A stretch of 55,449 nucleotides of DNA. It comes from Candidatus Woesearchaeota archaeon (lineage in GTDB: Archaea > Nanobdellota > Nanobdellia > Woesearchaeales > BM511). The stretch lies in NCBI GenBank assembly GCA_002867475.1, contig PKTL01000033.1:1-55449 (forward strand). The letters are read 5' to 3'. The translations under genes and the position numbers were made by a program. Of the stretch, positions 1 through 55,449 are shown in pieces. The notes below the pieces were generated by a model that was given only the letters and a program-made list of their open reading frames with translations, had not been told where the DNA came from and searched no databases. Positions within the stretch are counted from its first letter, which is position 1, and every line of letters begins with the position of its first letter.

Positions 1-29
1 AAAAGTTTAAAGATTACTATCAAAAAAAG

Positions 30-42
30 AATATATTTATAT
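30..42 (+). promoter_or_regulatory. Putative TATA box for scpA
   Basis: An AT-rich TTTATATA-type element lies about 25-30 nt before the scpA ATG at 67. This spacing puts transcription start at or just before the start codon, so the mRNA would be leaderless or nearly so. Assigned by eye only. Confidence 0.45.
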
Positions 43-66
43 ACCAGTATAGGAATCAATATATTT

Positions 67-891
67 ATGGAAACTGTTCTCGAGAATCCTGAGGAAATGA
101 GTCCAATTACATTAACTGGTCCTGTTAATAATGATACTATTTTTGACCTTCTCCTAAAAGAAGAAGACCTGACTTGGCAAACACTTCTTCATGAACTTGT
201 GAGAACTGAACAAATGGATCCTTGGGATATCGACATAAAAGTCCTTACTAAAAAATTCATTTCAATGGTTAAAAAGCTTAAAGAAATTGATTTTAGGATA
301 AGTGGTAAGATTGTTCTTGCAGCTGCAATACTTCTTAAGATTAAATCCAATAAATTATTGCTTGATGACATATCTGCTTTTGATAACTTATTAAGGAATG
401 ACCCTGAAGAGATGATGGATGAACTTTATAGCGAAGAAGGAGACTATGAAGAATCTTACGAAAGTATTGTCGAATCAAAACCTAAAATATTTCCAAGAAC
501 ACCTCAACCTAGAAAAAGAAAAGTTAGTATTTTTGACCTTGTTGATGCACTTGAAAAAGCACTTGATACAAAGAATAAAAGAAAAGCAGTACCTAAACTA
601 GTTGTCCCAAAAGTTCATACTCCAACAAATCATAAAGATATTTCTCTTGTCATAGGCGAAACATATGAACTGCTAAAAGATCTTGCTAAAGAACATGATA
701 TGACAACATTTAGTTTCAATGACCTTTTACCAAGCGAGGAAAAAGAAGATAAGATATACACATTCATCCCTCTTCTACACTTAACCAATCAAAGAAAAAT
801 TGATATGGAGCAAGAATATCATTTTGGTGATATTGACATACACCTTCTTGAACAAAAACCTGAAGAAGCGATTGCTAAAGTCGAAGAGTAA
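67..891 (+). CDS. scpA: ScpA-like kleisin, chromosome segregation/condensation
   Basis: 274 aa. Residues about 25-110 carry the ScpA N-terminal pattern: a helix ending in DPWDIDI, then helices matching the region that binds the SMC neck and the IKSNKLLL stretch. A charged linker follows (about 115-170). The C-terminal part (about 190-265) ends in a winged-helix-like segment including FNDLLPS, as expected for the part that contacts the SMC head. In this family the protein bridges the two heads of an SMC dimer in chromosome condensation. No smc or scpB gene is visible in the window. The gene stands alone, convergent with the TrmB regulator one base away. Family assignment is good; the exact role in this organism is inferred. 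Confidence 0.85.
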   Translation: METVLENPEEMSPITLTGPVNNDTIFDLLLKEEDLTWQTLLHELVRTEQMDPWDIDIKVLTKKFISMVKKLKEIDFRISGKIVLAAAILLKIKSNKLLLDDISAFDNLLRNDPEEMMDELYSEEGDYEESYESIVESKPKIFPRTPQPRKRKVSIFDLVDALEKALDTKNKRKAVPKLVVPKVHTPTNHKDISLVIGETYELLKDLAKEHDMTTFSFNDLLPSEEKEDKIYTFIPLLHLTNQRKIDMEQEYHFGDIDIHLLEQKPEEAIAKVEE

Positions 892-892
892 A

Positions 893-1690
893 TTATTCTT
901 TTGCGATTTTCCAAAGCATTTCAAAATTTTCTTTAAAACTTTTTGATACAGCACTATTTTCTATTGTTATTGTTATATGAGTTTCTGTATTGATTGAAAG
1001 GATAGTTAAATCATCAATTATGTTTGTTGTCATCATTGAAGAGAATGGAAGATAACGAACATTTGCATCTTTTTCAATTATTTCATCATTATTTGCGTCG
1101 ATACTCAAGATTTTTTTGGCAACAACATTATGAATTTTTCTTTCTTTATATACCTCATTTGTAAAAAATCTTGCAACAATCTTAGAATAGTTTGATGAAT
1201 GAACAAGACCCATAACATAAACTTCCTTACAAGTTTCATATCTTTTTATCTCTTTTTCAAACGCGTTTCTTAAACCTTTTAATCCAATAAACACTTCGAC
1301 TTTCACATCATCAGAAAGTTGAGATAATCGACCCATAAGTTCTGGTAAAACCTTACTGTATTCTTTTTTCTGTTTTTCAATGTTTTCTTTTTTCTCTTCT
1401 AAATAATCTAGAATTTGCTTTGGATCTGCAGGAGAAAAATATTTTATATTGGATTCTATTATATAAGAAACAAGTCCTTTTTTTTGAAGTGAATCGAGAG
1501 TTTCATAGACTCTTCCTGAATTCAAATTTGCTTCTTTTAACAACTCTCCAGTTTTTGATTTTCCTAATTTTAATAAAGCCAGATATATCTTTATCTCATT
1601 TTGAGTAAGGCCTATTTCGGAAAGTACAGATTCTATCATATTATAGAGAAGAGAATCTTTTTTATTTAAAGTTTTCTTTTTGCTCCCCAC
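893..1690 (-). CDS. TrmB-family transcriptional regulator
   Basis: Up to 265 aa. The N-terminal winged helix (about residues 20-85) has the TrmB signature: a GLTQNEIKIYLALL helix, then GRVYETLDSLQKKGLV as recognition helix and wing. A coiled-coil dimerisation helix follows (about 92-125), then a PLD-like C-terminal sensor domain typical of sugar-responsive or stress TrmB proteins. The first start is GTG at 1690; ATG at 1639 (MIESVLSEIG) gives the more usual TrmB N-terminus, so the start is uncertain. It is transcribed divergently from the membrane protein at 1760 across about 70 bp containing a CCCC/GGGG inverted repeat. Local autoregulation and control of the neighbour are plausible inferences. 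The ligand is unknown. Confidence 0.85.
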   Translation of the reverse strand: MGSKKKTLNKKDSLLYNMIESVLSEIGLTQNEIKIYLALLKLGKSKTGELLKEANLNSGRVYETLDSLQKKGLVSYIIESNIKYFSPADPKQILDYLEEKKENIEKQKKEYSKVLPELMGRLSQLSDDVKVEVFIGLKGLRNAFEKEIKRYETCKEVYVMGLVHSSNYSKIVARFFTNEVYKERKIHNVVAKKILSIDANNDEIIEKDANVRYLPFSSMMTTNIIDDLTILSINTETHITITIENSAVSKSFKENFEMLWKIAKE

Positions 1691-1716
1691 AATAGAAGGG
1701 GTAGAATTTATATACT
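1685..1716. promoter_or_regulatory. Divergent promoter with small inverted repeat
   Basis: CCCC (1685-1688) and GGGG (1698-1701) flank a 9-nt spacer. The adjacent TTTATATA motif reads as a TATA box on both strands. The repeat lies over the GTG start of the TrmB gene and next to the TATA element of the membrane protein, a position expected for an operator. No binding motif can be assigned with certainty. Confidence 0.35.
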
Positions 1717-1759
1717 TATGAAGCTACTTAATAGTAATAACAAAAAAGAGGTAATATTC

Positions 1760-2488
1760 ATGAGAGACTTGCACAAAAATATCCATTGGGACTTGGTAAA
1801 GAAAACAACCATATCATCATACATATTACTGATAATATTCTTACCTTTGAATCCTATATGGAGTACTGTCCTATTGTTTTCAATTGTGGCTATTTGGTCA
1901 AGATTACCTGGTATGGCAACGCCACACATAGGTGATTGGATACTCATGCTTGATCTAGTAGACTTTTTCAGCATGATAATAGCAATCAACATAGGAGGTG
2001 TTGAAGCAGCTATATTTTCAATCATAGTTAATATAGGCTCAAAAATCATGGGCGAACATGGAAATTGGTTACTAGCAATAAAAGATATGATTGCAGTTGC
2101 ATTAACTTGCATGATGATACCTTATGTTCACCTAATAACCTCAAACATCCAAATAACCATGGCACTTTTCACAGTCATAAGAAACCTTTGGTTTATTCCA
2201 ATGCAAGTGCTTATGCCTGCAGTTTCATGGGGGAAATTTTGGATGCTAAGGATTGTTTGGTCAAGTGGACTTTTCGTAATAAACAACCTTTACTCAAGAT
2301 TTTTCGGAGAGTTCTTTGATGGACTCCTAAAAACAGGAGTAAACTTCAGTTGGTCACTTTTCCTGCTTGTAACAAGCGTTCTTGTCGGAGTTGGAATATA
2401 CAAGAAATATTTCAAAAAAACAACAATAAATCAAACAAATAACACAACACAAAATATGAACACAAATAATGCATATAAAATGTGCTAA
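1760..2488 (+). CDS. Multi-pass membrane protein of unknown function
   Basis: 242 aa from the ATG at 1760, chosen because GAGGT (1748-1752) sits 7 nt upstream; an upstream ATG at 1718 has no such signal. About five or six hydrophobic segments span residues 15-210, with a short polar tail rich in Asn and Thr. The middle section (GDWILMLDLVDFFSMIIAI, then IGSKIMGEHGNW) resembles the compact helical layout of small transporter or ECF S-component proteins, but no diagnostic motif is present. It is divergent from the TrmB regulator and followed closely by a receiver-domain protein, so it may be under TrmB control. Function not assigned. Confidence 0.7.
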   Translation: MRDLHKNIHWDLVKKTTISSYILLIIFLPLNPIWSTVLLFSIVAIWSRLPGMATPHIGDWILMLDLVDFFSMIIAINIGGVEAAIFSIIVNIGSKIMGEHGNWLLAIKDMIAVALTCMMIPYVHLITSNIQITMALFTVIRNLWFIPMQVLMPAVSWGKFWMLRIVWSSGLFVINNLYSRFFGEFFDGLLKTGVNFSWSLFLLVTSVLVGVGIYKKYFKKTTINQTNNTTQNMNTNNAYKMC

Positions 2489-2507
2489 CAAAAAGAGGAA
2501 TAATAAA

Positions 2508-3008
2508 ATGAGTTATAAAATATTAGTTTTAGAAGATATAATAGAAAACCAAGATGCTGCAAAAAAAGGTTTATCACCTTTTGGAGAAGTAATAATCGCA
2601 AGTAATTATAAAGAAGGAGTAGAATTATTAGAAAAATATAATCCAGATTTAGCATTTGTAGATGTTAATTTCCCATATGATGAAGATTCAAAAATTCAAG
2701 AATTGGGGCACTCATTTATAGATAACTATCTAAATTCAAAAATTGTTCCGTATGCTATTGTTACAAGTTATGATCATAGAGGAAACGAAGATACGCTAAT
2801 AGACATGAATATCCCGAGAATAAAAACTAGTTTAGGATTTAGCTTGGAAGAAAATATTACAAGAAGTGTTGGAAGTGGCCACAGTAAAAAATCACCCAAT
2901 ACCTGGGAAAATGCATACATAAATTTGATGAGTATTGATTTAGAAACTGAAATAGCAACAAAAATATATATTGATGCCTTAAAAATACATAGAGAACTAT
3001 TAGTTTAA
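2508..3008 (+). CDS. CheY-like receiver-domain protein
   Basis: 166 aa from the ATG at 2508. GAGG at 2495-2498 decides this start over an ATG at 2469 that overlaps the upstream gene. It has the response-regulator hallmarks: an acidic pair in ILVLEDIIEN, a phospho-acceptor Asp in the strand ending LAFVDVNFP, a Thr in IVTSYDH and a Lys in RIKTSLG. No DNA-binding output domain follows, only about 45 mostly helical residues. No histidine kinase is present in the window. Its partner is unknown; a diverged single-domain receiver is the best description. Confidence 0.65.
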   Translation: MSYKILVLEDIIENQDAAKKGLSPFGEVIIASNYKEGVELLEKYNPDLAFVDVNFPYDEDSKIQELGHSFIDNYLNSKIVPYAIVTSYDHRGNEDTLIDMNIPRIKTSLGFSLEENITRSVGSGHSKKSPNTWENAYINLMSIDLETEIATKIYIDALKIHRELLV

Positions 3009-3064
3009 AAATAAATACTAACTCAAAAGCTTTTTAAATAACTATTTTTTCTTCTTCTTTTATC

Positions 3065-3736
3065 ATGCATGTAGATAGATTAGATTTTAATGGTAACATC
3101 AATATTGGATTGAATGGTTACTGCAACAATGAATATTGCCTGGTAGGTAAAGATATTAGTGAAAACAATATAGAAATACTTGAGAAAGTATTGAAAGTTC
3201 CTGTTCATCAGATTAGTATTGCTGGAACAAGTCTGATAGGAGTATTTCTTGTAGGAAATAAAAATAAACTTTTAGTTCCTAACATAGTTTTTGATTCAGA
3301 ACTTAAAGCTTTAGATGAATTAAAAATTAATTATGAGGTTATTGATACTAAATATACTGCTCTTGGAAACAATGTGCTTTGCAATGATGAAGGAGCGATT
3401 GTGAATTCGGAAATGGAAGAAAAAGCGATAAAACAGATTGAAAAAGCGCTAAAAGTTAATATTATTACTGGTGAAATTGCAGGTTTAGAGATTGTTGGAG
3501 CTCTTTGTTCTCATAACTCGAATAAAGGATTGATACATAGAGATGCTTTAGATAAAGAGATTGAATTAGTTGAAAAAACTCTTAAATTAGAACTTGATAT
3601 TGGAACCTTAAACTTTGGAAGTCCATATATTAATAGCGCTATCCTTGTTAATGATAATGGTTTTGTTTGTGGTACTGCAACTACAGGGCCAGAGATGCAA
3701 AATGCAGATTATGCATTTGGATTTTTGAAAAAATGA
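3065..3736 (+). CDS. eif6: Translation initiation factor aIF6
   Basis: 223 aa, the normal length for archaeal IF6. It shows the five-fold pseudo-symmetric repeats typical of the pentein fold; repeated segments such as NNVLCNDEGAIVN and SAILVNDNGFVCG are clear. In the family it binds the 50S subunit at the face contacting 30S and acts as an anti-association factor. A TTTTTAAATA element at about 3030 lies near -30, so the transcript starts close to the ATG. The stop overlaps the start of prefoldin alpha, forming an operon with pfdA and ftsY. The aIF6-prefoldin-FtsY order is common in archaea; the LX/eL20 gene usually found between them is missing here. Confidence 0.93.
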   Translation: MHVDRLDFNGNINIGLNGYCNNEYCLVGKDISENNIEILEKVLKVPVHQISIAGTSLIGVFLVGNKNKLLVPNIVFDSELKALDELKINYEVIDTKYTALGNNVLCNDEGAIVNSEMEEKAIKQIEKALKVNIITGEIAGLEIVGALCSHNSNKGLIHRDALDKEIELVEKTLKLELDIGTLNFGSPYINSAILVNDNGFVCGTATTGPEMQNADYAFGFLKK

Positions 3737-4062
3737 TGGATCAACAAAATTATCAAAGAATGCAACAGATACAAGATCAATTGTATAGTGTTGAAGCTCA
3801 ACTTCAAGAATTTGAAAAGATGATTAGAGATATTGAAGAATATTCTAAGGTAAAAAAGGATAGTGAGATCTTTGCACCTATCTCACATGGAATATTTGTT
3901 AAAGCAAAAGCAGTTGATACAGACAGATTTACCGTAAATGTTGGTACTAATACTGTTGTTGAGAAAAGTAAAAATGATGCGATTGATATGCTTCGGATGC
4001 AAATCGCCGAACTTCAAAATTATCGTGATGAACTCATATTAATCCTTGAAAAAGGTGAATAA
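3733..4062 (+). CDS. pfdA: Prefoldin alpha subunit
   Basis: 109 aa from the ATG at 3733, which overlaps the aIF6 stop (ATGA), the usual sign of coupled translation. Two long amphipathic helices (about residues 5-40 and 80-107) flank the central beta-hairpin region (FAPISHGIFVKAKAV and FTVNVGTNTVVEKS). This is the prefoldin alpha architecture. It forms a jellyfish-shaped hexamer with beta subunits and hands unfolded proteins to the thermosome. The partner beta subunit is not in the window. It lies two bases before ftsY. Confidence 0.88.
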   Translation: MMDQQNYQRMQQIQDQLYSVEAQLQEFEKMIRDIEEYSKVKKDSEIFAPISHGIFVKAKAVDTDRFTVNVGTNTVVEKSKNDAIDMLRMQIAELQNYRDELILILEKGE

Positions 4063-4064
4063 TT

Positions 4065-5567
4065 ATGTTTAAATTTCTAAAGGATAAGTTAAAGGATGCT
4101 GTTGGTAAATTTACTAAAGATGTTGAAGAAGCTGTTGAAGAGACACCTTCTTCAAAAACAGACGTTGTAGAAGAAGCTTTTAAAGAAGAAGTTGAAGTTA
4201 CTGAAGAAAAAAAAGAACCTGTTAAAGAAACTCCTAAAGAAGAAAAATTAAAAACACAAAGAGTCAAAAAAGATTCAAGCATACAGAAATCAAAAACTTC
4301 TAGTGAATCAAAACCTAAACCTTCTCCTAAAAAAACTGTAAAAAAAGAATCTAAAAAACCGATCGAAACTAAAGAAGAAAAGGAGATTGATGAACCAGAA
4401 CCTGCTAAAAAAGATTACGAAACTAAAATAGTTGAAAAATCCGATGAAAAAGAAGAAAAAATAATTGAAGAAAAACCAAAAGAAGTTAAAGATGATGATA
4501 TTCAAGAAGAAATTTCTGAGCCTGAAGAAAAAGAAATTGCTCAACAGGACGAAAAAAAGAAAGGATTCTTTTCAAAATTATTAGGTAAAAATATTGAAGA
4601 GACAAGCTCTTCAAAAACTAACGTAGAAGAAGCAACTGAAGAAAAAGCTGAAACTGTTGATGAAGAAAAAGAGAAACCTAAAAAAGAGGGGAAAAAAGGT
4701 TTCTTTAGCAAAGTTACTGAAACTGTTACAAAGAAGAAACTGTCTGAGGATAAGTTTGATGAATTGTTTTGGGATATAGAGCTTGCACTTCTAGAAAGCA
4801 ATATCGCAGTTGAAGTTATAGATAAAATCAAAGAAGATTTAAAAGTTGCACTTGTTGGTGATCAGGTTTCAATGTTCAAAACCCAAGATATAGTATTTGA
4901 AACTTTACAGAAATCTATTGGAGATCTCCTTACTTTTGATGAATTTAATATCTTATCAAAAACTGATGAGAAAAAACCATATATCATTGCTTTTATAGGT
5001 GTAAATGGTAGTGGTAAGACAACTAACCTTGCAAAGCTTGCTAATTATTTGAAAAATAATGGTAAAGAGGTTGTTATTGCTGCGTGTGATACTTTTAGAG
5101 CTGCAGCGATACAACAGATTGAAGATCACGCTAACAACCTTGGTATCAAGCTTATAAAGCATGATTATGGTAGTGATGCTGCAGCTGTAGCGTTTGATGC
5201 TATTGATCACGCTAAAGCAAAAGGAAAAGATTTTGTATTGATTGACACTGCAGGACGTAATCAATCCAATAAGAACCTAATGGAAGAGTTAAGTAAATTA
5301 GTCAGGGTTGCAAAACCAGACTTAAAGATTTTTGTTGGTGATTCATTAACAGGTAATGATGCTGTTGAGCAGGCTAAAGAGTTCAATGAAGCTGTTGGAA
5401 TTGATGGTATAATATTATCAAAAGTTGATGCTGATGAGAAAGGTGGTGCAAGCGTTTCAATTAGTTATGTTGCTAAAAAACCTATTTTCTTTGTTGGAAA
5501 TGGTCAAGGTTATGATGACCTCATCCCTTTTAAGAAGGAAGAGTTCCTTGAAAAGATGGGATTATAA
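4065..5567 (+). CDS. ftsY: Signal recognition particle receptor FtsY with long acidic/lysine-rich N-terminus
   Basis: 500 aa; the C-terminal NG domain (about residues 220-500) is the SRP-receptor GTPase. G1 is GVNGSGKT (about 312-319); DTFRAAAIQQ and DTAGR (about 394) match the SRP-GTPase motifs. It docks SRP54-ribosome complexes at the membrane. The N-terminal 210 residues are highly charged and low-complexity, much longer than in most archaeal FtsY. They contain three similar amphipathic segments: FKFLKDKLKDAVGKF at the start, KKGFFSKLLGK at about 165 and KKGFFSKVTE at about 209. The block ETPSSKTDVVEEA recurs as ETSSSKTNVEEA, pointing to internal duplication. The amphipathic segments may contact the membrane (inference). 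Confidence 0.93.
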   Translation: MFKFLKDKLKDAVGKFTKDVEEAVEETPSSKTDVVEEAFKEEVEVTEEKKEPVKETPKEEKLKTQRVKKDSSIQKSKTSSESKPKPSPKKTVKKESKKPIETKEEKEIDEPEPAKKDYETKIVEKSDEKEEKIIEEKPKEVKDDDIQEEISEPEEKEIAQQDEKKKGFFSKLLGKNIEETSSSKTNVEEATEEKAETVDEEKEKPKKEGKKGFFSKVTETVTKKKLSEDKFDELFWDIELALLESNIAVEVIDKIKEDLKVALVGDQVSMFKTQDIVFETLQKSIGDLLTFDEFNILSKTDEKKPYIIAFIGVNGSGKTTNLAKLANYLKNNGKEVVIAACDTFRAAAIQQIEDHANNLGIKLIKHDYGSDAAAVAFDAIDHAKAKGKDFVLIDTAGRNQSNKNLMEELSKLVRVAKPDLKIFVGDSLTGNDAVEQAKEFNEAVGIDGIILSKVDADEKGGASVSISYVAKKPIFFVGNGQGYDDLIPFKKEEFLEKMGL

Positions 5568-5590
5568 TATCCACACAACCTATATCAAAA

Positions 5591-6991
5591 TTAGAATTGT
5601 AGATTCTCAAGCCAGTCCTTCAGCACAAGAGTAGCTTCACAATAATCCTTATTATATTCTATTATTATATCCTTATATTCTTGATTTCCTTCTAGATACA
5701 TAGAATACCAGTACATGCTTTGAGTGCCTCCAGCATCCTTATTTGACCATTTGAAACCAAGATATTTTGCTATTGGCTTAATACTGTAGCTATATATTGG
5801 AAGCACCACATTTCTTGTGACTATCGGAAAAAGATCAACAAGCCTTTTTATTATCATATTATATGTTTCGATATTACACCCATATCTTTCTTTCATCCTT
5901 TTTAAGCTGCTCACTTCATAGCTTGTATAATAATATATTACAAAATCATCTTCCAAAGATTCTATCAAATCTAAAAAATCATCCCAAACTTTTTTCTCAT
6001 CATCAGGCTCTTTACTAAAAAATGGATGATACTTTTCAGAATTGTTTTCAGTGTCTCTAACTATTACACCATATAAATAATCTATTCCAAGTTTTGTTTC
6101 ACCTTCAATATCAAAAAATAATTCATACCTTGTCTTTTTGAATCTTGGTTTCGCAAGTATTATCTCTTTATCTCTTACTAAAGATTTTGATTGGATTATC
6201 CATTTTGCAATTGTCCCAAGACTCACTCCATTCCAAAGCTTTATGTCTTCAGGTTCCTTTTTTGAAAGTTCTACTATATCTTTTATGTCTTGTTCAAGCA
6301 GATTATCTTTTGCTCGTTTACTAAGCCGATATATTAAAGAGAGGTCATTTTTCTTTATGGCTTCTTTTAAGCATACTTCTCTCCATTGACACTCATTGCA
6401 TGATGAGCTTAAATAATAATCATAATCGGAACCAATACTGAAAACTTCTCTTATTTTTTTCAGTGCTTTTTTAAATTCGGGATATTCAGGAGATATATTA
6501 AAAGGTATCTCTTCTTTTTGCGAATTTATCACATAACCTTTTTCCGGAAGAAATCCTTGTATTTTTCCAAGAATATATGTGTAGAATATAACTTGCATCC
6601 TATATTCTTTTTTTAGGTTCTTTCCACTTTTTATATCGATTGCTTCATAGTAATAGTTTCCAAAGATGCTTTCTCCTTCTTTTCGTATTAGAAGGTCAGG
6701 TCTTCCTAATAGGTCTTCATGAACTAAAACACATTGATATATTTGATTTACACCTTTTTTCATCAAATCCAATGTTTTTTTGAATCCTTCTTCACTTGTT
6801 TCATATTGTACTTCGCTAAACTCTAAATCTTTTACAGCATCCTTCTCATGTATCATTCCTTGATCTATCTTGGATTTCATGAATTCGCTTATTGGAACTT
6901 TTTCATCTTCAGTCTCATAAGTATCAAGAAAAAGCCTATGTGGACATTGAACAAAATTATAGAAATGAGTTGCTGTAATTATTTTTTCCAT
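5591..6991 (-). CDS. TM0106-type RecB-like nuclease fused to RNase H-like exonuclease domain
   Basis: 466 aa. Residues 1-215 match the Cas4/RecB-type PD-(D/E)XK fold: GRPDL (Asp99), AIDIKSGK (Asp119, Lys121) and a following QVIFYTYIL helix. Cys16, Cys198, Cys201 and Cys207 (CxxCx5C at the end of the domain) match the Fe-S cluster ligands of Cas4/AddB nucleases. The C-terminal half (about 285-466) begins with FFDIEGE and ends with YNKDYCEATLVLKDW, typical of the YprB-type RNase H-like exonuclease domain. This fusion is known as the TM0106 family; its cellular role is not established. No CRISPR array or other cas gene is nearby, so DNA repair is more likely than adaptation. Confidence 0.82.
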   Translation of the reverse strand: MEKIITATHFYNFVQCPHRLFLDTYETEDEKVPISEFMKSKIDQGMIHEKDAVKDLEFSEVQYETSEEGFKKTLDLMKKGVNQIYQCVLVHEDLLGRPDLLIRKEGESIFGNYYYEAIDIKSGKNLKKEYRMQVIFYTYILGKIQGFLPEKGYVINSQKEEIPFNISPEYPEFKKALKKIREVFSIGSDYDYYLSSSCNECQWREVCLKEAIKKNDLSLIYRLSKRAKDNLLEQDIKDIVELSKKEPEDIKLWNGVSLGTIAKWIIQSKSLVRDKEIILAKPRFKKTRYELFFDIEGETKLGIDYLYGVIVRDTENNSEKYHPFFSKEPDDEKKVWDDFLDLIESLEDDFVIYYYTSYEVSSLKRMKERYGCNIETYNMIIKRLVDLFPIVTRNVVLPIYSYSIKPIAKYLGFKWSNKDAGGTQSMYWYSMYLEGNQEYKDIIIEYNKDYCEATLVLKDWLENLQF

Positions 6992-7086
6992 TCATATTAG
7001 AAATCAGTACTAATTAATAAAAATTTCATTTTTTCATTTTGCTTTTTTTCAAAAGATTATTATAGGTATAGATATATAAGGATTTT

Positions 7087-8280
7087 ATGAGAATCAAATT
7101 ATTTGATTTTATTAGGTTGATTATCCCTTTAAATAGTAAAAATAAGTCTGATTTAATGAATATATCAAATTTCATCAATGATGAAAATCTTAAAACAGTG
7201 AAAAGATTGCTTAAGATGAAAAAAGCAGGTATATCTTATGAATCTCTAGGTACTAGCCATAATTTCTTAAATTTTACCAATTATCCTCATATAACAATAA
7301 TTAGTGATGATAATGAAGTAAAAGATTTTGTGGATAAATTAAATAAAGATATGAGAGAAAAAATTGATATTGAATCATTCAAGCAGTTTTCCATAAAAGC
7401 AGATGATAAAATAAGATCTTTGATAGCACCTAATATAAGAGGTATGGATAATATCAAACTTGCTTGTGCATTACAGCTTTTTTCTGAACAAAAAACCCAC
7501 ATTCTTCTTTTAGGCGATCCAGGTACTGGTAAAACTGATATTATAAGAAGTACAAGTGAGCTTCATCCAAAAACTAGTTTTGGTCTTGGAAGCGGAACTA
7601 GTAAAGCAGGCCTTAGTATTGCTTTCAAAGGTGATGAAAAGATTCTTGGGCTTCTTCCTTTAGCTGATGAGGGATTATGCTGCATTGATGAGCTTAACCT
7701 TATGAAACAAGAAGATCGTGCAAGCCTTTACAATGCTATGGAAAAAGGTTTCATAACCTATGATAAAGCAAATAAGCATCTTAAGATTGATGCTAGAGTT
7801 AGTATTCTTGCTACTGCAAATCCTAAAGGAGATAAATTTGCTGGTTGGATGATTGACACTTTAAAGAAGCAATTACCTTTTGATTCGGCTCTTCTCACTA
7901 GATTTCATCTTATGTTTATAGTTAGAAAACCCGATATTGATGAATTTGTTGAGATAACAAAACATATACTTAAAGGAGATAAGAAAAAAGAATTCGAATC
8001 TAATAAGGATTTTGTTAAAAGATATGTGCAACATGCAAAAGAGATAGATGTTGAGGTTCCTAAAAGTTTTGAAAAATAGATAACTAGTTTTGTGAAGGAA
8101 TTGAAAAGTAAAGAATCTGAATTTCTAGTAGAAATTGGGCCAAGACTTGTAATTGGTTTTGTAAAATTTGCTAAAGCTAGTGCAAGGATAAATCTTAGAA
8201 AGCAGGTTACTAGTATTGATCTTGAAAGAGTAAAAAATCTCTTTTTGGATAGCTTAAATGTTAAGAAAAAAAATAATTAG
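7087..8280 (+). pseudogene. Short MCM-like AAA+ ATPase interrupted by in-frame TAG
   Basis: One reading frame of 398 codons with an in-frame TAG at 8077-8079. The 330-aa part has Walker A GDPGTGKT (residues 143-150), Walker B CCIDELNLM, sensor 1 ILATANPKGDKF and the arginine-finger region LLTRFHLMF, all placed as in MCM helicases. The part after the TAG encodes the MCM-type helical lid: RLVIGFVKFAKASARIN, then VTSIDLERVKNLFLDSL. Canonical archaeal MCM is about 650 aa with an N-terminal OB/zinc domain. Here that region is replaced by about 130 unrecognised residues, so this is a paralogue. A GTG at 8092 follows the TAG but lacks a Shine-Dalgarno sequence. It may be a pseudogene, a readthrough gene or an assembly error. 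Confidence 0.7.
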
Positions 8281-8293
8281 TTGATTATTATAT

Positions 8294-8797
8294 TTACTTT
8301 AAGAAAATCTTATTTGTTTTTCCATCCTTTCTCTTAATCACTAGATCCTTTTCTTCTAATGATGAAATTACTCGATGTGCTTTAACTTTATTATCTTTAA
8401 AGATCTTTTTTGTTATATCTCTTTGTTCCATACTTCCTTCATTCTTATTTAACTTATTCATAAGTTTCTGTTCATCTTCAGTTAGGTCAGCATAGTCTGT
8501 TTCTTCTAATTCGATTGAAACTATATTTTTTTTGAACATATCTTCTTCTTTCTTTCTTTCTTTTCTGTTGAATTCTTCGCTTATATATTCATGCCCAATT
8601 TTTTTTTCTTTATGGTTTCTTGAGAACTTTATGTTTTCAATGAATAAAAATACTGCCGAAACAGTCAAAACGACTAATGAAATCAACTGATATATAAGAG
8701 ATGTTGTTCCTTCTTCAAAATAAGATAATAAGAGGACAATCACACCTATTAAAAAAGATGTAACTATGATTAGATTATTGAAATTATTCCCCCTCAT
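8294..8797 (-). CDS. Membrane-anchored winged-helix protein
   Basis: 167 aa. Two N-terminal transmembrane helices (about residues 8-27 and 33-54) are followed by a charged linker and a C-terminal winged helix (about 100-167). The pattern LTEDEQKLMNKLNKNEG, ITKKIFKDNKVKAHRVISSLEEKDLVIKRK is the MarR/HTH layout seen in archaeal membrane-bound regulators (DUF-type wHTH fused to TM). A TTTTAATATA element at about 8818-8828 lies 25 nt before the start codon, suggesting a leaderless transcript. It presumably senses a membrane or external cue and binds DNA near the membrane; target unknown. Confidence 0.72.
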   Translation of the reverse strand: MRGNNFNNLIIVTSFLIGVIVLLLSYFEEGTTSLIYQLISLVVLTVSAVFLFIENIKFSRNHKEKKIGHEYISEEFNRKERKKEEDMFKKNIVSIELEETDYADLTEDEQKLMNKLNKNEGSMEQRDITKKIFKDNKVKAHRVISSLEEKDLVIKRKDGKTNKIFLK

Positions 8798-8869
8798 AGT
8801 TCCAAGATAAGCTGAACTTATATTAAAAGGTTTCTAATAGTTTCTACGAATAAGTGATTACTTAAAGAT

Positions 8870-9043
8870 TTAGAGATCTTTTCCCATAACTGTTCGTCTA
8901 CCATTTGATTCAGCACGAACCATTGCATCTTCTATCAATCTTTTTACTTTTTCGTTAAGAACATCGACAAAATCAGAACTAACACTATAATTATCGGTCA
9001 TTTCTTTTATCTTTGCTTTTATAACAATAAGATCTGAACTCAT
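8870..9043 (-). CDS. Small histone-fold protein (DUF1931-like)
   Basis: 57 aa. Translation gives MSSDLIVIKAKIKEM, VSSDFVDVLNEKVKRLIEDA and MVRAESNGRRTVMGKDL. The long central helix, the NGRRTV loop and the terminal DL are the histone-fold alpha2-loop-alpha3 signature. The SSDFV..LNEKV pattern matches the small archaeal DUF1931-type proteins. GGTGATAAT directly before the ATG is a good Shine-Dalgarno sequence. It lies just downstream of GluRS on the same strand, 20 bp after its stop. Whether it packages DNA or is a histone-fold with another role is open. Confidence 0.75.
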   Translation of the reverse strand: MSSDLIVIKAKIKEMTDNYSVSSDFVDVLNEKVKRLIEDAMVRAESNGRRTVMGKDL

Positions 9044-9063
9044 ATTATCACCTTCTTATTTTC

Positions 9064-10722
9064 TTATTTATGTGTAAAATAAAATTTAAATGTATTGTTT
9101 TTCTTATCAATACTATCTAATCTACAAAATCCGAATCTTTCAAACTGGATTACATCTCCAACATCTAAAATTCCTATTGTTTTTTCGCCGATTCCTTTCT
9201 TTGTTTTGTTTTCTGGCATCAATATCTCAACATTAACAATCTGCTTTTTATCATTTGGTAGCCAATGAATCTTATTCTTTCCGTTGAAATCCTGAAAAGA
9301 TGTCGACAAGAATTTACCTTCTTTATAGTTTAAGCAATCTATCAATCTTATTTCATCGCTTGAATCATCTGCTTTTTCTATAAGGAACGAATTGTTCGTA
9401 TTGAATCTCCTACCCGCTTTCATATTATCTGGGTGAATATCTAGTATTATTTCTTGATTTGGTGCACCATCAACAACGATTTCTTTAGGATTTTCTATAA
9501 AATAAAATCTTTTTGCAGACTTATCAAGTATTTGCCTATTGATTGCTGCAATCACAGTGAAATCAATATTAGTATTTGATTTTGAAAGTCCTGCTTTTTT
9601 TGTCAATTCATAAAAAGTTTCTTTAACAATGCCTCTTCTTTTCAATGCCAAAAGAGTTACAAGCCTTGGATCATCCCAGCCGATATATTCTCCGCTTTCG
9701 ATCAGTTTTCTTATCTCCCTTCCTTGAGTTACTGCACCAACTATATTTGCTCTTCCATAATGCTTGTATTCAATTTCTGAAAATCCTAAAAGTGTTGCCA
9801 TATAATTATGCAATTCTATCCTACTATCAAATTCAGTTGTTCGCAAGACATGAGTTACTTTGTTCAAACCATCTTCTATACTTGATTCAAAATCATAAAG
9901 TGGCCAAACAGAATATTTATTTTTTTGCCTGTAATGATTATTTGTATTAACCCTGTAGATAGCTGGATCTCTCATCACTGCATTCTTATGTTGCATGTTA
10001 ATCTTTAATCTTAGAACAGTGTCTTTTGCAGTTCCATTTTTCATTTCTTCCCATGATTTTCTTATCTCATCTTTATTTTGATCTCTATGGATGCATGCTT
10101 TTTCTGCTCTTCTATCTTCACTTATTTTTTCTGATGGACAATTGCAAGTGTAAGCATTTCCTTGTTCAATCAATTTTTCTGCATAATCAAGAAATTTATC
10201 CATATCATCACTTGCAAAAATTATACTATCCGGTTTTATTCCTAAATAGTTTGTTAGATTATCTGTTATTGAATCCACATATTCTTGTGCATCTACATCA
10301 GGATTGGTATCATCAAACCTAAGTATGCATTTACCGTTGTATTCTTTTGCATACATATAATTTATCAAAAAACTGATTGCATGCCCTACATGAGCATATT
10401 TGCTTGGTCCAGGAGGCATACGTGTTATGACTTTTCCTTCTTCTGCGTTTTTTAAAGGTGGAAGGTTTCTTTCCTCTTTTACTTTTTCTTCACGAACGCT
10501 GCCCAATGATTCAAACTCTTTTTTTTGTTCTTCAGAGCTAAGATTATTTACTTCTTGAACTATAATATTTACTTCTTTTGCATGTTCTTTAGGGTTGAAT
10601 CCTTCAACTAGCTTCATCAAAGGACCTATTACAGCTCCAGGATTTGCCCGTCCTCCAAACTTGACCGCGTTTTCAAGTGCGAGACTTCTAGCAACTTTCT
10701 TCAATTTCTCAATATCTACCAT
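9064..10722 (-). CDS. gltX: Glutamyl-tRNA synthetase, archaeal type
   Basis: 552 aa, the archaeal/eukaryotic GlxRS length. The class I signature appears as RMPPGPSKYAHVGHA (HIGH-like HVGH) and the tRNA-acceptor region as GWDDPRLVTLLALKRRGI. The C-terminal beta-barrel anticodon-binding region follows. At the KMSKS position, where archaeal enzymes usually read like LSTSK, this protein has VTQGRE, so the motif lysine is not conserved. It charges tRNA-Glu, and in most archaea only tRNA-Glu because GatDE makes Gln-tRNA. A TTTAAA element about 27 nt before the ATG suggests a leaderless mRNA. No Glu-rich leader ORF is seen upstream. Confidence 0.92.
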   Translation of the reverse strand: MVDIEKLKKVARSLALENAVKFGGRANPGAVIGPLMKLVEGFNPKEHAKEVNIIVQEVNNLSSEEQKKEFESLGSVREEKVKEERNLPPLKNAEEGKVITRMPPGPSKYAHVGHAISFLINYMYAKEYNGKCILRFDDTNPDVDAQEYVDSITDNLTNYLGIKPDSIIFASDDMDKFLDYAEKLIEQGNAYTCNCPSEKISEDRRAEKACIHRDQNKDEIRKSWEEMKNGTAKDTVLRLKINMQHKNAVMRDPAIYRVNTNNHYRQKNKYSVWPLYDFESSIEDGLNKVTHVLRTTEFDSRIELHNYMATLLGFSEIEYKHYGRANIVGAVTQGREIRKLIESGEYIGWDDPRLVTLLALKRRGIVKETFYELTKKAGLSKSNTNIDFTVIAAINRQILDKSAKRFYFIENPKEIVVDGAPNQEIILDIHPDNMKAGRRFNTNNSFLIEKADDSSDEIRLIDCLNYKEGKFLSTSFQDFNGKNKIHWLPNDKKQIVNVEILMPENKTKKGIGEKTIGILDVGDVIQFERFGFCRLDSIDKKNNTFKFYFTHK

Positions 10723-10760
10723 TTATATTAAGAAAAGAAGGATTGTTTAAAAATATTATT

Positions 10761-10778
10761 AAAAAAAATATAAAAAAA
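10761..10778 (-). terminator. Oligo-T terminator after the phosphate-sensor block
   Basis: On the minus strand a run of seven T, then AT, then eight T follows just after the stop codon of the HAMP-domain gene at 10783. Archaeal RNA polymerase stops at such U-tracts without needing a hairpin. It also lies in the promoter region of GluRS. Confidence 0.5.
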
Positions 10779-10782
10779 GCAA

Positions 10783-11583
10783 TTATTTCTTGCTTTTAGT
10801 TTTTTTTGCTGGAGCTTGTTGCTGTTGCATCTTCATCATCTTTATGATTTCTGATTGCATCTGCATAAGGTTTCCTAACTTTTCTATCTCGTCATGAGTC
10901 TTTATCTCAGGCACTGCTACATCTTCGCCGCTTGTCAGCTTATCTGCCGCATCTGATAACTTCTTTAAGGGTTTTGTAATCAGTAAAGATATCAATACAG
11001 CTACTAATAAGGATAAACCTACAGAGATTATAAGTGACCACTTATTGAGATTTACAACATTATTGCTTTGTTCTTTAGAGTCTTCTAATAGTTCAAGAAG
11101 TTCTTCTTGTGATTCTTCTACTGCTCCAGATAGTGCAAGATCAAGAGAAGCTACTCTTTGCTGTAAGAAATTAAGATTTAATGAGATTTCATCGCTTGAT
11201 GCTCCAGATTTTATTCCATTTAGAACTTTGTCTGATGCTTCAATTGCAGAATCTTCTTTTTTCTTTAAACTATCTATATCTACCTCTATATCGTCGCCAC
11301 TTGCAAGAATTAACCTGCTTTCTTTCATGATTCTTTTTCCATTTCGAATATATTGGTTACCCATTGCAGTATCGCCATTTGCATAAATGTATGTTCCTAC
11401 CCAAAGATTATTTGCTCCTCTAAGATAATTTGTTAGAGCAGTGTTTTCGGGATACTCTTCTTCTTGAACAAAAGTTACATCTTCATTTATAGTATTGATA
11501 AAGTTGATTGATGTAATTCCAGAAATTAGAGATATAGCAACAACGATAAAAAAACCGATAAGCATTTTATACATTATTTTCAT
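10783..11583 (-). CDS. Membrane sensor with extracytoplasmic four-helix domain and HAMP, no output domain
   Basis: 266 aa. TM1 spans residues 8-28, a helical extracytoplasmic domain about 30-180 and TM2 about 182-203, followed by a HAMP domain (ITKPLKKLSDAADKLTSGE, then HDEIEKLGNLM). This is the front half of a methyl-accepting chemotaxis protein. The protein ends about 25 residues after the HAMP with a Gln/Lys tail, and the signalling hairpin is absent. GGTGAT precedes the ATG. It follows pstS by about 50 bp on the same strand, which suggests a link to phosphate sensing. It may act on another protein or simply be a decayed receptor. Confidence 0.7.
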   Translation of the reverse strand: MKIMYKMLIGFFIVVAISLISGITSINFINTINEDVTFVQEEEYPENTALTNYLRGANNLWVGTYIYANGDTAMGNQYIRNGKRIMKESRLILASGDDIEVDIDSLKKKEDSAIEASDKVLNGIKSGASSDEISLNLNFLQQRVASLDLALSGAVEESQEELLELLEDSKEQSNNVVNLNKWSLIISVGLSLLVAVLISLLITKPLKKLSDAADKLTSGEDVAVPEIKTHDEIEKLGNLMQMQSEIIKMMKMQQQQAPAKKTKSKK

Positions 11584-11635
11584 TTCATATCACCTTTTAA
11601 TTTAAATAAAAAAATAAAAAAGGAAAAATAAGGAT

Positions 11636-12562
11636 TTAATTTATTGGTATAAATCCTTGTTCTTCTACGATTTGTTGTCCTTCATCACTTAAAATAAAGT
11701 TGATAAATTCTCTAGCAATTCCTTGTGGTTTTCCATCTGTTACCATTGTCATTTTTCTAGCTAATGGGTATGATGTATCCAGAACTGTTTCTGATGTAGG
11801 ATATACTCCATTAACTTTAAGTGCTTTAACAGTTGGTGAACCACCTTTAGCATCTTCATTGATCCATTTTAATGGTGTGTAAGCGATTCCATTAGAATCA
11901 GCTGCCATTAAATCGATCATCCTTGGTGTTGGATGTACCCAAAGTTTTCCATCATCGCCTACTTGACCCCATTGTTCTTGCAAGTTTGCGTTTGCATTTT
12001 CAACATATGGAGTTCCTGAACTACCTGAAATTTTCTTGTTAAATAATTCTGCAGTTCCTGAATTTGCAGGGTTTGTTGTGTAAATATTGATTGGTCCTGA
12101 GATTTCATCAGATATCTGGCTCCAATCAGTTATTGTTCCATCAAAAAAGATAGCTTTGATTGTTTCAATATCCATATCACTTATTGGATTGTTTGCATTA
12201 ACATGTACTGCTACTGCGTCATTTGAAATAATTGTCATTTGCAGATCCATACCTAAAGCTTCTCCTTCTTCATATTCAGCATCTTTAGGAGCTCTTGTTC
12301 CATCTGATATATCAATTTCTCCCGCTAGGAATTTTGCATATCCTTCGCCGCTTGAGCTTTGTTGTACATCAATTGTGACGCCTGGATTTCTTTCCATGAA
12401 TATTTTTGCTGCAGCATCTGCTACAGGATAAACTGTTGTTGAACCATCTAGCTTAAGCGTACCGCTTAATCCTTCTTCTTCCTCTTCTGCTTGTTCTGTA
12501 CTTGTACAGCCAGCAAACATTAAAAGAGAAAATATTAATAATATACTAACCAATTTTTTCAT
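11636..12562 (-). CDS. pstS: Phosphate ABC transporter substrate-binding lipoprotein PstS
   Basis: 308 aa. The signal peptide ends in a lipobox-like FAGC (Cys19), followed by an acidic linker. The mature part has the PstS phosphate-binding segments: LDGSTTVYPVADAAAKIF, SSSGEGYAKFLAGEIDISDGTRAP and NPANSGTAELFNKKI. GAGGT about 10 nt before the ATG overlaps the stop of the upstream mini-gene, so they are cotranscribed. PstCAB and PhoU are not in the window and must lie elsewhere or be absent. Role: captures phosphate outside the cell for import. Tungstate or molybdate binding is less likely given the PstS-type motifs. Confidence 0.88.
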   Translation of the reverse strand: MKKLVSILLIFSLLMFAGCTSTEQAEEEEEGLSGTLKLDGSTTVYPVADAAAKIFMERNPGVTIDVQQSSSGEGYAKFLAGEIDISDGTRAPKDAEYEEGEALGMDLQMTIISNDAVAVHVNANNPISDMDIETIKAIFFDGTITDWSQISDEISGPINIYTTNPANSGTAELFNKKISGSSGTPYVENANANLQEQWGQVGDDGKLWVHPTPRMIDLMAADSNGIAYTPLKWINEDAKGGSPTVKALKVNGVYPTSETVLDTSYPLARKMTMVTDGKPQGIAREFINFILSDEGQQIVEEQGFIPIN

Positions 12563-12577
12563 TTTGCTCTTTACCTC

Positions 12578-12743
12578 TTATATTGAATCAAATTCTTTTG
12601 CTTTTTCTGGACCTAAAAATCCACTCACTATCTTTTTACATTCATCAACGCAATTTTCCTCAGTCATAGAATCAACTTTTGCAGCAGTTGCAGGACCAAA
12701 AAAATTTTGTCATTAATTCTTTGCATTGGTCTTTTTTTGCCAT
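12578..12743 (-). pseudogene. Frameshifted repeat mini-protein upstream of pstS
   Basis: Reading from ATG at 12743, the first 15 codons (MAKKDQCKELMTKFF) run into a run of seven T (plus-strand A 12698-12704). Skipping one T restores a frame of about 54 aa that ends 15 bp before pstS. The restored protein is two repeats of one unit: CKELMTKFFGPATAAKVDSM and CKKIVSGFLGPEKAKEFDSI. This conservation between repeats across the shift shows that both frames encode one protein. TTTAAAAAG about 26 nt before the ATG makes it the leaderless first gene of the pst block. A homopolymer sequencing error, a real frameshift or transcriptional slippage are all possible. Function unknown. Confidence 0.6.
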
Positions 12744-12765
12744 AAATTACTTTAATTGGACCGGC

Positions 12766-12801
12766 CCTTTTTAAATGTTAATTTTTTTAACTAGGAGTTA
12801 A
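12766..12801 (-). promoter_or_regulatory. pst-block promoter with TTAACT palindrome
   Basis: A perfect inverted repeat TTAACT-AGG-AGTTAA (12787-12801) sits just upstream of a TATA-like TTTAAAAAG (about 12767-12776) that is about 26 nt before the ATG at 12743. The position suits an operator of a phosphate-responsive regulator, but no regulator is identified. Confidence 0.45.
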
Positions 12802-12889
12802 TTAATATTCTAGTTTTTTTAAAAAATAGATTGGTTGATTAATAATTTTTATTGATAACATTTTTATATTAAAAAAATATTTTAAAAAT

Positions 12890-13336
12890 ATGCCAAAACA
12901 AAATAATAACACTAAACCTATTGGAAAACAAATTAAAAAGAAGCTTGATAAAGGTTTAGATAACACAAAAGAATTCGCAAAGAAATATACTAATATCAAC
13001 ACATATAACAAAAAATTGTTCGTGTTCGAAACAATACTTCTTGTTGGAGTTATTGATGAGTTCTTTGAAGGATTGATAATGAAGCTTGATTATGGTATCT
13101 ATCTAAATATAATATTATTGATGCTTTCTATTGGAATACTTTTCTACTTTGCATTAACATTTATTGAAAAAGTAAGTAAAGGCGCAATTGTTTGGCTTGT
13201 CAGATTAAATGATAATAAGATCTTGAGATTCCTTGTCCATGCTGTAATACTTTTCATATTATTCTGTATGTATGCTAAAGTCTTCTATGGGACAAATATC
13301 AATCTAGTGTTCAACATAGGATTGAATGCATCATAA
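12890..13336 (+). CDS. Small membrane protein of unknown function
   Basis: 148 aa. A lysine-rich, soluble N-terminus of about 45 residues is followed by three hydrophobic segments (about 43-63, 72-95 and 115-135). No catalytic motif is visible. A TTTATATT element about 27 nt before the ATG suggests a leaderless transcript. It is divergent from the pst block and convergent with the hypothetical gene at 13353. Nothing in the context reveals its role. Confidence 0.6.
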   Translation: MPKQNNNTKPIGKQIKKKLDKGLDNTKEFAKKYTNINTYNKKLFVFETILLVGVIDEFFEGLIMKLDYGIYLNIILLMLSIGILFYFALTFIEKVSKGAIVWLVRLNDNKILRFLVHAVILFILFCMYAKVFYGTNINLVFNIGLNAS

Positions 13337-13352
13337 AGATTAATCAAGAAAA

Positions 13353-14141
13353 TTATCTAACAAATCTTTCTTGGTCAGATATATGTTTATTATACATATT
13401 TCTAAGAAGTCTCCATTTAACCTCATTACTTGATAAAGAATTTGGAAACTGTTCAACAAATCTTTGATAATGCCTAGTTTCTGGTTCTTGGCTATACCCA
13501 TCAAGATTTTTCATGAATCCCTTCTTATTAATCTCGGGACACCCATATTCTAATTCATCAAATATCACATCAATCTCATCAAGAGTTCGATGTTCATGAG
13601 TATATTCATCAGACCATTTAGCTAATAGCTCATTGCCGAACGGAAGCTTTGCCCTAAATAACCCCATCAAAGTGTAACGAGGTCTTCTTTGAAGGGATTC
13701 ATACCCCTCATTAATATCCATATCATAAAAAGAATCATTTTTGTTTATGATCCTAAAAACCGTCCCATCATTTGAATGAGCTATTAAATGATTACCCATA
13801 CTGGCTTGTGTGGGTTTATTTGGTTGATGAGATTCTAGATCAATAGTTACATCAAGATCATGCAGCCCATATTGATTACCCTTTCTTAATTCACCATCAC
13901 TCATCATCATATAAGACCCTATTAATCCACTCCAAGGCTCAAGCGATTTTGCATATGAAACTAAACTTTGTGGAGAATTAAAACTTTTAATCCAACCTTC
14001 CAAACCAAGATTAACATTATACAAAGGATACCTCTTTAATTCTTTTTTTGAAGAATGATGAGCTATTAGTGCTGAATGTATGAATTTAGCAATTGGACCT
14101 ACATGCATTGAACTATCATCCGAATCAATTCTTGAAGCCAT
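13353..14141 (-). CDS. Hypothetical protein, 262 aa
   Basis: Not recognised. The protein is soluble and has no signal peptide. Notable features are an acidic stretch YGLHDLDVTIDLE around residue 93-105, several His and Trp residues, and a basic C-terminus. It contains fewer Lys and more His, Arg and Ser than its neighbours, which could reflect a different history. It ends 17 bp from the convergent membrane protein gene. No motif supports a function. Confidence 0.5.
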   Translation of the reverse strand: MASRIDSDDSSMHVGPIAKFIHSALIAHHSSKKELKRYPLYNVNLGLEGWIKSFNSPQSLVSYAKSLEPWSGLIGSYMMMSDGELRKGNQYGLHDLDVTIDLESHQPNKPTQASMGNHLIAHSNDGTVFRIINKNDSFYDMDINEGYESLQRRPRYTLMGLFRAKLPFGNELLAKWSDEYTHEHRTLDEIDVIFDELEYGCPEINKKGFMKNLDGYSQEPETRHYQRFVEQFPNSLSSNEVKWRLLRNMYNKHISDQERFVR

Positions 14142-14200
14142 TTTGTAATAGTAACTAAATCAAGTTATTTATATTTCTTTCTCATTGACATGGCAGCAAC

Positions 14201-14211
14201 TTTTATAAATA
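14201..14211 (+). promoter_or_regulatory. TATA box of the ileS leader
   Basis: TTTATAAAT (14202-14210) is centred about 26 nt before the ATG of the Ile-rich leader ORF at 14232. Archaeal spacing from TATA centre to transcription start is about 25 nt, so the transcript should start at the leader ATG. The ileS ATG itself is then about 130 nt into the mRNA. Confidence 0.6.
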
Positions 14212-14231
14212 ACCTGCTCATCTTTTTTTCT

Positions 14232-14285
14232 ATGAATAAACTATTAATTGTTCAAATCATTATTTCTATCATTATTATAGCATAA
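14232..14285 (+). CDS. Putative Ile-rich leader peptide of ileS
   Basis: 17 codons: MNKLLIVQIIISIIIIA. Eight of 17 residues are Ile, spelled with ATT, ATC and ATA, so it is not a simple nucleotide repeat. It begins at the predicted transcription start (leaderless) and ends 76 bp before the isoleucyl-tRNA synthetase ATG. It is followed by an imperfect hairpin with a seven-T loop. This is what a leader peptide for ribosome-mediated attenuation by Ile-tRNA supply would look like. A chance hydrophobic ORF in AT-rich DNA, or a small membrane peptide, are alternatives. The Val-codon run before valS in the same window strengthens the leader reading. Confidence 0.6.
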   Translation: MNKLLIVQIIISIIIIA

Positions 14286-14287
14286 GC

Positions 14288-14310
14288 TCTCCTCCTTTTT
14301 TTGGTGGAGA
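14288..14310 (+). promoter_or_regulatory. Candidate attenuator hairpin / T-tract of ileS
   Basis: TCTCC (14288-14292) pairs with GGAGA (14306-14310); two C then pair with two G inside, around one mismatch, and the loop is seven T (14296-14302). A pyrimidine-rich segment followed by seven T, 11 nt after the leader stop codon, is also a plausible archaeal termination signal by itself. A second potential pairing links TCTATC inside the leader codons with GATAGA about 70 nt downstream. Confidence 0.45.
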
Positions 14311-14361
14311 AACACTTATAAGATAGATAGAGATTCAATAAACTAAAAATATGTGATCACA

Positions 14362-17300
14362 ATGAAACAAATACCAAACTATAACCATGCAGAAGTTGAA
14401 AAAGAAGTGACTGAATTCTGGGAAAAAAACCAGATCTATCCTAAGACTAAAGAGAAAAATAAAGGAAAGCAAAAATTCTATTATCTAGATGGACCACCAT
14501 ATACATCAGGAAAAATTCACATAGGTCATGCTTGGGGTAAGGCTCTTCGTGACATGGCTATGCGTTATAAGAGAATGAAAGGTTTTGATGTTTGGGATAG
14601 AAGCGGTTTTGATATGCATGGTCTGCCAATCTCCCATAAGGTTGAAGCTAAGCTTGGTATTAAAGGAAAAGATGCTATTGAAGAGCATGGTGTAAAAGAA
14701 TTCATTGAAGAATGTAAGAAGCTCGCAATTGATAATATGAACAGCATGATCGTTGACTTCAAACGTATCGGTGTCTGGATGGATTTCGACAATCCTTACA
14801 AACCAATTGATAACAGTTATATTGAAGGTATCTGGTGGCTGATAAAAAAGGCACATGAAAATAATAGATTGTATGAGGGTAAAAGAACCCTTACTTGGTG
14901 TAGTAATTGTGAAACTAGTGCAGCAAAGCACGAGCTCGAATACCAAAATGTCAAAGATAACTCTATCTTTGTGAAACTAAAGATAAAAAATACCGAAAAC
15001 GACTACCTTGTTGTTTGGACAACCACTCCTTGGACTATCCCATTCAACTTAGCGGTTATGGTTAATCCTGATGTTGATTATGTTAAATGTAGTGTGGAAG
15101 GTGAGAATTGGATTGTTGCAAAAGTACTTGCGGCACCATTTATCAAAACTGTATGCGATAAAGATTATGAAGTTATTGAAGAATTCAAAGGAGAAAAATT
15201 AGAAGGAACTGCTTACACTCATCCTTTCGAGAACGAGATTGATTATCCTAAGGCTGAAAAGCTTCACACAGTTCTTCTTAGTGCTGAATATGTTGATACT
15301 AGTGGAGGTTCTGGCCTTGTACACTGCGCCCCTGGTTGCGGCGGAGAGGATTATGAGGTTGGTTACAGAAATGGCCTTCCAGCATTCAATAATGTGAATG
15401 AAATGGGTGTTTTTGAAAATATGGGAAAGTTCACTGGCTTAAAAGCAAAAACCGATGATAAAGAATTTATAAGATTCATTGATGAATCTGGAGCACTTAT
15501 CGCTAAAACACCTATTGAGCATGATTATCCTCATTGTGAAAGATGTCATAAACCTGTAATTTTTAGAAGTACTAAACAATGGTTTTTCAAAGTTGAAGAT
15601 TTAACTGAAGAAATGAAAACATTGAATAAAGATATTGACTGGGTACCTTATTGGGCAGGTAGCAAACAATTTCATTCATGGCTTGATAACCTAAGAGATA
15701 ATAGCATCACTAAACAGATCCATTGGGGAACACCATTTCCTGTTTGGAAATGTGAAGATGAACTTTGCGGAAAATATACTGTTGTTGGAGATTCAAAAGA
15801 ATTAGGAAATCTTATTGGTGAAGAGAATGTTCCTAAAGACTTGCATAAACCTTACATCGATGAAGTGACCATACCTTGCGAATGTGGTAAAAAACAAATA
15901 AAAAATCCTGATGTATTAGATGTTTGGGTTGATGCTGGTTGCAGCAGTTGGCTTTGCCTTGATTACCCCGTAAGAACTGATTTATTTGATGAAATGTTCC
16001 CTGCTGATTTTATTTTAGAAGGTAAAGATCAAATTAGAGGATGGTTCAATTTACTTTTTGTTGCTAGTATGGTTTCAATGAAAAAACCAAGTTTTAAAGC
16101 TTGTTACATGCATGGTTTCATCAATGATAAACATGGTGAAAAATTCTCTAAAACCAAAGGTAATGGTATTAGCCCTTATGAAGTGATTGATAAACTTGGA
16201 GCTGATACATTAAGATATTATTCAATAGGTGGAGCTAACCCAGGTCTTGATTTGAATTATAATGAAGACGATGCTAATTTATGTTTTAGAAACCTAAGCG
16301 TTTTTTGGAATCTTCATAAATATGTTATTGATACTTCAAGAACTATCGGTAAGAAACCTTCAAAAACAACAAATCATAGTGTTGAAGATAGATATATAAT
16401 ATCCAAACTTAATTCCACAATCAAAAAAGTTACTAAACATCTTGATAAGTATGAGTTAAATGTTGTTCCTGGAATCATTGAAGATTTATTTATGGAATTA
16501 TCAAGGACTTATGTTCAACTTATCAGAGATAAGCTTGTTCTTGGTACTGATGAAGAAAAAGAAAACATTCTTTACACTATGAATAAGGTTTTTAGTGAAG
16601 GTCTTAAACTTTTTTCAGTTGTTAGCCCTTACATTAGTGAAGCAATGTATCAAAATTTTAAAAATGAATTTAATCTTAAAACGGTGAGCATTCACCTTTT
16701 TGATTGGCCAGAATTCGATGAGAATGTGATTGATGAAAGTCTTGAATCCAATTTTGAAATTGCTAAAGATACTATTCAATCAATTCTTGCAAGCAGAGAG
16801 AAAGCATCACTTGGTGTTAGGTGGCCTGTTAAGGAAATTGTTATTGTTCCAAAATCTGATGAAATTAAACAAGCTATAACAAATCTTCAGGATTTAATAA
16901 TGGTTCAAACAAATGTTAAAGAGATCAAGTTTGTTGAGAAATTTGAAGGTGTTACTAAAAAGCTTGAACCAAACTATAAAGCGATGGGTCAGGATTTTGG
17001 AAAGAATGTTCAAACTATTGCTAAAGTTATTCCTGAACTAAATCCAGACAAGGTTTTATCTGATGAAGGAGATATGGTAAATGTTGACGGGCATGATTTT
17101 ATTGTAAAAGAAAAACATATCAAGGTTAGCCGAGAAGTGTCAGAAGATTTTGCTTCAGGTGAATATAAGCAAGGAGAACTTTACCTCGATAAGACAAGAA
17201 CTTTTACTCTTGACGCTGAAGGCTATAGCAGAGAAGTTATTCGAAGGATACAGGATACAAGAAAAACTGCTGGATTGCAAAAAACTGATAATATCAATCT

Positions 17301-17466
17301 TGTGTTGATTGTTAGTGATTCATTGAAGAAGTCTCTTGAAATGTTTGCTGATGACATAAAGGTCAAATGTGGTGTTAAAGAATTAGCTTTTGAAGGAACA
17401 GGAAGTAATTCAAGCGAAGCAAATATTAAAGGTGAAGAAGTCAAGATCTTCTTTGATAAAATTTAA
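14362..17466 (+). CDS. ileS: Isoleucyl-tRNA synthetase
   Basis: 1034 aa from the ATG at 14362. A GTG nine bases upstream is in frame, but its GTGATC is better read as the Shine-Dalgarno sequence. HIGH is intact (KIHIGHA, about residue 51-57) and KMSKS appears as KFSKTKG (about 594). The CP1 editing domain is present (VVWTTTPWTIPFN, GLVHCAPGCGGEDYEVG). Several CxxC pairs around residues 185, 395 and 470-505 probably bind zinc. The C-terminal anticodon-binding region is complete. It charges tRNA-Ile and edits mischarged Val. Expression may be controlled by the Ile-rich leader ORF just upstream. Confidence 0.95.
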   Translation: MKQIPNYNHAEVEKEVTEFWEKNQIYPKTKEKNKGKQKFYYLDGPPYTSGKIHIGHAWGKALRDMAMRYKRMKGFDVWDRSGFDMHGLPISHKVEAKLGIKGKDAIEEHGVKEFIEECKKLAIDNMNSMIVDFKRIGVWMDFDNPYKPIDNSYIEGIWWLIKKAHENNRLYEGKRTLTWCSNCETSAAKHELEYQNVKDNSIFVKLKIKNTENDYLVVWTTTPWTIPFNLAVMVNPDVDYVKCSVEGENWIVAKVLAAPFIKTVCDKDYEVIEEFKGEKLEGTAYTHPFENEIDYPKAEKLHTVLLSAEYVDTSGGSGLVHCAPGCGGEDYEVGYRNGLPAFNNVNEMGVFENMGKFTGLKAKTDDKEFIRFIDESGALIAKTPIEHDYPHCERCHKPVIFRSTKQWFFKVEDLTEEMKTLNKDIDWVPYWAGSKQFHSWLDNLRDNSITKQIHWGTPFPVWKCEDELCGKYTVVGDSKELGNLIGEENVPKDLHKPYIDEVTIPCECGKKQIKNPDVLDVWVDAGCSSWLCLDYPVRTDLFDEMFPADFILEGKDQIRGWFNLLFVASMVSMKKPSFKACYMHGFINDKHGEKFSKTKGNGISPYEVIDKLGADTLRYYSIGGANPGLDLNYNEDDANLCFRNLSVFWNLHKYVIDTSRTIGKKPSKTTNHSVEDRYIISKLNSTIKKVTKHLDKYELNVVPGIIEDLFMELSRTYVQLIRDKLVLGTDEEKENILYTMNKVFSEGLKLFSVVSPYISEAMYQNFKNEFNLKTVSIHLFDWPEFDENVIDESLESNFEIAKDTIQSILASREKASLGVRWPVKEIVIVPKSDEIKQAITNLQDLIMVQTNVKEIKFVEKFEGVTKKLEPNYKAMGQDFGKNVQTIAKVIPELNPDKVLSDEGDMVNVDGHDFIVKEKHIKVSREVSEDFASGEYKQGELYLDKTRTFTLDAEGYSREVIRRIQDTRKTAGLQKTDNINLVLIVSDSLKKSLEMFADDIKVKCGVKELAFEGTGSNSSEANIKGEEVKIFFDKI

Positions 17467-17504
17467 TCAAATAATTTATATATTATTTTCTTATTACTTT
17501 TTTT

Positions 17505-18011
17505 ATGATATTAATTAAGGGAGAGGGATTTATATTAAGAGAATTTAAGCATACTGATAAGGATTCTCTTATAAAAAATATAAATGATAAAATTATTTAT
17601 GATAATACTGAATTGATTCCTTATCCTTATACTGAAACAGATGCTAATGATTGGCTTAATTATACAAAGAATACTAAAAATATTCATTTAGTTATTGATA
17701 TAGATGGTCAAGTTGCTGGAAGTATTAGCTTGATTGATATAAAAGATAATCATAAAGCAGAGCTTGGTTATTGGCTTGGTAAAGATTATAGAAGAAAAGG
17801 TATAATGACTAAAGCATTAAAATTAATTATCGACTATGCTTTCAATGAATTGAAATTGAAAAAAATATTTGCAGAAGTATTTACTTTTAATGAAAATAGC
17901 TGTGGACTTCTTGAAAAATGCGGATTTGAAAAAGAAGCTATATTGAAGAAAAATTCTTTTAAAGATGGAATATATAATGATGATTATATCTATTCATTAA
18001 TCAGCAACTAA
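17505..18011 (+). CDS. RimJ/RimL-type GNAT acetyltransferase
   Basis: 168 aa with the layout of N-terminal acetyltransferases: LREFKHTDKDSLIKNIND at the start, then AELGYWLGKDYRRKGIMTKALKLIIDYAF, which contains the acetyl-CoA pyrophosphate loop (RRKGIM). FAEVFTFNENSCGLLEKCGFEKEA is the classic C-terminal GNAT signature. It transfers acetyl groups from acetyl-CoA to an amine, probably a protein N-terminus or small molecule; the substrate cannot be deduced. It overlaps the 3' end of the convergent prepilin peptidase by four bases. Confidence 0.82.
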   Translation: MILIKGEGFILREFKHTDKDSLIKNINDKIIYDNTELIPYPYTETDANDWLNYTKNTKNIHLVIDIDGQVAGSISLIDIKDNHKAELGYWLGKDYRRKGIMTKALKLIIDYAFNELKLKKIFAEVFTFNENSCGLLEKCGFEKEAILKKNSFKDGIYNDDYIYSLISN

Positions 18012-19222
18012 ACCAAACTTGATATCCATAATAATATATTTGGCATAAAAAAAGTCATCAGATACGCTATGAAAAAACTTGGAATAAAAGGTATTCCTTC
18101 TTTTACTATAACTTCTTTTATCTCTTTTTTTGAATATAATTTTTTCAGCTGCTCTATCTGGTATTTTTCTATGCCTAAATCTTTTGGACCACATACAAAG
18201 TATTCAGAGCTTTTTATGGAATCCATCAATATATCACCTTCCTTCAAGCTTATAGGGAAGGCTTTTAGGGTTTTATCTTTTCTTTTCACTTTTATTTCAG
18301 TGAAATGATTCATTCTTGAATATATCCTTGCATTCTCATAATCTTTCTCATTAAGTTTCTTATGATATATTCCATAATCTATCAGATTAAGTGTTATCTC
18401 ATCATTTTTTTTGAGATTTGAAAGTTTGATTTCCTTCCAGATAGGAATAAAAAAGTATTTTCTTCGAGTGGGTATTAAGGGATTATGTTTTTCTTCATAT
18501 TCTTTTATTTTTTCAATATCTTTTTTTGTAATCTTTTTTCCTTCTTTTAGAAATACTTTGCCACCAATCTTGATATCTTCCGATATCCAATCCCCTTCAG
18601 TCAATTGTGAGGGTTTTAGCTTTTTTATCATAGTCACATCTTCCACTGATTTTATAGATACCCAAAGATAAAAAGTGGTTATAGATAATATTGAAAGTGT
18701 TAAGAGATATATTTTCAATGAAGGAATAATTATTGATAAGATGATTAGGATTCCCGATAAGATCAGGATTAAGTATGATTCTTTCATATGTTTTTTTCTT
18801 ATTTCCTTATACCTTTTCTTGAATTTAGAAAAGTTTCGAATAGATAAGTAGAGACTCCATAATAATCCATATATTGCACCTGCAAGGAATATGTAAAGGT
18901 TTAAGTTTATGAATAGATCATCTAGTTTAAACGTCATTCCGAATAATGCTCCTAACCCCATAAGCATTTTCGCATCTCCTCCACCCCATTGTCCTGTATA
19001 GAACATTAATGCTGCTATAAGAAAGCCCATTCCTAGTCCAATAAGAGAATTTAGTAGAGGCTCAAAAGATTGGAGTATTAAAGATATCGAAGAGGCATAT
19101 ATAAGCCCAAAAAAAATTAATCCGACACTTACATAATCTGGAACTTCTCTTTTTTTTATGTCTGTTACAGAGGAGATTATAAGTGCGATCAGGCCAACAT
19201 AGAATATTGTATATGATTGCAT
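18008..19222 (-). CDS. Archaeal A24 prepilin/preflagellin peptidase with C-terminal domain
   Basis: 404 aa. The catalytic aspartates are in SSVTDIKKREVPDY (Asp21) and the GxGD motif GGGDAKMLMG (Asp83). Six or so transmembrane helices span residues 1-190. A soluble domain of about 180 residues follows (LTEGDWISEDI, then GPKDLGIEKYQIEQLKKL) and a final TM helix starts with EGIPFIPSFFIAYL. This matches the archaeal peptidases carrying the Arc_PepC-type C-terminal domain. It cleaves class III signal peptides of pilins or archaellins at the cytoplasmic face. No pilin gene is visible nearby. Confidence 0.87.
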   Translation of the reverse strand: MQSYTIFYVGLIALIISSVTDIKKREVPDYVSVGLIFFGLIYASSISLILQSFEPLLNSLIGLGMGFLIAALMFYTGQWGGGDAKMLMGLGALFGMTFKLDDLFINLNLYIFLAGAIYGLLWSLYLSIRNFSKFKKRYKEIRKKHMKESYLILILSGILIILSIIIPSLKIYLLTLSILSITTFYLWVSIKSVEDVTMIKKLKPSQLTEGDWISEDIKIGGKVFLKEGKKITKKDIEKIKEYEEKHNPLIPTRRKYFFIPIWKEIKLSNLKKNDEITLNLIDYGIYHKKLNEKDYENARIYSRMNHFTEIKVKRKDKTLKAFPISLKEGDILMDSIKSSEYFVCGPKDLGIEKYQIEQLKKLYSKKEIKEVIVKEGIPFIPSFFIAYLMTFFMPNILLWISSLV

Positions 19223-19371
19223 GAGTTTATTCTAATTTCTTGTATTTATAATATTTTTGAATGCTTTTATAGAAATTATAGAAATTTTTCTCGTCTATAA
19301 GAGTTATTCGAAAGATTTAAATAAAGAATTCGCTATTAATTATAGTGAAACCTTAAAAATAGGTGATAGAA

Positions 19372-19659
19372 ATGACTGAAAATGAAGCAACAATCAAGCT
19401 AGGTGATAAGATAGTTCTAGAAGGTTTTAAGAATATGGATAATGCTTCTATGGTCATTGCAAAAAAGATAATTGGTAATTATACTAGAAAAATTAGTGAT
19501 GAGAATCCAAAGTTTGAAAACTTGACATTGGAATTGGATGATTCTAAAGGATTTAAGTCAACTATAAAGCTAAAAATTGATGGTAAAGAAAAAGAATTTA
19601 CAAATTCAAATTCTAATTTTTTCATGTCGCTTGATGGTGCTTTCAAGAACATAAAATAA
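19372..19659 (+). CDS. Small protein, possible ribosome-hibernation (S30AE)-like fold
   Basis: 95 aa from the ATG at 19372; GGTGAT at 19362-19367 is its Shine-Dalgarno sequence rather than a GTG start. The predicted order is beta (ATIKLGDKIVLEG), helix (DNASMVIAKKIIGNYTRKISD), three strands (FENLTLELDD, FKSTIKLKID, KEKEFTNS), helix. This beta-alpha-beta-beta-beta-alpha order resembles S30AE/HPF-type proteins, although the sequence is short and diverged. It is next to the eL31-eL39-eS19 block, convergent with it. Function is an inference at low confidence. Confidence 0.5.
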   Translation: MTENEATIKLGDKIVLEGFKNMDNASMVIAKKIIGNYTRKISDENPKFENLTLELDDSKGFKSTIKLKIDGKEKEFTNSNSNFFMSLDGAFKNIK

Positions 19660-19673
19660 TTTAGTTTTCTATT

Positions 19674-19711
19674 AAAAAAATAAGTATAAAATAATAAAAA
19701 GTAAAAAAGAT
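19674..19711. terminator. Bidirectional oligo-A/T termination region
   Basis: Runs of A7, A5 and A6 on the plus strand (T-runs on the minus strand) fill the gap between the convergent small gene ending at 19659 and the end of the eL31 gene at 19714. They suit U-tract termination of the minus-strand ribosomal transcript. Confidence 0.4.
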
Positions 19712-19713
19712 TT

Positions 19714-20166
19714 TTAATCTTCTTTTTTCTTTGCAGGTGCTTTTTTAGGTTTTGGAGCTTCTTTTTTAGTTTCAGCTTTATCTTCAACCTTTTCTTCAGC
19801 TACTGCTTCTTCAAGAGTTTCAGAGGTTTCCTCTGGTTTTTCAGTCTTTGTAACTTTTGATTCAGTTTTCTTTTCTGCCTTTTTTTCTTCTTTTGGCTCG
19901 ATTTCTGATTCAAAACCTACAAGTTCTGCTTTAACTACGCCTTCATCATCTTTTATTGCAACAATTTCAACATGATGAGGAGGATTTCTGATACCATTTT
20001 TCCAGACTTTCTCATTTAGATGTTTTCCTATTTTGATATTGTCTGACTTCATATGTTTCTTCAAAAAATCAATTACTGCAGTTATCGCTTTTTTTGATTT
20101 CTTGTAGTAAGCTACCTTTTGAAACTCTTTTCTAAGCGGAATATTATAATTTCTTTTTATGACCAT
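19714..20166 (-). CDS. rpl31e: Ribosomal protein eL31 with charged C-terminal tail
   Basis: 150 aa; eL31 is normally about 90 aa. Residues 1-90 are eL31 (RNYNIPLRKEF, KKAITAVIDFLKKHMKS, IKIGKHLNEKVWKNGIRNPPHHVEI). The remaining 60 residues are a Lys/Glu/Ala/Pro-rich tail ending in KKAPAKKKED. It sits on the large subunit near the tunnel exit. It is the third gene of eS19-eL39-eL31, 8 bp after the eL39 stop. A similar low-complexity tail is found on eS19, so tails on these proteins seem to be a trait of this lineage. Confidence 0.92.
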   Translation of the reverse strand: MVIKRNYNIPLRKEFQKVAYYKKSKKAITAVIDFLKKHMKSDNIKIGKHLNEKVWKNGIRNPPHHVEIVAIKDDEGVVKAELVGFESEIEPKEEKKAEKKTESKVTKTEKPEETSETLEEAVAEEKVEDKAETKKEAPKPKKAPAKKKED

Positions 20167-20174
20167 TTTGACAC

Positions 20175-20348
20175 CTATGCTTTTGTCTTAGTTCTTCTCC
20201 AGCTTCGTTTAGTTGTTGTAACTCTGCCTGGATGGATTCTTCGACCCACTCCGAACTTTTTTGGGATTACCCAAAATGGAGCCCATTTTGTCTGTCGGTT
20301 TAATTTTGCAAGTCTTTGTTTTCTGCTTGGGTGCTTATTTGTTGCCAT
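20175..20348 (-). CDS. rpl39e: Ribosomal protein eL39
   Basis: 57 aa, too short for routine ORF listing. The translation reads MATNKHPSRKQRLAKLNRQ, KWAPFWVIPKKFG and RRIHPGRVTTTKRSWRRTK, the full eL39 pattern including the invariant PxWxxxK-type core and the RxWRRxK C-terminus. eL39 lies in the wall of the peptide exit tunnel. It starts 2 bp after the eS19 stop and ends with TAG 8 bp before eL31. Confidence 0.95.
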   Translation of the reverse strand: MATNKHPSRKQRLAKLNRQTKWAPFWVIPKKFGVGRRIHPGRVTTTKRSWRRTKTKA

Positions 20349-20350
20349 TC

Positions 20351-20905
20351 TTATTCACCCTTTGGAACATCTTTTACAGGTTCGTTTTTTGCTTCTTCTT
20401 TAGGAGCTTTTGCTTCCTTTGCTGGCTTAGCTTCTTTTTCAGCTTTTGGTTTTGCTTCTTTTGCTGGTTTAGCAGGTGCTGGTTTAGCATTTGATGAAGC
20501 TGCTTTTGCTAAAAATGATACTCCTTTAGCAGTTATAATCCTACCTTTTCTTTGTTCTTTTTCGACTTTCTTTGTTAATTCTGCCGCGTCTAGTTGCTGT
20601 AGGACTTTTCGTAATATGTTTCCTGATCCCCTTACGAATTTTTCAGGTCTTACTCCTCGGTTCTTTTTTCCACCGTATGCTGTCCTTAGCTTCTCAACTC
20701 CTACTGGTCCAATCTTTTGAACTTTTAGTAGAACTGCTGCAGCTCTTGTATACCACCAATCTTGTTCAACTGGAGGGTTTTCCTTGTGTGATCCTGTCTT
20801 TACGAAGATAGCCCATTCAGGTGCTTTAACCTCAGAAACATTTTTTAATTCTTTAGCTACCTGTTTGACAAGATCATTCTTGTTTACGTCGTTTGTTATT
20901 ACCAT
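20351..20905 (-). CDS. rps19e: Ribosomal protein eS19 with Ala/Lys/Pro-rich tail
   Basis: 184 aa; the core of about 135 residues is eS19 (APEWAIFVKTGSHKENPPVEQDWWYTRAAAVL, IGPVGVEKLRTAYGGKKNRGVRPEKFVRGSGNILRK). The 50-residue tail is a low-complexity Lys/Ala/Pro/Glu repeat. eS19 belongs to the head of the small subunit and is needed for 40S-type maturation. First gene of the eS19-eL39-eL31 block. Confidence 0.94.
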   Translation of the reverse strand: MVITNDVNKNDLVKQVAKELKNVSEVKAPEWAIFVKTGSHKENPPVEQDWWYTRAAAVLLKVQKIGPVGVEKLRTAYGGKKNRGVRPEKFVRGSGNILRKVLQQLDAAELTKKVEKEQRKGRIITAKGVSFLAKAASSNAKPAPAKPAKEAKPKAEKEAKPAKEAKAPKEEAKNEPVKDVPKGE

Positions 20906-20984
20906 TTTTTTCTCACAATATTTTTAAAACCTGTGATGGTTTGATATAGAACAGAAATTCGGGTTTACTTTTAAAGGTTTCGAA

Positions 20985-21446
20985 TCAGTTCTCGTGTTTA
21001 AGATTAAATTCTTCTAATAATTCCCCATTATCTATTTTTTTAGAAAATTCGATTGAATCCATATTTTTTTCTTTTATGAACTTGATAAATCTTGCTTGCT
21101 TTTGCTTTGGCCACTCTTTAAACTCAAAACTTGTTCTACATTCGTGAAGTATATTACATTCTCCAAGCCTATATTCTTTACCTTCATTTTGCTTTGGGTG
21201 TCCTGGACAAATAATCTTATTATGATCCTCTTCATTTATAATTAGATGCTTGCATACCCCACTTTCATGAAGTTCTTTGCCTCGATTCATGAATTCAATC
21301 AAAGATTTTGATAAAGCAAATTCATTTGTATTTTTTTCAAGATCTTTTTTTATTTCCTCATTTGACTTGAAATTGTTTCCACAACACCCAAAACAACTTA
21401 ATTCTATCTCTTTATTTTGACAGAGACATACTTTTACATAAGCCAT
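20985..21446 (-). CDS. Cysteine-rich putative metal-binding protein
   Basis: 153 aa from the ATG at 21446 (MAYVKVCLCQ); an upstream start at 21524 is rejected because that stretch runs through a palindromic promoter region. Ten Cys residues occur in clusters: CLC, SCFGCCG, GVCKH, ICPGH, GECNILHEC. This spacing suggests a zinc or Fe-S site of the YkgJ kind, though it is not a clear match. It is divergent from two small genes at 21615, one of which encodes another Cys motif. No function can be assigned. Confidence 0.6.
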   Translation of the reverse strand: MAYVKVCLCQNKEIELSCFGCCGNNFKSNEEIKKDLEKNTNEFALSKSLIEFMNRGKELHESGVCKHLIINEEDHNKIICPGHPKQNEGKEYRLGECNILHECRTSFEFKEWPKQKQARFIKFIKEKNMDSIEFSKKIDNGELLEEFNLKHEN

Positions 21447-21520
21447 AATACCAAGAATATAGATTTTATTAATAAATTGATTGCAAAAACATATACTAAA
21501 AGACCGTTTACTCAAAGTAA

Positions 21521-21546
21521 GCATATAAGGTATATACCCTATATGC
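21521..21546. promoter_or_regulatory. 26-bp near-perfect palindrome in divergent promoter
   Basis: A central perfect palindrome GGTATATACC is flanked by GCATATA on the left and TATATGC on the right, with a single mismatched pair between flank and core. It lies between the Cys-rich gene (start 21446, minus) and the small genes starting at 21615, overlapping the AT-rich promoter zone. This is a typical dimeric repressor or activator site. Confidence 0.55.
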
Positions 21547-21588
21547 TATAAGTATATATATATAAATTACCATTTTATTAGTTAGAGC

Positions 21589-21601
21589 TAAGAGACTCTT
21601 A
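21589..21601. promoter_or_regulatory. Short palindrome before the SEC-C mini-operon
   Basis: TAAGAG-A-CTCTTA lies 14 bp before the ATG at 21615 and downstream of a TATATATATAAA element (about 21553-21566), at about the expected transcription start. It is followed by GGGGGGT as ribosome-binding site. Could be an operator or a 5' hairpin in the mRNA. Confidence 0.4.
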
Positions 21602-21614
21602 GTGGGGGGTTAAA

Positions 21615-21755
21615 ATGAATAACAGATTAATGTTCATGGTTTATGATAAGAATAATGATAAGTCCATGTTTTTGATATTCGATAAAGATGAAATTAGTAA
21701 AAGCCCTATACTTGAAGAATTAGAGGTTGAGAACTATGGAGAAAACGTTGTATAA
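21615..21755 (+). CDS. 46-aa small protein of unknown function
   Basis: MNNRLMFMVYDKNNDKSM, then FLIFDKDEISKSPILEELEV and ENYGENVV. A strong purine-rich GGGGGGT 4 nt before the ATG and a TATA element upstream support expression. It overlaps the next gene (SEC-C mini-protein) by 20 bp in another frame, implying translational coupling. Not recognised; predicted to be a small beta-rich acidic protein. Confidence 0.5.
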   Translation: MNNRLMFMVYDKNNDKSMFLIFDKDEISKSPILEELEVENYGENVV

Positions 21756-21855
21756 GAATACAAAAAGAAATTATCATGATATGCTTTGGGAATTAGATAA
21801 GCTCTGTGTTTGTGGTAGTGGTAGGCCATTCAATGCCTGCTGCGGAAAAGTTTAG
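21736..21855 (+). CDS. 39-aa SEC-C zinc-motif mini-protein
   Basis: The C-terminus reads CVCGSGRPFNACCGK, the SEC-C zinc motif (CxCGSGxxxxxCCG), known from the C-terminus of bacterial SecA and from many stand-alone proteins. Here it is almost the whole protein, preceded by about 22 residues that look helical (NYHDMLWELDKL). It overlaps the 46-aa gene upstream. Zinc binding is well supported by the motif; the partner (nucleic acid or protein) is unknown. Confidence 0.7.
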   Translation: MEKTLYKNTKRNYHDMLWELDKLCVCGSGRPFNACCGKV

Positions 21856-21876
21856 AAATCATAATACCCTGCATTG

Positions 21877-21918
21877 GCTTTTAGGTGGTTTGGTTGCGCC
21901 TCTTTTCCGCCTAAAAGC
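21877..21918 (+). ncRNA. Strong 12-bp hairpin downstream of the SEC-C gene
   Basis: GCTTTTAGGTGG (21877-21888) pairs with CCGCCTAAAAGC (21907-21918), 12 pairs with one G-T wobble, closing an 18-nt loop. It starts 21 nt after the SEC-C stop. The stem contains GC pairs that are rare in this AT-rich DNA. It may be a 3' stability element, a terminator (moderately T-rich sequence follows) or a small RNA domain. Confidence 0.45.
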
Positions 21919-21996
21919 ATTATTTTCACTTATTTAACTGATTAATGTTATTTCTATTGGATAAGGCTTATATATCTGTTATGTTTAGCATTTCAT

Positions 21997-23514
21997 ATGA
22001 ATAAAGGGCAAGTAATTTCAGGGAGTTTTGGAGAGATTATAATCAGGCAAAAAAACGACGAAAATATTGAGATTGGTGAAATGCTTGTCTGTGACAATCC
22101 CAAGCTTTTATTACAAGTTTATGACCTTTCATTTGGAAGTCAAATAAGTCAGCAAAACATTGAATTGATTTCAGGTATGAGATTAGAAGAGAATACTGAT
22201 TTTGAATTCATGGATGAAAAGCTTAGAAATTATAACATAGCTTATGCAAAAAATCTTATCTCTCTTGAAAAAGGTAATATATCCAAATCACTCCCAAAAT
22301 TTTTTTCTATAGTGAGAGATATTGAAAAAGAAGACTTGAAATTTCTTGAAAAACCAAAAGATTCTATTTTTTTAGGGAATCTTAGAAGTGGTTCAAAAAA
22401 AATCGAGGTTCCAGTTTATCTTGATGGAAAAGAGGTTTTTAGTCACCACGTGTTGATACCTGCAACAACGGGTCGTGGAAAAAGCAATCTTACTTCTTGT
22501 ATTCTTTTTGATTCAATAGATAAAAATTATGTTGGACATCTAGTGTTAGATCCTCACGATGAATATTTTGGGCGAAATGAGATAGGTCTAAAAGACCATC
22601 CTTCAAAAGATAAGGTTACATATTATACCTCTAATGAACCTCCTGTTGGTGGGATAAGTTTAAAGATCAATATTGAAGATCTGAAGCCCTCACATTTTAA
22701 TGGTGTAATTGATTGGAGTGGACCTCAAAAAGAAGCATTGACTGCTTATTACAGAGCTTATAATTCTAAATGGATTGAATCTATTGTTCTTGAAAAACCT
22801 TTAAAGATCGGCTTCAATGAAGCAACTCTTGCTGTTGTTAGAAGAAGAATCATGAACCTTTTAGATCTTGATTTTGATGGTAATGAGCTTTTTTGCAATG
22901 GAATATTTGACATCACCGCAGGTAAAACAACTATAAGCAATATATGTAATAAGCTAGAAAACAGCAATACTGTTATTATTGATACTAGCAGTTTTAGTGG
23001 ATCTCTTGAGATTCTTGTTGGAAGCATGATTGCAAATGAGATATTTAAAAGATATAAAAAATTTAAGGATAAAGGTGAAAAAAAACCTATCATCAGCATA
23101 GTTCTTGAAGAAGCACCACGTGTTCTTGGAAAAGAAGTTCTAGAAAAAGGTAGCAATATTTTCAGTACTATTGCACGTGAAGGAAGAAAGTTCGGTGTTG
23201 GGCTTATGGCTATAACCCAGCTTCCAAGCCTAATCCCTAGACAAATCCTTGCTAATATGAACACCAAGATAATTCTTGGTATTGAAATGGCACCTGAAAG
23301 GCTTGCTATAATAGAGAGTGCTAGTCAAGACTTAAGCAAAGATAACAGAAATATCGCTAGTCTTGATAAAGGTGAAGCTATAATAACCTCAAACTTCAGT
23401 AAATTTGCGATGCCAGTAAAGATTCCATATTTCAATGAGTTAGTAGAAAAGTATAATAAGGAAAAAGAACCTGTTAATGATCATAAAAAAAGCTTTGTTG
23501 GAGTAAAAATTTAA
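21997..23514 (+). CDS. herA: HerA-type DNA-translocating ATPase
   Basis: 505 aa. An N-terminal HAS-barrel-like domain (about 1-130) precedes the FtsK/HerA ATPase core: Walker A TTGRGKSN (about 156-163), Walker [10 protein letters not shown], and the later [33 protein letters not shown] and [11 protein letters not shown] motifs. HerA forms a hexamer that drives DNA through NurA and helps Mre11-Rad50 resect DNA ends. A CTTATATAT element at about 21968 is 28 nt upstream, so the mRNA is probably leaderless. First gene of a five-gene operon ending with mre11; nurA lies far away at 50307. Confidence 0.92.
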
Positions 23515-23515
23515 G

Positions 23516-24151
23516 ATGGGTCTATTTGGTTTTGGTAAAAAAAATGAGAAAGAGCAAGCAAAAGGAGCTATTAATTCATTTCATAAAGGATTAGTTGAAG
23601 GAGAACACAGCATCAAAGACATAAATGCATTCGTAACAAAACTATTCAATTATTTTAAATTACATACACATAGACAAGAAGGACTTATAATTCAACTTGA
23701 TGAAAAAAATGATATTATTCTCAAATTAATTAATGAATTAAATACTAAAGGACAAATAGCATTAGACAAAATCAATTCAATATGTGATGAATGTGTTGAT
23801 TTAATAAAACCAAGATTAGTTCTAGATGATACTGAGAGAAATTTTTTTGATAGAAATCAAAATTTTAAACCTATAAGACAATTGATTGAAGAAGAAGAAA
23901 GAGAATTAGAAGAACTAAAACAAAAATATGTTTCACTAAAAAAATATAAAGATATTAATAAAGTTCCAGAATATAATGGACATAGACTTCAAGAGCACAC
24001 CAATCTTTTAAGAGATATAAAAGATATTTTAATTAGGATGAAAGCATTTCTTCAAGCTGAAAATCAAGATGCTAGAAATGAAATAAACAAATTTAATCAA
24101 AGAAGAAAAGCATATCAAAAAGCATTAGAAGAGATAAAAAATGCTGCTTGA
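23516..24151 (+). CDS. Helical protein of unknown function between herA and mre11
   Basis: 211 aa starting one base after the herA stop, so almost certainly translated with it. After a short basic, Gly/Phe-rich N-terminus (MGLFGFGKK) it is predicted to be nearly all helix. A strongly coiled-coil part rich in Glu/Lys lies at about 120-150 (IEEEERELEELKQKYVSLKKY), with another at the C-terminus. No nucleotide-binding motif. Its position suggests a role in DNA end processing or as an accessory factor of HerA-Mre11; this is inference from context. Confidence 0.65.
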   Translation: MGLFGFGKKNEKEQAKGAINSFHKGLVEGEHSIKDINAFVTKLFNYFKLHTHRQEGLIIQLDEKNDIILKLINELNTKGQIALDKINSICDECVDLIKPRLVLDDTERNFFDRNQNFKPIRQLIEEEERELEELKQKYVSLKKYKDINKVPEYNGHRLQEHTNLLRDIKDILIRMKAFLQAENQDARNEINKFNQRRKAYQKALEEIKNAA

Positions 24152-24205
24152 TGTAACTACTTGTTAATAGTTAGTTTTATATATATTGATTGTATTCTTA
24201 TTTAA

Positions 24206-24589
24206 ATGAATCCAAATCAAAAATTTGAAACTCTTGATGACCTTTCTACACATGCTGAAAAATTGATTAGCATCAAGAAAAAAATAAGATCTGGAAGATT
24301 ATTATTGCTAAATATTTCTACTGAAAGCATAGATAATAAAAATTTTGAGAATATAGAGATAAAAGAAAGGCAAAAAATAATATTTGCAACCCAAATTCCT
24401 TATGATTCACAAGAACCTAATCAAGATTTATTGGATAAATGTAGATCTCGAATTTACCAATTTGTTGAAACATATGCAAAACAAGGACATGTTATCCTAA
24501 ATGGATTAGATAATTTTGATCGTTTTTATTCTGAAAAAACCGAACCTGTTTATTTTCAAGAACAAGTAAGAGATTTAAAACTTGTATAA
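24206..24589 (+). CDS. Hypothetical protein, 127 aa, in the herA-mre11 operon
   Basis: Not recognised. It begins with a helical stretch (FETLDDLSTHAEKLISIKKKIRSG), then a beta-rich centre (RLLLLNISTESID, KIIFATQIPYDS) and a helix (DLLDKCRSRIYQFVETYAKQG). A TATATATTGA element lies about 30 nt upstream and no Shine-Dalgarno sequence is present, so it may have its own leaderless promoter inside the operon. Confidence 0.5.
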   Translation: MNPNQKFETLDDLSTHAEKLISIKKKIRSGRLLLLNISTESIDNKNFENIEIKERQKIIFATQIPYDSQEPNQDLLDKCRSRIYQFVETYAKQGHVILNGLDNFDRFYSEKTEPVYFQEQVRDLKLV

Positions 24590-24638
24590 TTCACTAATTT
24601 TATATATTACATTAATTTAATTTTTTTTGGTGAATACT

Positions 24639-25139
24639 ATGGGCTTACCTAATCAAGAAAAAGATTTTAAACATACAGAAGAAGATATTGTTCTAGAACT
24701 TAAAGATATAAAGAAATATTTAGAATATGCAGAAGAAATTCTTAAAATATTAAAAAATATAAAAACCCAAATTTCTGAAGAATGGGAAAAATATACAATC
24801 AATAGTAAAATGCCAAAACTTGAAGAATGGTTTGATGAATTAGAAGAAATTACTGCTAGATATTATACTGATTTTGCATTAACTCCCCTACAGAAAGTTA
24901 TGGAAGATGAAGAACGTGTCTGGAGAAAACATAAAAAAGAATTCAAACATAAAAAAATAGATACTTCCAATTTTAAACAAGAAATGGAAGAAATTCTTAA
25001 TGATATTAATAGAGAGATTGCAGTTGTTGAATTCTCAAAATCTTGGTTGATAAGTAACCAACAAGTAGACATGCAATATCTAAAATCTAAGCATTCAATA
25101 AGAGATAAAGGAAGTAATGTTTTAGCATTTAGGAAATGA
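24639..25139 (+). CDS. Helical/coiled-coil protein translationally coupled to mre11
   Basis: 166 aa from the ATG at 24639, chosen because GGTGAAT directly precedes it; a TTG 12 nt upstream is not needed. Predicted all-helical with heptad-like Glu/Lys-rich stretches (EEDIVLELKDIKKYLEYAEEILKIL, then EEILNDINREIAVVEFSK). The stop overlaps the mre11 start (ATGA). No ABC ATPase motif, so it is not a truncated Rad50 head, but it occupies the place where rad50 or a partner is expected. Role unknown. Confidence 0.62.
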   Translation: MGLPNQEKDFKHTEEDIVLELKDIKKYLEYAEEILKILKNIKTQISEEWEKYTINSKMPKLEEWFDELEEITARYYTDFALTPLQKVMEDEERVWRKHKKEFKHKKIDTSNFKQEMEEILNDINREIAVVEFSKSWLISNQQVDMQYLKSKHSIRDKGSNVLAFRK

Positions 25140-26350
25140 GATTTGCACATATTGCTGATTGCCATCTTGGAGGTTGGCGTGACCAGAAGATGAGAGAACT
25201 TTCTATCCAATCTTTTGAAAAAGCAATCAGTTTTATTATCGATAAGAATGTTGATTTTTTACTTCTTTCAGGAGACCTATTTAATACGAGCCATCCTGGA
25301 ATTGACATATTGAAAATAGCTGTAAGCAACCTTAAAAAATTACAGAAAAATAATATACCTATTTACGCTATTGCAGGTAGCCACGATTTTAGCCCCAGTG
25401 GAAAAACCATGCTTGACGTTCTAGAAGAAGCAGGACTTCTTTTCAATATAGTCAAAGGAGAAGTAAAAGATAATAAGCTAAGGCTTAAATTTACAACTGA
25501 CAGAAAAACAGATGCTAAGATAGCAGGTATGTTAGGAAAAAAAGGTAGTCTTGAAAGAAACTATTATGAGGATCTTGACAGAGAAAATCTTGAATCTGAA
25601 AAAGGCTTTAAGATATTTATGTTCCATACGGCAATTGAAGAATTGAAACCTAAAAGCCTTGAAAAGATGAGTGCTGAACCAATATCCATACTTCCAAAAG
25701 GTTTTGATTATTATGCAGGAGGTCATGTTCACATAATTGAAAATAGGAATATAAACAATTATTCGAATGTTGTATATCCCGGCCCAACATATCCTAATAA
25801 TTTTAGGGAACTTGAAGAATTGAAGCAAGGTAGCTTTTCCATATTTGATAATGGTAAAGTTGAATCAATAATGATTCCATCAAAAAAAGTTACTTCAATC
25901 ACTATTAACTGCGATATGAAACAAGCAAAACAAGTTGAAATTGAAGTTTTGGAAAAGATTTCAAATAGTGAATTATATAACAACATTGTACTTCTTCGAT
26001 TTAAAGGTAAGCTTGTCCATTCTAAAGTTCAGGATATTGATTTCAATAAGATAGTAAAAGAATGCTATTCAAAAGCTGCATATTTTGTGATGAGAAATAC
26101 TTCATTACTATCTGATGAGAGATTTGAAGATATTAGAATCGATGAAGATAATGTAGATAATATCGAGGAAAGATTGATAGATGAGCATATTGAAGAATTC
26201 AAGCATGAAAATGAATTAATAAGAAAAGAAGAATTATTATCTTTGATGAAAGTTCTGGCTGATAATAAGATTGAAGGGGAAACAAATACAGATTTTGAAT
26301 CGAGATTGATTAAAGATATTGATCGTGTTCTTGAAAAAGATAATATTTGA
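25136..26350 (+). CDS. mre11: DNA double-strand break repair nuclease Mre11
   Basis: 404 aa. The phosphoesterase motifs are in order: DCHLGG (motif I), LLSGDLFN (II), IAGSHDF (III, GNHD changed to GSHD), FMFHTAI (IV) and AGGHVHI (V). The C-terminal part is a helical cap and Rad50-contact region. In archaea Mre11 pairs with Rad50, HerA and NurA to resect breaks. Rad50 is not in the window. The Asn-to-Ser change in motif III is worth noting, since Asn is normally a metal ligand there. Its 3' end overlaps the convergent citramalate synthase gene by 41 bp. Confidence 0.9.
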   Translation: MRFAHIADCHLGGWRDQKMRELSIQSFEKAISFIIDKNVDFLLLSGDLFNTSHPGIDILKIAVSNLKKLQKNNIPIYAIAGSHDFSPSGKTMLDVLEEAGLLFNIVKGEVKDNKLRLKFTTDRKTDAKIAGMLGKKGSLERNYYEDLDRENLESEKGFKIFMFHTAIEELKPKSLEKMSAEPISILPKGFDYYAGGHVHIIENRNINNYSNVVYPGPTYPNNFRELEELKQGSFSIFDNGKVESIMIPSKKVTSITINCDMKQAKQVEIEVLEKISNSELYNNIVLLRFKGKLVHSKVQDIDFNKIVKECYSKAAYFVMRNTSLLSDERFEDIRIDEDNVDNIEERLIDEHIEEFKHENELIRKEELLSLMKVLADNKIEGETNTDFESRLIKDIDRVLEKDNI

Positions 26351-27890
26351 ATGCTTTTTCGATCGCTTCAAAGCTTGCAACTAGTATATTGGAATTTACA
26401 CCTACAGTTGCAAATGATCTGTTTCCACATGCAAATTCTATGAATACTCTTACCGTTGATGATTCTCCTTTATCTTCAGCTATACGAACCTTGTAATTAA
26501 CTAGATGTATACAATCAAGATTCTTGTAGGATGTTGCTAAGAATTTTTTCATAGCGTTATATGCTGCATCAACTGGACCACCCAATATAGGTGCTACCAC
26601 TTCACATTTCTTGCCATTTATACTACCGATTACTAGACAATCACTTTTCTCAATACCTTTTTCATAAGAGGATATTATCCTCCAAGAATCAAGAATAAAA
26701 AAATCTTTATCTGAATCAAAGAATTGTTTCATCAAAAGAAATTTTTCTGCATCGATATCCCCTATATCATATCCTTTTTTCTCCATATTTTCAACTTTTT
26801 TTAGCATATCAACTATTCTCTTGTCATTCTTATCAATATCATCTAAATTAAACCCTTTTAGAACTTCAATTATGTTTGCTTTACCGCTTAAGTCTGAAAG
26901 AATTATACTTCTTTTATTTCCTACTAAAGAAGGATCTATATGCTCATAGCTTGCACCTTTGCTTATTGCATCAACATGAATACCTCCTTTATGGGCAAAA
27001 GAATTATCACCCACGAAAGGCTGGTTTCTTATTGGTTTATTGTTTGATAATGTGTATGCTAGATCGCTTATGCTTTTCAAGCTTGATAGTTTCACATTAG
27101 TTTCATATTGTTTCTTTATCATAAGGTTGGGTATTATCTGACAGAGATCTGCGTTTCCACAACGTTCACCAAAACCATTTAGTGTTCCTTGTATATGCTT
27201 TACTCCTTTATCTACAGATATTATGCTGTTTGAAACTGCTAAACCACTATCATTATGTATATGAACACCAAGCCCTATATTTAATTTTTCAGATTTTAAA
27301 AATAAATTAACCTCATCAAGGATCATGTCTGTATCCCTAACACTTGTTCCACCATTAGTATCACATAATACTAAGCATTTCGCACCACCATCATATGCTG
27401 CTTTCAATGTTTTTAATGCATATTCTTTGTTATTTTTGAATCCGTCAAAGAAATGTTCTGCATCAAAAAATACTTCTATTCCTTTATCAGTTAAAAATCT
27501 TATACTTTCTTCTATTGAAATGAGATTATCATCAAGAGAACATTTTAGTTGTTTTATGACATGATCATCCCAGCTTTTCCCAAATATGCTTGATACTTTT
27601 GCTTTTGATTCAATTATTGCTTTCAAATTAGAATCTTCTTCTGCTTTGATGTTTTTTCTTCTTGTGCTTCCAAAAGCGCTTATCTTAGAATTTTTTAAAT
27701 CAAGTTCTGATACTTTAAGGAATGTTTCCATATCTTTTAGATTACTTCCGGGCCATCCAAGCTCTATGTAGTCAACTCCAAATTCATCTAATGATTTGAC
27801 AAATTCTATCTTGTCATGTAATGTTAGATTCACGTCAGGGCTTTGTGTTCCATCCCTAAGGGTTGTATCATATATCTCTATCTTATTCAT
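26310..27890 (-). CDS. cimA: (R)-citramalate synthase / alpha-isopropylmalate synthase-like
   Basis: 526 aa from the ATG at 27890, preceded by a weak GTGAA; a GTG at 27899 is less likely. HMG-CoA-lyase-type TIM barrel: IYDTTLRDGTQSPDVN at the start, VHIHNDSGLAVSNSI as the metal-binding His pair, and LNGFGERCGNADLC. A LeuA-type regulatory domain forms the C-terminal 130 residues. Length and the GSVN-less barrel fit the TIGR00977-type citramalate synthases, which condense pyruvate and acetyl-CoA in the pyruvate route to isoleucine; 2-isopropylmalate synthase is the alternative. It follows deoxyhypusine synthase by 34 bp. No other branched-chain biosynthesis gene is present. Confidence 0.82.
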   Translation of the reverse strand: MNKIEIYDTTLRDGTQSPDVNLTLHDKIEFVKSLDEFGVDYIELGWPGSNLKDMETFLKVSELDLKNSKISAFGSTRRKNIKAEEDSNLKAIIESKAKVSSIFGKSWDDHVIKQLKCSLDDNLISIEESIRFLTDKGIEVFFDAEHFFDGFKNNKEYALKTLKAAYDGGAKCLVLCDTNGGTSVRDTDMILDEVNLFLKSEKLNIGLGVHIHNDSGLAVSNSIISVDKGVKHIQGTLNGFGERCGNADLCQIIPNLMIKKQYETNVKLSSLKSISDLAYTLSNNKPIRNQPFVGDNSFAHKGGIHVDAISKGASYEHIDPSLVGNKRSIILSDLSGKANIIEVLKGFNLDDIDKNDKRIVDMLKKVENMEKKGYDIGDIDAEKFLLMKQFFDSDKDFFILDSWRIISSYEKGIEKSDCLVIGSINGKKCEVVAPILGGPVDAAYNAMKKFLATSYKNLDCIHLVNYKVRIAEDKGESSTVRVFIEFACGNRSFATVGVNSNILVASFEAIEKAFKYYLFQEHDQYL

Positions 27891-27924
27891 ATTTTTCACA
27901 TATTTTAGGATTTTGATATCCTTT

Positions 27925-28953
27925 TTAATTCTTATCCTTAATTTTAATAAAAGTACCTGCTACAATTAAAGGAAATGCGATACTTGCATCACAATACACT
28001 TTTGTGTGAGGTGCATCTATCTTTATCTTTGCCCAAGTTTTTGCTTCTTCCTCATTTCCACCGCTATCACTTCCGTCATAAGGTGTCGCTGTTGATATAT
28101 AGACTGCGTAATCAAAACCTTCCTTGAATATATTCGCATTTAGTATGTAATGTTTTGAAATGCCCCCTCCAAGAACAATAGCTCCTGTTTTTGAAGAATT
28201 CATAGTTTCATCTATTATCTTTTCATGATCAAGTGTTGGATCGATTGTGAAACCTTTATGAGTTTTCTTGTAGAAATAAAGCATATCTCCTATCGCACCA
28301 TCAACTATTCCAGGACAGTAGACAGAGATATCATTCTTGTATGCCCAATAGATATAGCTTGATTCATGGTCATAATCTTTTTCTTCTTCTAATATCTTAC
28401 CGAACATCTTTATTATTTGACTTGGTGAAACTATAGTAATGCCTTCTTTTTCTTTTTCTTCCCTTAATCTGTCAAATGCTTTTCTCATAAAGAATTCAAA
28501 ATAAGAGTATTGCTCATTTGTTCCGAATATATTTCCTATCCTTCCAACACCTGCATCAAACAAGGTTTTTCCAGAAGTTTCAAAATTTCCAAGCCTAAAC
28601 GGACTTCTTGATTTGATGACATCTTCTTCTACACCTCCTGCAGCTGTGCTTAATATATGAACTTTTTTTTGCTTTACAAGATACTTGATTATCTCTCTTA
28701 CTCCGCTTGATATCATGTTGCTAGTGAAGGAAAGATATATTTTAGCATCTTCTCTTATCATGGCCCTGATTATGTGTACTGCTTCACCAAGATTTGTTGC
28801 TTGTATTCCTGTTGTGCTAAATGATTCAAGAAAATCATTGAAATCGAATTGATTCTCGAAATCATATCCTTTGATTTCTGGTAAGTTTGATAGGTCTGTT
28901 GATTTTTTTACTTGATAATATAATTTTTTATCTTGATTTTTTTCTTTTGACAT
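27925..28953 (-). CDS. dys: Deoxyhypusine synthase
   Basis: 342 aa from the ATG at 28953, preceded by GAGGT; a TTG further upstream is rejected. Conserved stretches: YLSFTSNMISSGVREII, STAAGGVEEDVIK, SIYWAYKN-type region, VYCPGIVDGAIGDM and LGGGISKHYILNAN, which holds the catalytic lysine. It transfers the aminobutyl group of spermidine to a lysine of aIF5A using NAD. aIF5A is not in the window. Two-gene unit with the citramalate synthase. Confidence 0.93.
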   Translation of the reverse strand: MSKEKNQDKKLYYQVKKSTDLSNLPEIKGYDFENQFDFNDFLESFSTTGIQATNLGEAVHIIRAMIREDAKIYLSFTSNMISSGVREIIKYLVKQKKVHILSTAAGGVEEDVIKSRSPFRLGNFETSGKTLFDAGVGRIGNIFGTNEQYSYFEFFMRKAFDRLREEKEKEGITIVSPSQIIKMFGKILEEEKDYDHESSYIYWAYKNDISVYCPGIVDGAIGDMLYFYKKTHKGFTIDPTLDHEKIIDETMNSSKTGAIVLGGGISKHYILNANIFKEGFDYAVYISTATPYDGSDSGGNEEEAKTWAKIKIDAPHTKVYCDASIAFPLIVAGTFIKIKDKN

Positions 28954-29086
28954 TTTGAACCTCAATTGTTTTTATTTGATATTTGTTGAATAATAAATAA
29001 AAAATGATTTATATTTGATTTTTTTAAGAGCCTATAACCTATAATTTAAGAAAAAGTGATTAGCTTTGGTCTCTTTTCTTGAAAAT

Positions 29087-29110
29087 CATGCTTTTTAGAA
29101 AGCATGTTTT
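29087..29110 (+). terminator. Hairpin plus T-tract between divergent genes
   Basis: CATGCTTT-TTAG-AAAGCATG forms a perfect 8-bp stem with a 4-nt loop, followed by TTTTATTTTT; A4 upstream can extend the stem past one bulge. It looks like an intrinsic terminator, yet no annotated plus-strand gene reads into it. It may end an undetected small RNA from the 245-bp gap or act as a regulatory hairpin. Confidence 0.4.
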
Positions 29111-29198
29111 ATTTTTAAAAGTTTGGTATATTTTAAATCATGTTTAAGATTGATTGAATTAGTAGGTTTTTATAAATGGGATAAAATTTCCATTAGTT

Positions 29199-29648
29199 AT
29201 GAAAGATAAAGTAAAAGATTGGATAAAAAGATATCTTCCTGCTGAAATTATGGCTAGCATATTTAGCATTAGTTTTGCATATATTGCTTATTTCTTTACA
29301 GGAAATCTGATTGTTTCAGCATTTGCTGGTACTTGGGGAGATAATACTGGTTATTATGGAAGAATAATATATTCAGATATGAAAAAAAGCTTGAAAAAAC
29401 ATAAGGACCATAAAATAAAATATGGTTGGAAAAGCTTTTTTAAAACTGCAAGAAATCTTTTTGTTGAATTCGGCCCTGGTGAATTTCTTGATAGTTTCAT
29501 TATAAGACCATTTACTATGTGGTTTTTTCCAGTTGTTCTTGGAAATTTAGCATTAGGAATTGTTATAGGTAAGATAATTGCAGATATAACTTTTTATTTA
29601 CCTACAGTTGTAATGTATGAATTGAGAAAAAAGCATCTTGATGAATGA
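29199..29648 (+). CDS. Small conserved membrane protein, unknown function
   Basis: 149 aa with three hydrophobic segments (about 15-40, 103-125 and a weaker 125-140). Motifs such as FAGTWGDNTGYYGRI and FGPGEFLDSFIIRP are unusually rich in Gly, Phe and charged residues between the helices and look conserved rather than random. No enzymatic motif is known to me. Single gene ahead of the PH-domain-like membrane protein. Confidence 0.6.
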   Translation: MKDKVKDWIKRYLPAEIMASIFSISFAYIAYFFTGNLIVSAFAGTWGDNTGYYGRIIYSDMKKSLKKHKDHKIKYGWKSFFKTARNLFVEFGPGEFLDSFIIRPFTMWFFPVVLGNLALGIVIGKIIADITFYLPTVVMYELRKKHLDE

Positions 29649-29704
29649 ATTATATTTGAAATTGATTAAATTAAATTAGTAAACCTTTTATATTCGTTTT
29701 TCAT

Positions 29705-30199
29705 ATGATTCTTTTTATGGTTAAAAAAGAAAAAGAGGTTAAAGAGATTTCTGAAGATCTTCTCATGCATGAAGAGAAGATACTATACAAAAAAAATGAT
29801 CTTATTGTCACAAATAAAAGAGTTATCAAGCATGGTACTGATTTCTTCTCAAAGCTAAAACACATATTTGTTGAGGAATATCAAGATATATTGTTGAAAG
29901 ATATTTTATCAATCAGGATAAACCAGCACATCAATGGAATATTTTTCAAATTAGGATTTGTTATCTGTCTTGCGATCATACCTTTATCTTTCTTTAGTAA
30001 TATCGAACAGTTTGCAGGTTATATTAGCCTTAAATTATATACTTGGATTCTTATTGCATCTATGATTTGCTTTGCTTCATCTTATCTTTTCAAATTCAAG
30101 ATTATGAATGTGATTGGACAAGGAATTAGAATGAATTTTTTTGATTATAATCCTGAAGAACTATTGATAATTCGAGAAATCCAGAAAAAAAATAAGTAA
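29705..30199 (+). CDS. Bacterial-PH-domain-like membrane protein
   Basis: Up to 164 aa; an alternative ATG at 29717 (MVKKEKE) is possible. The pattern LMHEEKILYKKNDLIVTNKRVIKHG is typical of the first strands of bPH domains (the Thr-Asn-Lys-Arg-Val motif). Two transmembrane helices follow (about 78-98 and 108-128), then a short basic tail. Such proteins are associated with membranes; function unknown. Confidence 0.6.
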   Translation: MILFMVKKEKEVKEISEDLLMHEEKILYKKNDLIVTNKRVIKHGTDFFSKLKHIFVEEYQDILLKDILSIRINQHINGIFFKLGFVICLAIIPLSFFSNIEQFAGYISLKLYTWILIASMICFASSYLFKFKIMNVIGQGIRMNFFDYNPEELLIIREIQKKNK

Positions 30200-30208
30200 A
30201 TACTTAAT

Positions 30209-31906
30209 TTATTGATTGAACTTGAATCTATTTACCATCTCTTGAAGTTCTTTAGCGTTTTGAGTTAGGCTTAATGAATCATTTGCAACCTTATCCATAG
30301 ATGCACTTATCTCTTCAATATTAGCACTTACTGTTTCGCTTGATGCAGCACTTTCCTCTGCAAAAGAACTCATGTTTTCTACTGCCTTTTCGACCATTTC
30401 ACTGCTTGCCATCTGTTCTTGTGTTGCAGAATTTATCTCAGAAACTTGATTTACTATATCACTTATACTATTGCCTATCTCTTCTAATGAGCTAAGGGCT
30501 TGATTTATTATAACAGTTCCTTCCTCAACTTCTGAACCACCTTTTTGCATGGAATTATTCACATTTTCCATTTTGGTTGTTATATCTGTTATCATCTCTT
30601 CGATCTGTTTTGTTGCTTTTTGAGATTCTTCAGCAAGTTTTCTAACTTCATCAGCTACAACTGCAAAACCTTTTCCTGCTTCACCAGCTCGAGCCGCTTC
30701 GATTGCTGCATTAAGTGCAAGAAGATTTGTCTGCTCAGAAATAGTATTTATCACTTCAACTATCTTATTAATCTCTTGAGTTTGATTTGAAAGATTACTG
30801 ATGAGATTTATATTTTCATTAACATTTTTACTTATTGAAGATATTTTTTCACCTGCAAGCTTAGCGGATTCCCCTCCTTTATTTGCTGTTTCATTTACTT
30901 TTGATGCGAACTGAGATGAATTTCCAGCCTTATCTGAAATGTTTTTTATTGAACTTATCAAATTTCTTGTTTCGTTTTGAACATTGTTTGCTGATAAGGT
31001 TAAATCCTGGCTTCCTTTAGCAATATCTTGTACCGCCATAGATACCTGTTCAGTGTTTGATTTTACCTGTTCTGAATTATTTTTTGCGTTTAATGATGCA
31101 TCGGCAGTTGCTCTAGCATTTTGTGATATGGTAGATATCATCTGTGATATGTTCTCAACCATCTTGCTAAAAGAATAGGCTAGTGAACCAAGCTCATTTT
31201 TTTGAGATAATAATTCATTATCAAAAGTTACTGTAAGATCTCCCTCTGAAAGCCTATCAGCTACATTTTCTAAAGAAATTATTGGCTTAGTCAATATTTG
31301 AGAGAAAAATATAGCTATCCCTGCTGCTAAAAGAGATACAGCTATAACAAAAAACAATGCTAGATTAACAAGATAATTCTTTTTTGATTGAGCTGTGTTA
31401 TATGCTTCTTGCCACTCTTTTGCATTCAATTCATTTACAGCTTCAAATAATTCAATATATCTATCAAAAGTTGGTGAAAGCTTATTTTCAAATATATCAA
31501 GACCTTTTTCATTATCTCCATAAGAATCACTTATTTCTTTTGCATATACATGCAGATTCATGTGAGGTTCTTCTAGTTCTTTTAAGAGCTTCTGCTTTTC
31601 AATGCTTAATTCATTAAACTCCTCTGATTTTATTAATGAATAATACCATTTTCCAAATTCACAATTTGTCCAATCAGTTTCCCCATTAAATTTTTCTTCA
31701 CCCAATAATTGATCTTCTATCTGTTCCATACCTTCATAATGATGGTTTATGTTTTGTAGAAGAAATTGTGATTCAGAAACATGAAAAAAAGCATCGTCAT
31801 ATCTATCGGTTATGCCTATTATACTACTTATCCCAAGTAAACCCATTAAAAGCATCATGATAGATATCAATCCTGCACCCATAAGCATCATATTTCTAAG
31901 CTTCAA
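30209..31906 (-). CDS. Methyl-accepting chemotaxis protein with an extracytoplasmic zinc-binding (CZB-like) domain
   Basis: 565 aa. TM1 about 7-31 and TM2 about 177-200, HAMP ([22 protein letters not shown]), then a long signalling coiled coil with the hairpin tip [43 protein letters not shown], essentially identical to the universal MCP tip. Between the TMs, His55/56, Cys82 in NCEFGKWYY, and His115/His119 in EEPHMNLH match the H-C-H-H zinc site of CZB domains. CZB is usually cytoplasmic, so its external placement is notable. No che genes are in the window. Confidence 0.88.
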
Positions 31907-32053
31907 AAAAAATTCACCTCTATAGTTTATGTGCTGTTATTGTTTATAAATATTTTCATTAAAAAATATAATATAAATGTTTGAATATATTAATAATCTG
32001 AATCAATATTAAGTTAGAATAGTTTTATATATCATCTAAGATTTATTTAAGTC

Positions 32054-33460
32054 ATGAGTTTGAGATTATATAATACTTTATCAAGAAAAAAGGAAGAATT
32101 TGCACCCTTGAAAAATAATAAGGTAGGAATGTATAGTTGTGGTCCCACGGTTTACAATTATGCACATATAGGAAATCTTAGAACTTATATTTTTAATGAT
32201 ATCCTTAGAAAAACATTGAAATATCTAAGATATGATTTGACACATGTAATGAACATTACAGATGTTGGCCATCTTACTTCTGATGCTGATGAAGGTGAGG
32301 ATAAGATGCTGAAAGGTGCTAAACGTGAAAAAAAGACTGTTTGGCAGATTGCAAAATATTATACTGATGCTTTCATGGATGATATGAAAAAGCTAAATAT
32401 TGAGATTCCTGATGTGATCCCTAAAGCAACTGACAATATTGATAAGATGCAAGAGATTACTCAAACCTTGATAGATAAAGATTATGCATATATTTCTGAA
32501 GGGAATGTTTATTTTGATACAAGCAAATTTGCTGATTATAGTAATCTTGGTAATCTTGATATTGATCAATTGAAAAGTGGTGCAAGAGTTGATGAGGACT
32601 CAGGCAAAAGAAATCCTAGTGATTTTGTATTATGGTTTACTAAAAGCAAATTTGATGATCAAGAAATGAAATGGGACAGCCCTTGGGGTAAAGGTTATCC
32701 TGGTTGGCATATTGAATGTAGCGCTATGAGCAGTAAATATTTGGGAAACCAATTTGATATTCACACAGGAGGTATTGATCATATACCTGTCCATCATACT
32801 AATGAGATTGCTCAAAGCGAATGCGCATTTGGGAAGAAACCCTGGGTTAAGTATTGGGTTCATGGAGAATTTCTTGTTGTTGATAAGGATAAGATGAGCA
32901 AAAGTAGTGGAGATTTCTTACGATTAAAAACTTTGATAGATAAAGGTTTTAATCCTTTACATTATAGGTTTTTTTGTCTCAATGCTCACTATAGGCAGCA
33001 GCTTCATTTTAGTTTTGATGCGTTAGACGCTGCAAAGAATGGTTTTGAGAATCTAAAAAAGAAAATTATTGATCTGAAAGATTCAAAAAACAATGTTGAA
33101 ACCAATATTGAAACTAAAACAAATTATGAAACTAATTTTATCAATTCAATAAGTGATGATCTTAACATGCCTAAAGCAATGGCTCTCGTCCAGAATATAA
33201 TTAAAGATAAAGAATTATCAAATAAGGATAAGCTTGATCTTCTTTATGATTTTGATAAGGTTCTTGGACTTGGCTTCAAGAATATGAAAAAGGAAAAGAT
33301 TGAAGTCTCAAATGACATTATTGAACTTGCAAAGAAAAGAAAGGTTGCTAGAGATAATAAAGATTGGAGTACTGCTGATAAAATCCGTGATGAATTGAAA
33401 GAAAAAGGTTATGTTGTAAAAGATACAAATGATGGCAAATTTGAATTTGAGAAGATATAA
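32054..33460 (+). CDS. cysS: Cysteinyl-tRNA synthetase
   Basis: 468 aa. HIGH appears as YAHIGNLRTY (about residues 34-43) after the zinc-ligand CGPTVYN; KMSKS is exact (DKMSKSSGDF, about 280-284). HIECSAMS, HTGGIDHIPVHHTNE and the C-terminal anticodon region (LAKKRKVARDNKDWSTADKIRDEL) are typical. A TTTATATA element centred about 28 nt before the ATG indicates a leaderless mRNA; there is no leader ORF with Cys codons, unlike ileS and valS. It charges tRNA-Cys. Confidence 0.95.
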   Translation: MSLRLYNTLSRKKEEFAPLKNNKVGMYSCGPTVYNYAHIGNLRTYIFNDILRKTLKYLRYDLTHVMNITDVGHLTSDADEGEDKMLKGAKREKKTVWQIAKYYTDAFMDDMKKLNIEIPDVIPKATDNIDKMQEITQTLIDKDYAYISEGNVYFDTSKFADYSNLGNLDIDQLKSGARVDEDSGKRNPSDFVLWFTKSKFDDQEMKWDSPWGKGYPGWHIECSAMSSKYLGNQFDIHTGGIDHIPVHHTNEIAQSECAFGKKPWVKYWVHGEFLVVDKDKMSKSSGDFLRLKTLIDKGFNPLHYRFFCLNAHYRQQLHFSFDALDAAKNGFENLKKKIIDLKDSKNNVETNIETKTNYETNFINSISDDLNMPKAMALVQNIIKDKELSNKDKLDLLYDFDKVLGLGFKNMKKEKIEVSNDIIELAKKRKVARDNKDWSTADKIRDELKEKGYVVKDTNDGKFEFEKI

Positions 33461-33464
33461 TAAG

Positions 33465-33884
33465 TCATACCATTCTTTCAAATAATTTCTCTTTTACTTT
33501 AGGAGAAACTATATCTGCAATAGAACCTAAACTTTGTTCTTCAATGAGATTATCCTTTTTAGCTGCCTTTCTTAGAATAGTTTTCCCTTTTACATATGTT
33601 GGTTGTACAGGCCTTCTCATTGTTGTTCTATGCTGATTTCCTCCACCCGTAGTCCTATAATATGTCTGAAGATAATCAATTTTTTCTTCAGAAACAATAG
33701 TTTCTATTTCCTGAACAGAATAAATAGAATTAGGTTTATGAGCTCTTGCTTTTGAAATGTATTCCATTGCTTTATCATGATCAGGCATTAGAAAGTTTCC
33801 ACTAGGTAATTTTTGAGGAATCAAATATTGTCTTGCCAATTCTAAATTTTTCTTGAAAGGTGACTTATGCCTATATTTTTTCAT
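33465..33884 (-). CDS. Hypothetical basic protein, 139 aa
   Basis: Not recognised. Strongly basic, with no TM segment. It has a YISKARAHKPNSIYSVQEI helix and a flexible centre (TTGGGNQHRTTMRRPVQPTY) rich in Gly, Thr and Arg, then a Lys-rich C-terminal helix. RNA or DNA binding is plausible from charge alone. It ends 4 bp from the convergent cysS gene. Confidence 0.5.
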   Translation of the reverse strand: MKKYRHKSPFKKNLELARQYLIPQKLPSGNFLMPDHDKAMEYISKARAHKPNSIYSVQEIETIVSEEKIDYLQTYYRTTGGGNQHRTTMRRPVQPTYVKGKTILRKAAKKDNLIEEQSLGSIADIVSPKVKEKLFERMV

Positions 33885-33952
33885 AAGATAAAGAAAAAAT
33901 TATTATTTTATAAAGTTTTCTATTGTTATTACTTATTAGAAGTTACAAAGCA

Positions 33953-34480
33953 CTAAGCATTGATTATTATAATTTTTTGCTCTTCAAAATAATTCCGAGT
34001 TATATATGCAAAATCATCCTCACCATACATAACAATTGAAACGATTTCTCCTTCTTTTATCCTGTTCTTAAAAGCATTTATATCAGCAAGCGAGAAAAAA
34101 GAAGTTCCCATAGGATGACTATGCAAAACACCATATTCACACATATCACTAAATGAATAATCAAAGCCTTGAATAGAAGGTTCACCTACAAACCCATCAA
34201 CAAGGTACTCCAATTCTAACATGTTTCCCTCTTTATCAAAAGTGTTCAATTGCTTTACATCCACACATACAGAAAATTCATTATCATAAGAACCATAATA
34301 GCTATTAAGCAAATCGGCTGTTTCCCTACTCATCAAGAATTGAGATACTCCTAATGGTTCTGGTTCTGCATATACATCGATCAATCTAAAATCTAGAAAA
34401 CCATAGTAAACAAGACCTGAAATCAATATCAGACCTATCAAGTTCCCTGCTATTATTCCTGTAAAAAACCTCTTCATCAA
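33953..34480 (-). CDS. Membrane-anchored JAB/JAMM metalloprotease-like protein
   Basis: 175 aa. One N-terminal TM helix (about residues 6-28) is followed by an extracytoplasmic domain with the JAMM signature HSHPMGTSFFSLAD: His120, His122, Ser130 and Asp133 (HxHx7SxxD). A Glu near residue 53 could complete the site. JAMM proteins cleave isopeptide bonds or process ubiquitin-like/ThiS-like proteins; most archaeal ones are cytoplasmic, so a membrane-tethered version facing outward is unusual. Substrate unknown. Confidence 0.7.
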   Translation of the reverse strand: MMKRFFTGIIAGNLIGLILISGLVYYGFLDFRLIDVYAEPEPLGVSQFLMSRETADLLNSYYGSYDNEFSVCVDVKQLNTFDKEGNMLELEYLVDGFVGEPSIQGFDYSFSDMCEYGVLHSHPMGTSFFSLADINAFKNRIKEGEIVSIVMYGEDDFAYITRNYFEEQKIIIINA

Positions 34481-34567
34481 TTATAAGTAAGGGTGATGAA
34501 TGGTTTATAAATGTTTTTAATTCTGTTAAAAATAAAATAAAACTAAAAAATAAAATGTTGAACGATA

Positions 34568-37075
34568 TCAATCACATATTTCAACATTAAAACCCTCTTT
34601 TTCTTCAAAGACGATCTCTTGTATCTTACTTGCACTTTTCAGATCTTCTATTACAAATTTTATAAATTCAATATTTTCCAAGCTAGTCTTTATCACTGCT
34701 TTAGATATATCTACTTTCAAGCTCAGACCTTTTTGACTCTTGTATTTTCTTGCTTCAGCTAACACTTCCACAAGAAGGTCTCCTGCTTTGATAGCACCAT
34801 CATTTATACTTCCTGAAATAGGCCATTGTGCACGATGGACTGAATCAATACCTTCAATATCTGCAAAATATAATTGATAAACTTCTTCAGTTATGTAAGG
34901 CATAAAGGGTGCGAAAAGCTTTATCACATTTGAAAACGCAGTATATAATGAATATTTCCCACTTTCAACTTTTTCTTTTCCCCACTCATCAGGATTATAC
35001 ATCCTATCTTTGACTATCTCAAGATAATTATCACACAAGTCTTGCCAAAAGAAAAGCTCAACCTCAGATTTAGCTTTACTATATTCATATTTATCGAAAC
35101 TTTTTGTTGCAGTATCTATAACCTTATTAAGTTTTGATATTAGCCAAGCATCAATTATTTCCAGCTTTGGAGCATCTCCTTCTGGTTTATACCCATCAAG
35201 CTGCATTATCGCAAATTTAGTAGCGTTCCACATCTTTGTTGTTGTCTTGTTTGCAGTTACAAGGTCTTTTTCCTGGAAGGGCATATCTTCGCCCAATTTT
35301 GAACCTGCAGCCCAATATCTTATAGCATCACTATTATATTTATCGTGCATCTCCCTAGGATCAACAACATTTACTTTGCTCTTGCTCATCTTTTTTCCAT
35401 GAGGGTCAAGAGCAAAACCACTTATCGCAACATCCTTGAAAGGATTGGCATCATATAACAAATTATTTTTTGACATCGTATAGAATAACCAGAAGTTTAT
35501 GATATCATGAGCTTGAGGCCTAAGATCCATAGGAAACAATTTTTTTCTCATATCTTCATTTTTGACATAAACAAGAGGAAGCTCCGGACTTGAACCGCTT
35601 GTAAACCAAGTGTCCATTGTATCTGTTTCAGGTATCAATTCCAGATCTTTTGGTGCAGAATTAGGTCTATCTACAACAGGATCTATAGGTAATTGATCTA
35701 CATCTGGGAGATATTCATTACCTTCCTTATCATACCATACAGGTATTGGAATCCCATAATTTCTTTGCCTACTAAAACCCCAATCCCAGTTCAATCCTTT
35801 TATCCAATTCTCAAGCCTGATCTTCATATGTGTCGGGTACCAGTTGAATTTATTTGCCATCTCAAAAAGATATTCCTTTTTATCAAGATACTCAACATAC
35901 CATTGGTATGAAACTATATATTCAACCTCTACCTGGTTTCTTTCAGATACGTTGACTACTTGCTCTTTTTTCTCATTGAATATTATATCACCAGTTTCTT
36001 TCATAGAAATTATTATGTCTTTTCTTGCTTCTTCAGCAAGCTTTCCTTCATAATCTCCGCCAAGATTATTTAATCTTCCTGCCTTATCTATAAGTTCTAC
36101 AGGTGTTGCTTTATGACGTGACACCCATTCAATATCCTCTGCACCGCCATATGTGCAAAAATATGCTATTCCCGTACCAAAATCGGCTTTTACGGCTACA
36201 TCATGAGAAATCTCCACAACTTTATCAACTGAAGGAATCTTTACTTTTTCACCGATAAGATTTTGTCCTTTTAGTTCTTCAACGATTTCATATTCAAAAT
36301 CTTTGAATTTTTCTTCGTATGTTGCTTTTCCAGTGATCCAATATTCATCTCCTACTTTTAGTTTTACATATTCGCCCGAATCTTCAACACTCATCCCAAC
36401 TACTGCAAAACAAAGTTCAGGTCTTGTAGTCGCATATATGACATAAGTATTAACTGAACCTTCAATTTTTGCTTTCACATAATTCAGATATGCTTTTCTT
36501 GTCTCATCTTCAAGTTCTGCTTGAGCAATTGCTGATTGGAATACTCTGTCCCACATGATCGGTCCTTTTCTTCGTTTTATCAATCCTTTATTGTATAAGT
36601 CTATGAATGTTCTTTGGCTTAATCTTCTACTATCCTCATCAATGGTTGAATAGGTATAATCGAAATCACAACTCATTCCAAGATCTTTCCAATCCTGAAT
36701 GAATTCAGCTCTATGTTCATTTACATAATCAAGGCAAACTTTTATCTCTTCAGCACGACTCATTTTCTTAACATCAAGCTTTAATTCTTTTTGGACAAGT
36801 TTTATTGTTGGAAGACCATTATCATCTGTACCAAAAGGATAGAAGACTTCAAAACCTTTCATTCGTTTGTATCTTGCGATAAAATCCTGTTGGGAAAAAC
36901 TAAATGCGTGTCCTATATGCATCCTTCCACTCATCGTTGGAGGAGGAGTATCTATACTATAGACTTCTTTTTTTTAATCTTCATTGAATTTATATGTTCC
37001 TTTCTCTTCCCAGTATTTCTGCCATTTCTTTTCGCTCTCATGAGCATCATATCTCTTGGGTAACTCTTTTTCCAT
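34568..37075 (-). pseudogene. valS: Valyl-tRNA synthetase with in-frame TAA at codon 34
   Basis: The frame from ATG 37075 starts MEKELPKRYDAHESEKKWQ, the usual ValRS N-terminus, reaches FNED and meets TAA (36974-36976). It then continues in frame with KKEVYSIDTPPPTMSGRMHIGHA and the rest of a complete ValRS (822 codons in all). HIGH, KMSKS (GKKMSKSKV), the editing domain and the anticodon-binding domain are intact. The next ATG, 36934, lies inside the ATP-site region and would drop the PPPT strand. Because ValRS is essential, a base error beside the A8 run, readthrough, or a second copy elsewhere are the options. Preceded by a Val-codon leader ORF. Confidence 0.85.
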
Positions 37076-37110
37076 TTTATCTTATCTGCCTCAAATAATT
37101 ATTAGAAATA

Positions 37111-37144
37111 AGTTGTCAATGAGCGTGGTTATCCCACCACAACT
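37111..37144 (-). promoter_or_regulatory. Candidate valS attenuator hairpins
   Basis: On the minus-strand RNA, AGUUGU (37144-37139, inside the Val codons) can pair with ACAACU (37116-37111), followed by the U-rich UAUUUCUAAUAAUUAUUU. A nested pairing GUGGU (37140-37136) with ACCAC (37129-37125) also uses Val codons. A ribosome stalled on the Val codons would open both stems. The terminator-like outer stem plus U-rich tail and its overlap with the Val run fit an attenuator. Confidence 0.5.
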
Positions 37145-37164
37145 ACGACCACTGTCTTAAACAT
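37129..37164 (-). CDS. Putative Val leader peptide of valS
   Basis: 11 codons: M-F-K-T-V-V-V-V-V-V-G, then TAA. The six consecutive Val codons are GTG, GTC, GTA, GTT, GTG, GTG, so all four synonyms are used. This argues for selection on the amino acid rather than a nucleotide repeat. The ATG at 37164 lies about 25 nt from the centre of a TATA element (37181-37195), so translation would begin at the very 5' end of the mRNA. It ends 53 nt before the valS ATG. This matches a classical leader peptide sensing charged tRNA-Val. Confidence 0.72.
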   Translation of the reverse strand: MFKTVVVVVVG

Positions 37165-37180
37165 ATTTTAATGAATGGTC

Positions 37181-37195
37181 ATTTTATATTTAAAC
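37181..37195. promoter_or_regulatory. Shared TATA element of divergent valS leader and trpS
   Basis: ATTTTATATTTAAAC reads as a TATA box on both strands, centred near 37188. On the minus strand it is about 25 nt from the valS leader ATG (leaderless). On the plus strand it predicts a start near 37213, leaving about 36 nt of 5' UTR before the likely trpS ATG at 37249. Confidence 0.55.
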
Positions 37196-37248
37196 ATTTC
37201 GACTTGAATGACGAAGGATTTATTAATAAACAAGATTTTATAGTGATT

Positions 37249-38370
37249 ATGGTAACTGTAACACCTTGGGAAGTCAAAGGAAACATTGATTATGACAAGC
37301 TCATAAAAGATTTTGGTGTAGAAAAATTAGATGAAAACCTAATTAAAAGAATCGAAAAACATGCTGGTGAAGTTCATCATATGATCAGACGTAATATTTT
37401 CTTTGCGCATAGAGATATGAAATTTATTTTAGATGAATATGAAAAAGGAAATAAGTTCTTCTTATATACAGGTAGAGCACCTAGTGGAGATACTCATTTA
37501 GGCCATCTTGTGCCTTGGCTTTTTACCAAATGGTTACAAGATAAGTTTGATGTGGAATTATTGTTCCAGTTTCCTGATGAAGAAAAGGTTCTTTTCAAAA
37601 AAGATCTTACTTTTGAAGAGGTTGAAAAGCATCTTTATGAAAACATGCTTGATGTTATAGCATTAGATTTTGATCCTAAAAAGACAAAGTTCTTGATAGA
37701 TACAAAACATGCTGATCTGATGTATAAAGAAGCCTGTAAAGTTGCAAAACATATAACTTTTAGCACAGCAAAAGGTGCTTTTGGTTTTGAGAATGACACT
37801 AATCTTGGAGCTATTTTTTATACGGCTATGCAAGCAGTTCCAGCATTTTTACCTAGCGTTCTAGCTAAAAAAGAGATTCCTTGTCTTATTCCTCACGCAA
37901 TAGATCAAGATCCTCATTTTAGGGTTAGTCGTGATGTTATTCCTAAATTAGGCCATTATAAACCTGCAAGCATACAATGTAGATTTTTACCAGGTCTTGG
38001 TGGTATGAGTGAGGATGGTAAGATGAGTAGTAGTGCTGCTAGTACAACAACTGTATTTACTACTGATGACGCTAAAACTGTTAAGAAAAAGATAAATAAA
38101 TATGCATTTAGTGGTGGTCAAGTCACGGTTGAAGATCATCGGAAACTTGGTGGGAACCCAGATATTGACGTTAGTTATCAATGGCTTACTTTTTTTGAAG
38201 AAGATGATGCTAAACTTAAACAAATTTATGACGATTATAAGAGCGGTAAGCTTCTTAGTGGAGAATTGAAAGCAATATTGATTGAAAAATTAAATGGTTT
38301 CTTAAGTGAACATCAAAAGAAACGTGAAGAAGCAAAGAAAAAGATAGATCAATATATCTTGAAAGTTTAA
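37249..38370 (+). CDS. trpS: Tryptophanyl-tRNA synthetase, archaeal type
   Basis: 373 aa from ATG 37249 (MVTVTPWEVKGNIDYDKL, the usual archaeal start). An in-frame ATG at 37171 is rejected because that extension runs through the TATA element. HIGH-type motif: FLYTGRAPSGDTHLGHLVP; KMSKS-type motif: DGKMSSSAAST (about residue 257-262). The central IPHAIDQDPHFRVSRDV and PASIQCRFLPGL are archaeal/eukaryotic TrpRS signatures. It charges tRNA-Trp. An 11-codon uORF at 37208 has no Trp codon. Confidence 0.94.
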   Translation: MVTVTPWEVKGNIDYDKLIKDFGVEKLDENLIKRIEKHAGEVHHMIRRNIFFAHRDMKFILDEYEKGNKFFLYTGRAPSGDTHLGHLVPWLFTKWLQDKFDVELLFQFPDEEKVLFKKDLTFEEVEKHLYENMLDVIALDFDPKKTKFLIDTKHADLMYKEACKVAKHITFSTAKGAFGFENDTNLGAIFYTAMQAVPAFLPSVLAKKEIPCLIPHAIDQDPHFRVSRDVIPKLGHYKPASIQCRFLPGLGGMSEDGKMSSSAASTTTVFTTDDAKTVKKKINKYAFSGGQVTVEDHRKLGGNPDIDVSYQWLTFFEEDDAKLKQIYDDYKSGKLLSGELKAILIEKLNGFLSEHQKKREEAKKKIDQYILKV

Positions 38371-39314
38371 ATTAACAGTTTTCCTTTTTTCATTATTTGT
38401 TTATCGTCTACAAAGACATTGGGTTCTTTTATGACTCCATCGACATGGATAGAAACCTTGTTTGTTCCACCATAGCTTATATCATTTCCAAGAGCGAAAT
38501 GCACGGTTCCAAGAACTTTTTCATCTTCTAATATACTTCCTGTAATAGTTGCTTTAGGATTTGTTCCAACACCAAATTCTGCTAAAAGATAAGCATTTGG
38601 ACCTTCAGAATCAAGCATTTTTTTTACTTCATCGCTTCTTTCTCCTTCAATCTTTACTGCATAGTTATCTTTTACTTCTATTGTTAATGGAGATTCTAGT
38701 TTTCCAAGACCTGGAAAGGATCCATCTATTACAAGCTTGCCGTTAGCATTTATTATTCCACTTGGTATTTCTCCTGCTGGAAGATTTCCCCACATCCCAG
38801 GTTTGTCACGATATCCACCATTTCTTCCCATGACATGCCTAACCTTAAATTCCATATCCGTGCCAAGATCTGTTGTTACCTTAACTTTCTTACTATCATA
38901 TAATGTTTCATGAAGCTTCATGTTTGTATCATGTAATTCATCATAATCTATATCTATGCATCTGTTTATAGTCTCTATAAGGATTCCTGGCATGGAAACT
39001 ATTCTTGCACCATTCTCTGTTGCATTTCTTCTTGCTTTAGTGTGTGATAGTGAATATTTTGTTATCATTATAGATATATCATTTTCCTTCAATAGTTTTG
39101 CTGCTTCAGGTTCAGGTTCATCACCATGTTTATTGGTTGGTTGCATTATATGAAATGATGCATCATCTATTATGTTCTTAACATAATCATAGAAAGGTCT
39201 TGCGACTTCTATCATCTCAGTATCTGTAAGTATAAGACAGCTTTCATGAGATTTCAATCTCACGCTTTGAAAAAATAATGCCTTGATTGCATTTATGTCA
39301 ATATTTTTGCTCAT
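38367..39314 (-). CDS. M29-family aminopeptidase-like metallopeptidase
   Basis: 315 aa from ATG 39314, preceded by GGTGA; a GTG six bases upstream belongs to that Shine-Dalgarno sequence. Conserved M29 stretches: GNLPAGEIPSGI, LAEFGVGTNPKA, GTVHFALGNDISYGGTN and IHVDGVI, which hold the metal-binding Glu, His and Asp residues. It probably removes N-terminal residues from peptides as a dinuclear-metal enzyme. It overlaps the trpS stop by four bases in convergent orientation. Confidence 0.83.
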   Translation of the reverse strand: MSKNIDINAIKALFFQSVRLKSHESCLILTDTEMIEVARPFYDYVKNIIDDASFHIMQPTNKHGDEPEPEAAKLLKENDISIMITKYSLSHTKARRNATENGARIVSMPGILIETINRCIDIDYDELHDTNMKLHETLYDSKKVKVTTDLGTDMEFKVRHVMGRNGGYRDKPGMWGNLPAGEIPSGIINANGKLVIDGSFPGLGKLESPLTIEVKDNYAVKIEGERSDEVKKMLDSEGPNAYLLAEFGVGTNPKATITGSILEDEKVLGTVHFALGNDISYGGTNKVSIHVDGVIKEPNVFVDDKQIMKKGKLLI

Positions 39315-39355
39315 TTTCACCTGTAAAACACTTTAGACTTTTATACTTTTTGCAA

Positions 39356-39367
39356 AAATATATAAAT
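39356..39367 (+). promoter_or_regulatory. TATA box of the 14-codon mini-gene
   Basis: AAATATATAAAT precedes a likely start near 39388; GGAGG and ATG follow at 39411 and 39421. The element also lies upstream of the M29 peptidase on the other strand. Confidence 0.45.
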
Positions 39368-39420
39368 CTGTGAATATAAAAAAACGAATCTAATTGTATA
39401 TCGATTGGATGGAGGCCAAA

Positions 39421-39465
39421 ATGGCAGCTGCAAAAGGCAAAGGTAAAGGCACAAAGAAAAAATAG
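39421..39465 (+). CDS. 14-residue basic micro-protein or transcript marker
   Basis: MAAAKGKGKGTKKK, ending in TAG. A TATA box about 55 nt upstream and a perfect GGAGG 5 nt before the ATG are among the best expression signals in the window, unusual for so short an ORF. The Gly/Lys repeat resembles tails of nucleic-acid-binding proteins. A short hairpin with a GAAA tetraloop (39483-39494) follows. It could be a real micro-protein or the front of a small RNA. Confidence 0.4.
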   Translation: MAAAKGKGKGTKKK

Positions 39466-39507
39466 GTCAAAATGATTTATTTACGAGAAATCGTCTAAAA
39501 CTCTGTC

Positions 39508-40710
39508 TCACTTTGAAGACATGATTTCAATGACGTCTCCAAAACTCAAGGGGACGTCCTTGTTTATGGGCATTTTTGTCTTAACATTTATCGCTTTAAC
39601 AAAATTTTTGCCAAAATCAGTATGTAACCTATATGCAAAATCAAGCGCGGTTGTTCCTTTCGGCATCAAAAAACAATCTGGCATCACATTCCCATATTGA
39701 TCGGTAAGTTTTCCAACACCTCCAGGATATATTGGAATATACTCCAAAAGATCAAAAGTTGCTTTATCTAAAACTTCTTGTACTCCTGTGCTATTAAAAA
39801 CTCCAAGTATATTTTTCTGTATATAGGTTAATGCATTTTTTTGTTTATCATTAAGTTTAGAATCATCAGATATACTAAATTCGTTTTCACCAGGGACATA
39901 TTCTAAAAGACCATGTTTTGCGGCTTCCTTTAATGCTAATTCACTTTCAGCACTTGTTGGAATTATCAAAAGTTCTGGAAATTCTTGTTTTAGTTTTTTA
40001 TAATTTTCATCTGCTTTTGGAACATCTATCTTATTTGCTGCTATAATCATAGGTTTTGTCTGCTGCCTTAAATATTTCACAAGTTCTTTAAGTTTTGATT
40101 CTTCCCAAGAGGATACTTTTAATTCATCAAGACCTATTTTATTTACTCCATCTTGTACCATATCTTCAGTTACTCTAAGCCCTGAAAATTGCTTTGCAAT
40201 GGCTTTATTAACATCTGCATGCTCTTGCTGGATCTGTCTTGCGAATTTCTCCCAAACTTTCTTGAATATTCCAAAATACCAGTTATCAAGCTCAGTTTCT
40301 AGAAACCTTATATCATTTGCTGGATCATAGCTAAGTGGTTCAACTGGTTCACCTTTCTCATTTGTGCTACCACTTACATCTATAACATGAACCAATACGT
40401 CTGCTTGTCTTAAGTCATCTAAAAATTGGTTTCCCATTCCAGCTCCTTCGCTTGCTCCTGGAACAAGGCCTGCTACATCTATCATCTCTACTGGTACAAA
40501 TCTTTTATGATTTATACAGTATCCTTCTCTTGGATTGCATTGCTTGCCTAATTCTTTATCACTGCAGGGATCAACTTTTACGAAGCCTATTGCGTGATTT
40601 GGTTTTATAGTTGTGAAAGGATAGTTTGCTATTTCTACATCTGCTAATGTGCATGCTTTGAAGAACGTGCTTTTTCCTACACTTGGTTTTCCTACAACTC
40701 CTATAATCAT
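39508..40710 (-). CDS. YchF/OLA1-type GTPase with TGS domain
   Basis: 400 aa. G1 GKPSVGKS (residues 7-14), G3 DVAG in MIDVAGLVPGASEGAG, and G4 NKID in MIIAANKIDVPKADE. An insertion of about 100 residues with CNPREGYCINH is typical of the archaeal members. The C-terminal TGS domain carries FLMPKGTTALDFAYRLHTDFGKNF. The family binds ribosomes and is implicated in translation stress. The start region is partly duplicated just upstream. Confidence 0.9.
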   Translation of the reverse strand: MIIGVVGKPSVGKSTFFKACTLADVEIANYPFTTIKPNHAIGFVKVDPCSDKELGKQCNPREGYCINHKRFVPVEMIDVAGLVPGASEGAGMGNQFLDDLRQADVLVHVIDVSGSTNEKGEPVEPLSYDPANDIRFLETELDNWYFGIFKKVWEKFARQIQQEHADVNKAIAKQFSGLRVTEDMVQDGVNKIGLDELKVSSWEESKLKELVKYLRQQTKPMIIAANKIDVPKADENYKKLKQEFPELLIIPTSAESELALKEAAKHGLLEYVPGENEFSISDDSKLNDKQKNALTYIQKNILGVFNSTGVQEVLDKATFDLLEYIPIYPGGVGKLTDQYGNVMPDCFLMPKGTTALDFAYRLHTDFGKNFVKAINVKTKMPINKDVPLSFGDVIEIMSSK

Positions 40711-40786
40711 TTTAAATACTTTGGAGGGAAACCTTTGTTGTATTTTTAAAACAACATAAGGCTTTTCCTACAACTTCTATAATCAT
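40685..40786. repeat. Duplicated start segment of the YchF gene around a hairpin
   Basis: The 26-bp segment containing the ychF start (40685-40710) recurs at 40761-40786 with two mismatches, in the same orientation. Between them lies an inverted repeat CCTT-TGTTGT / ACAACA-T-AAGG (40732-40761). The second copy opens a 24-codon ORF (MIIEVVGKALCCFKNTTK...), which stops just before the real start. A decayed local duplication is the simplest reading; a regulatory uORF is possible. Confidence 0.6.
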
Positions 40787-40885
40787 AATTTTTTAAATTC
40801 ATACAATATTTAAAAGCTTTATCTATTTGATTTTTAGTATAATTTAAATAGAAGCAAATACTATAATAGCTTAAAGAGGTAGATA

Positions 40886-41491
40886 ATGGGAAAAGAAAAG
40901 ATTGGCCCAGCAAAGAATTTTGAAAGCAAAAAAGAAGATAATTGGGAATTTAAGATAGAGCAAGAAGTTCATCTTAAAAATTTTTATCGAGCTTTCTATC
41001 AATTTTTAGAAGATAAAGATTATTTTGACATTTGGGGCGGTGAAAGATATGAAACATTTTATGATGAAAAATTTCATCCAAATGGAAGTAGAGAATATAG
41101 AATTAGATGGAGAGCATATAATAAGACTTCTAATTCAAATGTCATGCAAAAGTTTGTAATCAATTGGCTCGTGCTTGGATGTAATGATAAACAAAAAGTT
41201 ATTGATGGTAAAAAGATAAAAATACAAAAAGCCGAAGTCGAGATTAAATGTGATAGTTATATGCTTGTCAATAAGGATATGCTAAAAAAAAGCAGGTTAA
41301 TAAATCAATTTTCTAACCTTTTTTTCAATAGATGGTTCCATTACCTCTATGAAGGATATAAGGACGAGATGAAAAAAAGATCAAAAGATATGGAAGAATT
41401 CCTAAAATCTCAGATGAATATGAATACTTATACTAATCAATCTTCAGAATTCCATAGAGTTCAAGGATTTAAAGACCCCCATAGCACCTAA
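40886..41491 (+). CDS. Hypothetical protein, 201 aa
   Basis: Not recognised. Soluble, rich in aromatic and charged residues (NFYRAFYQFLEDKDYFDIWGGERYETFY), with a beta-rich centre (EYRIRWRAYNKTSN, FVINWLVLGC, VEIKCDSYMLV) and a helical C-terminus. The alternating strands suggest a compact alpha/beta fold binding a ligand or protein. A Shine-Dalgarno-like AGAGGT lies 6 nt before the ATG. The complete absence of known motifs gives no function. Confidence 0.55.
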   Translation: MGKEKIGPAKNFESKKEDNWEFKIEQEVHLKNFYRAFYQFLEDKDYFDIWGGERYETFYDEKFHPNGSREYRIRWRAYNKTSNSNVMQKFVINWLVLGCNDKQKVIDGKKIKIQKAEVEIKCDSYMLVNKDMLKKSRLINQFSNLFFNRWFHYLYEGYKDEMKKRSKDMEEFLKSQMNMNTYTNQSSEFHRVQGFKDPHST

Positions 41492-41502
41492 TACTTCTTT
41501 TT

Positions 41503-42486
41503 TTAATTTAATATGCTCAAGATTTCTTGTTTTAAAGAAGTTTGTAATCTTGCTCCTTTTATGCTTACGACTTTTGATGCAGCATATGAAGCGAGATTTC
41601 CACATTCCAAGATAGGTTTATCTTGTATATATGCGTGAAGAAATGCACCAGCATAAGCGTCACCAGCACCATTTGTATCAACAACTTCAACAGGATGTGA
41701 TTTTATCTTATAAAATTCTCCTTTTGATTTTATAAGTGATCCTTCTTCTCCTATTTTTACTATTGCTACATCAGCTAGCTTAGATAGCATCTCTACAGAT
41801 TCATCAGGATTTTTACCTGTGAAACTTTCTGATTCTATTTCATTTGCAAATAATACATCTACATATTCAACAATAAATTCTTCTACTTCTTTTTTATATT
41901 GTTTTACAAGGTCAAAACTTGATAGATCGAAACTTATCAAGCAATCATTTTTCTTTGCTGTTTTAGCAATTTCGATCATTAGATTTCTAAGATTTTTATC
42001 ATAGAATTGAAATCCTTCAATATGTACTATCTTGCTTTTTATTATTGAATCAAAATCTATATCATCCTTGCTTATCCTTGGTGCTGAACCAAGATATACT
42101 GCGAAGCTTCTTTCTCTATCAGGAGTTATTATTGTTATTGCGGTTCCTGTATGAACTTCGTCAATTGCTATCGAAGTTTTTGTTCCTTCTTTTTCAAGCA
42201 TCGATTTATATTGAGTTCCTAAATAATCACTCCCTACTTTTCCACTAAAAAAGGTTTTTGAGCCTAGATGTGCTAGCATAGATATGACATTTGCAGCAGC
42301 CCCCCCAGGAAGAATTGCAGGGTTTTCATCAAGTATTCTAGGTATAGTCACTTTTGCATTTTCATCATCAAGAAAGATTATTCCACCTTTATGCATCTTA
42401 AGCATATCTATATGAGATCCATCTGAATCTAAGATGAGATCCATCAAGGCATTTCCTGTTGCAAATACATCATATTCTTTTTCCAT
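41503..42486 (-). CDS. PfkB-family sugar or nucleoside kinase (adenosine-kinase-like)
   Basis: 327 aa. PfkB signatures: N-terminal GGAAANVISMLAHLG-type motif and C-terminal VVDTNGAGDAYAGAFLHAY, with the catalytic Asp. The start (YDVFATGNALMDLILDSDGSHIDMLKMHKGG) resembles the adenosine-kinase-like subgroup rather than ribokinase or archaeal ADP-dependent sugar kinases. It phosphorylates a nucleoside or sugar with ATP; the exact substrate is undetermined. Confidence 0.85.
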   Translation of the reverse strand: MEKEYDVFATGNALMDLILDSDGSHIDMLKMHKGGIIFLDDENAKVTIPRILDENPAILPGGAAANVISMLAHLGSKTFFSGKVGSDYLGTQYKSMLEKEGTKTSIAIDEVHTGTAITIITPDRERSFAVYLGSAPRISKDDIDFDSIIKSKIVHIEGFQFYDKNLRNLMIEIAKTAKKNDCLISFDLSSFDLVKQYKKEVEEFIVEYVDVLFANEIESESFTGKNPDESVEMLSKLADVAIVKIGEEGSLIKSKGEFYKIKSHPVEVVDTNGAGDAYAGAFLHAYIQDKPILECGNLASYAASKVVSIKGARLQTSLKQEILSILN

Positions 42487-42578
42487 ATATTTTTAGAAAA
42501 TCAAGTGGTTTATAAAATTATTGTTGGATTAAAGTTTCTAATTAAAATGTTATTTTAATAAGGAGATCGACGGATATA

Positions 42579-43550
42579 TTAATAATAAAGACTATTGAAT
42601 TCATCAACATATTTTGTTGCTATTTTATTATCATGAATTATTAGAATATTTTCATCATTTCTCTCATTTCCTGCCCCAGTTGGATTGTATGAACCAGTTA
42701 TTACGGTTTTCTCATCTATAATGAATACTTTATGATGAAGATTGTAGGGATTAACATCTTTATTGACAGACATATCATTTTCAATTAGATAATTGTATAC
42801 ATTGTATTGCATATTTGTTCTTTTTGCTTCCATGACTCCTTTCACTTCTATTCCTTGAGATTCTTTAGATCTCAATGCATCTGCTATATCTTTATCTGTA
42901 AAGCTAAAAGTCATGAATAATATGCTTTCATTTGCTTTGCTTAATTCTTCTAAAACATGAGATTTACAAGAATCCTCTGGACAAAAATAATTTTCTATAA
43001 GTTTTGAATTGTATATTAAGTTAGGATATTTTACTTCTTCGCCTTTCCCATATATTGAATCTTTTATCTCATTGAATTCGTCAAGATAGTTTTTGGAAAG
43101 ATATTCTGATTCGATTATTATCAAATTATTATTGTTAAGGTATGCTCCATTCGCTGTTGGATTCATGCTCCCAGTAATTATTTTATTATTGTCAAATATA
43201 CAAAATTTGTTGTGCATTAATGCAGAACTATATCCAAAATTAAACTCTTCAAGCTTGTTATCTTCTTCCATATAGACTGTCGCATTTTTAGCTTTTAGAG
43301 CATTTATTATTTGAGGTATATCAAGATCGTATAAAGCACATTTTATATCTGTTGAATTTTTGATAAGCTCAACAAAAGGAGTTACACAATCTTCTTTTGG
43401 ACAAAAATATATTTGTATCTCAGGTTTGTTTTCAACGGGTGTTTTTGATATAAAATTACCTGTTAGAAAGTCTGTTGGTACCTCAGTTGTGAAAATATAT
43501 GAAATAAGAAATAATGCTAATATCATAAATAGTGCTTTTCGTGATCTCAT
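42579..43550 (-). CDS. Exported phospholipase-D-family protein with two HKD motifs
   Basis: 323 aa. An N-terminal signal anchor (about residues 5-20) precedes two PLD repeats: His113-x-Lys115-x4-Asp120 and His272-x-Lys274-x4-Asp279, each followed by TGSMNPT or TGSYNPT. Each repeat begins with a similar FCP(K/E)(E)DC segment, a clear internal duplication. The PLD superfamily includes phospholipases, nucleases and cardiolipin synthases. Location outside the membrane with this layout fits a secreted nuclease or lipase. It is one base from the downstream PP-loop-like gene on the same strand. Confidence 0.85.
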   Translation of the reverse strand: MRSRKALFMILALFLISYIFTTEVPTDFLTGNFISKTPVENKPEIQIYFCPKEDCVTPFVELIKNSTDIKCALYDLDIPQIINALKAKNATVYMEEDNKLEEFNFGYSSALMHNKFCIFDNNKIITGSMNPTANGAYLNNNNLIIIESEYLSKNYLDEFNEIKDSIYGKGEEVKYPNLIYNSKLIENYFCPEDSCKSHVLEELSKANESILFMTFSFTDKDIADALRSKESQGIEVKGVMEAKRTNMQYNVYNYLIENDMSVNKDVNPYNLHHKVFIIDEKTVITGSYNPTGAGNERNDENILIIHDNKIATKYVDEFNSLYY

Positions 43551-43551
43551 T

Positions 43552-44040
43552 TTATATTTTTATATTTGATTCAAGTATCTCTTTTGTTTTTATTATTGAA
43601 TGATATGTTTGTGGATGTTTTTTTTGGAATTCTTCAAGAAAATTTGATAGCGCATATTCTTCATCTTTTTTCAGTTCATATTTTAGCTTGTTCGCATCAC
43701 AATATTTTTTTATTTCTTCTAATTTAATCCTTATGAAAGGTTTTATTATATTTTTCTCTATTTTAGGTTTTTTATCTTCAGTGAATTCTTTCATATAATC
43801 TTTTGCTTCTTCTTCTAAACAGATTCCTAGGACTAATTTTTCATTTTTTAATGGATTTCTTATTTTTTCTATTGTTTTAAATTGTAAGCTTGGGTCTTTT
43901 AGCATATTTTTTAGCATATGAAATACTGCTATTGAACCAGGATCTTGTTTTTTTAAGAATAGAAGGGTTTCATTTTTGCTTATGAGTTTTTTTAATCTTA
44001 TCTCTTTTCTTGCTTTTTTTTCTATGTCCTTGATACTCAT
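43552..44040 (-). CDS. Degenerate PP-loop (TtcA/TtuA/Ncs6-like) protein
   Basis: 162 aa. The start (ARKEIRLKKLISKNETLLFLKKQDPGSIAVFHMLKNML) follows the layout of tRNA-thiolating PP-loop enzymes, where the nucleotide loop SGGKDS should be; here it reads KQDPGS. The later PFIRIKLEEIKKYCDANKL and EFQKKHPQTYHSIIK echo the C-terminal region of that family. It has lost the ATP loop and all family zinc cysteines, and is half the usual length. A catalytically dead remnant or a regulatory/tRNA-binding paralogue. Assignment is by pattern only. Confidence 0.5.
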   Translation of the reverse strand: MSIKDIEKKARKEIRLKKLISKNETLLFLKKQDPGSIAVFHMLKNMLKDPSLQFKTIEKIRNPLKNEKLVLGICLEEEAKDYMKEFTEDKKPKIEKNIIKPFIRIKLEEIKKYCDANKLKYELKKDEEYALSNFLEEFQKKHPQTYHSIIKTKEILESNIKI

Positions 44041-44110
44041 ATTGTGCTGATATTAATATATATATTTAAAATCGACCTATTTTTGTTACTATTTAAAAAT
44101 GCTAACAATA

Positions 44111-44126
44111 CCGAAATATTTAAATA
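44111..44126 (+). promoter_or_regulatory. BRE + TATA promoter of the candidate ncRNA
   Basis: CCGAAA (44111-44116) directly followed by TATTTAAATA matches an archaeal BRE-TATA promoter. The predicted start is about 44147. It is on the plus strand, while both flanking genes are on the minus strand. Confidence 0.6.
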
Positions 44127-44146
44127 TAAGAAGTGCTATTCTAAAG

Positions 44147-44267
44147 TGATAACAAATAGAGGTCGCAACTTGTTCTGACTTTTATTTGCATACAATCACA
44201 GTCACCTCTTTTTCCCTGTGGGTCTTGGTTCTTCGGAGCCAAGATTTGCAGGGTTTTTAATCTAAAT
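44147..44267 (+). ncRNA. Candidate structured non-coding RNA
   Basis: About 120 nt with its own BRE-TATA promoter and ending in a T5 tract. 5' domain: AGAGG (44157-44161) can pair with CCTCT (44205-44209), with TGAC/GTCA inside. 3' domain: CCCTG (44214-44218) pairs with CAGGG (44249-44253), an internal loop, then CTTGGTTC-TTCG-GAGCCAAG (44224-44243), an 8-bp stem with a UUCG tetraloop. There is no coding potential on either strand. It does not match SRP RNA, RNase P RNA, tRNA or C/D-box patterns that I can recognise; a GTGATAA near the start only partly resembles a C box. Confidence 0.6.
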
Positions 44268-44291
44268 CAATATAATTCATCAAATGACAAA

Positions 44292-46025
44292 TTATCTTCT
44301 ATTCTTTTTCCTTCTAGGCTTCTTATTGAAAGAAAAAAGCTTAATTACAAAATAGCTAAAAAAAGCACCAAAGAAAAAACCTAAAAAGAAAACCAAATAA
44401 ACAGATTCAGACACCATGAACTTAAAAGAAGGAAGTTGTTGTTCTTTTTCAAAATAGATACTGATATCGCTCATTGCCGAAGCATATTCGAAATAAAGAA
44501 GTGAACTATAATAATCATCAGGAGCTAAAGTCTGTGCATAAGTATAATAACTATATGCAAGTATGGGGAAAACACCATTATCCATGCTTTCATATATAGA
44601 TCTTTTTGCCACCTTTTCTTTCTCAATAATAAGATTTTCTATATCATCCTTTTTTATTGATAGTGATGAAAGAATCAAATCTGCATCTGCCTTAGATTTT
44701 ATAGCCTTGAAAAGACAAAGTGCATAATCTTGATTATGATAATCAGTATATGCATGATCCAAACTTTCTCTTGTTGTAGATAATGGAAGATTTAAATAAT
44801 CAGAAAGATAGTTCAGATAGCCTTCAACTTCATTTAATTTCATAAAGCATGAATTCATAAGAGCTGAATCATCAAATGCAAAATTCTCATCATATTCAGT
44901 GCCAAAAAATCTTGCCCAATATTCAGCGCTTTTCAATCTTACAGCTGAATATGCAAGATTAGATTTCGAAGAATTGGTAATATTAGTCATATTTATCTTG
45001 AAAAGTGTGTCTGATACTTCTGTCAGTCTCTGAGTTGTTATCATATATGTCTGCAAATCAGTAAAGCTTCTTATCTCAATATTTGAATATTTTTCAGAAA
45101 ATTCCAAATAATCTGATAATACCAAATGATATAATTGATTTATATCTGATTGATTCATAAGAAGAACTTCTTGAGTCTTGTACATGCTTGCAGCTCCAAA
45201 ACAATAGCTTGCAGCACTATAATAATCATTATTCCAAGTTTCATTAAGGCTTAGATTGTAAAGAGAATCACCTTCATATAACAAAGAAACATTATCAATA
45301 TTTTTCAAAGTCGATTCGCGTATCTCCTTTGCTTGGTTACATAAATTTAAAGATATTTCTTTCATAACACTTTCATAGTTTCTGCTAGGTAAAATCTCAC
45401 TAATATCCCCATGTAAAGATATACCAAAAACTTCCTCATACAATTCATCAAAATTAAATAAAGGCATAACTTCTATCAATTCATCTAAAGAACTGTTATC
45501 AAAAAGAGATTCATTCAAGCCTATTTTAGATATATACACTTTTTTTATCCCTTTCCAATACGCAGCTTCAATCTTTTCTAACGTGCCTCCAACTGGTCCA
45601 ATTATCCCCCCTGAATTTATAGTTCCAGTAACAGATATATCAATTGGAAGTTCTTCATCATTTAGCATAGATAATGTAAGCAAAGTCGTAGCAGCACCAG
45701 CACTTGGCCCACCGATTATTGTTGAACCTGCTTTTATGGTATAGAAAAAATCGTAATTAGAACAATCAACTTCAGCATAATTGCACGCAATGTTTTTCGC
45801 ATATCTTGTTGTGAATTGAGTATCAAGCTTTGTAAAAGGGAAAGTGTCTATGAATACACGTCCTTTTCCAGGTTTTATCTCCAGATACATATCTGCTACG
45901 CTTCCATGCATCGTACCATCTTGACTTTCGCTAACGGCTAATAGTTTTATCTGACCATTATTTATTATTCCTAAAGAAAATTGGCTAAATATTAATAATA
46001 AGCTTAAGATCAATAATTTTCTCAT
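44292..46025 (-). CDS. Secreted, membrane-anchored Lon-type (S16) protease
   Basis: 577 aa from ATG 46025, which begins a signal peptide (MRKLLILSLLLIFSQFSLG). The Lon protease domain occupies about residues 25-205 with the catalytic Ser in GGPSAGAATTLLTLS and Lys in GGTLEKIEAAYWKG. A long helical domain follows, then one C-terminal TM helix (VFFLGFFFGAFFSYFVI) and a basic tail. There is no AAA domain, so it is an ATP-independent extracytoplasmic relative of Lon. It starts downstream of topA on the same strand. Role probably quality control at the cell surface. Confidence 0.82.
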   Translation of the reverse strand: MRKLLILSLLLIFSQFSLGIINNGQIKLLAVSESQDGTMHGSVADMYLEIKPGKGRVFIDTFPFTKLDTQFTTRYAKNIACNYAEVDCSNYDFFYTIKAGSTIIGGPSAGAATTLLTLSMLNDEELPIDISVTGTINSGGIIGPVGGTLEKIEAAYWKGIKKVYISKIGLNESLFDNSSLDELIEVMPLFNFDELYEEVFGISLHGDISEILPSRNYESVMKEISLNLCNQAKEIRESTLKNIDNVSLLYEGDSLYNLSLNETWNNDYYSAASYCFGAASMYKTQEVLLMNQSDINQLYHLVLSDYLEFSEKYSNIEIRSFTDLQTYMITTQRLTEVSDTLFKINMTNITNSSKSNLAYSAVRLKSAEYWARFFGTEYDENFAFDDSALMNSCFMKLNEVEGYLNYLSDYLNLPLSTTRESLDHAYTDYHNQDYALCLFKAIKSKADADLILSSLSIKKDDIENLIIEKEKVAKRSIYESMDNGVFPILAYSYYTYAQTLAPDDYYSSLLYFEYASAMSDISIYFEKEQQLPSFKFMVSESVYLVFFLGFFFGAFFSYFVIKLFSFNKKPRRKKNRR

Positions 46026-46091
46026 TAATAGAACTTTTTTTGCATAGTATAAAAAATTATTGTTTGTAATAAGATAATCTAAAACAATCAA

Positions 46092-48326
46092 TTATTTCTT
46101 GAAATCTTCTTTTCGAGGACCATCAGTCAATTGTTCTATATGTCTGCATTTTGGAAATCCGCTGCAACCAAGGAATTTACCATAGAAACTGCTTCTAAGA
46201 ACCAGATCCTTTCCACATTTTGGACATTGCTTCTTTACAGCTCCCTCTTCCATCTCTTTTTCTTCTTTTAGAACTTCAGGATCTTTTGGTTCCCTTGTTG
46301 GACATTTAGGATTTATACAAGCTTCAATTGGTTTACTTCTAGCTCTTTGTAAAATAATCATAGGATGCTTGCATTCCTCACAAATCTTTTTTGCAGGTTT
46401 AATTTTAGAGCCACCAGGTAAACTAAAAGTTGTTTTACAATCAGGATATTTATTACATGCAATAAACATTCCAAATTTACCTCTTCTTATTGATAAATCA
46501 CCAACTTTGCATTTTGGGCATTTTCCAACATTTGTAGCTTCATTAATAGTTTCTTTATTTGCACCGGCAAGTTCTGTTCCAATCTCTTTTTCTTTTGATT
46601 TAAAATCGTTAAGAATTTTTAATAATATTTCTTTTGCACCTTTAATTACTTTATCATGAGTTGTTTTTTCCTTACGGATCTCTTCCATCTCTTCTTCAAA
46701 ATTTCTTGTTAATTTCTCATCAAGGATTTGAGGACTATGTTTATCAAGTACATCACAAGTTTTTATTCCAAGTTCAGTTGCTTCAATTGATTTTTCATTA
46801 ACATATCCTCTATCATAAAGATTTTCAACAATGTTTGCTCTAGTAGCTTTAGTTCCAAGATTTCTTTTTTCAAGTTCTTTAATTATTGATGCCGCAGTAT
46901 ATCTATTTGGCGGCTTTGTCATTTTTTTATCTAAATCAATACTTTTAATAGGGATTTCTTTACCTTTATTGAAAGCTTCCAGTTCTTCTTCTTTTTGCTG
47001 AACAAACCTACCATAAAATTCTTGCCAACCTTGGACTACGGTTCTTGTACCTTTCAAAATAAATGGTTCGTTTTTTACATCGAAAGTTACAGTCATAGTT
47101 TCCCTTGTTGCAGAATCAGCAAACACCGCCATAAATCTTCTTACAATCAATTCATATAATGATTTATCTCTACCTTGCAATTCTTTAATCAAACCAGTTG
47201 GATAAATAGCAGGATGAGCATCATCTGTTTTTGAACCTTCATTAGGTTTAAGACTTGGTAATTTTAATAATTTCTCAGCGAGTGTTTTGAATTGTGCCTG
47301 TTTTGCTATCTGTATTAATAAATTTTTAAAACCGAGAACCGCAGGTAACTTTTGAGATGAAGTTCTAGGATAAGATATTAGTCCTTCTGTATAAAGTGTT
47401 TGTGCAATTTCAAGTGTTTGTTTTGGAACTATTCCAAGAGTTCTATGTGCTTCCATCTGAAGACTTGTCAAATCAAAAGGAGTTGGAGGTTTTTGTTGAA
47501 ATTGCTTCTTTGATACATCAAACACAACCGCTTTTTTTTCATCTTTTATCTTTTCATGGATTAACTTAACTTCAGATTCATCTTCAAATTTTTCTTTTTT
47601 ATGAAGTGCACTTATATCTTTAGTTTTTTTACCTTTTAATGTTAATTGCCAATATGGTGTTGGTTTGAAAGCCTGAATCTCTTTTTCTTTATCAACTAGT
47701 ATCTTTAATGCTGGACCTTGAACTCGCCCACTTGAAAGAATCTTAAAACCGCCACCGCCAACTTTTATAGAATTAGATAATGCTCTTGATAAGTTTATTC
47801 CATAAAGCCAATCAAGCTCATGTCTTGTTACCCCTGCGTTTACTTGACCCCAAATAAGATTTTTTGAGGCATTTTCATAAGATTTTACTAATTCAGGCTT
47901 TGTAAGCGTAGAATATTTCATTCTTTTCGCATCACTTTTTTTACATGCAAATCTTATTACATTATACCCTATAACTTCTCCTTCTATATCAAAGTCTGTA
48001 GCTACTGTGAATTCACTAGCATCTTTTGCTAATTTTTTAATCGTTGTAAGATATTTTTTTGTGAATGCACTAGCTTTATTTATACTAGCACTATCAACCC
48101 ATTTTATATCAAAAATTGGATAAGTCCAGCCTTTTGCTTTATCTTTCTCAGTAACAGTATATAAATGACCTACTGCGCAGGCGACAACTATCTCTTTTCC
48201 ATTATGTTTCAATTCATAATAATATACTCCTGCTTGACCTTTTCTTACAGGTTTAGTATCTGCTAAAGCTTCAGCAATCTTTTTTGCTGCACTTGGTTTC
48301 TCAGTTATTATTAATTCATAAGACAT
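46092..48326 (-). CDS. topA: DNA topoisomerase I (type IA)
   Basis: 744 aa. TOPRIM: Glu9 in ITEKPSAA and DFDIEGE (111-117). The catalytic Tyr319 is in LISYPRTSS. Core domain motifs LDWLYGINLSRAL and SSGRVQGPAL are intact. Three C-terminal zinc-ribbon units follow (CPKCKVGDL..CNKYPDC; CEECKHPM..CINPKC; CPKCGKDL..CSGFPKC). It relaxes negative supercoils through a covalent Tyr-DNA link. A TATA element 20-30 nt upstream implies a leaderless mRNA. Confidence 0.95.
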   Translation of the reverse strand: MSYELIITEKPSAAKKIAEALADTKPVRKGQAGVYYYELKHNGKEIVVACAVGHLYTVTEKDKAKGWTYPIFDIKWVDSASINKASAFTKKYLTTIKKLAKDASEFTVATDFDIEGEVIGYNVIRFACKKSDAKRMKYSTLTKPELVKSYENASKNLIWGQVNAGVTRHELDWLYGINLSRALSNSIKVGGGGFKILSSGRVQGPALKILVDKEKEIQAFKPTPYWQLTLKGKKTKDISALHKKEKFEDESEVKLIHEKIKDEKKAVVFDVSKKQFQQKPPTPFDLTSLQMEAHRTLGIVPKQTLEIAQTLYTEGLISYPRTSSQKLPAVLGFKNLLIQIAKQAQFKTLAEKLLKLPSLKPNEGSKTDDAHPAIYPTGLIKELQGRDKSLYELIVRRFMAVFADSATRETMTVTFDVKNEPFILKGTRTVVQGWQEFYGRFVQQKEEELEAFNKGKEIPIKSIDLDKKMTKPPNRYTAASIIKELEKRNLGTKATRANIVENLYDRGYVNEKSIEATELGIKTCDVLDKHSPQILDEKLTRNFEEEMEEIRKEKTTHDKVIKGAKEILLKILNDFKSKEKEIGTELAGANKETINEATNVGKCPKCKVGDLSIRRGKFGMFIACNKYPDCKTTFSLPGGSKIKPAKKICEECKHPMIILQRARSKPIEACINPKCPTREPKDPEVLKEEKEMEEGAVKKQCPKCGKDLVLRSSFYGKFLGCSGFPKCRHIEQLTDGPRKEDFKK

Positions 48327-48389
48327 AATCTATTAAGAATTTAGATTTGGTATAAAAATGTTTTGCAATATTGGAACATATTAAAAAAA

Positions 48390-48503
48390 TTATTTTTTTC
48401 CACAAACTGTTTCACTATTTTTAGACCTGTGGTAAGCTAGGCAAGCTTCACAATTTCCATGATTTTCACACCCAAAATTTAAACATTTACATGATTCTAT
48501 CAT
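48390..48503 (-). CDS. 37-aa cysteine-rich mini-protein (DUF6485-like)
   Basis: MIESCKCLNFGCENHGN then CEACLAYHRSKNSETVCGKK. The spacing CxC-x4-C-x3-H-x2-C-x2-C-x3-H, then a late Cys is that of small metal-binding proteins of the DUF6485 kind. It lies between the surface protein at 48521 and topA on the same strand. Zinc binding likely; role unknown. Confidence 0.6.
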   Translation of the reverse strand: MIESCKCLNFGCENHGNCEACLAYHRSKNSETVCGKK

Positions 48504-48520
48504 TTTAATTCTTTAACACA

Positions 48521-50254
48521 TTAGAAAAAAGATGTTATTATATCCCATATTTTCTTGAAGAATCCTTTCTTTTCTTCAGTTGTTGATACTGATTCTTCTT
48601 CAATTGGATTTTCGGCTATTTTTTCATCAACACTTGAATCTACATTTATATCTTGTTCATCTTCAAGTTCTAGGTTATCTTGGTCTATTAGAACCCCGCT
48701 TTTTTCTTCATAATCATGTTCTTCAATCTCTACTTCTGTTCCGTTTTCATCCGTTATGAATAGGTAATCATTTTTTACTCCTGAAAACATCAGCTTTGTG
48801 ATTATAGATTCGTTTATATCTTCATATGTTAATACAAGCTTTTTTGAATTTGGAAGAAGGACAATATTATTGGTGTAGGGTTTTCCATTCGAGATCTCTG
48901 TTATGTTTATCGCTTGTTCCTTTTCATTATTGTTTTTTATGTAAGTCACTTTTTTCCCATCTCTAACTTCTCTTATTATTTCAAGCATGTCTTTTACGGG
49001 TTTTACTGTGACTTTTTTTGTTTGTATAAATGTGAATTCTTCCCCATATATGCTTTTATATGTCGCATTTAATTTCGCATCAAAAGTTCCTGTTGAATCA
49101 AAAACGAATTCCTTATCGTAAAGCTTTACCTTATTATTCATCCTAAGTTTTGGTAGGATGAAGCTTTCTGCATCAGAACCAAGTGTTATTGTTATATAGA
49201 AATTTTGAAAAGTATTATCTCCATTTGTTATGTTTAGATATGCATTGTTCATTATATCTGCATACCCTGATTGATCGACACTAAATAAAAATTCTGGCTT
49301 TTCGATCAAGTTTTCTATCTCAATCGTGTGGTTAGCTGATATCTTTTCGCCTGATAAGAAATAATCTGTCTGTATTATTATATCATTTTTTCCGCTTTTT
49401 ATAGGTGTAAAATCAATATTAAATTCTTGAGATTCACCAGGACTAAGAGATGCTGAATATTCCTTTTCTTTAGTATCTATATAATCCCTATCATAATATA
49501 CTTTAGCATCAAAATTTATATTATAATCTGCATTGTTGTTTGTGAATTCTATCCTTGAAGTATATGGTTCTTCTATCACAGGTTTTTTATCTTCTATAGA
49601 AACACTTAATGCTTTTTTCATCACCATCTTTATAGTATCGACTTTTACAGTTCCATTCATTATATCATTCTTGAATGTCACATTTGGTGTGAAGTTGAAG
49701 CTTTCTTCAGCTTCCAATTTATATGAAAACAATTTTTCCATATCTGGACTAAGCGTGAATCCAGCTGTTACCAATCCATCATCCAATAAGCAGTTTATAC
49801 AATATGAAAATCCAGAAACATTTTCAGAATATCTTACAGTTGCAATCTCATTTCCTTCATTTTTTATAGTTACATCCATTACCAGTTTCTGATGCTCATA
49901 AGGACTTGTAGTAGTTAATTTCCTTGTTACTTTTATCTCTGGTACAAACTCTGTTATGTTTATAAAAAGTGCAGGGATAACCCTATCAGCATCATCATCC
50001 CATTTCCCATAACCTTCATTAAAATCATTTACTGTTTTTTCAAAACAATACTCATAATAGGGAGTGACCTTACATTCAGCTTCATTTAAAATCATAGATT
50101 CGAACCCTCTTATCATGACATGAGACTCATCTTCTGCAAGATATATCCTAAATTCATCCTCATCTCTAGTTATAGTGTCACCAGAATATACTACATCAGC
50201 TATTGAATTCAGCGAAAGAAAAATCAATATTAGGATTAGGATTAACCTCTTCAT
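48521..50254 (-). CDS. Large secreted Ig-like surface protein
   Basis: 577 aa with a signal peptide (residues 1-18). Repeated beta-sandwich-like segments with phrases such as VTIKNEGNEIATVRYSE, RIEFTNNNADYNINFDAKVYYD and AYLNITNGDNTFQNFYIT match archaeal CARDB/NEW3-type adhesion or S-layer-associated domains. Many NxS/T sites. The C-terminal 70 residues are acidic and end in KKGFFKKIWDIITSFF, an amphipathic membrane-binding helix; the same KKGFF motif occurs in FtsY here. Likely held at the envelope. Function not assigned. Confidence 0.7.
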   Translation of the reverse strand: MKRLILILILIFLSLNSIADVVYSGDTITRDEDEFRIYLAEDESHVMIRGFESMILNEAECKVTPYYEYCFEKTVNDFNEGYGKWDDDADRVIPALFINITEFVPEIKVTRKLTTTSPYEHQKLVMDVTIKNEGNEIATVRYSENVSGFSYCINCLLDDGLVTAGFTLSPDMEKLFSYKLEAEESFNFTPNVTFKNDIMNGTVKVDTIKMVMKKALSVSIEDKKPVIEEPYTSRIEFTNNNADYNINFDAKVYYDRDYIDTKEKEYSASLSPGESQEFNIDFTPIKSGKNDIIIQTDYFLSGEKISANHTIEIENLIEKPEFLFSVDQSGYADIMNNAYLNITNGDNTFQNFYITITLGSDAESFILPKLRMNNKVKLYDKEFVFDSTGTFDAKLNATYKSIYGEEFTFIQTKKVTVKPVKDMLEIIREVRDGKKVTYIKNNNEKEQAINITEISNGKPYTNNIVLLPNSKKLVLTYEDINESIITKLMFSGVKNDYLFITDENGTEVEIEEHDYEEKSGVLIDQDNLELEDEQDINVDSSVDEKIAENPIEEESVSTTEEKKGFFKKIWDIITSFF

Positions 50255-50306
50255 ATTGCTTCCTATGCAAATAAAGTATATAAATATATTGTTGTATCCT
50301 TAAATT

Positions 50307-51281
50307 ATGGAAAAAGTTCTTAAGGATCTAAAAAACTATCATGAGTCTGATGAAGGAAAACCTTATTTCAATAAGGATAAGTATGAAGTATTTGATTATG
50401 ACTTTAATAAGGTTATGAGAATATCCGGACCAATTTATTTCATTGATGGAGGAAATCAAGAAGTGATTTCTGATAATAGTTTTTGTATATCATTCAATAA
50501 GGTTGCATATGCATCATTTGACCATACTAAGAAAAAAGTTGATTCAAAAAATTTTTGGAGTTCATCAATATTAAAAAAAGATATGAAATATAAAACTCGT
50601 TTTATGGATGAAATGATTGAGTTTGATGCATATGATCCTAGACTGGAATCGTCAGGAAACCGAGTTTCTCCTTTAAAGATTAGTAACCTTATCAGAAAGA
50701 TTGGAGAATTTATGTTTGCTAAAGATCTTTGCGATTCAGTTAAAGATTCTATAATTGTTCTTGATGGAATACTTCTTTCAAATCATGAAATACTGAAAAA
50801 ATATATTAATGAATTATATTATAGTGCTGAAAAGAACAACAATATTATCTGTTCTGTTGCTAAAACAAGTAACCTTGTGACTACAACAGGTAGAAGTCTT
50901 AATGAAGTGGTAAGTTCTAAAAAAAATGGTGCTTTTTATGTAAAGATTGCTAAAAGCAAGTTTGATGAGCATAATGCAACGATATATCTTTTAAGACTTC
51001 ATGAAAGAAGTGATCATGTTTTCAGATTTGAGATTGGACGTACGTGGGAAAAGGATGCTGAAAAAGTTATAGGTGTTCTTGCAGATAATTCTAAAGATCC
51101 TGTTTTTCTTGGTTATCCTTATGGTTTAGTTGTTGCTGATGAACTTGCAAGAGTTTCCAATAATGAAACTGAATTTATGAGAACCAAATTTAGTGTTGAA
51201 TTAAGCAAGAAAGATAAAATGCTTGCAAAGACTCTTTTCAAGAAGAACCCACATGGCGTGCTTGATAGTATCAAGTTCTAA
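50307..51281 (+). CDS. nurA: NurA-family 5'-3' nuclease
   Basis: 324 aa. NurA motifs: FIDGGNQEV (Asp47), SIIVLDGILLS (second metal Asp), and the C-terminal GYPYGLVVADELARVSNNE, the family's third catalytic block. NurA works inside the HerA ring to resect DNA ends. In most archaea nurA lies in the herA-mre11-rad50 operon; here it is alone, 24 kb from herA-mre11. A TATATAAATA element about 30 nt before the ATG suggests a leaderless mRNA. Confidence 0.85.
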   Translation: MEKVLKDLKNYHESDEGKPYFNKDKYEVFDYDFNKVMRISGPIYFIDGGNQEVISDNSFCISFNKVAYASFDHTKKKVDSKNFWSSSILKKDMKYKTRFMDEMIEFDAYDPRLESSGNRVSPLKISNLIRKIGEFMFAKDLCDSVKDSIIVLDGILLSNHEILKKYINELYYSAEKNNNIICSVAKTSNLVTTTGRSLNEVVSSKKNGAFYVKIAKSKFDEHNATIYLLRLHERSDHVFRFEIGRTWEKDAEKVIGVLADNSKDPVFLGYPYGLVVADELARVSNNETEFMRTKFSVELSKKDKMLAKTLFKKNPHGVLDSIKF

Positions 51282-51291
51282 AATATTATCT

Positions 51292-51314
51292 AAAAAAAAA
51301 CATAATTAAAAAAA
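51292..51314 (-). terminator. T-tract region between convergent nurA and mscS
   Basis: Minus-strand T9 and T7 runs lie within 40 nt after the MscS stop codon (51329). Suits U-tract termination of the minus-strand transcript. The nurA gene ends on the other side. Confidence 0.4.
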
Positions 51315-51328
51315 TATTAGAAAATATG

Positions 51329-52381
51329 TTATTTCTCAAGATAGATTGTTTGTGTTGGGAATGCAAACTCTATCTTTTCTTTATCGAATGCTTCTTTTAT
51401 CTTGAAGTTTATATCTTGTTGCGCATTCATGTAATCAAGGTATTCCTTGCTCTTGACATAATATACTATTTCAAAATTCAGGCTTGAGTCTGCAAATTCC
51501 TTAAAATGACACCTATCAAAATCTACACTTTCAAGATCTGTAATTATCTTATCAACAATTTTTGGGATCTTTTTTAGTTTTGTTGTTGGAGTATCATAAG
51601 TGACACCTATCATGAAAGGTATCCTTCTTTTTTCCATCTGCTTATAGTTATTGATCCTTGAGTTTGTAAGCTCAGTGTTTGGTATTATCAATTCTTGACC
51701 TTGAAGAGCTTGGATCCTAGTTGTCTTTATCCCTATATGTTTTACTGTTCCTGAATCCCCTCCTACAACTATAAAATCATCTTCTTTAAAAGGTTCATCG
51801 AAGTATATTACAAAACTGCTAAATAAATCCTCTAGGATCTTTTGAAGTGCAAATGCTATCGCTACACCTCCAATTCCAAGACTTGCTATCAAAGGTGTTA
51901 TCTGTACTCCAAAATTTGCAAGTACGAAAAGCAACCCTATTATCCATGCTAGCATCTTAAGCAATGTTGCAAGTATTCGTATAACGCTTGCCTTGCTTTG
52001 AGCTTCTTTTCTCTTTTTTACTTCCACTTTTGCAAGGTATGTAATAACTCTATTTACTGCTACTACACCATAATATGCTAATACTATGAAAAGCAATCCA
52101 TCGAAAAAAGCATTTAGTTTTTGTGGAAGAACAAGATAGTTTGATGAGAATATGAGTGACATATACATATAAAATGGCCATTTGATGTTCTGTACAACAT
52201 CTATTATTATGTCATCTATTTCTGATTTTGTTTTTTTTGCAAATCTTTTCAATATGCTTATGATGTAAAACTTAAATAGGTACATCACCCCTACAGATAA
52301 GATAAATATTGATAGAAAGATCAAATAATCCTGAATTGTATTATTGAAATATGTCATTGATAAATATTCTTCGTATACCAT
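51329..52381 (-). CDS. mscS: MscS-family mechanosensitive channel
   Basis: 350 aa. Four or more TM helices in the first 180 residues, ending in the pore-lining helix (IASLGIGGVAIAFALQKILEDLFSSF), which is the MscS TM3 with Gly/Ala packing. The beta domain follows (FIVVGGDSGTVKHIGIKTTRIQALQGQELIIPN). It opens under membrane tension to release solutes during osmotic downshift. Single gene. Confidence 0.93.
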   Translation of the reverse strand: MVYEEYLSMTYFNNTIQDYLIFLSIFILSVGVMYLFKFYIISILKRFAKKTKSEIDDIIIDVVQNIKWPFYMYMSLIFSSNYLVLPQKLNAFFDGLLFIVLAYYGVVAVNRVITYLAKVEVKKRKEAQSKASVIRILATLLKMLAWIIGLLFVLANFGVQITPLIASLGIGGVAIAFALQKILEDLFSSFVIYFDEPFKEDDFIVVGGDSGTVKHIGIKTTRIQALQGQELIIPNTELTNSRINNYKQMEKRRIPFMIGVTYDTPTTKLKKIPKIVDKIITDLESVDFDRCHFKEFADSSLNFEIVYYVKSKEYLDYMNAQQDINFKIKEAFDKEKIEFAFPTQTIYLEK

Positions 52382-52436
52382 TTTATATAAACCGATTTTT
52401 TATTATTAAAAAAGTTTTTGTTTTGCCATGCGTTAA

Positions 52437-52784
52437 TCACGCATCATATGGTTCATTTAGATTGTAATCAATAAGTGCTTCATTTTTAAACAGAAGATTG
52501 GATACTTGTATTATCGTAAATCCAATTTGGTATTTTTCCCAAGAACACACCGAATTACATATTGCCTCATCTATTGAATCAATATTTTTTTGTGATAGAA
52601 TAACTGCAAAATCAATTTCAGAATAGTTTGTTATCTCGCTTAAATCAAAATAATATTTATCAGAATATTTTCCTAAATCTTCAATATCTATCACATTTAT
52701 TCTTTGCTTATAGATAGTGTTTTTTCCTTTTAGGATCTTTAATGTTTTATCTTCAAGATTGACTATACTTACTAATGGTTTCAT
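52437..52784 (-). CDS. Hypothetical protein, 115 aa, overlapping cutA
   Basis: 115 aa from the ATG at 52784 (MKPLVSIVNLEDK), which lies inside the 3' end of cutA (32-bp overlap). An upstream start at 52823 is less likely. The sequence has alternating strands and helices (LVSIVNLEDKTLKILKG, DFAVILSQKNID, FTIIQVSNLLF). Not recognised. The overlap implies co-translation with CutA. Confidence 0.5.
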   Translation of the reverse strand: MKPLVSIVNLEDKTLKILKGKNTIYKQRINVIDIEDLGKYSDKYYFDLSEITNYSEIDFAVILSQKNIDSIDEAICNSVCSWEKYQIGFTIIQVSNLLFKNEALIDYNLNEPYDA

Positions 52785-53079
52785 CTTGTATCCATTCTTC
52801 ATATTCTTTGTTTGCTTCCACATCTAATTTGATTATGCAAGGGCAATCATAGCTATGCAGGTTTTTGATCTCTTTTTCTACTAACTTATGATTATCTATT
52901 TTAGTCTTTAATAATGCAACTGTTTCGTTTTCATCTTGGATTTTATTATCCCATCTATACATGCTGTTTATAGGTATAAAATTAGCACACGCTATCAATC
53001 TTTTTTCAATAAGATATTTTGACACTTTTTTTGCTTCTTCAATGTTTGGAAAAGTTACATATAATATTATAAAAACCAT
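52753..53079 (-). CDS. cutA: CutA1 divalent-cation tolerance protein
   Basis: 108 aa, the normal CutA length. Typical motifs: IILYVTFPNIEEAKKVSKYLIEKRLIACANFIPI, SMYRWDNKIQDENETVALLKTK and SYDCPCIIKLDV. The family forms very stable trimers and binds divalent copper. Its real role is unsettled. Followed by an overlapping hypothetical and preceded by a GNAT acetyltransferase on the same strand, 8 bp away. Confidence 0.92.
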   Translation of the reverse strand: MVFIILYVTFPNIEEAKKVSKYLIEKRLIACANFIPINSMYRWDNKIQDENETVALLKTKIDNHKLVEKEIKNLHSYDCPCIIKLDVEANKEYEEWIQDETISKYSQS

Positions 53080-53087
53080 CCTATCAC

Positions 53088-53558
53088 CTATTTTAATTCT
53101 TGCTCCATATAATTATCTATAAATGGAAGGCCATCTACTTCTTGCTTTATTTTTTTTATGAATTTGAATCCTAATTTTTTATAGATATTTACTGCGTAAT
53201 GGGATGATTTCACAATTAGTTTATCATAGCCTTGTTTTAAGGTTTCATCTCTTACTTTCTCAAAAAGTTTTCTGCCCACACCTTTTCCTTGGTAGTTTGG
53301 ATGGACAAAAAATGTTTTTAGTTCATTATCTTTTTTAGCAATAACCCCAATTATCTTTTTTCTTTTTGGAATCTCTGCAATATAGAACTGTCTTTCTTTT
53401 GCTCTAATAGCAAAATTTTTCGGATTATTCTTATTGCAAAATGCATCAATCAATTCTTTAGAATAATAATCTTTCAATGTCAACCTTTGTGCTTTCTTGA
53501 CGACATTTCCTGCTTTGATAATATCTGAATCCTTTAATTTTCTAATAATAAAATCCAT
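53088..53558 (-). CDS. GNAT-family acetyltransferase
   Basis: 156 aa. Acetyl-CoA loop in FVHPNYQGKGVGRKLFEKVRDE (Q/R-x-x-G-x-G/A), preceded by IIGVIAKKDNELKTF and followed by LIVKSSHYAVNIYKKLGFK, the conserved GNAT ending. Transfers acetyl to an amine on an unknown acceptor. Operon with cutA and the overlapping hypothetical. Confidence 0.85.
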   Translation of the reverse strand: MDFIIRKLKDSDIIKAGNVVKKAQRLTLKDYYSKELIDAFCNKNNPKNFAIRAKERQFYIAEIPKRKKIIGVIAKKDNELKTFFVHPNYQGKGVGRKLFEKVRDETLKQGYDKLIVKSSHYAVNIYKKLGFKFIKKIKQEVDGLPFIDNYMEQELK

Positions 53559-53605
53559 AGATACAAATTAAGTTAATGTAATATATAAATATTAAGAAAT
53601 GAAAT

Positions 53606-53635
53606 AAAAAAAATAGAGATTAAATCTCTTTTTTG
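53606..53635. terminator. Bidirectional hairpin terminator after the thioredoxin-fold gene
   Basis: AGAGAT-TAA-ATCTCT (53615-53629) forms a perfect 6-bp stem flanked by A8 on the left and T6 on the right. On the minus strand it directly follows the stop codon at 53637 and is followed by T8, as in an intrinsic terminator. Confidence 0.6.
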
Positions 53636-53636
53636 C

Positions 53637-55436
53637 TTATACTCCACATCCTGCTGCTGTTGCAGCTGCTGCGGTTCCATATCCAAATCCTGCGCTTGGC
53701 TGGCTTGAATCTAGAGTTGAGTCACATGCGTCTGGTCTTGCTTCTTCTGTAAATGCTTCACAGATTGCAGTAAGATAGCTTTGAGCATCTCTTCCAGCGC
53801 TTGAGCTTCTCCCATTAATTATTAGTGTTGGACTTCCTCCAACCCCATATTGTTCATTCAGTTCTTTATCTGTATTGAATAATGGGAATCTTCCACTAAG
53901 CCATGATGCTTGGTCTTCGAAACTTGTTGTTATTCCGAATTCTTCATCAGCTGCTTGTGCGCATGTATTCATCTTTTCTACATCTACACCTGTTTCTGCC
54001 ATACAAGCCTCACTTCCGGTCTCATCTTTTAAGAAACATGCTAAATAATCCAGATATACTTCTGGTTGCTCTTCTTGGATGCAGTACTGATTAAGCTGTT
54101 CATAGATTTCTTTTTCTCCATGCATTGCATAATAGACAAATCTTATCTTGAAATCGATTGAGTCTCCAAGTGCTAATGCTGCTGGAAGCATTCCTTTCTC
54201 ACTTTGTGTTCCATATGGACAATGACTCATTACAAAAAGCTCAACTTCGGGTTTTTCTGTTTGAGGTATCTTTAAGCTTTCAAGATATGCATCTCTAGCT
54301 TCATCATCAATTATCCATGAAGCGCCAGTTGCATCATCTATTATCTTATAACTATCTCCAATCTTTTGGAATGCGGTTTGTAATTGTGCATTTCCATTGA
54401 ATGATGCTTCTTCTTCAATTATGGAGTCAAGAATAAATGCTGGAGCAAGCGCGATACCAAATTCTCCAATCAATGCTTGACCTTCACTGCTCATTGCATC
54501 AACAACTGTTGTTTTCAGACCTGGAAATAATCCTTTAAGTGCTGCAACTAATTGTGATGTGTCACATGAATCACATCTTTCATCATTTACTATTGTCATT
54601 TCTACTGTGTTTGGAACTGGTATATCACTGCATGCTGCTGGTCTTTCTCCTTCATATGCATTACAGATTGCTGTCATGAAATCTGCTTCAGTTCTTCCAC
54701 CTTGATATAATTCGCCTGCGATATAGATTGTTGGGCTTCCTCTTGCTTGTGCTGCAGTGCTTCTAAGTGCTGATTCGCTAAGAAGTTGTTTTCCTTCATC
54801 ACCTTCATAGCAAGCTTTGATTGATTCTACATCAAGACCTTCGTCACTAGCACATGATTCCCAGTTTCCAGGAATTGCTGCTGCGTTCTTATTCTGGCAG
54901 ATGATCATATCCATATATTTGTCTGGTTCATATTCTGCTGCACAAAGCTGTACAATATTACCTAGTGCTTCTGGTTCTCCATGAAGGCTTTGAAATTCTC
55001 CTCCACCAAGATCTGTAACGATAAAATCTAGATTGAAATCAATATTATCTCCTAGCTTTTCAAGTACTGGATATATTGCATCTTCTACTTGTGTTCCGTA
55101 AGGGCATTGACTCATAACATAGAAATTAACTTCTACTGCATCGCCTGTAACCTTTTCACTTACTTCTTCTTGAACTTCAACCTCTTTATAAGGTTCAAGA
55201 GTTTCTTCAACTGTTGATAATGCTTGCTTCAGATCTTCACTAGCTGTTGAGGCTTTGAGTTCTTGAACATCCTCTATCAATGATTCTACAGATTCTTTAT
55301 CCATAAAATCTGCTATGACCATGGCTGCTAAGATTACAACCAACACTAAGGATATATACATCCAAGTGCTTGAATCATTATTTTTTTTCGTGAAAACTTT
55401 CACGCTCTTATTCAAATTCTTTTTTTTCTTTACCAT
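53637..55436 (-). CDS. Membrane-anchored protein with three thioredoxin-fold (GILT/DsbA-like) domains
   Basis: 599 aa; basic N-terminus, TM helix (about 24-44), then an external coiled stretch. Domain 1 starts VNFYVMSQCPYGTQ and has the GILT-like SLHGEPEALGNIVQLCAAEY; domain 2 has ERCDSCDTSQL (CxxC); domain 3 starts VELFVMSHCPYGTQ. All outer motifs are CPYG, lacking the second Cys of CxxC. The cis-Pro loop (GSPTIYI and GSPTLII) is intact. The C-terminus is Gly/Ala-rich and ends in a Cys. GGTGA precedes the ATG. Probable thiol oxidoreductase or disulfide isomerase acting outside the membrane. Confidence 0.82.
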   Translation of the reverse strand: MVKKKKNLNKSVKVFTKKNNDSSTWMYISLVLVVILAAMVIADFMDKESVESLIEDVQELKASTASEDLKQALSTVEETLEPYKEVEVQEEVSEKVTGDAVEVNFYVMSQCPYGTQVEDAIYPVLEKLGDNIDFNLDFIVTDLGGGEFQSLHGEPEALGNIVQLCAAEYEPDKYMDMIICQNKNAAAIPGNWESCASDEGLDVESIKACYEGDEGKQLLSESALRSTAAQARGSPTIYIAGELYQGGRTEADFMTAICNAYEGERPAACSDIPVPNTVEMTIVNDERCDSCDTSQLVAALKGLFPGLKTTVVDAMSSEGQALIGEFGIALAPAFILDSIIEEEASFNGNAQLQTAFQKIGDSYKIIDDATGASWIIDDEARDAYLESLKIPQTEKPEVELFVMSHCPYGTQSEKGMLPAALALGDSIDFKIRFVYYAMHGEKEIYEQLNQYCIQEEQPEVYLDYLACFLKDETGSEACMAETGVDVEKMNTCAQAADEEFGITTSFEDQASWLSGRFPLFNTDKELNEQYGVGGSPTLIINGRSSSAGRDAQSYLTAICEAFTEEARPDACDSTLDSSQPSAGFGYGTAAAATAAGCGV

Positions 55437-55449
55437 TTGTTCACCTAAT

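Follow-up and report, generated by a model that had tools for sequence, protein, structure and literature searches.

Is the short, isoleucine-rich open reading frame (ORF) in front of the isoleucine--tRNA ligase gene (ileS) of a Woesearchaeota archaeon a control element, or a product of chance in AT-rich DNA? Leader-peptide attenuation is described as bacterial, and the bacterial leader-peptide transcription attenuators are of the trp, his, ilv, thr and pheST type. The window analysed here is the whole 55,449-nt stretch of contig PKTL01000033.1. Sequence comparison of this window with related archaeal genomes makes it likely that the ORF at 14232-14285 encodes the leader peptide of a ribosome-mediated attenuator controlling ileS, with a sister element at valS in the same window and others at leuS, thrS and ilvB in relatives.

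The Ile and Val leaders of the window

The Ile leader ORF (14232..14285, + strand; translation MNKLLIVQIIISIIIIA) consists of the codons ATG AAT AAA CTA TTA ATT GTT CAA ATC ATT ATT TCT ATC ATT ATT ATA GCA, closed by TAA. Eight of the 17 codons specify Ile (5 ATT, 2 ATC and 1 ATA). The ATG of ileS, the proposed regulated gene (14362..17466, +; TIGR00392, 779.9 bits against a cut-off of 621.4), lies at 14362, 76 nt 3′ of the leader stop. The ileS protein has its nearest named matches in Candidatus Woesearchaeota genomes. The ORF is supported by its codon tail, by shuffles and by counterparts before ileS in other genomes. None of 3000 dinucleotide shuffles of the region 14142-14361 yielded an ORF with at least seven Ile in its last nine residues. 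Among the 68 short intergenic ORFs of the window, the Ile and Val leaders rank highest in same-residue content over the last nine codons, and the intergenic scan of the window found no ORF with a cognate run besides these two.

A first-pass annotation of this DNA had described the Ile-rich ORF, its length, its Ile content and its distance to ileS as they are read here. The promoter that it proposed is likewise present: the TATA box TTTATAAATA (14202..14211, +) is centred about 27 nt 5′ of the leader ATG, and most related leaders are spaced alike. So is the hairpin with a loop of seven T, which lies directly 3′ of the leader stop (14288..14310, +; loop at 14296-14302; own p=0.02). A search for a hairpin followed by a T run gave 0 sites at 14100-14500, the T7 of the leader being inside the hairpin loop; this sigma-70/terminator scan is a bacterial model and has little weight for archaeal DNA.

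The Val leader ORF (MFKTVVVVVVG, 37129..37164, - strand) is distinguished by its codon run, its shuffles and its intergenic ranking. It has six consecutive Val codons, among which all four Val codons are used, and 0 of 3000 shuffles of its intergenic region matched its tail. The TATA-like box of its promoter (TTTAAATATAA, 37184..37194, -), which the pattern search described below also matched, has its centre about 27 nt 5′ of the Val ATG. An imperfect hairpin extends across the leader stop and is followed by a U-rich stretch (37111..37153, -); its arms are the Val codons and the DNA just 3′ of the stop, and its own p is 0.28, the combined p of the valS set being 0.047.

The valine--tRNA ligase gene valS occupies 34568..37075 (-) and matches NF009687 with 796.8 bits over the part 3′ of an in-frame TAA. 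The ORF start at 36934 was rejected as the start of valS; the true start is the ATG at 37075, and the TAA (36976-36974, -) is codon 34, located between clearly homologous N-terminal and catalytic parts. It may represent a sequencing error, a pseudogene or recoding. A tyrosyl-tRNA-synthetase-like gene of the same genome (L234, G000:C30:20587-21444, -) also has one in-frame TAA, and it is curious to see two such synthetases in one genome. On the other strand, the family matches of the trpS ORF (window 37171-38370, +) begin near residue 28, so its annotated start is probably too early; the promoter of the Val leader overlaps these extra N-terminal codons. Elsewhere in the window, a LeuA-type synthase gene (26310-27899, -) follows a deoxyhypusine synthase gene (27925-28965, -) after a 25-nt gap, and no leader-like ORF was found before these genes (26310-28965, -).

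Cognate leaders in related genomes

DNA upstream of ileS, valS, leuS, thrS and other synthetase genes was surveyed in related Woesearchaeota-like DPANN genomes, nearly all of which are draft assemblies. A leader was scored by a fixed criterion: an ORF of 8-32 codons starting with ATG, whose last nine residues include a run of three, or four in total, of one residue. The first survey, which was unselected, found Ile tails in 17 of 109 ileS regions versus 2 of 77 regions of the other three genes. The same comparison gave 3/30 versus 0/156 for Val tails at valS, 5/12 versus 5/174 for Leu tails at leuS and 4/35 versus 2/151 for Thr tails at thrS. Fisher tests over these four main genes gave p from 1e-4 to 0.012 per residue. 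An enlarged set, partly selected and with slightly looser limits (at most 34 codons, last ten residues), contained cognate leaders in 23/146 ileS, 10/58 valS, 5/12 leuS and 16/50 thrS regions, with few non-cognate tails. The valS figure is 12/60 minus the duplicates L158 and L163. The thrS figure is 17/51 minus L409, behind which there is no thrS, and is inflated because regions L409-L413 and L417 were chosen after pattern-search flags. L307 repeats L069, and L069, L072 and L327 passed the Ile criterion yet look chance-like.

Examples of such leaders in relatives are MVETRGEIIISIII, MRQTIIANISIIIIS and MFSDNIVVSIIII before ileS, MSAYVVVVVG and MISQQQTKSTAVVVVV before valS, MYFNTKNILVLLLL before leuS, and MNRINITRTFSTSTTTTTTTA and MSKKSAVSNKKILTDSTTTTTA before thrS. 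Their N-terminal halves vary freely and the cognate tail is kept. In genus g106 a Thr leader is present in 9 of the 13 genomes fetched, one of the nine (G162) having been flagged beforehand by the pattern search. The regions of serS, proS, hisS-like, glyS, pheS and trpS/tyrS genes provided one possible cognate case in 59: a Tyr-rich mini-ORF, MNNLYFSYGFYKYY, located 33 nt before a tyrS-like gene (L245, G133:C6). It could be a further leader type. The Thr leader of G127 (L409, G127:C20; MKSNKTKTTNFSTSTTTTTTTTI) precedes a gene other than thrS but has a Shine-Dalgarno sequence and a stop hairpin; it may be a left-behind remnant or the controller of another gene.

The presence of leaders is patchy, and about 84% of the surveyed ileS regions are without one. 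It had been anticipated in the first-pass annotation that loss of the ORF in close relatives would speak against it. Such loss is seen in part: G230, the nearest ileS relative (60% identical ileS), and G001 of the same family lack an Ile-rich ORF (loci L071 and L092). Both are members of other genera, and leaders are patchily distributed throughout. The proposal of a control system shared by ileS and valS has gained support, as residue-matched leaders recur before ileS, valS, leuS, thrS and ilvB. The leader ORFs thus have the cognate codon run of a trp/ilv-type attenuator.

RNA structure at the leaders

The 40 nt after the leader stop fold more strongly than shuffled sequences do (31 leaders, combined p=3e-10), 13 of the 31 leaders reaching p≤0.05 individually. 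The thrS hairpin extends across the stop codon, with one arm made up of the last codons and the other of the DNA immediately 3′ of the stop. These arms differ between genomes yet remain complementary (ACCUGC/GCAGGU, ACCUCU/AGAGGU, CAGCC/GGCUG and GCAGCU/AGCUGC). The combined p of the stop-spanning hairpin is 5e-12 for 18 partly related thrS leaders, 0.044 for ileS, 0.047 for valS and 0.42 for leuS; all these shuffle tests count related leaders as independent, and the combined p-values are too small to that extent. Runs of five T within 50 nt of the stop occur in 22 of 54 leaders versus 10.6 expected, mainly before ileS and thrS.

The ileS leaders have a longer-range pairing as well. In many genomes a helix joins the codons TTTCTATCAT to ATGATAGAAA, located 3′ of the hairpin; over 20 leaders it gave p=5e-5, and L094 (ATG with CAT), L309 and L321 show compensated changes (L024 and L307 were left out of this test and of the stop-spanning hairpin test). 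In the window, the leader codon segment ATTTCTATC (14262..14270, +) is the predicted partner of the downstream segment GATAGAGAT (14326..14334, +), the former being supported by compensated changes across the ileS set and the latter by conserved pairing in that set; the window helix itself is short, with 6 Watson-Crick pairs, and at chance level (p=0.84). The valS, leuS and thrS sets showed no counterpart of the long ileS helix, and a universal leader-to-downstream helix was rejected for them. By eye, the post-stop segment in L010, L179 and L220 has two possible pairing partners, the leader codons and a later segment located across the U run.

The attenuator as originally sketched stands in outline, with a stop hairpin, U runs and compensated pairing. 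Its specific switch is hypothetical. The pairing of TCTATC (14265-14270) with GATAGA (14322-14327), which had been taken as an alternative structure, is nested around the hairpin and hence compatible with it.

In many thrS and valS leaders (L411-L426, L112, L159 and L344), the stop is followed by a short motif resembling CTCATTG, which lies partly in an internal loop of the leader hairpin. In the window and 12 loci, no Rfam family, T-box included, was matched at gathering score.

Promoters and leader starts

In 31 of the 32 leaders fitted, the distance from the centre of a TATA box (consensus AACTTTATATATAA) to the leader ATG is 24-30 nt. The box was fitted on the same leaders within 22-33 nt, and the informative part is therefore the sharp peak at 25-27 nt. 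The fit covered 32 of 41 leaders, leaving out the thrS leaders and L013, L097, L208, L209 and L210. This spacing places the predicted transcription start at or next to the leader ATG, so most leaders are probably translated from leaderless mRNA. The thrS leaders of G043, G128 and G130 have a Shine-Dalgarno sequence in place of the TATA box. For the leuS leaders of G125, G128 and G130, no TATA box was found at the usual distance; by eye, the DNA just 5′ of these leaders resembles the end of an upstream gene.

TATA-like boxes also occur in the gap between leader and gene, above chance over 39 gaps (combined p=3e-5; L024 and L010 left out), and a second promoter, from which transcription could skip the leader, is likely inside this gap in a few genomes. 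The leader-ileS gap of the window has no TATA-like box scoring above chance (p=0.18). A general second promoter between leader and gene, although above chance over the set, is unsupported in this genome.

A pattern search independent of known genes

The pattern sought in 223 genomes of the order was a TATA-like box, then an ATG at a distance of 16-24 nt, then five Val codons. This gave 21 rows in 15 genomes, with 13 sites read in frame; the remaining rows duplicated these sites by overlap or lay on the strand opposite thrS leaders. Only three in-frame mini-ORFs of leader size with a Val run were found in the 223 genomes: the valS leader of the window (G000), MKNTTYNVNSVSVVVVVV in G140 and MKSAITQILVLVVVVVFI in G019. 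The latter two both precede acetolactate synthase, the first enzyme of valine synthesis. In G140 and G019 this gene encodes the large subunit of the biosynthetic enzyme (TIGR00118, 626.7 and 636.1 bits, respectively; cut-off 538.35), and in G019 a 2-isopropylmalate synthase gene is located further downstream. Together, valS and acetolactate synthase are the target set expected of an amino-acid sensor. In the corresponding Thr search, the control pattern matched as often or more, and the result served as a pointer only.

Discussion

The mechanism that we propose for ileS would operate as follows. Transcription would start at or just 5′ of the leader ATG, as the TATA spacing suggests, and a ribosome would translate the Ile-rich leader close behind RNA polymerase. 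With charged Ile-tRNA present, the ribosome would finish the leader and leave; the nascent RNA would then fold into the stop-codon hairpins and ileS expression would be low, most likely by a stop of the polymerase at the U run. With charged Ile-tRNA in short supply, the ribosome would stall on the Ile codons and mask the codon arm, upon which the RNA would refold, the polymerase would pass and ileS would be expressed. Sensing by translation is suggested by three observations: the enriched residue matches the downstream gene, the runs mix synonymous codons, and structured RNA lies at the leader stop. GTG and CTG, rare in window genes, are preferred in the leaders, and ATA, a common codon of those genes, is avoided, the codon use of the window serving as a stand-in for all genomes. 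Control of transcription is favoured by the U runs near the leader stop. More generally, we lean slightly towards the existence of a DPANN attenuation regulon, in which leaderless leaders would read the charging of Ile, Val, Leu and Thr tRNAs and act through polymerase stop or release at U runs on synthetase and branched-chain synthesis genes.

It is possible, at a clearly lower probability, that the leader controls translation instead, either because a stalled ribosome refolds the RNA and opens the synthetase start or by reinitiation after the leader. The G028 locus (L024) is consistent with this: 15 nt separate the leader stop from the ileS ATG, and by eye the Shine-Dalgarno sequence lies within a small hairpin. 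A hidden ribosome site of the erm/cat type is possible there and is not apparent in the window. The post-stop hairpins in general lie en route to the gene start, but they mostly end tens of nt before it and leave the ribosome site uncovered, and the enrichment of U runs near the stop fits termination better. Transcription of ileS mainly from a second promoter near 14316-14321 seems unlikely; in that case the leader RNA would be separate and would exert at most transcriptional interference. TTATAAG at 14316-14322 does resemble a TATA box, and gap boxes exceed chance over the 39 gaps. Against this, the gap boxes of the present genome are at chance, several leaders have no gap box, and the leuS leaders of G125, G128 and G130 lack a TATA box at the usual distance.

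That the mini-ORFs encode small functional membrane peptides which lie near synthetase genes by accident is very improbable. Runs of Ile, Val and Leu are hydrophobic, but the Thr leaders are not; the enriched residue varies with the gene, and the cognate tail persists although the N-terminal parts vary freely. Nor is a chance ORF in AT-rich DNA a credible account, even though the codons for Ile are rich in A and T and most relatives lack the leader. The Ile tail was never reached in the shuffles. Val, Leu and Thr have less AT-rich codons, and their runs too precede the cognate synthetase genes; the sites to which the Val pattern pointed were at valS and ilvB. Unless the survey is wrong, the gene specificity seen across genomes has already refuted a chance origin.

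The ribosome-mediated attenuator thus preferred resembles the bacterial attenuators in its short ORF, with many codons for the amino acid made or loaded by the downstream gene, and in the RNA hairpins at the leader stop and the U runs. The archaeal ilvB cases are the closest match to the logic of bacterial ilvBN. In contrast to the bacterial systems, the archaeal leaders have a TATA promoter and are apparently leaderless, the U run is often in the hairpin loop, the window has no hairpin-then-T terminator, and the targets seen are mainly synthetase genes. T-box riboswitches, which stand before bacterial synthetase genes and sense charging of the cognate tRNA, target the same kind of genes; unlike them, the archaeal elements contain an ORF with cognate codon runs and have no Rfam T-box match.

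The literature provides some parallels. The bacterial hairpin-then-T criterion may be inapplicable to archaea, where, according to PMC10450193, terminators depend on a U tract and aCPSF1; the study concerns internal termination at poly-U tracts with aCPSF1 in Methanococcus maripaludis. It shows that archaeal U-tract termination can tune gene expression, as would be the case here, whereas a term search of this paper found no leader peptide. PMC10272879 and PMC11857589 describe the Corynebacterium ilvBNC attenuator, which likewise has a leader before acetolactate synthase but is bacterial. A 2010 survey (PMC2965389) gives leader peptides as known from Proteobacteria and Actinobacteria and adds Firmicutes. 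According to the 2014 transcriptome study of Thermococcus kodakarensis (PMC4247193), attenuators or riboswitches acting in vivo in Archaea lacked direct experimental support. We found no precedent for an archaeal leader-peptide attenuator in the open-licence PMC literature. The logic is that of bacterial leader-peptide attenuation; the domain, the promoter type and the arrangement are new.

If the DPANN regulon exists, bacterial trp-type logic would either have been invented independently on archaeal transcription machinery or be anciently shared. Cognate leaders recurring as a family in uncultivated DPANN archaea would show that regulation there makes use of a tight coupling between ribosome and polymerase. 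The family predicts a testable switch, which could be moved into a cultivable archaeon, and the leaders would offer a sequence-based entry to amino-acid sensing in organisms that are not yet culturable.

Follow-up and report, generated by a model that had tools for sequence, protein, structure and literature searches.

The question raised by this locus is whether an archaeal valyl-tRNA synthetase gene can be controlled by a ribosome that reads the valine codons placed in front of it. In Bacteria, leader-peptide attenuators with runs of cognate codons are textbook examples of gene control. For Archaea, no leader-peptide attenuation was known as of 2021 (PMC8448881), a tool paper from 2023 mentions archaea in passing in this connection, with no example in the passage concerned (PMC10219788), and no archaeal leader-peptide attenuator was found in our own literature search, which was limited to open-access sources. 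In the window, i.e. the whole stretch of 55,449 nucleotides that was analysed here, the original prediction had placed an ORF with six Val codons of mixed composition 53 nt before valS, and its coordinates, strand and sequence have all been confirmed. The ORF and its surroundings comprise the following features:

37129-37164, minus strand: leader ORF of valS, MFKTVVVVVVG followed by a stop, with six Val codons, the last of them one codon before the stop
37185-37194, minus strand: TATA box TTTAAATATA of the valS leader, with the first T lying 30 nt ahead of the leader ATG
37125-37140, minus strand: GUGGU-GGGAUA-ACCAC stem-loop across the valS leader stop (p = 0.13), absent from the other Val leaders
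37117-37121, minus strand: CAUUG motif of the valS leader, 7 nt past the leader stop
37100-37116, minus strand: U-rich, G-poor tract behind CAUUG, a proposed premature-termination element, whose U/G composition is shared across 26 leaders
37089-37092, minus strand: GAGG, a weak Shine-Dalgarno (SD) site lying 13 nt ahead of the valS ATG
34568-37075, minus strand: valS (valine-tRNA ligase), with the frame split in the assembly by an in-frame TAA at 36974-36976

The leader reads ATG TTT AAG ACA GTG GTC GTA GTT GTG GTG GGA TAA (minus strand, 37164-37129), so that four different Val codons occur within the run of six, and a gap of 53 nt separates it from the valS ATG at 37075. It is the only place in the 55 kb window with at least five successive GTN codons, for which 0.02 occurrences would be expected. 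On the opposite strand it has trpS as its neighbour. The TATA spacing that had been claimed was found as well, since TTTAAATATA starts 30 nt before the ATG, and a leaderless mRNA is therefore predicted; that transcription starts at the leader ATG and not downstream of it is supported by this spacing only. The TAA within valS falls on codon 34 (36976-36974, minus strand), a position occupied by a sense codon in relatives (NPDTKKEVY in G001, a relative from a second genus), and the frame is otherwise intact; it could be an assembly error, a polymorphism or a real lesion. A second synthetase gene of the same assembly, of the tyrosyl type (contig C30, 20587-21444, minus strand), also has a single in-frame TAA, between DESRK and LTKKE, and this assembly holds another tyrS.

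The original prediction further held that a Val-run ORF would be kept before valS while the bases drift, and this has been borne out in a second genus of the window's family, in a second family (six genomes) and in three families beyond these. Our collection includes four genomes of the window's family, one per genus. In G001 the leader MSAYVVVVVG ends 54 nt before valS, with the same Gly-stop ending as in the window, and valS is again divergent from trpS. G003, in which a TATA box lies directly before valS, has no Val leader, and the fourth genome is uninformative, because its valS contig is cut off. The second family (f63, ten genomes) was reached by an order-wide search, and Val leaders were identified in six of its genomes (MYSIWKTLSVVVAN, MNIILKSVFVVVVN, MYSLYQTLIVIVVS, MYQLFKTVSVVVV, MYLVSGIFSVVVA and MNRLLKVYMVLVV). 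In one further genome, G222, the Val leader of valS is one base out of frame, with the TATA box and a CAGCG element intact, which is either recent decay or a sequencing error. Genomes of another family, f84, have no valS leader at the five loci inspected; their ValRS domain is 65-69% identical to that of the window, closer than those of the window's own family members, and judging from this protein likeness a transfer of the valS gene is possible.

Cognate leaders are not confined to valine. A search for synthetase families in 14 genomes, drawn from the two main families, revealed leaders with an Ile run (ending in IISIIII) before ileS in ten genomes, including that of the window, which thus contains a second cognate leader (one of the ileS homology queries consisted of window sequence at residues 1-50 and of a generic continuation at residues 51-90, used as bait only):

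14202-14211, plus strand: TATA box TTTATAAATA of the ileS leader, read from the sequence
14232-14285, plus strand: leader ORF of ileS, MNKLLIVQIIISIIIIA followed by a stop
14262-14280, plus strand: 5' arm of the Ile-leader hairpin, formed by the Ile/Ser codons UUUCUAUCAUUAUU
14288-14310, plus strand: inner hairpin UCUCCUCC-UUUUUUU-GGUGGAGA, directly past the leader stop
14317-14334, plus strand: 3' arm of the Ile-leader hairpin, UAUAAGAUAGAUAGAGAU, which pairs with the Ile codon run
14362-17466, plus strand: ileS (isoleucine-tRNA ligase)

Leu-run leaders (with LLLL) are present at 8 of 10 leuS genes (e.g. MKTGLLLLR and MNNLGLALLLLL) and Thr-run leaders (ending in TTTTTC) at 8 of 12 thrS genes (e.g. 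MIIDFFETVVGFFILLTSSDTTTTTC), while two serS genes have Ser-rich leaders (MRSTSSSIS and MKYKSISGSSI). Two bacterial-type aspS genes are preceded by MANNNINNNNNDR and MYINNNRDNDQ, which are Asn-rich as well as Asp-rich; the Asn codons may hint that bacterial-type AspRS charges tRNA-Asn too. No convincing cognate leader was found at pheS, tyrS, trpS, proS or lysS in these 14 genomes; within the two main families, a leader was not detected for about one third of the valS, ileS and thrS genes. The peptides have only the run in common, and the residue of the run switches with the downstream gene. When 13 gene types are set against 20 amino acids, the leader matches fall on the diagonal: with a TATA box required, 31 cognate matches are obtained among 135 genes, whereas 2,000 permutations of the labels average 3.1 and never exceed 9. 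Comparison between genes thus strongly supports sensing by codon identity, and we have very little doubt that these leaders sense amino acids.

It could be argued that short homopolymeric ORFs arise by chance in AT-rich intergenic DNA, and in a background set of 457 genes (20 spaced stretches, 400 kb in total, from the complete relative G120) as many as 69 are preceded by a short ORF in which one residue takes up four of seven codons, as long as the promoter is ignored. Once a TATA box is required, however, the background drops to a single gene, whereas a cognate leader is kept at 25 of 48 Val, Ile, Leu and Thr synthetase genes. Together with the matrix of cognate matches, the mixing of synonymous codons within the runs, the TATA spacing and the conserved post-stop features (among them the CAUUG element), this refutes the chance explanation, to which we give virtually no credence. 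The score thresholds were chosen after the first leaders had already been seen, and the genomes are kin to one another and are metagenome assemblies; the leader sequences nevertheless diverge too strongly for the leaders to be copies of each other, and except for the Ile leaders they are too diverse for a covariance model. The lone background match, which surfaced unsought, is a Tyr-run leader, MHKPAAQSKYSYYYYC, before the gene for phenylalanine 4-hydroxylase, an enzyme that makes Tyr (G120, around 10550-10683 of L276; also L292). This combination was seen in one of 14 related genomes, and the gene appears to have been acquired.

The leaders share a common anatomy. In 32 of 38 cases the leader ATG is preceded by a TATA box that starts at a distance of 29-33 nt, compared to 5% in shuffled sequences; the cognate run ends 0-2 codons from the stop in all leaders; synonymous codons are mixed within the runs; and the leaders are separated from their genes by 42-129 nt. 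SD-like motifs are present at 34 of 38 leader-bearing genes vs 28 of 83 for the other, leader-free synthetase genes. As far as can be read from sequence alone, the promoter lies upstream of the leader, and leader and gene would be on one transcript; by the promoter spacing, the leader start would be a 5'-terminal AUG, although the transcript end has not been mapped. In addition to the codon identity, the promoter position and the geometry between run and stop, we observe two conserved architectures behind the stop.

One of these is a short element that follows the leaders for Val, Leu, Thr, Ser and Asp, 26 of 28 of which have CAxYG (typically CAUUG) within 16 nt past the stop, compared to approximately 3% in shuffled sequences. 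Its consensus is UUCAUUGKC, the next 16 nt are 51% U and 3% G (26 leaders), and the distance from its C to the first base of the last cognate codon is 9-18 nt (median 15). It also occurs in two of the three Val leaders found outside the two main families and is absent from Ile leaders. A general gene-end signal can be ruled out, because motifs of the CAUUG type are found at only 13 of 574 ordinary gene ends (2.3%). In the post-stop regions of the 26 leaders, no consistent RNA pairing partner of the motif was found, and U4 tracts, considered as classical archaeal terminators, do not exceed the expectation from their own composition, except weakly in Thr leaders. By this distance, the U-rich, G-poor element of the non-Ile leaders would be within the reach of a stalled ribosome; no factor-binding data are available for it.

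The other architecture is a hairpin of the Ile leaders, formed by pairing between the codon run UUUCUAUCAUUAUUAU and a GAUAGA-type arm further downstream, with an inner hairpin enclosed by the two (mean z -2.4, combined p 3.5e-14). The sequence of the inner hairpin varies between genomes and its pairing is kept, and the structure recurs in G106, a member of another family. There is no U-run behind the hairpin in Ile leaders, and the output step may therefore differ between the leader classes. Thr leaders have a stem across the stop with a paired change (ACCUGC-UAG-GCAGGU vs ACCUCU-UAG-AGAGGU), which explains why their last codon is Cys or Ser. The original prediction had proposed two pairings over the Val codons of the window, GUGGU/ACCAC and AGUUGU/ACAACU; both are present in the sequence, but neither is conserved or better than in shuffled sequences, and they have been rejected as the switch. 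As the Val leaders have no conserved stem, these pairings are not the general switch. A classical terminator hairpin is likewise not recognizable in these leaders: Val leaders lack a conserved pair, Ile leaders a U-run, and the stems of Thr and Leu leaders are short.

Outside the two main families, rarer cognate leaders have been identified in six further families, and an early view that leaders are limited to the two families was dropped after this broader sampling. TATA-preceded Val leaders occur at 3 of 82 valS genes (ending in GVVVVA in G047; MICVVVVVA in G088; MKIIIHVVVE in G026) and TATA-preceded Ile leaders at 4 of 59 ileS genes (G047, G044, G106 and G092); most genomes outside the two main families have no detectable leader. 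Of the six further families, two have the CAUUG element and at least one has the Ile hairpin. The trait is patchy across the order, and the IleRS tree requires at least three gains or losses of the leader. A very divergent IleRS, on a very long branch (G242), is also preceded by an Ile leader with the hairpin, hence leaders may arise on acquired genes or travel with them.

We conclude that the ORF in the window is probably a regulatory leader peptide gene of a cognate family, in which ribosome stalling controls synthetase genes. The original interpretation, attenuation of valS through its Val codons, is supported by the comparison with relatives and with other synthetases; the regulation itself has not been measured. 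According to the mechanism that we propose, transcription would begin at the leader AUG and a ribosome would translate the leader at once. If charged cognate tRNA is scarce, the ribosome is inferred to stall on the codon run, and its downstream edge would reach UUCAUUG and the U-rich, G-poor element; in Ile leaders it would instead melt the hairpin to which the codon run contributes the 5' arm. Under starvation the element would thus be masked, RNA polymerase would read on past the early termination point, and the synthetase would be made from its own SD site. With plenty of amino acid, the ribosome would finish and leave, and the exposed U-rich element would cause an early end of transcription, most likely via FttA/aCPSF1. 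No RNA, ribosome or expression data are available for these inferred steps. Archaeal terminators are U-tracts, for which no hairpin is required. FttA/aCPSF1 binds U-rich RNA (PMC11616081, PMC8716108), and together with such hairpin-free termination this makes a factor-dependent stop the most economical output. We nonetheless regard premature transcription termination of this kind as a tentative proposal, which may well prove wrong, and the identification of FttA as the factor involved as less secure still. It is possible, without being established, that leaderless peptides reading tRNA charging, with stalled ribosomes that block factor-dependent termination at the UUCAUUG/U-rich element, form a general archaeal system; equally provisional is the suggestion that it controls most branched-chain and Thr synthetases, as well as acquired biosynthetic genes such as that for phenylalanine hydroxylase.

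The output could alternatively be translational, with alternative RNA folds gating the SD site of the synthetase and transcription uninvolved. The SD-like motifs at 34 of 38 leader-bearing genes would fit this, as would the proximity of the Ile hairpin to the SD site in cases with a short gap (G241, G235). However, the mean predicted SD accessibility stays flat, at 0.46 in free RNA, 0.45-0.47 with a ribosome on the run and 0.48 with one at the stop, pairing between the post-stop element and the SD site is within chance, and the gaps extend over 42-129 nt. Sequestration of the SD site was rejected on the first two of these grounds; translational control more broadly remains possible, but the accessibility models gave it no support, and we consider it unlikely. 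Codon runs that act as RNA and not through translation, either as a protein site or as a tRNA-binding riboswitch of the T-box type, would agree with the participation of the Ile and Thr runs in conserved pairing; yet the reading frame is preserved along with its ATG and stop, and a conserved structure is lacking in Val leaders. In Rfam, the region of the valS leader matched no family up to E = 1, and that of ileS gave just two matches at chance level, far below the gathering score. All this leaves the reading of the runs as RNA highly improbable. Functional micropeptides, or a mere boost of translation by reinitiation, are more improbable again. In bacteria, a short ORF near a gene can increase the translation of that gene when it lies downstream (PMC4833913), but a review reports little coupling beyond 30 nt (PMC12548453), which is exceeded by all gaps here, and peptides that share only a run whose residue tracks the gene are not what micropeptides would predict.

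If ribosome stalling with early termination is true, this would be the first archaeal mechanism of attenuation, with a termination logic of its own. Leaders that track the amino acid across six kinds of synthetases would show that ribosome speed and expression are coupled as in bacteria, on different transcription and termination machinery. They would also offer a ready-made archaeal test of transcription-translation coupling and of control by FttA, and would show at codon level which amino acids are limiting in these largely uncultured organisms.

The system resembles T-box riboswitches in that synthetase genes would be controlled by tRNA charging; there, however, a structured RNA senses tRNA directly and without translation, and the T-box covariance model was not matched upstream of valS or ileS. 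Attenuation of the tna type is Rho-dependent, and the leaders described here share with the cys/tna type a codon run beside the stop, the absence of a hairpin and, except for the Ile leaders, a pyrimidine-rich site downstream that a ribosome might mask; Rho is bacterial, and FttA/aCPSF1 would be its archaeal analogue, for which no test data exist. According to PMC1262725, Rho-dependence is proposed for candidate cys leaders of Mycobacterium that lack terminators, and Streptomyces has candidate leader attenuators upstream of leuS and trpS. Classical attenuators of the trp/leuS type, with examples in Actinobacteria (PMC1262725) and with leuS and trpS among their known bacterial targets, likewise have a leader ORF with cognate codons and predicted stalling on uncharged tRNA, but they rely on GC-rich terminator and antiterminator hairpins with poly-U, a conserved pair of which is missing here. 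A further parallel comes from mycobacteria, where, as far as two later papers relate it (Canestrari et al. 2020, via PMC9031893 and PMC9094748), leaderless polycysteine ORFs act as attenuators: in both cases a leaderless first ORF has a run of one codon type before genes for that amino acid, with attenuation by ribosome speed. The mycobacterial ORFs, however, belong to a bacterium, are specific for Cys and precede operonic genes, whereas those reported here are archaeal, have a TATA promoter and a shared post-stop element, and cover at least five amino acids, mostly at aminoacyl-tRNA synthetases. Given very short ORFs in another domain of life, the likeness is likely to be convergent. The best reading is that synthetase genes are attenuated through stalled ribosomes in an archaeal lineage that is Woesearchaeota-like.
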